Virus record (IMG/VR): IMGVR_UViG_3300032116_001300
Location: 1-23,962 of that record
DNA length: 23,962 bases
Origin: a virus
Reading direction: 5' to 3' (one strand)
The translations under genes were made by a program, and so were the position numbers. The notes below the pieces were generated by a model. That model searched no databases, had not been told where the DNA came from, and worked only from the letters and a program-made list of their open reading frames with translations. Below are positions 1-23,962 of the stretch, piece after piece (the stretch's first letter is position 1; every line of letters begins with the position of its first letter).

Positions 1-1
1 T

Positions 2-421
2 AAGTTTTTCGACCACGAAGGAATGACTGACGTATTAAGATATGATGGTATATCAAATTTCTTCATCGATAGACTGTTAGAGACAGACAAACAATGTCAC
101 GTATTCCTAGAAGGATATTCTATGGGATCAAAAGGCAGAGTATTCAACATTGCAGAGAACGCTGGCATTCTAAAATATAGATTGTGGTTGTTTGGTGTTG
201 AATGCACAGAGATACCACCAACAGTACTTAAGAAATATGCCACTGGTAAGGGCAATGCAAATAAAGAACGGATGCAAGAAGTTTTTGAAGAATTCAATGA
301 CATTCGTTTAAAAGAAGAACTACATATGACTGAGAAGCAATGGAATCCTTCTTCCGACTTGATTGATGCATATTGGTTGTGCAAATATGGAGTTGACAGT
401 TTGACATCCGAAACAAAATAG
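2..421 (+). CDS. RuvC-like Holliday junction resolvase (5' end outside window)
   Basis: The reading frame is already open at base 2 (KFFDHEG before the first Met at 23), so the gene starts upstream and the first catalytic Asp is not visible. The visible part resembles RuvC/RNase H-fold resolvases of large phages: an FLEGYSMGSKG strand with the second acidic residue, a central GNANKERM helix, and a C-terminal DLIDAYWL motif holding the last acidic residues. Such enzymes cleave branched DNA during phage recombination, replication and packaging. The stop TAG lies 15 nt past the -35 box of the next promoter, which is therefore inside this gene. Family assignment rests on motifs only; a RuvC-like nuclease of another specificity remains possible. 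Confidence 0.7.
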   Translation, partial: KFFDHEGMTDVLRYDGISNFFIDRLLETDKQCHVFLEGYSMGSKGRVFNIAENAGILKYRLWLFGVECTEIPPTVLKKYATGKGNANKERMQEVFEEFNDIRLKEELHMTEKQWNPSSDLIDAYWLCKYGVDSLTSETK

Positions 422-429
422 AGTATACT
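401..429 (+). promoter_or_regulatory. sigma70-type promoter for the ClpP-like operon
   Basis: TTGACA at 401-406 and TATACT at 424-429 with an ideal 17-nt spacer. The predicted start near 436 lies 20 nt before the ClpP-like start codon. It overlaps the end of the resolvase gene and should be used by host RNA polymerase, as for early or middle phage genes. Confidence 0.85.
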
Positions 430-455
430 CTATATTACTATAGAAAGTGATAATC

Positions 456-1109
456 ATGGAAGAAGAAAAAATTAGTTCTTTGTTTGGCTTAGATGACGCT
501 AAGAAACCTAGACAACCAAAAGTACTAGGACAACTATACACATTGTATTTGGTCGGAGAAATAACATCTCCAGACGATTACGTTGAGTGGTTCGAAATCA
601 TTAGAAATGCAACAGAGAATGATGTTATCAAAATTCACATCAATTCTTCTGGTGGTAATCTATTTACTGCTGTACAGTTGATGCGTGTCATGTCCGAATC
701 TCAAGCAAACATTTTAACATCAGTAGAAGGCGCATGTATGTCTGCGGCTACGATGGTGTTCTTGTCTGGCGATGGATTTGAAATCTCAGAACATTCTATG
801 TTTATGTTCCACAACTATTCGGGTGGAACAATTGGTAAGGGTGGTGAGATGTATGACAACATCATGTATGAACGCAAATGGTCAGATAAATTCATGCGTA
901 GCATTTATGACGGGTTCTTAACTGATCTTGAAATCAAATCAATGCTAGAGAACAAAGATATCTGGATGGAACCAGAAGAAGTGTTCAAACGCCTGAACAA
1001 ACGTGGAGAAGATATAATGAAAGAGGCAGAGGCTAAAGTTAAAAAACCTAGAGCCAAACCAGCCCCCAAAAAGGTGCCTGCTAAAAAAGTGAGGAAGACA
1101 AATGAGTGA
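456..1109 (+). CDS. ClpP-like serine protease with basic Lys/Pro tail
   Basis: A 217-aa protein of the ClpP/crotonase-fold peptidase family (S14), which forms ring-shaped proteases in the cytoplasm. The core shows HINSSGG (residues 61-67), the nucleophile region EGACMSAA with Ser96, the MFHNYSGG motif with His119, and KDIWMEPEE with Asp168. The Ser-His-Asp spacing (23 and 49 residues) nearly equals that of E. coli ClpP, so it looks active. Residues after about 187 form a Lys/Pro/Ala-rich tail absent from ordinary ClpP, possibly a DNA-, RNA- or partner-binding extension. No Clp ATPase is nearby. I chose ATG 456 over the in-frame GTG at 447 because GAAAGTGAT sits at ribosome-binding distance. 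The 3' end overlaps the next gene by 8 nt. T4-like phages normally use a different prohead protease, so this is probably an accessory protease. Confidence 0.85.
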   Translation: MEEEKISSLFGLDDAKKPRQPKVLGQLYTLYLVGEITSPDDYVEWFEIIRNATENDVIKIHINSSGGNLFTAVQLMRVMSESQANILTSVEGACMSAATMVFLSGDGFEISEHSMFMFHNYSGGTIGKGGEMYDNIMYERKWSDKFMRSIYDGFLTDLEIKSMLENKDIWMEPEEVFKRLNKRGEDIMKEAEAKVKKPRAKPAPKKVPAKKVRKTNE

Positions 1110-1812
1110 TGGTGTATTCTTAGTATCGTCTGCGATTCATGCAAAGCATGGTGTGTATGATACTCAAACAAGACTTGAACAAACTATTGAAACTTGCAAG
1201 TCTATCAGAAACAAGTGTGATGCAGAAATCATTATACTAGATGGTGGATATCAAGATATCACAGAAAAAGAACGTGATATCTTATCACCACACATTAAAA
1301 GATTTTATAGTTTTGCTGACGCAGAGAATGTTCAACAACTTCAGCAAGTGCCAAATCACGATATCGTAAAGAATATGATTGAGATTATCGTATTCGGTTC
1401 GTTCTTTGATAAAGCAGTTGAAGATGGTTGGCGTGAAAAGTATAAGCGTATCTTTAAGATGAGTGGACGTTATACGTTGAATGATGACTTCAACTATGAC
1501 AAACACATGCAAGCTAAAGACATGGTTGTCATTCGTGGTCCTTTCACAAGCCAATTCAATTCAAATATTACAGGCGGTGTTTCATTGCAATACATGAGTC
1601 GCTTGTGGAGTTTCGATGCATTCTTACTTCCATACGTTCGAGACATTTATACTGACATGTTTAATCACATGACAGATAGATTGAACGCAAAGGGATACAT
1701 TGACATTGAACATTTATTGTTTCATCACCTTGATCCTGCGTTAATTGAGAATATTGGTAAAGTTGGTGTAGAAGGAAATATCGCACCAAATGGAGTGAGG
1801 GTATCAGATTGA
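1102..1812 (+). CDS. putative glycosyltransferase-like phage protein
   Basis: A 236-aa protein without signal peptide or membrane segment. The N-terminal part looks like a Rossmann-type alpha/beta fold (FLVSSAIHA, then CDAEIIILDGG near residues 39-49). A middle motif, KRIFKMSGRYTLNDDFN (about 114-130), resembles the K-x-SGRY-x-LN motif I associate with uncharacterised sugar-transferase-like proteins of phages and capsule loci. There is no clear DxD triad, so enzymatic activity is uncertain. It overlaps the ClpP-like gene by 8 nt and the next gene by 4 nt (TTGA), so translation of the three is probably coupled. Pairing with a second glycosyltransferase-like gene suggests joint modification of a glycan. 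Confidence 0.5.
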   Translation: MSDGVFLVSSAIHAKHGVYDTQTRLEQTIETCKSIRNKCDAEIIILDGGYQDITEKERDILSPHIKRFYSFADAENVQQLQQVPNHDIVKNMIEIIVFGSFFDKAVEDGWREKYKRIFKMSGRYTLNDDFNYDKHMQAKDMVVIRGPFTSQFNSNITGGVSLQYMSRLWSFDAFLLPYVRDIYTDMFNHMTDRLNAKGYIDIEHLLFHHLDPALIENIGKVGVEGNIAPNGVRVSD

Positions 1813-2627
1813 ACTATAAGATTTTTCAGATTTGTTTCGAAAACAGACAGATTCCTTTAGTCGATCCTCTACTGACACCATTTGATAATACGTCAAATGA
1901 GAAGCCCGAGTTGCGTGAGTTTCATTCATTCAATCGTATCATTGATGAAGGCTTTGCAGATGACTTAGATGCTTGGGGTGTCTTTGGTCCTCGCTGGCAA
2001 AGCAAGATGCGTTATGAAGCTAACGTAATTAAAAATGCTATTGATGAGAGTGAAGGATTTGATGTTTACATTTTCAATCATGCTAGAGTACAGAATGCAT
2101 TAACTGCGAACGTGTGGGAACAAGGAGATTATTTCCATCCAGGAATTAAACAAGTTGTTCGTTCCGCATTTACTGCTGGCGGATATGATACGAATGTGCT
2201 TGATAGTGTAATGACAGATTCAGCTTGCTATTGTAGTTACTTTGTTGCGACAAAAGCATTTTGGTTAGAGTACATTGCATTCGTAAAAGATATCAAAGAA
2301 AAACTCGAATCATTGACTGGAGAAGATGCAGAAATTTATCACGGTAGTGCAAACTATAGCAGAGACCCAAATCTGAATATGTTTCCATTTATCGTTGAAC
2401 GATTGTTCTCTACGTTTCTTCAGATGAAAGAATATAAAGTCTATAGTCAGCCATATGACTATGACGTTTATCAAAATCAAATTAATGATTTTAGCAAAGT
2501 GCTAAACGCACTGTATGGTATTAAACGTATGGTTGTCGAAAGACAATCACATGAGTTATTCGAACACTGGAACTTATTGAGGTTGTATTTCGCAAAGACA
2601 CACCCCGATTTATTTAACTTAGATTGA
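1809..2627 (+). CDS. putative glycosyltransferase-like protein (DUF4422-like features)
   Basis: A 272-aa cytoplasmic protein. The middle resembles DUF4422/capsule sugar-transferase proteins: CSYFVATKAFWLEYI (about 140-154) followed by NMFPFIVERLFSTFL (about 196-210), like the 'N-x-F-h-h-x-ER-h-h' region of that family. I read the start as TTG 1809 because it overlaps the previous stop (TTGA), GGAG/GAGG lies about 9 nt upstream, and the next in-frame ATG would remove about 66 conserved-looking residues. It probably acts on the host surface glycan or on a virion glycan together with the preceding gene; substrate unknown. Confidence 0.5.
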   Translation: MNYKIFQICFENRQIPLVDPLLTPFDNTSNEKPELREFHSFNRIIDEGFADDLDAWGVFGPRWQSKMRYEANVIKNAIDESEGFDVYIFNHARVQNALTANVWEQGDYFHPGIKQVVRSAFTAGGYDTNVLDSVMTDSACYCSYFVATKAFWLEYIAFVKDIKEKLESLTGEDAEIYHGSANYSRDPNLNMFPFIVERLFSTFLQMKEYKVYSQPYDYDVYQNQINDFSKVLNALYGIKRMVVERQSHELFEHWNLLRLYFAKTHPDLFNLD

Positions 2628-2631
2628 GATT

Positions 2632-2925
2632 ATGATTATTGATTTGTTTCGCCCCACTATAGAATGGATTAAAGATGATTTTAAGTCTAACAGAATTCGC
2701 TTTGTTGTTGAGTTGCTTGCTTGGGCTATTAGCATTGGCTGTAGTATTACTATGGCACTCACAGTCCCCACTCCTCCGCTTCTTACTCTTTACCCTATCT
2801 GGATCCTTGGCTGTGCTATGTATGCTTGGGCTAGTTGGACTAGGAAATCTTTTGGCATGTTGGCTAACTATATTCTGCTAACAACTATTGATTCCATAGG
2901 TTTGATAAGAATGCTTGCCGCTTGA
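2632..2925 (+). CDS. small membrane protein
   Basis: A 97-aa protein with two to three predicted transmembrane segments (about residues 22-43, 50-68 and 76-93), rich in Trp, Ile and Leu. Last gene of the ClpP-led operon, 4 nt after the preceding stop, with GAGATT as a weak ribosome-binding site. No recognisable enzymatic motif. Small membrane proteins of this sort are common in T4-like phage genomes and mostly uncharacterised; a holin role cannot be excluded but nothing specific supports it. Confidence 0.75.
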   Translation: MIIDLFRPTIEWIKDDFKSNRIRFVVELLAWAISIGCSITMALTVPTPPLLTLYPIWILGCAMYAWASWTRKSFGMLANYILLTTIDSIGLIRMLAA

Positions 2926-2950
2926 CTTTTCATGACACTTGAGTTATAAT
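2922..2950 (+). promoter_or_regulatory. sigma70-type promoter for the AbrB-like gene
   Basis: TTGACT at 2922-2927 and TATAAT at 2945-2950, 17-nt spacer. The -35 box overlaps the stop of the membrane protein gene. Predicted start near 2957; the ribosome-binding site AAGGAG follows at about 2963-2968. Confidence 0.85.
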
Positions 2951-2974
2951 AAATGTATCGCTTAAGGAGTACGT

Positions 2975-3469
2975 ATGGCAAACAAATCTTGGACTATAAA
3001 CTTGGAAGAAGACCCTGAGACTGGTGACTTGATTCTTCCACTGAATGATGATATACTAGAGCAAACTGGTTGGAAGACTGGTGACACTATTGATTGGATT
3101 GACAATAAGGATGGTAGTTGGACTATGAAGAAGACTGAAACACAATGGGTTCTTGTTGAAGCCGTGTCTATGTTTCGTGAACGATACATGGTAGAAGTGC
3201 CTGTTGGCGTTGACAGATACGGCAAAGACAAAGCTGATTGGGCACTTGATACAGTTACTTTGTGTGAGGCTAAAGAATTCTCACAAGAACACTTGGGTGA
3301 AACTATCACCTCACATCGTGTCATTACAAAAGAAGAAGCACTTGCGTTATGTGATAAGGACAATGCCTACTGCAAAGCGTGGACTGAAGAAATGAAAGTT
3401 AAAAATTTCTTCACGACAATGGCAGAGCATATTCAAAAAGATGACTACTCTGACGATTCTTCGAGGTAA
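2975..3469 (+). CDS. AbrB/SpoVT-like N-terminal domain phage protein
   Basis: A 164-aa acidic protein. Residues about 8-40 (DPETGDLILPLNDDILEQTGW then KTGDTIDW) form the swapped-hairpin beta pattern of SpoVT/AbrB-type domains: 'x-G-x-h-x-LP-x-x-h-x-x-x-h-G-h-x-x-GD-x-h-x-W'. This arrangement occurs in conserved cyanophage and T4-like proteins. The C-terminal half (from about residue 60) is a separate unassigned alpha/beta region ending in an acidic tail (DDYSDDSSR). The AbrB fold often binds DNA, so a regulatory role is possible, but the acidic composition argues against strong DNA binding. It has its own strong promoter and ribosome-binding site, implying high expression. Confidence 0.65.
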   Translation: MANKSWTINLEEDPETGDLILPLNDDILEQTGWKTGDTIDWIDNKDGSWTMKKTETQWVLVEAVSMFRERYMVEVPVGVDRYGKDKADWALDTVTLCEAKEFSQEHLGETITSHRVITKEEALALCDKDNAYCKAWTEEMKVKNFFTTMAEHIQKDDYSDDSSR

Positions 3470-3474
3470 CTATA

Positions 3475-3708
3475 ATGACGCTACCTGACGAAAGATATCG
3501 TGCGTTGCGTTGCGGGCATCAAATGCTTTTGGATTTGTTGAATCCAAAAGTAACACCTAAGGTGCCTAAGTATATTCGTCAACGTGCATTGGGTGTTCTA
3601 CGACACTATCCAGACCCATATCACTTCACAAAGATTGTGGAGAGATTGCCTGAAGATTTTGCCGTCAATAGTCCATTTGTGAAGGTGACGAATGAAAACG
3701 CAAACTGA
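3475..3708 (+). CDS. BPSL0761-like small protein
   Basis: A 77-aa basic protein with the pattern MTLPDERYRAL, LLDLLNPKVTPKVPK, IRQRALGVLRHYPDPY. This matches my memory of the BPSL0761 family, small helical proteins found mainly in Burkholderiales genomes and prophages. Function unknown. It is 5 nt downstream of the AbrB-like gene. Its value here is as a host clue: phages that carry it tend to have betaproteobacterial hosts. A database search is needed to confirm the family. Confidence 0.65.
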   Translation: MTLPDERYRALRCGHQMLLDLLNPKVTPKVPKYIRQRALGVLRHYPDPYHFTKIVERLPEDFAVNSPFVKVTNENAN

Positions 3709-3871
3709 AAATGAAGTTGTGCATTTTTTGCAAGAGTTACTGCATCCTGAGGGTTTTGGTTGGTCAGTAACTGCTGAGGTTCGTAAAGAATCAAAGCGTC
3801 TTTTAATTATGATAGAAAGTGAAAGTAATGAGCAAGATTCAGCAATTCGGCAGAGTGTTCGAAACGTTTGA
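3692..3871 (+). CDS. small hypothetical protein (59 aa) overlapping both neighbours
   Basis: ATG 3692 follows AAGGTG at ribosome-binding distance and opens a 59-codon frame to TGA 3869-3871. The product (MKTQTENEVVHFLQELLHPE at its start, then GWSVTAEV and RLLIMIESE) alternates hydrophobic and charged residues as a folded alpha/beta protein would. It fills a gap otherwise without a gene. It overlaps the previous gene by 17 nt and the next by 44 nt in another frame; the second overlap is long for this genome, which lowers confidence. Function unknown. Confidence 0.5.
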   Translation: MKTQTENEVVHFLQELLHPEGFGWSVTAEVRKESKRLLIMIESESNEQDSAIRQSVRNV

Positions 3872-4127
3872 CCCTAGTAATAAAAACCATAGAAAAATTT
3901 TCCACGATGTTTTAAGATATCGTACATGGGGTAGGTCTCCGATCTGTTTTTGGGCAGAAGATGATTCTTCTGGTTCTAATAGTTTGATGGATCAATGTAT
4001 CAAGGCGATGGGTAAATACTATATAGAAAAAGAGTTTGGTGTGTTAATAGATGATGATCCCTTTTTGAATGCAGAAATTCGCACTAGACCTAATCCATGT
4101 CCACACATTAGGAAGAAATTGAAATGA
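3828..4127 (+). CDS. conserved phage hypothetical protein (99 aa)
   Basis: A 99-aa protein without signal peptide or membrane segment, with an aromatic N-terminal half (RYRTWGRSPICFWAEDD) and a basic C-terminus. I prefer ATG 3828 to the GTG at 3819. Its upstream GAAAGTGAAAGTA resembles the leader of the ClpP-like gene (GAAAGTGATAATC), hinting at a shared ribosome-binding style. It ends with an ATGA overlap with the next gene, so the two are probably translated together. I do not recognise a domain. Confidence 0.7.
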   Translation: MSKIQQFGRVFETFDPSNKNHRKIFHDVLRYRTWGRSPICFWAEDDSSGSNSLMDQCIKAMGKYYIEKEFGVLIDDDPFLNAEIRTRPNPCPHIRKKLK

Positions 4128-4849
4128 AAGTTTATATCGGACCTTATAAGAATTGGGTTGGACCATATCAGATTGCCGAAGCACTTTGCTTTTGGGCAAA
4201 GCCTGTCGAGGATGAATATGGATTCAAACGTAAGCCTGATTGGGTGCATAACTTTGGTACTTGGCTTTCTCACGGAACTACAAAAGAAGAAATTGTAGAA
4301 TCAAAGAATGCTCCAGAAACTTGGCTGTTGAAACTATGCCAATGGATAGAGTCTAAGCGCAATCGTAAGTCATATATCAAGATTGACAAATACGATACAT
4401 GGTCAATGGATCACACACTCGCAATGATTGTCTTGCCTATGCTGAAACAATTGCAAGCAACAAAGCATGGTGGACCCCATGTTGATGATGAAGATGTGCC
4501 AGAAGAATTGAAGTCAACTTCAGCGCCAGCAAAAGAGAATGAATATGATACTGACGAAAATCATTTTAAGCGTTGGGATTGGGTATTAGATGAAATGATT
4601 TTTGCGTTTACTTGCAAGAATGATGATTCGTGGGAAGAAGCGTTTCGTTCTGGTGAACACGAATTGATTTGGACTCCAATCGACAAAGACGGCAATGAAG
4701 TTCCCAAGAAAGACGCTAAGTTGTTTCGAATGGGTCATGGTCCTAACGACACATACAAATGTGACTATGAAGGCATGAAAGTGGTTGAGACACGAATTCA
4801 AAACGGATTTCGTTTGTTTGGCAAATACTATCAAGCACTTTGGGATTAA
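4124..4849 (+). CDS. conserved T4-like phage protein of unknown function
   Basis: A 241-aa soluble acidic protein. It begins MKVYIGPYKNWVGPYQIA and contains WSMDHTLAMIVLPMLKQL (about residues 88-105), an acidic HVDDEDVPEELKST linker, then RWDWVLDEMIFAFTCKNDDS. These blocks recur in an unnamed family common in cyanophages and other T4-like marine or freshwater phages. No catalytic motif is evident. The ATGA overlap with the gene before suggests translational coupling; a late-type promoter and the endolysin follow. Confidence 0.75.
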   Translation: MKVYIGPYKNWVGPYQIAEALCFWAKPVEDEYGFKRKPDWVHNFGTWLSHGTTKEEIVESKNAPETWLLKLCQWIESKRNRKSYIKIDKYDTWSMDHTLAMIVLPMLKQLQATKHGGPHVDDEDVPEELKSTSAPAKENEYDTDENHFKRWDWVLDEMIFAFTCKNDDSWEEAFRSGEHELIWTPIDKDGNEVPKKDAKLFRMGHGPNDTYKCDYEGMKVVETRIQNGFRLFGKYYQALWD

Positions 4850-4856
4850 TTCTATG

Positions 4857-4863
4857 CTAAATA
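4857..4863 (+). promoter_or_regulatory. candidate T4-type late promoter for the endolysin
   Basis: CTAAATA at 4857-4863 resembles the T4 late box TATAAATA and cyanophage late variants. Predicted start near 4870 leaves a short leader with GAGGAG before ATG 4892. A TATAAT also lies at 4870-4875 but no -35 box is 17 nt upstream. Late timing fits a lysis gene. Confidence 0.5.
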
Positions 4864-4891
4864 CTTCTATATAATCATAGAGGAGACAGCA

Positions 4892-5512
4892 ATGGACTTT
4901 TTTACAGAAGAGGCAGTACATCATTTAATTCCAAAAGTTAAAAACTTTGACGAATGGTATACTAATCTAAGTGATATTTTACCTGAGTATGACATAGACA
5001 CACCAAAGCGAGTTGCGGCTTTCATGGCACAATGTGGACATGAGTCTGGTGGATTTACTTTGATGCAAGAGAATTTGAATTATTCTGCAAAAGGTTTAGT
5101 CGGTACTTTTAAGAAATACTTTCCTACTGAAGCCCACGCAAAACCATACGAACGCAAACCAGAAATGATTGCGAATCGTGTATATGCTAATCGTATGGGT
5201 AATGGAGATGAAGCATCTGGAGAAGGCTGGTACTTTCGTGGAAGAGGCATTATACAAATTACAGGAAAGAATAACTACACTAAGTGTTCACAATCATTGT
5301 TTGAAAGCAATGTACTAGTTGAGAATCCTGATTTGTTGCTTGAAGCAGAGTATGCTATTCATTCTGCTTGTTGGTTCTGGTCTGCGGCTAGACTGAATGA
5401 ACTATCAGATAGTGGAGATATAAAGACAATGACGAAACGAATCAATGGTGGATTCATTGGCTTAGAAGACAGAATCAATCATTACAATCATGCGATTGAA
5501 ATTTTAACTTAA
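4892..5512 (+). CDS. GH19-type endolysin (lysozyme/chitinase fold)
   Basis: A 206-aa peptidoglycan hydrolase of glycoside hydrolase family 19, which cuts the glycan strand to release progeny phage. Evidence: CGHESGGF with catalytic acid Glu51, YSAKGLVGTFKKYFPT, the GEGWYFRGRGIIQITG block at about residues 110-125 (second acidic residue near Glu111), and CWFWSAARLNELSD. The length is typical of a single-domain phage GH19 lysin. There is no signal peptide, so it should need a holin to reach the wall; none is identifiable with confidence here. The ribosome-binding site GAGGAG is good and a late-type promoter precedes it. Confidence 0.9.
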   Translation: MDFFTEEAVHHLIPKVKNFDEWYTNLSDILPEYDIDTPKRVAAFMAQCGHESGGFTLMQENLNYSAKGLVGTFKKYFPTEAHAKPYERKPEMIANRVYANRMGNGDEASGEGWYFRGRGIIQITGKNNYTKCSQSLFESNVLVENPDLLLEAEYAIHSACWFWSAARLNELSDSGDIKTMTKRINGGFIGLEDRINHYNHAIEILT

Positions 5513-5524
5513 AAGGCGATAATC

Positions 5525-5806
5525 ATGTTCAATAAAATTAAAGAGTTTTTCACAGGTAGCAAACCAGCGGTAGAGGCAACTCAAGAAGTTCCATTGACTG
5601 CGGCTGATGCGGCAATCAAAAACATCAAAGAAACTACTGCGGCAGTAGATGCTAAGGTTGAAGTTGCACCAGTAGCAGAAGCGATACCACAACAAGCATG
5701 GACTAAAAATTCTCCTGCGCCTATCGCAACGACTACTAGAAAAAAACCACAAACTACTAAAGCGACTACTACTGCGCCTAGGAAAAGAAAGCCAGCACCA
5801 AAATAA
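5525..5806 (+). CDS. low-complexity Ala/Thr/Lys/Pro-rich protein
   Basis: A 93-aa protein: a short amphipathic start (MFNKIKEFFTGSK), an Ala-rich middle, and a basic Thr/Pro/Lys tail (from about residue 66) reminiscent of histone-H1-like tails and of the tail of the ClpP-like protein at 456-1109. Mostly disordered; possibly nucleic-acid binding. It is 12 nt behind the endolysin with AAGGCG as ribosome-binding site, so probably late. Only 5 nt separate it from the convergent minus-strand operon, and I see no terminator between them. Confidence 0.65.
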   Translation: MFNKIKEFFTGSKPAVEATQEVPLTAADAAIKNIKETTAAVDAKVEVAPVAEAIPQQAWTKNSPAPIATTTRKKPQTTKATTTAPRKRKPAPK

Positions 5807-5811
5807 TGTGC

Positions 5812-6525
5812 TTAATTCCAGTATCTATTATGGTATAAACTTTCCCAATACTTTTTGTTATTGCGATTAACAAAATTTTTAATAAGATATTTGCCCATAC
5901 CTAAGTAGCCCATCTTTTTAAATCTACGGCTATCTTGTCCGAAGTGGTGTCGAATAATCTTAAACTTTCTAGGACTATATTTTTTAGACAAGAAGTAGTC
6001 TTCAGATGTTAATAGGTTTTCAGGAAACCCACCATACTCTTCAAACTTATCTTTACGTGTCAGCATGAATGCGCCAACTGCAAATGGTGAAAAGAATTTT
6101 AGTGTATGATTAATTAGGTTGAATGCAGTAAAGCCAATCTTTGCACGTATATCTTTATCGTAACATTTAATGTTTAGTCCAACAAGATGTAGTTTCTTTA
6201 ATTCCATCTTGTTAACAGAATCTTGAATAACTGTATCTTTAAAGAATCGAACATCGGCATCGATGAACAGAATGTAAGGAGTAGTGACTAGTCTTGCTCC
6301 GTTGTTCTTAGCAATAGACACTGGACCACCATCAATGATTTCAACATTCAGTCCAATACTGTTATCTTTAATAACTTGTCTAGTGGCATCGGTGGAACAG
6401 TCAGCAATGATTACTCTAGTGTCACCTATGTTTTGTGAACGTAGTGAATCTAGTAGATGATGAATATAATTTTCTTCATTCTTACACGGCACAACAATAG
6501 TAATTTTATCACAGAGTTTCATCAT
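5812..6525 (-). CDS. GT2-family glycosyltransferase
   Basis: A 237-aa GT-A fold transferase: KITIVVPCKNEENYIHHLL (residues 7-25), VIIADCSTDATRQV with nucleotide-binding Asp42/Asp46, AKNNGARLVTTPYILFIDAD with the metal-binding DxD at 89-91, and a downstream SEDYFLSKK motif likely holding the catalytic base. The C-terminus is basic with an aromatic-rich end, compatible with peripheral membrane contact. It transfers a sugar from a nucleotide-sugar to an unknown acceptor. Its start overlaps the phosphoesterase gene by 17 nt. It is last in the minus-strand late operon. Partnership with an LpxH-like enzyme suggests lipid A or LPS as the target. Confidence 0.85.
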   Translation of the reverse strand: MMKLCDKITIVVPCKNEENYIHHLLDSLRSQNIGDTRVIIADCSTDATRQVIKDNSIGLNVEIIDGGPVSIAKNNGARLVTTPYILFIDADVRFFKDTVIQDSVNKMELKKLHLVGLNIKCYDKDIRAKIGFTAFNLINHTLKFFSPFAVGAFMLTRKDKFEEYGGFPENLLTSEDYFLSKKYSPRKFKIIRHHFGQDSRRFKKMGYLGMGKYLIKNFVNRNNKKYWESLYHNRYWN

Positions 6526-7282
6526 TGTCTTTTTCCTTAGTCCAAGTTATAATTTCCCAGCGGCCGTCATGGTGTTCTACAAGTGCTGTACAACTTTCAA
6601 CCCAATCGCCATCATTCATATACATAACGCCATTAATTTCTTTAATCTCTGCGTGGTGTATATGTCCGCATATAACTCCATCAAAACCTCGCTTCTTACA
6701 GTAATTGGCCAAGTTTTCTTCAAACTTGAACATAAAGTCTACTGCCTTTTTAACTCTGTGTTTAAGAAACTTGCTAATGCTAAAGTACCCAAAACCCATG
6801 CGATGACGTAGCCAATTATACCTACTATTGACAGAAAGGATGAAGTCATATGCTTTATCTCCTAAGAATGCTAACCATGGTGCCAGTTTAGTAATGCCGT
6901 CAAACAAGTCTCCATGTGTGACTAGATAATGCTTACCATCTGCACCTATATGTTCTATTTGATTGTGAATTTCAACAAGACCAAAACTAAAACCATATGG
7001 TATCATGGGTCTAAGAAACTCATCGTGATTCCCGGCTATATAAACAACTCTAGTGCCACGTTTTGCGTGACCTAATACTCTACGTACTACATTGGTATGG
7101 CTTTGTTTCCATCGCCACTTGTTTTGTTGTATGCGCCATGCATCAATAATATCACCCACTAGATATAGTGTGTCACAACTGTTATGCTTTAAAAAGTTAT
7201 TTAACTTATCTGCTTGACTATCTTTCGTGCCTAAATGCACATCACTCACAAAAATAGAACGATATGTTTTCGTATGAACCAT
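6509..7282 (-). CDS. LpxH-like metallophosphoesterase
   Basis: A 257-aa calcineurin-like phosphoesterase close to the UDP-2,3-diacylglucosamine diphosphatase family, which in bacteria releases lipid X during lipid A synthesis at the inner membrane. All metal-ligand blocks are present: SDVHLG (Asp14, His16), VGDIIDAWR (Asp44), GNHDE (Asn85, His86), THGD (His123) and CGHIHHAE (His207, His209). The C-terminal YMNDGDWVESCTALVEH is a signature of the LpxH-like subgroup common in alpha- and betaproteobacteria. It abuts the upstream gene with no spacing and overlaps the glycosyltransferase. Whether the substrate is the lipid A intermediate or another pyrophosphate cannot be told from sequence. Confidence 0.85.
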   Translation of the reverse strand: MVHTKTYRSIFVSDVHLGTKDSQADKLNNFLKHNSCDTLYLVGDIIDAWRIQQNKWRWKQSHTNVVRRVLGHAKRGTRVVYIAGNHDEFLRPMIPYGFSFGLVEIHNQIEHIGADGKHYLVTHGDLFDGITKLAPWLAFLGDKAYDFILSVNSRYNWLRHRMGFGYFSISKFLKHRVKKAVDFMFKFEENLANYCKKRGFDGVICGHIHHAEIKEINGVMYMNDGDWVESCTALVEHHDGRWEIITWTKEKDNDETL

Positions 7283-8056
7283 TTATCTACCCACATAAAT
7301 TTGTGGTTGGGATTCCTGTCTGCGTTGTTCTTCTGTTTTTGGAATAAATTCGTTGCCGTACTGAGGGTACATTTCTTGTCGCATTTGTGCAACCCACATC
7401 ATGCTGAATCCAAAAACAAAAATTACAAATAAGATAGCAATGCCAATCATTGCCTGATGCATCATTTGTTTTTTCCTAACGGTGCGTCTACGGTTTTCAA
7501 TTTCTTCTCTTTGTATTTGTTTTGTGATAAGAATCTTTTGTTCTTTTCCCATCTGAACCATCATCTCTTCAACTTCAGTATACAATGCACCCAACTCAGG
7601 CGGACTTTGATATACCATCAATTCACGCAACTCAACAGCCATTTGTTCTAATTGTTTACGCATTAACACACGCTGTAACGCACGTTTACCTAAACTATCA
7701 TCACCCTCATAAATTTTAGTCCTTGCTTTTCGTTCTTCTTCTTCAAACACAGCAATACATTTATTTAAGTTATCGTAGTATGTGCCAAGATGATTACCAA
7801 TCTCTGTATAGATGCTAGTTGTATCACCATCACGCTTGTTTAATTCTATTACACGATTTTTCTCTTCTATGTACGCATTACGTTGTGTAGTTGTTGCTGG
7901 TTTATTCTTATGGTTATTTGCAAACTGTTCATCTAAATCTTTGAGTACGCCTCTGATATCTCCAGCGGCACCTTTAATATCTTTATAAAGTTTGCATCCA
8001 GCCTTGACTGCGGAGACTGCTCCGTTCGCTAATGCAAAGAGGGTGATTGGATCCAT
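7283..8056 (-). CDS. 'DPIT' phage membrane protein, long paralogue
   Basis: A 257-aa protein: MDPITLFALANGAVSAVKAG with KLYKDIKGAAGDI at the N-terminus, a long charged coiled-coil middle (about 45-195), one transmembrane segment (about 202-222, IGIAILFVIFVFGFSMMWVA) and a short polar tail. The N-terminus and the late membrane anchor match the 165-aa protein two genes upstream, so they are paralogues. The family is widespread in T4-like phages of aquatic bacteria but I know no function; inner-membrane scaffolding, lysis control or superinfection exclusion are guesses. The ribosome-binding site is weak, so translation may depend on the gene before. Confidence 0.75.
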   Translation of the reverse strand: MDPITLFALANGAVSAVKAGCKLYKDIKGAAGDIRGVLKDLDEQFANNHKNKPATTTQRNAYIEEKNRVIELNKRDGDTTSIYTEIGNHLGTYYDNLNKCIAVFEEEERKARTKIYEGDDSLGKRALQRVLMRKQLEQMAVELRELMVYQSPPELGALYTEVEEMMVQMGKEQKILITKQIQREEIENRRRTVRKKQMMHQAMIGIAILFVIFVFGFSMMWVAQMRQEMYPQYGNEFIPKTEEQRRQESQPQIYVGR

Positions 8057-8066
8057 TTTTCATGTG

Positions 8067-8219
8067 CTAAAAAGGTAGGTACTTATTAATCAATCCATTG
8101 ACAATTCTGTCTGATAGGTCATCAGGCAAGAATTTAAGGAAGCCTAATAAGTATAATGCTACTGAGCCATAACAAAATATCTTTAAGCAAAGATCAAATG
8201 TTTTTTGGTATTCGTTCAT
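8067..8219 (-). CDS. 50-aa membrane peptide between the DPIT paralogues
   Basis: ATG at 8219 overlaps the upstream stop as ATGA, a strong sign of a coupled real gene. The 50-aa product starts MNEYQKTFDLCLKIFCYGSV, has one transmembrane segment (about residues 8-28, ending LYLLGFLKFL) and a polar end (DDLSDRIVNGLINKYLPF). It fills the gap between the two paralogous membrane proteins exactly and may form a complex with them. Function unknown. Confidence 0.8.
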   Translation of the reverse strand: MNEYQKTFDLCLKIFCYGSVALYLLGFLKFLPDDLSDRIVNGLINKYLPF

Positions 8220-8713
8220 CTTCCACACCTAGCACTTGTTTGGCACCATTGTATCAGTTCATAACTACCGATAGCAAATATGAATATGACAAATGCAACT
8301 GCGCCGATAATCATCGCCCATTCATTTAACTCTTCTTCTTTTTGTTTACGCTTACGTTCTTGTGCGTTATGAAGTCTTAAATCATTAGCATCGTCTGCAT
8401 CCATTTCTGCTTGACGAGCCTTGATTTTATTCCATACGTCAATCTTGCCTGTCTGCATAAACAGCAATTTTAACTCTTCTTCGAATGCCCTAGCTTGTTC
8501 TAATGCCATTTCAATCTGAAGTGCGGTTCCCATGTTGGAACCCTTCTTTGTCTTTTTAGCTTCAATCAATGCTTTAGTAGCGGTACTCTTGGCATCGAAC
8601 ATCTTGCCGATCATTGGCGCAAGAGAACCTAGGTCATTTGCGACCTTAGCCGCTTTTTTAACCATCGAAATAGCAGACGTAATGCCTGCTAGTGCCGTGA
8701 TAGGATCGATCAT
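8216..8713 (-). CDS. 'DPIT' phage membrane protein, short paralogue
   Basis: A 165-aa protein: MIDPITALAGITSAISMVKKA then AKVANDLGSLAP, a Lys/Glu/Ala-rich coiled-coil middle (about 45-128), one transmembrane segment (about 131-150) and a Cys-containing tail (WCQTSARCGR). The N-terminal spacing 'DPIT-x-x-A-(7)-S-x-V-K' and the architecture match the 257-aa neighbour. The ribosome-binding site GGGAGT is 8-9 nt before ATG. Probably inserted in the inner membrane with a large cytoplasmic coiled coil. Function unknown. Confidence 0.75.
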   Translation of the reverse strand: MIDPITALAGITSAISMVKKAAKVANDLGSLAPMIGKMFDAKSTATKALIEAKKTKKGSNMGTALQIEMALEQARAFEEELKLLFMQTGKIDVWNKIKARQAEMDADDANDLRLHNAQERKRKQKEEELNEWAMIIGAVAFVIFIFAIGSYELIQWCQTSARCGR

Positions 8714-8718
8714 TTGTT

Positions 8719-8937
8719 TTACTCCCGTTTACAAATTTCTTTGTGTAATCTATTCGAACAGTCTTTTTTAACCCACTCTATGCAATATACTTTTCGTTCA
8801 AACACATCACCAGTCCATCCCCAACGGACACACTTCATCGTTTCGTTTTTGTTTGTCCTTTCAGCACTCGCATTTAGAATTATTAAACATATTATAAAGA
8901 CAATAATTTTTATAAAACTATTGGAAGCCAAAGCCAT
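8719..8937 (-). CDS. secreted Cys-rich small protein
   Basis: A 72-aa protein with a signal peptide (about residues 1-25, FIKIIVFIICLIILNASA, likely cleavage after ASA) and a mature part of about 47 residues with four cysteines (KCVRWGWTG, VYCIEW, KKDCS, KEICKRE), suited to two disulfides in the periplasm. CVRWGWTGDVF resembles a small unnamed family of T4-like phages. The start overlaps the DUF4337 gene by 28 nt. Function unknown; an envelope or lysis role is an inference from the export signal. Confidence 0.7.
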   Translation of the reverse strand: MALASNSFIKIIVFIICLIILNASAERTNKNETMKCVRWGWTGDVFERKVYCIEWVKKDCSNRLHKEICKRE

Positions 8938-9470
8938 AGACCTTGACTCATTAGTAAGGCGGCAAAAATTCCAACGCCAATACTAGCAAAATATAACGAC
9001 ATGCTAACTGCTAAAATGCTTGCCGTCAATAAAACAATTGCAATTTGAAATGCAGAACCAGCAAATGTCATCCAAGGACCAGACTTACGAATTTGGTCAC
9101 GTTCCGCTTCAAGTGCCTTTGCTTTAGCAAATAGTTCTTTCTTACCTTCACCTGTTGCAGGCTCAGATTCGTATCTATCAATCTTTGCAGTTAACTTGTC
9201 TGCTTTATCAAATTGTTTTCTATCGATAGCATCATCTCTAGCCATCTCAGCAAGAGTTTGTTTAACTGATTTTGCTTGATAGAATGCCCAAGTATTATTT
9301 GCACTAATTGTATTGTTCAATACTTTACTGCTGTTACCACTTGAAACATATGTATTGATTGCAAGCAAAGCGGCTAGAACAGTAATCAACCATCCCGCTT
9401 TGTCTTTGATATTTGCTTCACGCTCACTACGTGACAATGGTTTCTTTTCTGAAAATACTACTTCTGCCAT
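8910..9470 (-). CDS. DUF4337-family membrane protein
   Basis: A 186-aa protein with the DUF4337 hallmark NNTWAFYQAKSVKQT (about residues 57-71). One membrane segment lies near 26-43 (GWLITVLAALLAINTYV), a charged helical middle at about 72-128, and two C-terminal membrane segments at about 132-155 and 159-184. DUF4337 occurs in bacteria and phages and has no known function. First gene of the minus-strand operon; GGGAGG precedes ATG at 9470 and a late-type CATAAATA box lies 26 nt upstream, so it should be made late and well. Confidence 0.8.
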   Translation of the reverse strand: MAEVVFSEKKPLSRSEREANIKDKAGWLITVLAALLAINTYVSSGNSSKVLNNTISANNTWAFYQAKSVKQTLAEMARDDAIDRKQFDKADKLTAKIDRYESEPATGEGKKELFAKAKALEAERDQIRKSGPWMTFAGSAFQIAIVLLTASILAVSMSLYFASIGVGIFAALLMSQGLWLWLPIVL

Positions 9471-9495
9471 GACAACCTCCCTTTAAATGTCGATA

Positions 9496-9503
9496 TATTT
9501 ATG
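9496..9503 (-). promoter_or_regulatory. T4-type late promoter for the minus-strand operon
   Basis: On the minus strand this reads CATAAATA, 7 of 8 identical to the T4 late box TATAAATA. Predicted start near 9490, then the strong ribosome-binding site GGGAGG (9477-9482) and ATG 9470. It would drive all minus-strand genes down to 5812. Confidence 0.65.
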
Positions 9504-9538
9504 GTAAACCAAGTTTTCAGCAATTATCAGAGGGGGAT

Positions 9539-9560
9539 TTTGTTGTTTTCCTGCAACAAA
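9539..9560. repeat. inverted repeat TTTGTTG / CAACAAA, copy 1
   Basis: A 7-bp perfect inverted repeat: TTTGTTG at 9539-9545, loop TTTTCCTG, CAACAAA at 9554-9560. A near-identical copy (one loop change) lies at 14946-14967. Each copy lies 14 nt upstream of a sigma70 -35 box (TTGACT at 9574, TTGACG at 14982). Could be an operator, a weak hairpin, or the trace of a duplicated promoter region. Confidence 0.7.
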
Positions 9561-9573
9561 GCCGAAATAACCC

Positions 9574-9601
9574 TTGACTTGTTGTCCCACTATGGTATAC
9601 T
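9574..9601 (+). promoter_or_regulatory. sigma70-type promoter for the GIY-YIG gene
   Basis: TTGACT at 9574-9579 and TATACT at 9596-9601, 16-nt spacer. The expected start is near 9608, the A of the start codon, so the transcript may be leaderless. Confidence 0.8.
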
Positions 9602-9607
9602 AGTCAT

Positions 9608-9925
9608 ATGACATTGAGAAAGAAACGTTCCGACCGAAACCATGTGCTGTACAAAGTTACGTGCGTGGATACTGGCGATTCATATGTTGGCTTGACTGTT
9701 GCACAGGGTCAAGCCTATGTCCGTTCTGTTAAAGTTCGTTGGCAAAAACATGTGAGTCGTGCAAAGTGCGAAAACAAAAATTGGGCAATGTGTACTGCAT
9801 TGCGTGAGTTGGCTGGTGCCGCATGGCAATATGAAGTCCTTGAAGTGATTCGTGGACGTAAACCCGCACACCAGCGTGAACGAGAATTGATTGCCGAATT
9901 CGAACCATCGTTGAATACATTTTGA
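9608..9925 (+). CDS. GIY-YIG nuclease-superfamily protein
   Basis: A 105-aa protein with the GIY-YIG fold: HVLYKVTC (residues 12-19, the GIY strand), DSYVGLT (24-30, the YIG strand), a basic helix with Arg44 in KVRWQKHVSRA, and the C-terminal ERELIAEFEPSLNTF carrying the metal-binding Glu. A single small domain with no DNA-binding extension, so a stand-alone nuclease (repair, host-DNA attack or homing remnant) is possible; specificity unknown. No ribosome-binding site precedes ATG 9608 and the promoter places transcription start at about the same base. A GTG at 9644 (codon 13) is the only plausible internal start and would shorten the fold. Its stop overlaps the next promoter. Confidence 0.75.
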   Translation: MTLRKKRSDRNHVLYKVTCVDTGDSYVGLTVAQGQAYVRSVKVRWQKHVSRAKCENKNWAMCTALRELAGAAWQYEVLEVIRGRKPAHQRERELIAEFEPSLNTF

Positions 9926-9950
9926 CATGCCATGATTGTTATGTTATACT
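9922..9950 (+). promoter_or_regulatory. sigma70-type promoter for the exported-protein operon
   Basis: TTGACA at 9922-9927 and TATACT at 9945-9950, 17-nt spacer, overlapping the stop codon of the GIY-YIG gene. Start near 9957; AGGAG ribosome-binding site at about 9966 before ATG 9976. Confidence 0.85.
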
Positions 9951-9975
9951 GTATAAACATTGAATAGGAGTTTTT

Positions 9976-10197
9976 ATGAAAATTGGTCCGTTTACATTTG
10001 CGCCTGAAAAAGCAACGGCCGGCGTCATTCTTGGTGCGTTGATTGCTTGGGTGTCACTGTACATTCTAGGTTCATACATTACATTGTCTGCTGTCAATAC
10101 TTTGTTTGCCGTTAACATTCCTGTGACATGGGAAACTGTAATGTCGGTGTTTTGGTTGACTGCAATAATTAATGCTATCATTGGGAGTTCAAAATGA
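9976..10197 (+). CDS. small two-helix membrane protein
   Basis: A 73-aa protein with two predicted transmembrane helices (about residues 13-38 and 48-69). Starts MKIGPFTFAPEKATAGVILG. Strong promoter and AGGAG ribosome-binding site; ends with an ATGA overlap with the first YcfJ-like gene, implying a shared role in the envelope. No family recognised. Confidence 0.75.
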   Translation: MKIGPFTFAPEKATAGVILGALIAWVSLYILGSYITLSAVNTLFAVNIPVTWETVMSVFWLTAIINAIIGSSK

Positions 10198-10628
10198 AAT
10201 TCTTGACCACTGCACTAGTTGGAATTATGATTTCAACATCCGCAGTTTCTGGTATGCTTCAAGGTAATTCTAGCAATTATCGAAGTAGCCTTGAGGGTGA
10301 CAGTTTAGTTAAGTTCGAATTGGCAAGAGTTGTTCGCATTCAACCGATTCAAGAATCCAGAACGTATAACGTGACTAGAACATCATGCACAATGGTAGAA
10401 GACTTGTCTGGCGCATCGGCACAAACTGCTGGCACACCTACGGGCAAACCTCCAAGCAACATGATTCAAAGATGCATTCCCTATGCTGATAGAGAATACA
10501 AACAATTCATTATTGGATATGATGTAACGTTTGAATACTACGGACAAATCAGAACCGTTCGTATGAATCACGATCCAGGTACCGCAGTACGTGTAAAATC
10601 AGTAACTAGCATATATGTGATGGAATGA
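10194..10628 (+). CDS. exported YcfJ-like protein 1
   Basis: A 144-aa protein with a signal peptide (about residues 1-19, KFLTTALVGIMISTSAVSG). The mature part has ARVVRIQPIQESRTYNVTR, two cysteines (TSCTM, QRCIPY) and an IIGYDVTFEYYGQIRTVRMN block followed by HDPGTAVRVK. That order (short strand with paired Pro/Val, two Cys, 'GYxVTYxYxG-x-x-x-x-x-x-M-x-x-DPG-x-x-h-x-V') matches the C-terminal part of YcfJ/17-kDa-antigen-like periplasmic proteins, here without the glycine-zipper membrane segment. It is the first of two tandem paralogues and overlaps both neighbours as ATGA. Probably periplasmic; function unknown, perhaps envelope remodelling or blocking of a receptor. Confidence 0.7.
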   Translation: MKFLTTALVGIMISTSAVSGMLQGNSSNYRSSLEGDSLVKFELARVVRIQPIQESRTYNVTRTSCTMVEDLSGASAQTAGTPTGKPPSNMIQRCIPYADREYKQFIIGYDVTFEYYGQIRTVRMNHDPGTAVRVKSVTSIYVME

Positions 10629-11032
10629 AAAACTTGTCTACGCTACATAGTATTGTAGCACTTTTAATTATGTGTAATTTTGCACATGCCGAGGTTACCC
10701 TTGTTGAAGATAATTCTTCAACGAATAAAGTATACATGGCAAAAGTAATAAGCAAGAAACCTATCATAGAAAAGGTACCGTACATGGCAACAAAAAATTA
10801 TTGTGAAAAACATTATGGAACAGTTCACTATTCAGGTGCGTCTGTCGGAACACCTGTTATATTAGCAACAACACCATTAAACCAAAAACCAATATGCAAT
10901 TTAGTAACCCACGAAGAATTCTATAATGTCGTAAAGGGTTATCAAGTTACGTATGATTTCAAGGGTACACTCAAAACTGCAATATTAAATAATGAACCCA
11001 GTGACTATGTGCAGGTGTACAATGTGCCTTAA
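10625..11032 (+). CDS. exported YcfJ-like protein 2 (paralogue)
   Basis: A 135-aa protein with a signal peptide (about residues 1-22, IVALLIMCNFAHA) and a mature part matching protein 1 block for block: AKVISKKPIIEKVPYMATKN, Cys in NYCEKH, Cys in PICNLV, VVKGYQVTYDFKGTLKTAIL, then NEPSDYVQVYNV. It is more diverged than protein 1 and lacks the DPG motif (EPS instead), so the two have probably split roles after duplication. ATGA overlap with the gene before, TAATG junction with the glutaredoxin-like gene after. Confidence 0.7.
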   Translation: MKNLSTLHSIVALLIMCNFAHAEVTLVEDNSSTNKVYMAKVISKKPIIEKVPYMATKNYCEKHYGTVHYSGASVGTPVILATTPLNQKPICNLVTHEEFYNVVKGYQVTYDFKGTLKTAILNNEPSDYVQVYNVP

Positions 11033-11274
11033 TGTATTATGTCTATGGTGCGATTGGAAGCAAAGCAACCGAAAAAACAGAATTGCTCCTTAACATATGC
11101 AAAAGAAGATACAAACTTTTCATACTTGGCGAAGATTATACAGTAGCCCAATTACAGAAATTGATTCCTAACACAAACTTTGTTCCACACATATACCATG
11201 AATTCAAATACGTTGGTGGTATCAATGAATTGCATGATTATCTTTATGATGAATTAAGAACACAGAATGATTGA
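11032..11274 (+). CDS. glutaredoxin-fold protein lacking the CxxC motif
   Basis: An 80-aa protein with the phage glutaredoxin layout: strand MYYVYGAIG, helix, strand YKLFILGEDYT, the cis-Pro loop FVPHIYHEF (about 50-58), and the GGINELHDYL helix. The active-site CxxC expected at about residues 9-13 is replaced by GSKATEK; the only Cys (about residue 23) is in the first helix. It therefore should not act as a dithiol reductase; a binding or structural role is more likely. It starts in a TAATG junction, so translation is coupled to the exported proteins. Confidence 0.7.
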   Translation: MYYVYGAIGSKATEKTELLLNICKRRYKLFILGEDYTVAQLQKLIPNTNFVPHIYHEFKYVGGINELHDYLYDELRTQND

Positions 11275-11275
11275 C

Positions 11276-11304
11276 TTGACAACCGAACGGATTGTAGGTA
11301 TACT
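11276..11304 (+). promoter_or_regulatory. sigma70-type promoter for the SH3-fold protein operon
   Basis: TTGACA at 11276-11281 and TATACT at 11299-11304, 17-nt spacer. Start near 11311; a GGAG ribosome-binding site follows and selects ATG 11344. Confidence 0.85.
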
Positions 11305-11343
11305 AGAGACATGAAAGATATTTTTAACATGGAGAACTTTGAT

Positions 11344-11643
11344 ATGACAACTTTTAACTATGCAACAAGTGACGCAAAAGAGCAAAAAGTATTTCGTGAT
11401 TGGCTTGTTAGCCACCTCAAATATGGTCCTGTGACTGTTGACTTTCTTAAGAAAGACGGCACAATGCGTACCATGAAATGCACATTGCAAGAGAGCGCAA
11501 TCCCAACATACGAAAAGAAAACCGAACGTGTTCGTACAACGGCAACTGATGAGGCAATCTCTGTAGTCGACTTAGAGAAAAACGAATGGCGTTCTTTCCG
11601 TTACGATTCTGTTAAGTCTGTATCATTTACATTAGGTGAATAA
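11344..11643 (+). CDS. phage SH3 beta-barrel fold protein
   Basis: A 99-aa protein of the small SH3-barrel family frequent in T4-like phages (DUF2693-like): VTVDFLKKDGTMRTMKCTL, then a Lys/Arg linker, AISVVDLEKNEWRSFRYDSV and KSVSF. Role unknown; the fold is used for nucleic-acid or protein binding. Start: the frame is open from ATG 11311, but 11311 coincides with the predicted transcription start, while GGAGAAC stands 9 nt before ATG 11344. Only the second start would have a ribosome-binding site. Confidence 0.75.
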   Translation: MTTFNYATSDAKEQKVFRDWLVSHLKYGPVTVDFLKKDGTMRTMKCTLQESAIPTYEKKTERVRTTATDEAISVVDLEKNEWRSFRYDSVKSVSFTLGE

Positions 11644-11646
11644 ACT

Positions 11647-12771
11647 ATGAAATTTTCCAAGATCAATCCTGGCGCTGACGCACAAGCCTTTGGCACAGAA
11701 CCTTCTTGGACCAATCAAGAGGAAATCAACAATCTTAAGATTGCTGAGATTCGTGCATTGAATTGGTATAACTATTTTTGTGACAGCAAGCAAGCAAAAA
11801 CGTTTGTTGTCGAATACATGGCTAGCATTGGTCGACCGAAGGAAGAAATTTCTTTAGTGTCATCAAGTGACGCATCTATTCCAGTACAACTTGGTTGGGT
11901 AGCACGTATGATGTGTATGGGCTACGAACCATCTGACACATTCAAAAACTTTTTTGTCAAAGAGTTTAAGACTGTCATTGAGACTGCAAAGAAAACTAAA
12001 AAAACAAAAGCGCCCGTTGTCGCAACAACAACTGCACCAGTCGTATCTATTCAAGATCGAATTCGTGAAAAGGCTTCGGATGAAGTCGGTGAGATTGAAG
12101 GACTTGTTGATGAGTTCATTGCCGGCGGATGTAAGTTCGCACCAGATATGGAATCGTATCTAAAGGGTAAAGAATTATCTGCCGTTGTGCAAAAGAAAAT
12201 GTGTGAAGTGTTCATCAAGCGTTCTAAAGAATTTGAAGATGCGATGAATACCTCCGATGCTGATATTAAAGAAGGGTATTCTAATTTCAGTAAAGTTCAA
12301 TTACGCAAGATCAAAGAATTTTATGATGCGATTGTTACAGAAACAAATCGTGGTGCAGAAAAGAAACCCACACGTAAAACACGTAAAGTAAAAGAGAAAC
12401 CTGCAAGTGTGATTGCCGCTAAAGTGCAATACATGAAAGATTTTGCTGAGTTGAATTTGAAGAGTGTTCTACCAGAAAAGATTGTTGGTGCGAATCAGGT
12501 GTGGTTGTACAATACCAAAACTAAATTGCTTGGCATGTACAATGCTGACAATGCAAAAGGCCTGACAATCAAAGGTACGACAATTCAAAACTTTAATACA
12601 GAAACGTCCATTGGCAAACGTTTGCGTAAGCCCGAAGTGACTGTTAAGCAAGTACTTGATGGTGGTAAGATTGTGTTGAAAAAACTGTTAGATGGATTGA
12701 CTACCAAGCCCTCCGAATTGACAGGACGCATTAACTCTGATACAATTGTTGTTAGAGTAATAACTGGATAA
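11647..12771 (+). CDS. conserved T4-like phage protein of unknown function (374 aa)
   Basis: A 374-aa soluble protein in three parts: an N-terminal helical domain (about 1-113) with SWTNQEEINNLKIAEIRALN and NWYNYF, a Lys/Thr/Ala-rich linker (about 114-135), a helical middle (about 136-235) with EGLVDEFIAGGCKF, a second basic linker (KKPTRKTRKVKEKP), and a beta-rich C-terminal domain (about 255-374) with NQVWLYNTKTKLLGMYNAD and GTTIQNFNTETS. I associate this layout with a conserved hypothetical of T4-like cyanophages, often near replication genes. The basic linkers suggest nucleic-acid contact. It follows the SH3-fold gene by 3 nt and precedes RNase H by 6 nt, so one operon is likely. Confidence 0.7.
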   Translation: MKFSKINPGADAQAFGTEPSWTNQEEINNLKIAEIRALNWYNYFCDSKQAKTFVVEYMASIGRPKEEISLVSSSDASIPVQLGWVARMMCMGYEPSDTFKNFFVKEFKTVIETAKKTKKTKAPVVATTTAPVVSIQDRIREKASDEVGEIEGLVDEFIAGGCKFAPDMESYLKGKELSAVVQKKMCEVFIKRSKEFEDAMNTSDADIKEGYSNFSKVQLRKIKEFYDAIVTETNRGAEKKPTRKTRKVKEKPASVIAAKVQYMKDFAELNLKSVLPEKIVGANQVWLYNTKTKLLGMYNADNAKGLTIKGTTIQNFNTETSIGKRLRKPEVTVKQVLDGGKIVLKKLLDGLTTKPSELTGRINSDTIVVRVITG

Positions 12772-12777
12772 CTTAAA

Positions 12778-13644
12778 ATGATTTTAATCGACTTGAATCA
12801 GGTAATGATTTCAAACCTGATGATGCAAGTGAATTCAAATGCATCAAATCCTATTGATGAGAACATGGTTCGCCACATGGTGCTGAATAGCATTCGAATG
12901 TACAATGTTAAATTCAAAGATGAGTATGGCGACATTGTTATCTGTTGCGATGATAAGAAGTACTGGCGCAGAGACTACTTTCCATATTACAAAGCTGGTC
13001 GTAAGAAAGACAGAGAGGCATCTCCGTTTGACTGGAATATGATTTTCGAAACGCTAAACAAAGTGCGTGACGAAATCAAAGAATACTTTCCGTACAAAGT
13101 GATTCAAGTTGAGAAGACTGAAGCCGATGATGTTATCGCAACATTGGCACACAAGTTCGGTGTTCCTCTTAAGAATAGCACTACTGAAAAGATTCTGATT
13201 CTATCCAGCGATAAAGACTTTATGCAATTGCAGAAGTTCGCAAACGTAGAACAGTATAGCCCAATGGGTAAGAAGTTCTTGCGTACCAATACGCCAGAAG
13301 CATTCTTAAAGGAACACATTATCAGAGGTGACAGAAGCGATGGTATTCCTAACTTCATGTCTTCTGATGACACATTCGTAACAGAAGCCCGTCAAAAACC
13401 TGTAACTGAGAAAAAGCTAAATAAGTGGTTAGAAGAAGAACCTGAGTCTTTTTGCGATGAAGTGATGCTGAGAAATTACAAGCGAAATGAATTGCTGATT
13501 GACCTGTCTAAGATTCCAACTGAGTATCAAGAGAAGATTCTTGAGACTTATGAAAATACCCCTAAACGTGGTAGGGAAAAACTACTTAACTATTTTATCC
13601 AAAACCGCATGAAGCAGTTGTTGGAACATATACAGGAATTTTAA
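12778..13644 (+). CDS. rnh: T4-like RNase H (5'-3' exonuclease, primer removal)
   Basis: A 288-aa flap-endonuclease-family enzyme that removes RNA primers and adjacent DNA from lagging-strand fragments. Acidic metal ligands stand in order: ILIDLNQV (Asp5), CCDDKKYWRRDYFPYYKAGRK (Asp58/Asp59 and the basic clamp), EADDVIA (about 115-121), SSDKDF (about 144-149) and GDRSDGIPN (about 184-192), followed by a helical C-terminus. Length is close to the 305 aa of T4 Rnh. No ribosome-binding site stands out before ATG 12778, so translation may be coupled to the gene before. Confidence 0.9.
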   Translation: MILIDLNQVMISNLMMQVNSNASNPIDENMVRHMVLNSIRMYNVKFKDEYGDIVICCDDKKYWRRDYFPYYKAGRKKDREASPFDWNMIFETLNKVRDEIKEYFPYKVIQVEKTEADDVIATLAHKFGVPLKNSTTEKILILSSDKDFMQLQKFANVEQYSPMGKKFLRTNTPEAFLKEHIIRGDRSDGIPNFMSSDDTFVTEARQKPVTEKKLNKWLEEEPESFCDEVMLRNYKRNELLIDLSKIPTEYQEKILETYENTPKRGREKLLNYFIQNRMKQLLEHIQEF

Positions 13645-13645
13645 A

Positions 13646-14089
13646 ATGGCTATTGATATTAGTAAAATGACTTTACCAGAGTTGCTCCAGCATGTCGCAG
13701 AATTACCAGCGGCTAAAAGAGCAAGTTCATTGAAGCAGATTGCAAACTTGACACCAGAATTGAAAACGGTTTTGCGATATACATTTCATAAGAATGTTAT
13801 ATTTGAATTGCCCGCAGGCGCTCCACCATATAGACCTATGGAAACTCCAGACAATTGGGGACACAATCGTCTACCAAAAGAATTGAGAAAGTTTGAATAT
13901 TTTCTAAAGGGTAGTGCTATAAACCCTATCAAGCGTGAATCAATTTTTATTGAGGTTCTTGAAACAGTTTCTCCAGAAGAGGCTAAACTTGTTTTGATGA
14001 TGAAGGATAAAAAACTTACGTACAAAGGCATCACTAGAAAACTTATTGAAGAAGCGTTGCCCGAAATCTTGCAGGGAGAATCAGAGTAA
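13646..14089 (+). CDS. DUF6433-like T4-like phage protein
   Basis: A 147-aa, mostly helical protein: LPELLQHVAELPAAKRASSL, TVLRYTFHKNVIFELPAGAPPY, and LVLMMKDKKLTYKGITRKLI near the end. These three blocks match the family I know as DUF6433, conserved beside RNase H and replication genes in T4-like phages; function unknown. One nt after RNase H, so cotranscribed. Confidence 0.75.
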   Translation: MAIDISKMTLPELLQHVAELPAAKRASSLKQIANLTPELKTVLRYTFHKNVIFELPAGAPPYRPMETPDNWGHNRLPKELRKFEYFLKGSAINPIKRESIFIEVLETVSPEEAKLVLMMKDKKLTYKGITRKLIEEALPEILQGESE

Positions 14090-14093
14090 CAAA

Positions 14094-14282
14094 ATGGCAA
14101 AAACAAAAAAGTATTCCAGTTTCCGTGACTTCTATGATGACGAAGGTCGCAAAGGGAAACCGAAGTTGGACGAATCTAAAAAGCAAAAAGATAAGTTCAA
14201 GCACCAGACTAAGTTTATTGATCCTAAGAATCTCAAAGAAGATGATTGGGACGAGTTTGAAGAATTTGACGAAGTGAAATAA
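14094..14282 (+). CDS. small highly charged protein (62 aa)
   Basis: A 62-aa protein with a basic N-terminal two thirds (MAKTKKYSSFRDFYDDEGRK, then KKQKDKFKHQTKF) and an acidic end (EDDWDEFEEFDEV). Similar charged small proteins follow DUF6433 in cyanophage-like genomes. The frame is also open upstream from TTG 14046, inside the DUF6433 gene, but ATG 14094 starts the typical MAKTKK sequence. The acidic tail could contact the replication or transcription machinery; that is inference. Confidence 0.65.
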   Translation: MAKTKKYSSFRDFYDDEGRKGKPKLDESKKQKDKFKHQTKFIDPKNLKEDDWDEFEEFDEVK

Positions 14283-14299
14283 TTTATTGAGAGTATATT

Positions 14300-14899
14300 A
14301 TGAAAAAAGAATTGGACGAAGCACTAGTAGCAAAGTACCCAAAGATTTTTAAGTATCGTCATGCCCCAATGACACACACCGCTATGTGTTGGGGTTTTGA
14401 TTGTGGTGATGGTTGGTACAACATCATTGATGTATTGTGTTCAAACATTCAACATCACGTGGATCAAAGACGTAAAGAACGTGCAAGAGTATTGAAATTC
14501 AATCGTGCGTTGAAACGTGCATTGGCTGGAGACACACGCCCACTTCAAATGAATTTTACATTTGGTAATAAAACAGAACCAGATGAATGGGCGATTGAAC
14601 ATTCTAGCAAAGCAATTGTAAAAGGAGAGTTCAGAGAAGTTCCTCCACATATGCCACACATCACAGCAAGTCAAGTGAAAGAAAAGTTTGGCGGATTGCG
14701 ATTCTATACAAATGGTTTTACAGATACAATTGATGGAATGATTCGTATGGCTGAGTCCATGTCATATCGTACATGTGAAGTGTGTGGTAGTCCTGGTCGT
14801 TCAAATAACTACGGATGGATTTCAACATTGTGCGATACCCATCGATTAGAACGAGGTGAGAAATTGCCGCAAAACGAGGAACTAGAGTCCGAAGATTGA
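14300..14899 (+). CDS. phage zinc-ribbon-like protein of unknown function
   Basis: A 199-aa protein. The C-terminal part has KEKFGGLRFYTNGFTDTIDG, MIRMAESMSYRTCEVCGSPG and STLCDTHR: a CxxC pair plus a later Cys/His pair, which probably bind one zinc. The N-terminal part has AMCWGFDCGDGWYNIIDVLCSNIQ with further cysteines. The 'GGLRFY...GMI-x-MAE-x-MS-x-x-TCE-x-CG-x-PG' pattern recurs in an unnamed family of phages and prophages. GAGAG serves as ribosome-binding site. Last gene before the intrinsic terminator at 14927-14948. Confidence 0.7.
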   Translation: MKKELDEALVAKYPKIFKYRHAPMTHTAMCWGFDCGDGWYNIIDVLCSNIQHHVDQRRKERARVLKFNRALKRALAGDTRPLQMNFTFGNKTEPDEWAIEHSSKAIVKGEFREVPPHMPHITASQVKEKFGGLRFYTNGFTDTIDGMIRMAESMSYRTCEVCGSPGRSNNYGWISTLCDTHRLERGEKLPQNEELESED

Positions 14900-14926
14900 A
14901 TACCGAAGTACTAATACCCCTTTTCG

Positions 14927-14948
14927 AGCCGTTTTAGACGGCTTTTTT
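14927..14948 (+). terminator. intrinsic terminator after the RNase H operon
   Basis: Perfect 6-bp stem AGCCGT (14927-14932) / ACGGCT (14938-14943), loop TTTAG, followed by a run of six T. Confidence 0.9.
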
Positions 14949-14967
14949 GTTGTTTTCCAGCAACAAA
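14946..14967. repeat. inverted repeat TTTGTTG / CAACAAA, copy 2
   Basis: TTTGTTG at 14946-14952, loop TTTTCCAG, CAACAAA at 14961-14967. Same sequence as 9539-9560 except one loop base. It overlaps the T-run of the terminator and precedes the next promoter. Confidence 0.7.
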
Positions 14968-15009
14968 AGCCAAAATAGTTGTTGACGTACCTACCGAACC
15001 GTGTATAAT
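14959..15009 (+). promoter_or_regulatory. sigma70 promoter with shared inverted repeat (copy 1 of 4)
   Basis: TTGACG at 14982-14987 and TATAAT at 15004-15009, 16-nt spacer. The 15-nt block AAAATAGTTGTTGAC is at 14972-14986. Inverted repeat AGCAAC (14959-14964) / GTTGTT (14978-14983), 13-nt gap, overlapping the -35 box. In the other three copies the left arm is AACAAC. The -10 side (CCGAACCGTGTATAAT) is identical to the copy at 16506-16533. Confidence 0.8.
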
Positions 15010-15045
15010 AGATTCTGTAGTGAGTAAGATTAATAGGAGATTTAG

Positions 15046-15126
15046 ATGCTTACAGTTTTGATGATTTTTACAGTAATAGTTTTGTTCGGTGCCGCTGTTA
15101 GTGGTTCTGTTACGACCCTCGGCTGA
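15046..15126 (+). CDS. 26-aa hydrophobic membrane peptide
   Basis: ATG 15046 is preceded by AGGAG at the right distance and by its own promoter. The peptide (starts MLTVLMIFTVIVLFGAAVSG) is a single transmembrane helix with a short polar end. It is the first gene after the terminator. A length of 26 residues is at the limit of detection, but promoter, ribosome-binding site and hydrophobic composition agree. Could be a membrane regulator or a leader for the next gene. Confidence 0.6.
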   Translation: MLTVLMIFTVIVLFGAAVSGSVTTLG

Positions 15127-15149
15127 TTTTAATTTTTAAGGAAAAGAAA

Positions 15150-15482
15150 ATGATTGACGGATTTAACGAATACCTCGAATGCATCAAAGCTGACTATGTT
15201 AAATGGCATGGTGACAATCCTTCTGAAATTCAAAAAGCAATGGCACAAGAATTTTGCGATTCCTTGTCCTATGAAGTTGGTCGTAGTTATATCAAAGTAA
15301 TTACTGGTCGTGCTGGTAGCGGTCGTTCCGTGCATTCGTTTGTTTGTCTCCGTGACATGGGCAAATTCACCAAAGGCGACATTTTGAAAGCGGCTGGTTG
15401 GTCGGCTCCTGCAAAGAATTTTGCCCGTGGTAACACGATGGCACGGACTTTCCAGAACGTTCGTTGGATGGGGGCAATGTGA
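15150..15482 (+). CDS. conserved phage hypothetical protein (110 aa)
   Basis: A 110-aa protein. The C-terminal half (SVHSFVCLRDMGKFTKGDILK, then AAGWSAPAKNFARGN) belongs to a recurring unnamed phage family: 'F-x-x-GDILK-x-A-x-W-x-x-PA-x-N-x-ARGN-(n)-V-x-W-x-GA'. The N-terminal helix contains YLECIKADYVKWHGDN. No membrane segment. AAGGA ribosome-binding site. Its stop overlaps a 6-bp hairpin (15481-15496). Function unknown. Confidence 0.75.
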   Translation: MIDGFNEYLECIKADYVKWHGDNPSEIQKAMAQEFCDSLSYEVGRSYIKVITGRAGSGRSVHSFVCLRDMGKFTKGDILKAAGWSAPAKNFARGNTMARTFQNVRWMGAM

Positions 15483-15496
15483 ATACCAAAGTATTC
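15481..15496 (+). other. hairpin at the end of the 110-aa gene
   Basis: GAATAC (15481-15486), loop CAAA, GTATTC (15491-15496), starting inside the TGA stop. No T-run follows directly, so it is not a standard terminator; it may stabilise the 3' end. A related sequence (GAATACCGAAGTA) follows the stop of the zinc-ribbon gene at 14898. Confidence 0.5.
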
Positions 15497-15507
15497 AGTT
15501 GCAAAAA

Positions 15508-15558
15508 AACAACAGAATCGAAAATAGTTGTTGACAAGTGTGCCCATTGTGGTATACT
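15508..15558 (+). promoter_or_regulatory. sigma70 promoter with shared inverted repeat (copy 2 of 4)
   Basis: TTGACA at 15531-15536 and TATACT at 15553-15558, 16-nt spacer. AACAAC (15508-15513) / GTTGTT (15527-15532), 13-nt gap. AAAATAGTTGTTGAC at 15521-15535. Confidence 0.85.
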
Positions 15559-15595
15559 AGAGTCTAGAGATTGAGAAAAGAAAAGGAAATTTGAA

Positions 15596-15865
15596 ATGCG
15601 TACAAAAACTTACATTCAGGGCTTCAAGAATTCACAAAAAATTCGTGTGATGTTTGACGGAATTGGTGTCTACACCACCGTTGCTGGTGTGTCAAGTGTG
15701 TTTGCTACATACACCCATTCACAAGCGGCTAATGATGCTTTGCTCCGTTTGTCTTACATGCGTTACATGGCACAAAAAGATGGTGCGTTAGTTCCGACTG
15801 GTGTTGGCATGACAAGTTACAATACCTCGCAAGTTGGTACGCAAGTTCAAGTTGATTTGATTTAA
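15596..15865 (+). CDS. phage hypothetical protein (89 aa)
   Basis: An 89-aa soluble protein rich in Thr, Val, Ala and Gln (IRVMFDGIGVYTTVAGVSSV). Likely a small alpha/beta domain with a helical segment ANDALLRLSYMRYMAQK. First gene of a run of six small genes behind the repeat-bearing promoter; AAGGAAA ribosome-binding site. No family recognised. Confidence 0.65.
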   Translation: MRTKTYIQGFKNSQKIRVMFDGIGVYTTVAGVSSVFATYTHSQAANDALLRLSYMRYMAQKDGALVPTGVGMTSYNTSQVGTQVQVDLI

Positions 15866-15874
15866 GGAAATAAA

Positions 15875-16111
15875 ATGACTACATTATCACATGATATCTC
15901 TTACGGAATGTTTAGCGAAGTTGGCAACTTAGCCGTTCACGGTGTTGTTGTTGCCGCAGTAACAATGAACCTAACATGGCCAGAAACTTACAAGTGTCTC
16001 AACATGTTAGCCAAAAATGATTACAACAAATTTGGTGAAGCGATGGACACCACAGTTCGTGAGTGTGTCTACAATACTTGTGGTTTTACTTCTGACTTTT
16101 ATGGTGCTTAA
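15875..16111 (+). CDS. phage hypothetical protein (78 aa)
   Basis: A 78-aa protein (MTTLSHDISYGMFSEVGNLA) with a hydrophobic stretch VVVAAVTM too short to be a clear membrane helix, and two Cys near the end. AAGGAAATAAA leader, almost the same as for the gene at 16302, so these small genes share a standard translation start. Function unknown. Confidence 0.65.
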   Translation: MTTLSHDISYGMFSEVGNLAVHGVVVAAVTMNLTWPETYKCLNMLAKNDYNKFGEAMDTTVRECVYNTCGFTSDFYGA

Positions 16112-16112
16112 T

Positions 16113-16292
16113 ATGATTACATACAAATTTTATGTTGGTAAAGATGTTTATGAATTCGCCGCAGAGTCTAAACTGAATGCGATGGAAATGTGTAATCGTC
16201 AAGTGATTGATAAGTTGGATTTGCATCCTATGGCTTGGGCTGATGCTGGCCAGAATGCATTTTCGTATCAGTCTGGCAACTTTTTTGATTAA
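16113..16292 (+). CDS. phage hypothetical protein (59 aa)
   Basis: A 59-aa protein: ITYKFYVGKDVYEFAAESKL then AMEMCNRQVI and FSYQSGNFF. ATG 16113 is 1 nt after the previous stop (TAATATG), typical of translational re-initiation. The frame is also open upstream, but that part overlaps the previous gene completely and looks non-coding. Function unknown. Confidence 0.65.
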   Translation: MITYKFYVGKDVYEFAAESKLNAMEMCNRQVIDKLDLHPMAWADAGQNAFSYQSGNFFD

Positions 16293-16301
16293 GGAAATAA
16301 A

Positions 16302-16484
16302 ATGAAAATCGAAACAGCAATTGGTATTCTGAATAAAGAACGTGAATTTTTAGGTTTGGGTTTCTTGGAGTTATTGCAAGATATCCAACATGAAGGTAAG
16401 ATGGTTTACTCTGAAAAGACTATGGAAGCATTTGAACGGTTCATGGTTGATGGTCGCAAGATGTTTGCACCTGTTGCAGAATAA
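16302..16484 (+). CDS. phage hypothetical protein (60 aa)
   Basis: A 60-aa helical protein (MKIETAIGILNKEREFLGLG, then FERFMVDGRKMFAPVAE). AAGGAAATAAA leader. The left arm of the next promoter's inverted repeat overlaps its stop codon. Function unknown. Confidence 0.65.
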   Translation: MKIETAIGILNKEREFLGLGFLELLQDIQHEGKMVYSEKTMEAFERFMVDGRKMFAPVAE

Positions 16485-16533
16485 CAACAGTAACGAAAAT
16501 AGTTGTTGACTTACCCTCCGAACCGTGTATAAT
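16483..16533 (+). promoter_or_regulatory. sigma70 promoter with shared inverted repeat (copy 3 of 4)
   Basis: TTGACT at 16506-16511 and TATAAT at 16528-16533, 16-nt spacer. AACAAC (16483-16488) / GTTGTT (16502-16507), 13-nt gap. AAAATAGTTGTTGAC at 16496-16510. Confidence 0.85.
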
Positions 16534-16564
16534 TAATTCTGTTGAGTTGATAAAGGACATTGAA

Positions 16565-16819
16565 ATGAGAACAGCAAGCGAACAAACCCTCTGGGAAATC
16601 CAAGCATACGGTGCTAAGAAATCCGAAATTCTTGAGTCTGTACAAGATTCAATTAGTTTCCAACTTTCTGGTCCTGGTATGGTGATTGCAAGTTACCTTT
16701 CTGATGCACAGGAAGTGATGGAACACGGTAGTGAACGTGCGTTGAATGATGCAAGGCAATATATTAATATTGCAAAAATGTTGATGATGGAATTTGAATT
16801 AGGTTTTAAGGAAAGATAA
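16565..16819 (+). CDS. phage hypothetical protein (84 aa)
   Basis: An 84-aa helical protein (MRTASEQTLWEIQAYGAKKS, SYLSDAQEVMEHG, ARQYINIAKMLM). ATG 16565 has AAAGGA upstream; the longer frame from TTG 16547 would start inside the leader. Related in style to small phage proteins that accompany tRNA and MazG regions; function unknown. Confidence 0.65.
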   Translation: MRTASEQTLWEIQAYGAKKSEILESVQDSISFQLSGPGMVIASYLSDAQEVMEHGSERALNDARQYINIAKMLMMEFELGFKER

Positions 16820-16820
16820 T

Positions 16821-17015
16821 ATGACTAATTTTGTTACTGTTGCGGATATGATTACCGCTTTGTCTGCCTTGCCGGCTGATGCCCGCTTGGTTGTGACACA
16901 GACTGGTTACTACTGTTATGATGATTTTGCCGATTGTTTTATGCCACGACCTGCTGGCGATGACAACGATGGTACCCCATTGTTTGCAGTAGGACATTCT
17001 CACCAAAGTTATTAA
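16821..17015 (+). CDS. phage hypothetical protein (64 aa)
   Basis: A 64-aa protein (MTNFVTVADMITALSALPAD; then ARLVVTQTGYYCYDDF; ends PLFAVGHSHQSY). One nt after the preceding stop with AAGGAAAG as ribosome-binding site. The helix-strand-tail layout, 'h-x-x-L-x-x-LP-x-D-x-x-h-V-V', is common in small phage proteins with no assigned role. Confidence 0.65.
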   Translation: MTNFVTVADMITALSALPADARLVVTQTGYYCYDDFADCFMPRPAGDDNDGTPLFAVGHSHQSY

Positions 17016-17027
17016 AGGAATAAATAT

Positions 17028-17372
17028 ATGATGATAGTTATCCGCACTCAGTACCACGAAAATTATGGCGCACATGATTGGGATGGTGTGGGTGAGTGTC
17101 CTCAGTATTGGAAAGCCAAAGGCGGTTCAGAGTATAAGATACTTGACGTTCCGCTTAACATAGATTACAATGAGTTTGTGAAGTTCACATTGACTGGCAT
17201 TGAAACGAATACGGATTATTCTAGCGAGTACATGGTCGATTGGTCTATGGAAAGTGATGACTACCTTTCATGGTTTGAGAGGTCTCAGTTACAGTTTGAT
17301 GGTGCTATCACTAGCAAAGAACCCACAATGACGTATCAACAAGTTTTGGATAAGCAAAAGGAACTAGCATGA
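17028..17372 (+). CDS. conserved phage hypothetical protein (114 aa)
   Basis: A 114-aa acidic, Trp/Tyr-rich protein. Its N-terminal motif, TQYHENYGAHDWDGVGECPQ then YWKAKGGSEY, recurs in an unnamed family of large phages. No catalytic motif. AAAGGA precedes ATG 17028; the end overlaps the next gene as ATGA. Function unknown. Confidence 0.75.
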   Translation: MMIVIRTQYHENYGAHDWDGVGECPQYWKAKGGSEYKILDVPLNIDYNEFVKFTLTGIETNTDYSSEYMVDWSMESDDYLSWFERSQLQFDGAITSKEPTMTYQQVLDKQKELA

Positions 17373-17605
17373 GTAAGATGAGCGAGTTGGCTATGGAGAT
17401 TGAAGAGTTGTATCTTCAAGGATACAATGAATTCACGATTGCAACAATGCTTAATATACCAGTAGAATTGGTTGACAATTTTGTTGCAAGTTTTATGGAT
17501 GCAGAGTATAATGAAAGCATGGACGGAGATTTTGATTCCGCTATGGCTTCAGCAGGATATGGAACCGATGAGGATTATGGAAGTTATGGAGAGCCTGAAT
17601 TTTAA
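17369..17605 (+). CDS. small helix-turn-helix-like protein with acidic tail
   Basis: A 78-aa protein. Residues about 12-38 (EELYLQGYNEFTIATMLNIP then VELVDNFV) have the helix-turn-helix spacing 'h-x-G-x-x-x-x-x-I-A-x-x-L-x-I-P-x-x-x-V'. The remainder (DAEYNESMDGDFDSAMAS and onwards) is acidic and probably disordered. Similar small proteins are common in T4-like phages. A DNA-binding or transcription role is plausible but unproven. ATGA overlap with the gene before. Confidence 0.65.
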   Translation: MSKMSELAMEIEELYLQGYNEFTIATMLNIPVELVDNFVASFMDAEYNESMDGDFDSAMASAGYGTDEDYGSYGEPEF

Positions 17606-17729
17606 ATTGTCGAAAACAAAACCACGTAACATGGTAGCGAAGGACTTGCGTAGCCCTAAGTATCGTATGCGTGTGGTTGAAGACAAGCGTAAGAGAGAAC
17701 CAAAGCATAAGGAACAATATGTATATTGA
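17586..17729 (+). CDS. 47-aa basic phage protein
   Basis: A 47-aa basic protein containing KPRNMVAKDLRSPKYRMRVV followed by EDKRKREPKHK. This resembles a recurring family of tiny phage proteins with the core 'RNPVAK-x-LR-x-P-x-h-x-x-x-VV-x-x-K'. ATG 17586 overlaps the previous gene by 20 nt; an alternative start is ATG 17628 (MVAKDL). The next gene's start overlaps its end by 11 nt. Possibly nucleic-acid binding. Confidence 0.65.
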   Translation: MESLNFKLSKTKPRNMVAKDLRSPKYRMRVVEDKRKREPKHKEQYVY

Positions 17730-18021
17730 TGGTATGGGTCCACGACAATCGATGGCTGTTGAAATTTTAGATACAGTTCGATTTGGTGGTCTTGATAAGA
17801 TCAAAGGTGCTAATGGTTATGCCAAGAAAAAACTTGACAACGGTGATGCTTATGTGATACCGTTTGGACTCAGTAAAAATATTTTTGGTGCTGTGGTAAT
17901 TTCTGCTCCAAAAAGGCTATATATTACATACAGATTGAATAGTAAAGAAAAGACTGTGCGAATGACTAACGCATGGGAAGTGAAACGATTCTTGGTGAAG
18001 CAATTCATTCAGAATATGTAA
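17719..18021 (+). CDS. phage hypothetical protein (100 aa)
   Basis: A 100-aa protein (MYIDGMGPRQSMAVEILDTV; KKKLDNGDAYVIPFG; RLYITYRLNSKEKTVRMTN; EVKRFLVKQFIQNM). ATG 17719 is preceded by AAGGAA at the right spacing; the frame upstream from GTG 17671 lies in the previous gene. A beta-rich fold with a C-terminal helix; no family recognised. Last gene before the GC-rich RNA-like region. Confidence 0.65.
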   Translation: MYIDGMGPRQSMAVEILDTVRFGGLDKIKGANGYAKKKLDNGDAYVIPFGLSKNIFGAVVISAPKRLYITYRLNSKEKTVRMTNAWEVKRFLVKQFIQNM

Positions 18022-18165
18022 AGAACGTTCCGGGTTAGTCTCTGGATACTGTGACCCACAGGATGAGAAGTAGTGTGACAGCTACGGGTGGTAGTCTTTA
18101 AACCGAAAGGCCGCTGGCAATGCGAGAACGGAATCTGTCGGGGAGCGGGTGGAAGGAACGTGTGA
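18022..18165 (+). ncRNA. GC-rich structured RNA candidate of unknown class
   Basis: No reading frame of useful length. G+C is clearly higher than in the genes around it and the plus strand is G-rich. A 7-bp closing stem pairs ACGTTCC (18025-18031) with GGAACGT (18155-18161). Inside, GGGT/ACCC (18032-18035 / 18054-18057) encloses AGT/ACT; GTAG (18070-18073) pairs with CTAC (18082-18085); GTCTTT (18094-18099) pairs with AAAGGC (18106-18111) allowing G-U. This resembles a multibranched RNA domain. It matches no RNA class I can name: no RNase P, tmRNA, group I intron core or hammerhead motif is visible. The 85 nt up to the MazG gene add a TATGA/TCATA hairpin around 18170-18184. Confidence 0.5.
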
Positions 18166-18250
18166 TGGGTATGATAGCGTCATATCTTGATGTTCTATAA
18201 TTACCGCCGAGATTCGCAGAGCATTTTATGTATTGAGAAAAGGTTAGATA

Positions 18251-18532
18251 ATGAATAGTGTTGAAAAAGAAGTTTTACTCATTGCACAAGAAGAATGTGC
18301 CGAAGTGACACAGGCAATCAGTAAAGTTTTTAGATTTGGTTTAGATGGTGAACACAATGGTGCATCTAATCGTGAACGATTGACAGAAGAAGTTGGTGAT
18401 TTATTTTGTATGATTCAGTTGATGATTGAAACAGGTATCATTAGCATTGATGAAGTAGATAGAGCATCCGCAAACAAGAAAGCAAAACTCCAGAAATGGT
18501 CTAATATTTTTAACGAAGAAACAGTAAACTAA
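18251..18532 (+). CDS. MazG-like nucleoside triphosphate pyrophosphohydrolase
   Basis: A 93-aa single-domain all-alpha NTP pyrophosphatase. Metal-binding motifs: QEECAEV (Glu14, Glu15, Glu18) and TEEVGDLFCM (Glu47, Asp50), the EExxE...ExxD signature of MazG/dUTPase-2 folds. Such enzymes hydrolyse (d)NTPs to monophosphates; phage versions have been proposed to remove modified nucleotides or tune the nucleotide pool, and a role with ppGpp has been suggested but is disputed. It stands alone between two RNA-like elements and just before the tRNA array. GAAAAGG ribosome-binding region. No clear promoter directly upstream. Confidence 0.85.
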   Translation: MNSVEKEVLLIAQEECAEVTQAISKVFRFGLDGEHNGASNRERLTEEVGDLFCMIQLMIETGIISIDEVDRASANKKAKLQKWSNIFNEETVN

Positions 18533-18576
18533 AATGAATTTAATATCGAAACTCTCAACAAGAAATTATATGCCGA

Positions 18577-18716
18577 TTACGTGGCAGAGTATTTCTCGCT
18601 CAGAGAAATCCGATTGCCACGCACCAGTGATGGGGGCTTGTTATACCTGAGGACCATAAGTCCAAAGAGAATACAAAGACAAGCCCCCTAGAGACTGAAA
18701 ACTCTAGGGGGTTTTT
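18577..18716 (+). ncRNA. bistable RNA: alternative antiterminator and terminator
   Basis: Three strong stems. (1) CGTGGCA (18580-18586) / TGCCACG (18615-18621) capped by ATTTCTC (18591-18597) / GAGAAAT (18603-18609). (2) GGGGGCTTGT (18632-18641) / ACAAGCCCCC (18679-18688), perfect 10 bp, enclosing a GGAC/GTCC hairpin. (3) The terminator stem at 18684-18711. Stems 2 and 3 share the five C at 18684-18688, so they exclude each other. This is the arrangement of an attenuator or riboswitch expression platform. Downstream lies the tRNA array. It could also be a stand-alone small RNA ending at the terminator. Confidence 0.6.
18684..18716 (+). terminator. strong intrinsic terminator before the tRNA array
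   Basis: Perfect 10-bp stem CCCCCTAGAG (18684-18693) / CTCTAGGGGG (18702-18711), 8-nt loop, then five T. Separates the MazG transcript from the tRNA operon. Confidence 0.95.
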
Positions 18717-18732
18717 CTTTGTGTTGTATGAA

Positions 18733-18783
18733 AACAACATCTATGAAAATAGTTGTTGACAGTCTTTCCGATTGTGTTATACT
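18733..18783 (+). promoter_or_regulatory. tRNA-array promoter with shared inverted repeat (copy 4 of 4)
   Basis: TTGACA at 18756-18761 and TATACT at 18778-18783, 16-nt spacer. AACAAC (18733-18738) / GTTGTT (18752-18757), 13-nt gap. AAAATAGTTGTTGAC at 18746-18760. Start near 18790. Confidence 0.88.
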
Positions 18784-18789
18784 TCATAT

Positions 18790-18832
18790 GTTGAGTCGAT
18801 AGAGGTTCAACAAAACGTTCTTTAACAATTTG
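18790..18832 (+). promoter_or_regulatory. boxB/boxA-like antitermination leader of the tRNA array
   Basis: A hairpin GTTGAGTC (18790-18797) / GGTTCAAC (18804-18811, two G-U pairs) with 6-nt loop, then GTTCTTTAACAATTTG at 18817-18832. The latter shares TCTTTAACAATTT with the boxA of E. coli rRNA leaders, which binds NusB/S10 and protects untranslated RNA from Rho. Order hairpin then boxA also matches rRNA leaders. Confidence 0.75.
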
Positions 18833-18850
18833 CATCCATATTTTTTATGA

Positions 18851-18924
18851 TGGGGATTAGTGTAATGGTAGCACAACGGATTTTGATTCCGTTGGCACAA
18901 GTTCGATTCTTGTATCCCCTGCCA
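18851..18924 (+). tRNA. tRNA-Gln (TTG)
   Basis: Acceptor TGGGGAT/ATCCCCT (U1-U72 mismatch, in keeping with the weak first pair of tRNA-Gln), anticodon stem ACGGA/TCCGT, loop TTTTGAT, G73, CCA encoded. First gene of the array. Confidence 0.93.
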
Positions 18925-18927
18925 AAT

Positions 18928-19002
18928 GGTGACATAGCACAGCGGTAGTGCAATTGCTTCATACGCAATCGGTCGTTGGTTCAAATCCAACTGTCACCAC
19001 CA
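18928..19002 (+). tRNA. tRNA-Met or tRNA-Ile2 (CAT), first
   Basis: Acceptor GGTGACA/TGTCACC, A73, CCA encoded. Anticodon stem ATTGC/GCAAT with loop TTCATAC. G1-C72 is paired, so it is not an initiator. C at position 38 is unusual. With CAT, either elongator Met or a lysidine-modified Ile2 reading ATA is possible; a second CAT tRNA at 20114 makes a division of roles likely. Confidence 0.9.
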
Positions 19003-19006
19003 ATTT

Positions 19007-19081
19007 GGGGGTATAACTCAACGGCTAGAGTAGCTGGCTTTTAACCAGTAAATCCGAGTTCGATTCTCGGTGCCCCTACCA
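19007..19081 (+). tRNA. tRNA-Lys (TTT)
   Basis: Acceptor GGGGGTA/TGCCCCT with G-U pairs at 1:72 and 6:67, anticodon stem GCTGG/CCAGT, loop CTTTTAA, CCA encoded. Confidence 0.93.
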
Positions 19082-19093
19082 GTTTTCTTTGGT

Positions 19094-19169
19094 GTGACCT
19101 TAGTGTTAGCGGTCAGCACCTCGGATTGTGATTCCGATAGGATGGGTTCAAATCCCATAGGTCACCCCA
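19094..19169 (+). tRNA. tRNA-His (GTG)
   Basis: Acceptor GTGACCT/AGGTCAC, C73, CCA encoded; anticodon stem TCGGA/TCCGA, loop TTGTGAT. The base before G1 is T, not the G-1 normally encoded for bacterial tRNA-His and required by HisRS (see findings). Confidence 0.9.
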
Positions 19170-19178
19170 AAGAAAATT

Positions 19179-19253
19179 GCCTTGTTAACTCAGCGGTAGA
19201 GTGTCTCCCTTACAAGGAGAAGGTCGGCGGTTCAATCCCGTCACAAGGTACCA
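19179..19253 (+). tRNA. tRNA-Val (TAC)
   Basis: Acceptor GCCTTGT/ACAAGGT (G-U at 1:72), anticodon stem TCTCC/GGAGA, loop CTTACAA, A73, CCA encoded. Confidence 0.93.
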
Positions 19254-19262
19254 ACAAGATAG

Positions 19263-19336
19263 TCCCGGATAGTTAAATGGTATAACGGTCGCTTGATAAG
19301 CGATTATCGAAAGTTCAATTCTTTCTCTGGGAACCA
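19263..19336 (+). tRNA. tRNA-Ile (GAT)
   Basis: Acceptor TCCCGGA/TCTGGGA, anticodon stem GTCGC/GCGAT, loop TTGATAA, A73, CCA encoded. Confidence 0.92.
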
Positions 19337-19339
19337 AGT

Positions 19340-19416
19340 GCCCTCTTACTCCAATTGGTAGAGAGGACGGTCTTAGAAGCCGTAAAGTCTCAGTTCGAAT
19401 CTGAGAGAGGGCACCA
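19340..19416 (+). tRNA. tRNA with Leu anticodon (TAG) on a class I body
   Basis: Acceptor GCCCTCT/AGAGGGC, anticodon stem ACGGT/GCCGT, loop CTTAGAA giving anticodon TAG (reads CUA/CUN), T-stem CTCAG/CTGAG, A73, CCA encoded. The variable loop is only about five nt (AAAGT), whereas bacterial tRNA-Leu has a long variable arm, as does the Leu(TAA) gene at 22336 in this same array. The D arm is also irregular, with a 3-bp CTC/GAG stem. Confidence 0.85.
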
Positions 19417-19427
19417 AATGTTTTTAT

Positions 19428-19502
19428 GCGCCTTTAGTAAAATGGATATTACAGTAGGCTACGAACCTACGAGTGGGAGTTCGATTCTCTCAGGGCGCAC
19501 CA
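19428..19502 (+). tRNA. tRNA-Arg (ACG)
   Basis: Acceptor GCGCCTT/AGGGCGC, anticodon stem GTAGG/CCTAC, loop CTACGAA, A73, CCA encoded. The ACG anticodon needs host TadA to form inosine for full CGN reading. Confidence 0.93.
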
Positions 19503-19508
19503 AGTTAT

Positions 19509-19598
19509 GGAAGTGTGGTCGAGTCTGGTTTATGGCAACAGTCTTGAAAACTGTCGAACAGAAATGTTCCGTGAGTTCGAATCTCACCGCTTCCGCCA
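19509..19598 (+). tRNA. tRNA-Ser (TGA)
   Basis: Class II with long variable arm, 90 nt. Acceptor GGAAGTG/CGCTTCC, anticodon stem ACAGT/ACTGT, loop CTTGAAA, G73, CCA encoded. Confidence 0.93.
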
Positions 19599-19605
19599 AA
19601 ATTAT

Positions 19606-19693
19606 AGAGAGTTGGGTGAGTGGTTAAACCAGCAGTTTGCTAAACTGTCATTGCGAAAGCGGTGCATGAGTTCGAATCTCATACTCTCTGCCA
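19606..19693 (+). tRNA. tRNA-Ser (GCT)
   Basis: Class II, 88 nt. Acceptor AGAGAGT/ACTCTCT, anticodon stem GCAGT/ACTGT, loop TTGCTAA, G73, CCA encoded. Confidence 0.93.
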
Positions 19694-19702
19694 AAAATGT
19701 TG

Positions 19703-19731
19703 TTGACAGAAAATGTTTAGAGTGTTATACT
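19703..19731 (+). promoter_or_regulatory. internal sigma70 promoter in the tRNA array
   Basis: TTGACA at 19703-19708 and TATACT at 19726-19731, 17-nt spacer, preceded by GTTGTTGAC but without the AACAAC arm. Start near 19738, 17 nt before tRNA-Glu. Confidence 0.85.
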
Positions 19732-19754
19732 CTATTCATAGATTAAAAAAGTAT

Positions 19755-19830
19755 GCACGATTCGTCTATCGGTTTAGGACACCGCCCTTTCACGGCGGGA
19801 AGAGGGGTTCGATTCCCCTATCGTGTACCA
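19755..19830 (+). tRNA. tRNA-Glu (TTC)
   Basis: Acceptor GCACGAT/ATCGTGT (G-U at 1:72), anticodon stem CCGCC/GGCGG, loop CTTTCAC, A73, CCA encoded. Confidence 0.93.
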
Positions 19831-19845
19831 TGAGTTTAGTATTTT

Positions 19846-19930
19846 GGAGATACGGCAAAGTTGGAGAGTTGCGGCAGACTGTAAATCTGTTCTTTCGGGT
19901 GAGTAGGTTCGAATCTTACTGTCTCCACCA
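19846..19930 (+). tRNA. tRNA-Tyr (GTA)
   Basis: Class II, 85 nt. Acceptor GGAGATA/TGTCTCC, anticodon stem GCAGA/TCTGT, loop CTGTAAA, A73, CCA encoded. Confidence 0.93.
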
Positions 19931-19939
19931 AGTTTTTTA

Positions 19940-20014
19940 GGTGCGTTCGTATAGAGGTTATTACTGCGGATTGTCTATCCGCTTACGGGAGTTCGATTCT
20001 CCCACGCATCGCCA
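19940..20014 (+). tRNA. tRNA-Asp (GTC)
   Basis: Acceptor GGTGCGT/ACGCATC, anticodon stem GCGGA/TCCGC, loop TTGTCTA, G73 as expected for Asp, CCA encoded. Confidence 0.93.
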
Positions 20015-20023
20015 AGTTTTTAT

Positions 20024-20100
20024 GTGAGTGTGCCGCTGAATGGTTAGGCTACGGATTGCAAATCCGTTCTATGCAGGTTCGAGTCCTGTCACTCACTCCA
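20024..20100 (+). tRNA. tRNA-Cys (GCA)
   Basis: Acceptor GTGAGTG/CACTCAC, anticodon stem ACGGA/TCCGT, loop TTGCAAA, T73 as expected for Cys, CCA encoded. Confidence 0.93.
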
Positions 20101-20113
20101 AGATATATAATAT

Positions 20114-20187
20114 AGCGGGTAGGGCGGTCACCACACCGGTCTCATAAGCCAGGTGCATCGTTGGTTCGAATCCAACACCCGCTTCCA
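20114..20187 (+). tRNA. tRNA-Met-like (CAT), second
   Basis: Acceptor AGCGGGT/ACCCGCT, T73, CCA encoded; loop CTCATAA typical of Met. The anticodon stem CCGGT/GCCAG has a C-A mismatch, the D arm is irregular, and T73 is unusual for Met or Ile2 (normally A73). A1-U72 pairing argues against a normal initiator. Charging identity is uncertain. Confidence 0.82.
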
Positions 20188-20194
20188 ATTTTAT

Positions 20195-20273
20195 TCCGAG
20201 AAACCCGAGCAAGGTGCATGGGCGTGACTGTTAATCACTGGTTAGAAGAGTTCGATCCTCTTACTCGGAGCCA
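20195..20273 (+). tRNA. tRNA-Asn (GTT)
   Basis: Acceptor TCCGAGA/ACTCGGA with A-A mismatch at 7:66, D stem CCC/GGG with an enlarged loop, anticodon loop CTGTTAA, G73 as expected for Asn, CCA encoded. At 79 nt it is long for class I, because of the D loop. Confidence 0.85.
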
Positions 20274-20287
20274 TTACAAAGAAGAAT

Positions 20288-21031
20288 ATGAAAAAAATAA
20301 TCTTATCTCTAATCCTATTGACTTGTTTGAGTGCTAATGCTATTACAGTTTACGCATACAACATCACAAAACAATATCCGATTGTTGATGCTGAAATTGA
20401 TAAAATGAGACCAATAGCAAGCATTACGAAACTGATGACTGCATTGGTGTTACTTGAGAGTGGAGTTTCATTGGATGAGAAAGTTCCATATAAAGGAATG
20501 TTCTATTCACACAAGAAATTCACTAGAGAAGAATTGTTGAATTTAATGTTAGTCAAAAGTGACAACAGAGCCGCAGAAGCATTAGCAGAAAGCATGGGTG
20601 GTAAATTGTGGACAGTTTATCAAATGAATAAACGTGCAATTATGCTTCAAATGTACGATACAAAATTTGATGATGTATCTGGTCTGAGTGCAAAGAACAT
20701 TAGTACCGCAAAAGATTTAGTTATCATGTTGACAGATGCGTACAGGCATGATAAGATACGTGATATATCTGCATTGAGTAGATACGATTTGAAAGTCGTA
20801 GATAAGAAGAATAGAGAGAAACACATTCCAGTCAATAACACTAACGTGAAGTTGATGAACAAATATGATATCATTGAAGTATCTAAAACTGGCACAACGA
20901 ATGCGGCTGGTAAGTGTCTTGTGATGATCGTACATAAGAATGGTGAACAGTATGCTATTGTTATTCTCGGAGGCACAACAAGAGCCGATGTGGATAACTT
21001 AGCAAAGAATATAATGGAGAAGATAATTTAA
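20288..21031 (+). CDS. D-alanyl-D-alanine carboxypeptidase/endopeptidase (peptidase S11)
   Basis: A 247-aa penicillin-binding-protein-type serine peptidase with a signal peptide (residues 1-18, cleavage after SANA), so it acts on peptidoglycan in the periplasm. All three active-site motifs are present: SITK (Ser45, Lys48), SDN (91-93) and KTG (200-202). The single-domain size without a C-terminal membrane anchor is nearest PBP7/DacC-type DD-endo/carboxypeptidases. It lies between tRNA-Asn and tRNA-Thr, inside the tRNA array, with only a weak AAGAAG ribosome-binding site. Base composition looks like its phage neighbours. It may trim peptides to alter cross-linking during infection or help lysis. 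Whether it is an endopeptidase or carboxypeptidase cannot be decided here. Confidence 0.88.
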   Translation: MKKIILSLILLTCLSANAITVYAYNITKQYPIVDAEIDKMRPIASITKLMTALVLLESGVSLDEKVPYKGMFYSHKKFTREELLNLMLVKSDNRAAEALAESMGGKLWTVYQMNKRAIMLQMYDTKFDDVSGLSAKNISTAKDLVIMLTDAYRHDKIRDISALSRYDLKVVDKKNREKHIPVNNTNVKLMNKYDIIEVSKTGTTNAAGKCLVMIVHKNGEQYAIVILGGTTRADVDNLAKNIMEKII

Positions 21032-21037
21032 GTTTTA

Positions 21038-21111
21038 GCCCTATTAGTATAATGGCATTACACCTGTTTTGTAATCAGGTTACGGCAGTTCGATTCTGTC
21101 ATGGGGCACCA
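21038..21111 (+). tRNA. tRNA-Thr (TGT)
   Basis: Acceptor GCCCTAT/ATGGGGC, anticodon loop TTTGTAA, stem CCTGT/TCAGG with a U-U mismatch next to the loop, A73, CCA encoded. Confidence 0.9.
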
Positions 21112-21121
21112 GTATAAATAT

Positions 21122-21198
<77 letters not shown>

Positions 21199-21209
21199 AA
21201 TATAATAAT

Positions 21210-21284
21210 GGGGGATTGGCGTAATTGGGAACGCAATTGCTTTGCAAGCAATAGTCAAGAGTTCGAATCTCTTATTCTCCACCA
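21210..21284 (+). tRNA. tRNA-Ala (TGC)
   Basis: Acceptor GGGGGAT/ATTCTCC with G-U at 3:70, the main identity element for alanine; anticodon stem ATTGC/GCAAT, loop TTTGCAA, A73, CCA encoded. Confidence 0.93.
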
Positions 21285-21305
21285 TATAAGAAATGAAAGT
21301 ATAGA

Positions 21306-21752
21306 ATGTTATATCTAATAAAATCGTTTACTGATAGTGTAATGAGTATGTTAAGTGAAGACCCTGTGCGTCCTCATATTCCACATGTTGACAGAGTTGG
21401 TGACAACAAAGATATCTTTGTGTTACGTGACGAAAATGAACAAGTGAAAGCAATCACATGCGTAAGTTATCAAACAGAAATTCCAACAAAAGAAACTGAA
21501 TTGTTTCAGATTTCATCTGAACCGATTGTTGCAATATTTTATACCATTTGGAGTTATGCTCCAGGTGCAGGTCGCACATTAATTTTTGATGCTGTTAAAC
21601 ACATCAAAGAAAACAAACCAGAGATTCAAAGATACGTTACGCTGAGTCCTAAGACTGAAATGGCTAAACGTTTTCATATGCGTAATGGTGCAGTTGTTTT
21701 TAGAGAGAATGACGATACAGTTAACTACGAATATCATAGGGTGATTTTATGA
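21306..21752 (+). CDS. GNAT-fold acetyltransferase-like protein
   Basis: A 148-aa protein with a GNAT-like order: N-terminal helix, strand KDIFVLRDENEQVKAITCVS, then IVAIFYTIWSYAPGAGRTLI leading into the helix FDAVKHIKENKP; PGAGRTL resembles the acetyl-CoA pyrophosphate loop (Q/RxxGxG/A). The end, LSPKTEMAKRFHMRNGAVVF, is the usual 'h-x-x-N/K-x-x-A-x-x-h-h-x-x-x-G' GNAT helix. Such proteins recur in cyanophage-like genomes. Substrate unknown. It lies within the tRNA array; AATGAAAG is the only ribosome-binding candidate. Overlaps the next gene as ATGA. Confidence 0.65.
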   Translation: MLYLIKSFTDSVMSMLSEDPVRPHIPHVDRVGDNKDIFVLRDENEQVKAITCVSYQTEIPTKETELFQISSEPIVAIFYTIWSYAPGAGRTLIFDAVKHIKENKPEIQRYVTLSPKTEMAKRFHMRNGAVVFRENDDTVNYEYHRVIL

Positions 21753-22051
21753 GTGATGGTGGAAAAGGAAGCGCACCACGTCCATTTAGCGTAAGTCAGG
21801 AAGAATACGCAAATCGATTTGATGCCATCTTTAAAAAGAATATCAAATCGGCTGAAGAAATTCATTCCGATAAAGGATATGAATTGGGAACCAAAGAAGG
21901 CTATGAAGCATTCAATAAGAAACGCCAAGATGCGTTAGACAAGTTACATACTGCTAATGAAGAATTAGGATTGTATGATGATGAGTATGATGCAATTCAT
22001 AAGTACAATGAAGAAACCAAAGAAGTTAAGTTCAGACAATTAAACAAATAA
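21749..22051 (+). CDS. conserved phage hypothetical protein (100 aa)
   Basis: A 100-aa charged helical protein. Its start, MSDGGKGSAPRPFSVSQEEY then ANRFDAIF, is a conserved opening I associate with small phage proteins (GGKGS-x-PRP-x-S-V). The rest is Lys/Glu-rich with likely coiled-coil character (KRQDALDKLHTANEEL). Function unknown. ATGA-coupled to the GNAT-like gene; the stop is 1 nt before tRNA-Trp. Confidence 0.7.
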   Translation: MSDGGKGSAPRPFSVSQEEYANRFDAIFKKNIKSAEEIHSDKGYELGTKEGYEAFNKKRQDALDKLHTANEELGLYDDEYDAIHKYNEETKEVKFRQLNK

Positions 22052-22052
22052 T

Positions 22053-22126
22053 TACTCACTGGTGTAATGGCAGCATCACGGTCTCCAAAACCGTTGGTCG
22101 GGGTTCGAGTCCCTGGTGGGTAGCCA
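22053..22126 (+). tRNA. tRNA-Trp (CCA)
   Basis: Acceptor TACTCAC/GTGGGTA, anticodon stem ACGGT/ACCGT, loop CTCCAAA, G73 as expected for Trp, CCA encoded. Confidence 0.92.
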
Positions 22127-22133
22127 AAAAAAT

Positions 22134-22207
22134 GCGGGGTTCGTATAGTGGTAATACCTTAGCCTTCCAAGCTAATGCTGAGAGTTCGATTCTCTTACCC
22201 CGCTCCA
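22134..22207 (+). tRNA. tRNA-Gly (TCC)
   Basis: Acceptor GCGGGGT/ACCCCGC, anticodon stem TTAGC/GCTAA, loop CTTCCAA, T73 as expected for Gly, CCA encoded. Confidence 0.93.
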
Positions 22208-22208
22208 C

Positions 22209-22237
22209 TTGACAAGATAGAAAATGTAGACTATACT
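22209..22237 (+). promoter_or_regulatory. internal sigma70 promoter before the last tRNAs
   Basis: TTGACA at 22209-22214 and TATACT at 22232-22237, 17-nt spacer. Start near 22244. It would transcribe tRNA-Arg, tRNA-Leu and the heptose module behind them, as no terminator follows. Confidence 0.85.
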
Positions 22238-22256
22238 ACGTGTATAGAAATTAATT

Positions 22257-22331
22257 CTGGCGTTCGTTCAACGGATAGGACATGATTCTTCTAAAGTCAT
22301 TATGGGGGTTCGATTCCCTCACGCCGGACCA
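22257..22331 (+). tRNA. tRNA-Arg (TCT)
   Basis: Acceptor CTGGCGT/ACGCCGG, anticodon stem TGATT/AGTCA, loop CTTCTAA, A73, CCA encoded. Reads AGA/AGG. Confidence 0.91.
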
Positions 22332-22335
22332 GTTA

Positions 22336-22422
22336 GCGAGTATGGTGAAATTGGTAGACACAAGAGACTTAAAATCTCTCGCTTTAAAAGGTGTGCCGGT
22401 TCGAGTCCGGCTACTCGCACCA
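22336..22422 (+). tRNA. tRNA-Leu (TAA)
   Basis: Class II with the long variable arm usual for leucine, 87 nt. Acceptor GCGAGTA/TACTCGC, anticodon stem AGAGA/TCTCT, loop CTTAAAA, A73, CCA encoded. Last tRNA; the heptose module begins 11 nt later. Confidence 0.94.
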
Positions 22423-22433
22423 TATATAAATGT

Positions 22434-22835
22434 ATGATGAAAATTATAGTAAACGGATCATTTGATATTGTACATCTAGGACACTTGCGATTATTGCAGT
22501 ATGCAAAATCTTATCCTAGCGCATACGTGTACGTGCTTACTGATAGCGACAGACGCATCAAAGAATTAAAAGGTGCAGATAGACCAATCAATACCGAGTA
22601 TGAACGTACATCATTATTATTCGCACTTAAATACGTAGATAGAGTAGATGTGTTTGATACCGATGAAGAATTGATAAACTTGATTCGTGACTATAAGCCT
22701 GATATAATGGTTAAAGGAAGTGACTACAGAAACACACCGATCATTGGTGCCGAATTCTGTAAAGAAATTAAATTTTATGACAGACTTGAACAGTACTCAA
22801 CCACAAACAAAATTCAAGATATTGCTACTCGGTGA
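22434..22835 (+). CDS. HldE C-terminal-type sugar-phosphate nucleotidyltransferase
   Basis: A 133-aa nucleotidyltransferase matching the adenylyltransferase half of HldE/RfaE, which joins heptose-1-phosphate to AMP. Motifs: GSFDIVHLGH (the HxGH signature), IKELKGADRPINTEYER, VDVFDTDEELINLI, PDIMVKGSDYR, and EQYSTTNKIQ at the end; all are in the order of the HldE family. Start is ATG 22434 or ATG 22437 (MMKIIVNG). The frame is open further upstream only through the tRNA-Leu gene. Its last 59 nt overlap the kinase gene in another frame. In the usual HldE the two activities are fused with the kinase first; here they are separate and in reverse order. Confidence 0.87.
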   Translation: MMKIIVNGSFDIVHLGHLRLLQYAKSYPSAYVYVLTDSDRRIKELKGADRPINTEYERTSLLFALKYVDRVDVFDTDEELINLIRDYKPDIMVKGSDYRNTPIIGAEFCKEIKFYDRLEQYSTTNKIQDIATR

Positions 22836-23568
22836 TTCTTGCATAGATGTTTATCAATATGGAACAATCGACAGATTGAGTCCAGAAGCACCAATTCCCG
22901 TAATCAAACTAACACGAAAAGAAACCAGACTTGGTATGGCACGAAATGTCCATAGCAATCTGTACAAACTCGGCTGTGACACAACGATAATTTCAAATCA
23001 AGCGGCAGGTGTCAATGGCGAACCAAGAATCACAAAGACTAGAATCATAGACGAAAAGTCTGGATATCAAATCGTCAGAATAGATGAAGAGCCAAAGATA
23101 GAGCCGTGGAATGGAATTGTAGATACCGAAGGTTATGATGCTGTTGTTATATCTGATTACAACAAAGGCTTTTTAACTTATGAGCATATCCAAAATCTGA
23201 TTCACGATTTTAATGGACCAGTTTTTATCGATACGAAGAAAAGAAACTTAGAAGCATTCAATGGTGCTTTTGTTAAAATCAACGAAAAAGAATTTGAAGC
23301 GGCTGAGTCATATGCATGGGATATGATTGTAACATTGGGTGCCGATGGCGCAATGCTACGTAGTGAACATGTCAATACAAATTACCCAACAAAAAAAGTT
23401 GATGTTCTTGATGTGTGTGGTGCAGGCGATACATTCTTAGCCGCATTAGCTTATCAATATCTTGTGACGAATAGCATTGATGATGCAATCAAATTTGCAA
23501 ATAAAGCATCGTCAATTACAGTACAGCATGTGGGTAATTATGCACCCACACTAAAGGAGATACAATGA
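22777..23568 (+). CDS. HldE N-terminal-type sugar kinase (PfkB family)
   Basis: A 263-aa PfkB/ribokinase-type kinase matching the heptose-7-phosphate kinase half of HldE: ILLLGDSCIDVYQYGTIDRL then SPEAPIPVIKLTRKETRLGM and ARNVHSNLYKLGC at the N-terminus, DYNKGFL (about 132-138), and VCGAGDTFLA with the catalytic Asp and anion hole in the last third. Somewhat shorter than the usual domain of about 310-320 aa. I chose ATG 22777; the longer frame from GTG 22720 adds residues unlike the family. Operon with the nucleotidyltransferase before and the cupin after (4-nt overlap). Product with its partner would be an ADP-heptose or a similar nucleotide sugar. Confidence 0.85.
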   Translation: MTDLNSTQPQTKFKILLLGDSCIDVYQYGTIDRLSPEAPIPVIKLTRKETRLGMARNVHSNLYKLGCDTTIISNQAAGVNGEPRITKTRIIDEKSGYQIVRIDEEPKIEPWNGIVDTEGYDAVVISDYNKGFLTYEHIQNLIHDFNGPVFIDTKKRNLEAFNGAFVKINEKEFEAAESYAWDMIVTLGADGAMLRSEHVNTNYPTKKVDVLDVCGAGDTFLAALAYQYLVTNSIDDAIKFANKASSITVQHVGNYAPTLKEIQ

Positions 23569-23921
23569 GATTAGAAGGCTTTGTTGAAAAAGGTTGGGGG
23601 CACGAATTCATTTTTGCAACCAATGATAAGTATTGCGGTAAGCTGTTGAAGTTTAACACAGGCGCAAAATTCAGTATGCACTTTCATGCACACAAAGATG
23701 AAACATGGTATGTCTTGAATGGCAAGTTTGAAGTTAAGTACATTCAGACTAAAGATGCTAGTATGCGTAACACAATTCTGAATGAGGGTGACGTTTGGCG
23801 CAATGAGCCACTAGAACCACATCAAGTGATTTGCTTAGAAGAAGGCACAATCATTGAAGTGTCTACTCCAGATTCCGTTGAAGACAATTATAGAGTTCTT
23901 CCTGGAGATTCTCAGAAATGA
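23565..23921 (+). CDS. cupin-fold sugar-processing protein
   Basis: A 118-aa single-domain cupin: GWGHEFIFATNDKYCGKLLK, FNTGAKFSMHFHAHKDETWY (metal ligands His in MHFHAHKDE), VLNGKFEV, EGDVWRNEPLEPHQVICLE (late His) and EVSTPDSVEDNYRVLPGD. The pattern is near the C-terminal domain of mannose-6-phosphate isomerase/GDP-mannose pyrophosphorylase and similar sugar isomerase cupins. Its place between the heptose kinase and the epimerase suggests isomerisation or binding of a sugar phosphate in the same pathway. It overlaps both neighbours by 4 nt (ATGA). Confidence 0.78.
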   Translation: MRLEGFVEKGWGHEFIFATNDKYCGKLLKFNTGAKFSMHFHAHKDETWYVLNGKFEVKYIQTKDASMRNTILNEGDVWRNEPLEPHQVICLEEGTIIEVSTPDSVEDNYRVLPGDSQK

Positions 23922-23962
23922 AAATTCTTCTGACGGGTCACAAAGGTTTCATCGGTAGTCAT
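23918..23962 (+). CDS. NAD(P)-dependent sugar epimerase/dehydratase (3' end outside window)
   Basis: Only 15 codons are visible: MKILLTGHKGFIGSH. The TGxxGFIG motif is the Rossmann nucleotide-binding loop of extended short-chain dehydrogenases such as nucleotide-sugar epimerases. Next to heptose kinase and adenylyltransferase genes, an HldD-like epimerase or GDP-fucose-synthase-like enzyme is likely; the visible part cannot tell which. Confidence 0.8.
   Translation, partial: MKILLTGHKGFIGSH

Follow-up and report, generated by a model that had tools for sequence, protein, structure and literature searches.

A probable transcription attenuator before phage tRNA arrays with a leader frame that samples almost all amino acids

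We analyzed a viral DNA stretch of 23,962 bases (IMG/VR record IMGVR_UViG_3300032116_001300; this whole stretch is hereafter called the window), in which a short leader frame and two competing RNA stems lie between a mazG-like gene and a tRNA array (Table 1). Judging from the sequences of the window and its relatives, this element is probably a transcription attenuator of the ribosome-mediated kind, with a leader in which almost all amino acids are sampled. With less confidence, we also lean toward the broader view that large phages possess a universal aminoacyl-tRNA sensor, a mini-gene of 26-57 codons that would read nearly all tRNA isoacceptors, would turn on their large tRNA set via attenuation whenever virtually any tRNA in the cell is short, and would have been kept or re-made through complete turnover of both stems and peptide. 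In the proposed mechanism, RNA polymerase would transcribe the leader frame with a ribosome behind it. When charged tRNAs are all available, the ribosome would reach the stop codon, over or just past the 5' strand of the antiterminator, and would block the pairing of this strand, so that the terminator would form and transcription would end before the array. When one of nearly all aminoacyl-tRNAs is scarce, for which host tRNA decay, anticodon nucleases and starvation are the proposed causes, the ribosome would stall earlier, the antiterminator would form, and the polymerase would continue through the boxA region into the phage tRNA set. The anatomy, spread, covariation, coding conservation and amino acid sampling were observed in these loci; from them we infer that the ribosome stalls, in which direction the switch responds, and that tRNA loss plays a part during infection.

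Leader, switch and tRNA array in the window

Table 1. Features around the leader and the tRNA array of the window
Feature	Position	Strand	Basis
mazG-like pyrophosphohydrolase gene	18251..18532	+	ORF; PHROG 4856, E 6.6e-25
Leader frame, 38 codons plus TGA, MNLISKLSTRNYMPITWQSISRSEKSDCHAPVMGACYT	18534..18650	+	ATG 18534, TGA 18648-18650
Small hairpin in leader, TGCC...GGCA	18571..18586	+	scan match
Larger leader hairpin, GTGGCA...ATTTCTC/GAGAAAT...TGCCAC	18580..18621	+	MFE fold
Antiterminator 5' strand GGGGGCTTGT, within the last leader codons	18632..18641	+	sequence, helix scan, folds
Antiterminator 3' strand ACAAGCCCCC	18679..18688	+	sequence, helix scan, folds
Intrinsic terminator, stem 18684-18693/18702-18711 plus T-rich tail	18684..18720	+	sequence and terminator scan
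Sigma70-type promoter TTGACA-16-TATACT for the tRNA array	18756..18783	+	scan, 11/12 positions
Short hairpin 5' of boxA (putative)	18790..18811	+	read from sequence
boxA-like GTTCTTTAACAATTTGC	18817..18833	+	read from sequence
tRNA array	18851..22422	+	21 genes by ARAGORN, 1 more by Rfam only

The leader starts one base 3' of the mazG-like stop codon, and its product MNLISKLSTRNYMPITWQSISRSEKSDCHAPVMGACYT contains 19 of the 20 amino acids (Phe is missing) and 23 of 24 tRNA classes. The coordinates that a preliminary description had given for the stems and the frame are exact in the sequence, and the terminator was recovered at its position by a terminator scan. The run CCCCC is common to the antiterminator 3' strand and the base of the terminator 5' arm. 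The small hairpin within the leader is a candidate polymerase pause hairpin, a role suggested by its place in the sequence, and hairpins resembling it were seen by eye in relatives as well; the larger hairpin, which has one strand in common with the small one, was seen by eye nowhere beyond the clade of the window and the relatives nearest to it. Both the promoter and the boxA-like element lie between the terminator and the first tRNA (18851). The preliminary description, whose account of the switch is supported by our analysis, had missed these two elements downstream of the terminator. The short hairpin before boxA occupies what we take to be the place of boxB in rRNA leaders.

In the array, the tRNA found only by Rfam lies at 20024-20097, with an anticodon read as Cys; a candidate Asn-type sequence follows it, by reading by eye only. 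Neither ARAGORN nor Rfam found a tRNA-Phe in the array. A peptidase gene of PHROG 5304, which presumably resembles D-alanyl-D-alanine carboxypeptidases, is located within the array at 20288-21031, and a heptose-phosphate adenylyltransferase-like frame (PHROG 7878), then by eye a kinase-like frame, occupy 22422-23568. A GC-rich noncoding stretch precedes mazG at 18022-18250, with about 85-96% identity to close relatives and 70-79% to L012, L016 and L017; in L016 and L017 its counterpart lies elsewhere, downstream of mazG. This stretch is possibly a mobile structured RNA; it has no Rfam match, and its fold z is only -0.97.

The stretch from leader to terminator folds at -62.6 kcal/mol versus a shuffle mean of -39.4 kcal/mol (z -5.5, 0/200 shuffles). 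In folds of the nascent chain with no ribosome, the antiterminator remains most stable until the chain reaches 18707-18709, when the 3' strand of the terminator is nearly complete. A ribosome footprint at the stop codon (18633-18661) prevents the antiterminator, and the terminator is seen from 18707 on; a ribosome stalled near codon 16 preserves the antiterminator to 18711. In these models, the nascent folds before full length behave as attenuation requires. At full length (end at or beyond 18714, folded from 18480), on the other hand, the terminator is favoured under each of the three conditions tried, which counts against the attenuator reading and means that the antiterminator could act only kinetically. 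When 18534-18716 was folded with either stem forced, the antiterminator (-58.8) and the terminator (-58.5) were almost equal.

Leaders of relatives and their amino acid content

The leader and both stems occur in the same order in the mazG relatives L001-L008, L010-L013 and L015-L017, some of whose contigs end before the tRNAs, and the same arrangement was found in very different phages fetched by other proteins, by patterns, or by a scan for the promoter plus boxA. Taken as sequence evidence, these relatives point to an attenuator rather than a coincidence. In the window's clade the leader follows mazG. A -10-like element lies within 45 nt upstream of 23 of 37 leaders versus 21 of 183 long frames, and leaders may thus possess their own promoter. 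The motif TATATAATA was counted 28 times versus once in one simulated sequence set (23 loci). It occurs before leaders, single tRNAs and frames (L410, L414, L423, L460, L484, L514 and others), and the window carries it also at 20104-20112. We dropped TATATAATA and TATATAGA as a late promoter class, since several copies resemble ordinary sigma70 -10 boxes.

Among the first 34 leaders, all 20 amino acids are present in 24, 19 in five, 18 in four and 17 in one; with three further leaders read from fetched arrays, all 20 are present in 27 of 37 leaders (32-57 codons long), versus 0/37 for each of the +1, +2 and antisense frames. The mean is 19.57 amino acids per leader versus 16.05 (+1), 16.46 (+2) and 16.70 (antisense), and about 16 in coding windows of the same length from the same loci. 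The chance of holding all 20 ranges from 0/4000 to 0.0095 per leader, with 0.043 and 0.051 for the two longest, under a null of random same-length windows from 148 frames of at least 150 codons in the same loci (shadow frames not filtered), the leaders having been picked by hand on frame geometry and start codon and their completeness having been noticed before the formal test. As these P values are per leader and many leaders are related, we grouped them, using a crude 50% score, into 23 clusters at about 50% identity, the representatives of 17 of which hold all 20 amino acids. His occurs once and only once in every one of the 37 leaders, and none of them is without Trp. Of two leaders read subsequently, L447 has 19 amino acids (His missing) and L510 has 16 (Ala, Cys, Asp and Arg missing), so that with these two all 20 are found in 27 of 39.

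Sampling is also visible at the level of tRNA classes, where Leu, Ser, Arg and Ile were counted as two codon boxes each and the initiator was excluded, giving 24 in total. All 24 are sampled by nine of the 37 leaders and 23 by another 14 (mean z 3.0). Both boxes are present for Leu in 28 leaders (expected 20.9), Ser in 35 (28.5), Arg in 29 (18.2) and Ile in 24 (10.1). For the window's leader, 23 of 24 classes has P 0/3000, and 19 of 20 amino acids alone P 0.025. Counting against a sampler are the internal Met, which is barely enriched (28/37 leaders, expected 25.0), and the ten incomplete leaders of 37, with L203 and L460 falling within the class-level null (P 0.35 and 0.19). The preliminary description had regarded the peptide as the speculative part; this judgment is reversed by a leader frame that is conserved and samples nearly all amino acids. 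Its remark that the leader has no run of a single amino acid is true, and what it overlooked is the sampling of nearly all of them instead.

The own tails of leaders complete their own prefixes better than the tails of other clusters do (19.36 versus 18.49, 0/5000 permutations; P 0.007 with a 6-nt margin), the prefixes holding on average 17.0 amino acids with a 12-nt margin and 18.4 with a 6-nt margin over 22 clusters. A stalled ribosome would start covering the 5' strand at codons closer than 13 nt upstream of it, and the amino acids that occur only in such near-strand codons (E in 10 clusters, V in nine, G, D, W and M in seven each) count against a simple stall model; in the window these are Val and Gly. 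Upstream of these codons the excess is smaller (mean z 1.9, 35 leaders), and the window's 13-nt prefix, with 15 kinds in 27 codons, is not above chance (null 13.9, P 0.36). Completeness seems from these sequences to be selected across the whole frame, which a simple stall model explains only in part.

In a first set of 13 lineages, 10 have the stop codon 3-6 nt past the 5' strand, the exceptions being L203 (+13), L042 (+14) and L156 (-5). Among 27 elements of a second set, 25 of them with a frame, it lies between -1 and +25 nt from the strand. In five of these 25 it is 19-25 nt past the strand, where a ribosome at the stop would not cover the strand, and this counts against the stall model. 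The suggestion of the preliminary description that translation to the stop would mask the strand accordingly fits the geometry of the first set, and that of the second set less well. We rejected a precise arrest-peptide model because the spacing between W and the stop is, by eye, not constant.

As for the arrays, ARAGORN found all 20 isotypes encoded in 13 of 20 fetched regions. Four regions are without one isotype (L522 Phe, L527 Asn, L529 Tyr, L539 Asn), L523 is without Cys, Phe and Asn (at the place of its missing Cys the window has a Cys-type tRNA by Rfam), the array of L541 is cut by the contig end, and L538, which holds the array of L504, has 11 tRNAs of 10 isotypes in a region that continues for 11 kb. 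The L504 leader has 19 amino acids despite this 11-tRNA array, a mismatch that counts against a sampler. Across the wider clade of the window, Phe in the leader and tRNA-Phe in the array are concordant in 11 of the 14 loci that have at least 11 tRNAs, those with 1-4 tRNAs being excluded: both are present in L002, L003, L012, L013, L016, L017, L134 and L136, neither in the window/L001 (counted once), L006 and L101, and they disagree in L010, L015 and L139. This agreement is suggestive only. The arrays of L534 and L540 contain a tRNA with anticodon CTA, called Pyl by ARAGORN, which is perhaps an amber suppressor.

An attenuator coupled to translation that reports only general capacity, such as ribosome supply or initiation, with the variety of amino acids as a by-product, would have the same stems and stop geometry, would not need special codons, and would suit leader and array contents that do not match one to one. 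However, we consider this reading unlikely in view of sampling that is specific to the leader frame, the single His in every leader, and the enrichment of both boxes of split families.

Competing stems, promoters and coding selection

In 295 loci we identified 228 distinct terminators, and 32 of these terminators have a tRNA less than 500 nt downstream. A competing helix of -12 kcal/mol or better accompanies 30 of these 32 versus 26 of the 196 others, and one of -15 or better 27 of 32 versus six of 196, where the 32 differ in sequence, many come from close relatives, and some loci were fetched by patterns containing these stems; the protein-based fetches and the promoter plus boxA scan made no use of them. 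The mean helix near tRNAs is -19.6 (-4.0 with the upstream sequence shuffled) versus -4.7 at other terminators (-4.8 shuffled). The competing stems, which the preliminary description had called plain, are beyond chance, both in the fold of the window and in this comparison. Three of the 30 helix-bearing terminators (L240, L241 and L243) belong to another type without a leader. In these loci a terminator-like hairpin lies 5 nt before a tRNA-Arg, downstream of a promoter, and a possible competing strand lies upstream of the hairpin with no leader frame. L486 has the terminator and lacks the leader.

The promoter plus boxA scan matched at least 104 distinct sites in at least 117 loci. Among the matches listed there are 37 array heads, of which 36 have 150 nt or more of upstream sequence; a terminator lies within 350 nt of 27 of these 36, and a competing helix is present at 24, or at 19 of 31 once the five contigs already sampled (L083, L086, L110, L132 and L481) are removed. 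Among the matches listed, sites inside arrays have a terminator in 5/37 and a competing helix in 3/37 cases, and sites without a downstream tRNA in 3/30 and 1/30; the sole tRNA-less site with a helix is L454, whose locus ends soon after the site. Two more heads, L447 and L510, have by eye a helix with a mismatch or bulge that falls outside the scan rules.

The stem sequences vary between lineages and complementarity is kept. The strand set of the window type (5' antiterminator/shared/3' terminator) is GGGGGCTTGT/ACAAGCCCCCTAGAG/CTCTAGGGGG, and the sets in relatives are GGGGGTC/GACCCCCAAC/GTTGGGGG, GGGGACTT/AAGTCCCCTAGA/TCTAGGGG, GAGGGTTTTGG/CCAAAACCCTCGA/TCGAGGG, GAGGCTTTTTG/CAAAAAGCCTCAAGA/TCTTGAGGC and GGGTTAGTTAAAA/TTTTAACTAACCCAGG/CCTGGGT; strand pairs from the boxA scan include GGGTCTTGT/ACAAGACCC, AGGGGTTTGTG/CACAAACCCCT and GGGGATTTTG/CAAAATCCCC. 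Both stems are therefore conserved with coordinated strand changes, the comparison of relatives that the preliminary description had asked for. In L135 an insertion shifts the leader frame, yet the GGGGGCTTG strand and its partner are kept in another reading frame, which indicates that the stem is selected as RNA.

The promoter TTGACA-16-TATACT lies between the terminator and the first tRNA also in L001, L010 and L012, and many arrays carry a promoter after the attenuator, which counts against dependence of the array on the attenuator. Sigma70-type promoters of the same kind are found in the window at 19703-19731 and 22209-22237. No sigma70-like match was found in the 64 nt that separate the terminator from the first tRNA in L002, L003, L006 and L013. 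On the 150-kb contig of L006, no exact TTGACA-TATACT lies between the attenuator and the array head; ten such promoters occur on one strand at 33-61 kb, and the nearest one upstream is about 2.6 kb from boxA. The first tRNAs there would probably depend on readthrough or on another promoter type. Readthrough would add to a second source of tRNAs, except perhaps in L002, L003, L006 and L013. The promoter after the terminator in the window and many relatives is what one would expect if this were an ordinary operon end, at which the terminator insulates the array, the array's own promoter and boxA are its sole driver, and the helix is incidental or serves mRNA stability. That explanation appears improbable, since few other terminators have such a helix, since it persists although its sequence has turned over completely, and since the four loci above, L006 with its long contig in particular, have the attenuator without such a promoter match.

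The boxA-like GTTCTTTAACAATTTGC, which we take to resemble the boxA of E. coli rRNA operons, was found as an exact 17-mer no more than 900 nt upstream of a 16S-type motif in five of 80 bacterial loci read, out of 110 stretches matched in all, a count without a chance control; the five are Bowmanella, Neptunicella, two Aliiglaciecola and Inhella. The window carries before its tRNAs a boxA-like sequence as it occurs before 16S genes, one of the features expected of a boxA leader of the rrn type. The motif TCTTTAAMAATTTG is present in 29 of 35 related records at 0-2 copies per record, and its occurrence suggests rRNA-type antitermination of phage tRNA arrays.

In a set that excludes L135 and L139 and keeps only leaders with GAC, nine distinct leaders from the clade of the window have a pN/pS ratio of 0.30, where mazG in these loci has 0.21; the ratio is 0.39 in a second clade, of eight leaders, and 0.50 across 13 leaders including distant ones. 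Leader indels in relatives are in frame. These values point to purifying selection on the frame as protein, and bear out the conservation of the 38-codon frame for which the preliminary description had called; a leader frame that overlaps the antiterminator and is under coding selection is a defining trait of ribosome-mediated attenuators. Purifying selection, together with motifs such as SRTP that are common to some lineages, would also be expected if the frame encoded a functional small phage protein and the RNA structure merely ended the message. We regard this as very improbable: the leader peptides have no convincing match in Pfam or PHROG (best E 0.09), the 23 clusters have little sequence in common and amino acid completeness in common, and the last codons follow the stem. 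In cultured phages, tblastn found no match for the leaders of the window, L042, L203 and L415, and only chance-level matches (E at least 2) for those of L534 and L484.

Window 18001-18850 has no DNA similarity to cultured phages at distant sensitivity, and the whole window gave only short matches, which are tRNA-sized among the best 20 of 37 records. One exonuclease protein places the Methylophilales phages Melnitz (Kyanoviridae, 58% identity) closest among cultured phages; in Melnitz-2 there are four tRNA matches and nothing comparable to the array. We scanned five cultured phages (Aeromonas AsFcp_2, Cronobacter CR3, Xanthomonas XacN1, Agrobacterium Atu_ph07 and Vibrio KVP40), which were chosen from the window's tRNA matches, plus KVP40, and are not a sample. 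A terminator that has both a competing helix and a tRNA less than 500 nt downstream is present only in Atu_ph07 (TCCGGTTCCG/CGGAACCGGG in L546, -21.2 kcal/mol, with tRNA-Ala 119 nt away); the one terminator near a tRNA in KVP40 lacks a competing helix, and AsFcp_2, CR3 and XacN1 have no terminator within that distance. The element of Atu_ph07, around L546 4000-4470, includes, after AAAGGA, a 42-codon frame whose end lies 23 nt beyond the 5' strand and which contains 18 amino acids (without Cys and Leu), with one His and one Trp, a number not exceptional alone; 17 tRNAs follow, one of them Leu. By its sequence, Atu_ph07 appears to carry an element similar to the window's. None of the five has a small frame with all 20 amino acids close before tRNAs. 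Frames with 19 lie 148 nt (AsFcp_2) and 133 nt (KVP40) before tRNAs, where the scan found no terminator with competing helix.

Significance and comparison with known systems

A T-box (tRNA-binding) or ligand-binding riboswitch, which could also place a terminator/antiterminator pair before tRNA genes, has next to no probability, since cmscan of the whole window at gathering scores returned tRNA only and the best other Rfam match is the terminator part of His_leader, at 28.5 bits versus a threshold of 49. Like a T-box, the phage element has a terminator/antiterminator pair that would respond to tRNA charging; unlike a T-box, it uses a leader frame, not a tRNA-binding RNA, and has no Rfam T-box match.

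How to explain the tRNA arrays of phages has been a matter of debate for decades. Host defences that deplete tRNAs, against which phage tRNAs may act (van den Berg 2023, PMC10264068), would make it useful for a phage to sense such a loss; that work concerns anticodon loops, and its abstract describes no regulation. In the main text of PMC12482277, on a phage with 26 tRNAs, the terms promoter, terminator, leader and attenuat- are absent. Neither attenuation of a phage tRNA array nor a leader with nearly all amino acids is described in the titles and abstracts found, which are mostly from open literature. If the attenuator reading is true, some phages gauge tRNA shortage during infection and respond to it, the tRNA-loss hypothesis becomes directly testable, and the leader is a natural reporter of total tRNA charging.

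Leader-peptide attenuation itself is well known, and several amino acids are sampled by the thr and ilvGMEDA attenuators; we know of no earlier attenuator with a leader cognate to essentially all amino acids. Elf and Ehrenberg (2005, PMC1183508) describe that basal readthrough can be lowered by placing the stop codon late, within the antiterminator strand, and the kinetic scheme given there for trp and his matches the nascent folds predicted for the window. Like rrn boxA leaders, the phage loci have a promoter, a short hairpin and a boxA-like TCTTTAA[C/A]AATTTG before untranslated RNA genes; unlike in rrn leaders, the boxA-like element lies in a phage, before tRNAs and downstream of an attenuator, with a putative role for Nus factors. 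As in the trp and his attenuators, a leader frame is combined with an antiterminator and a terminator that have a strand in common. However, the leaders of amino-acid operons repeat one or a few amino acids and control biosynthetic operons, whereas the phage leaders hold nearly all 20 and precede a tRNA array.
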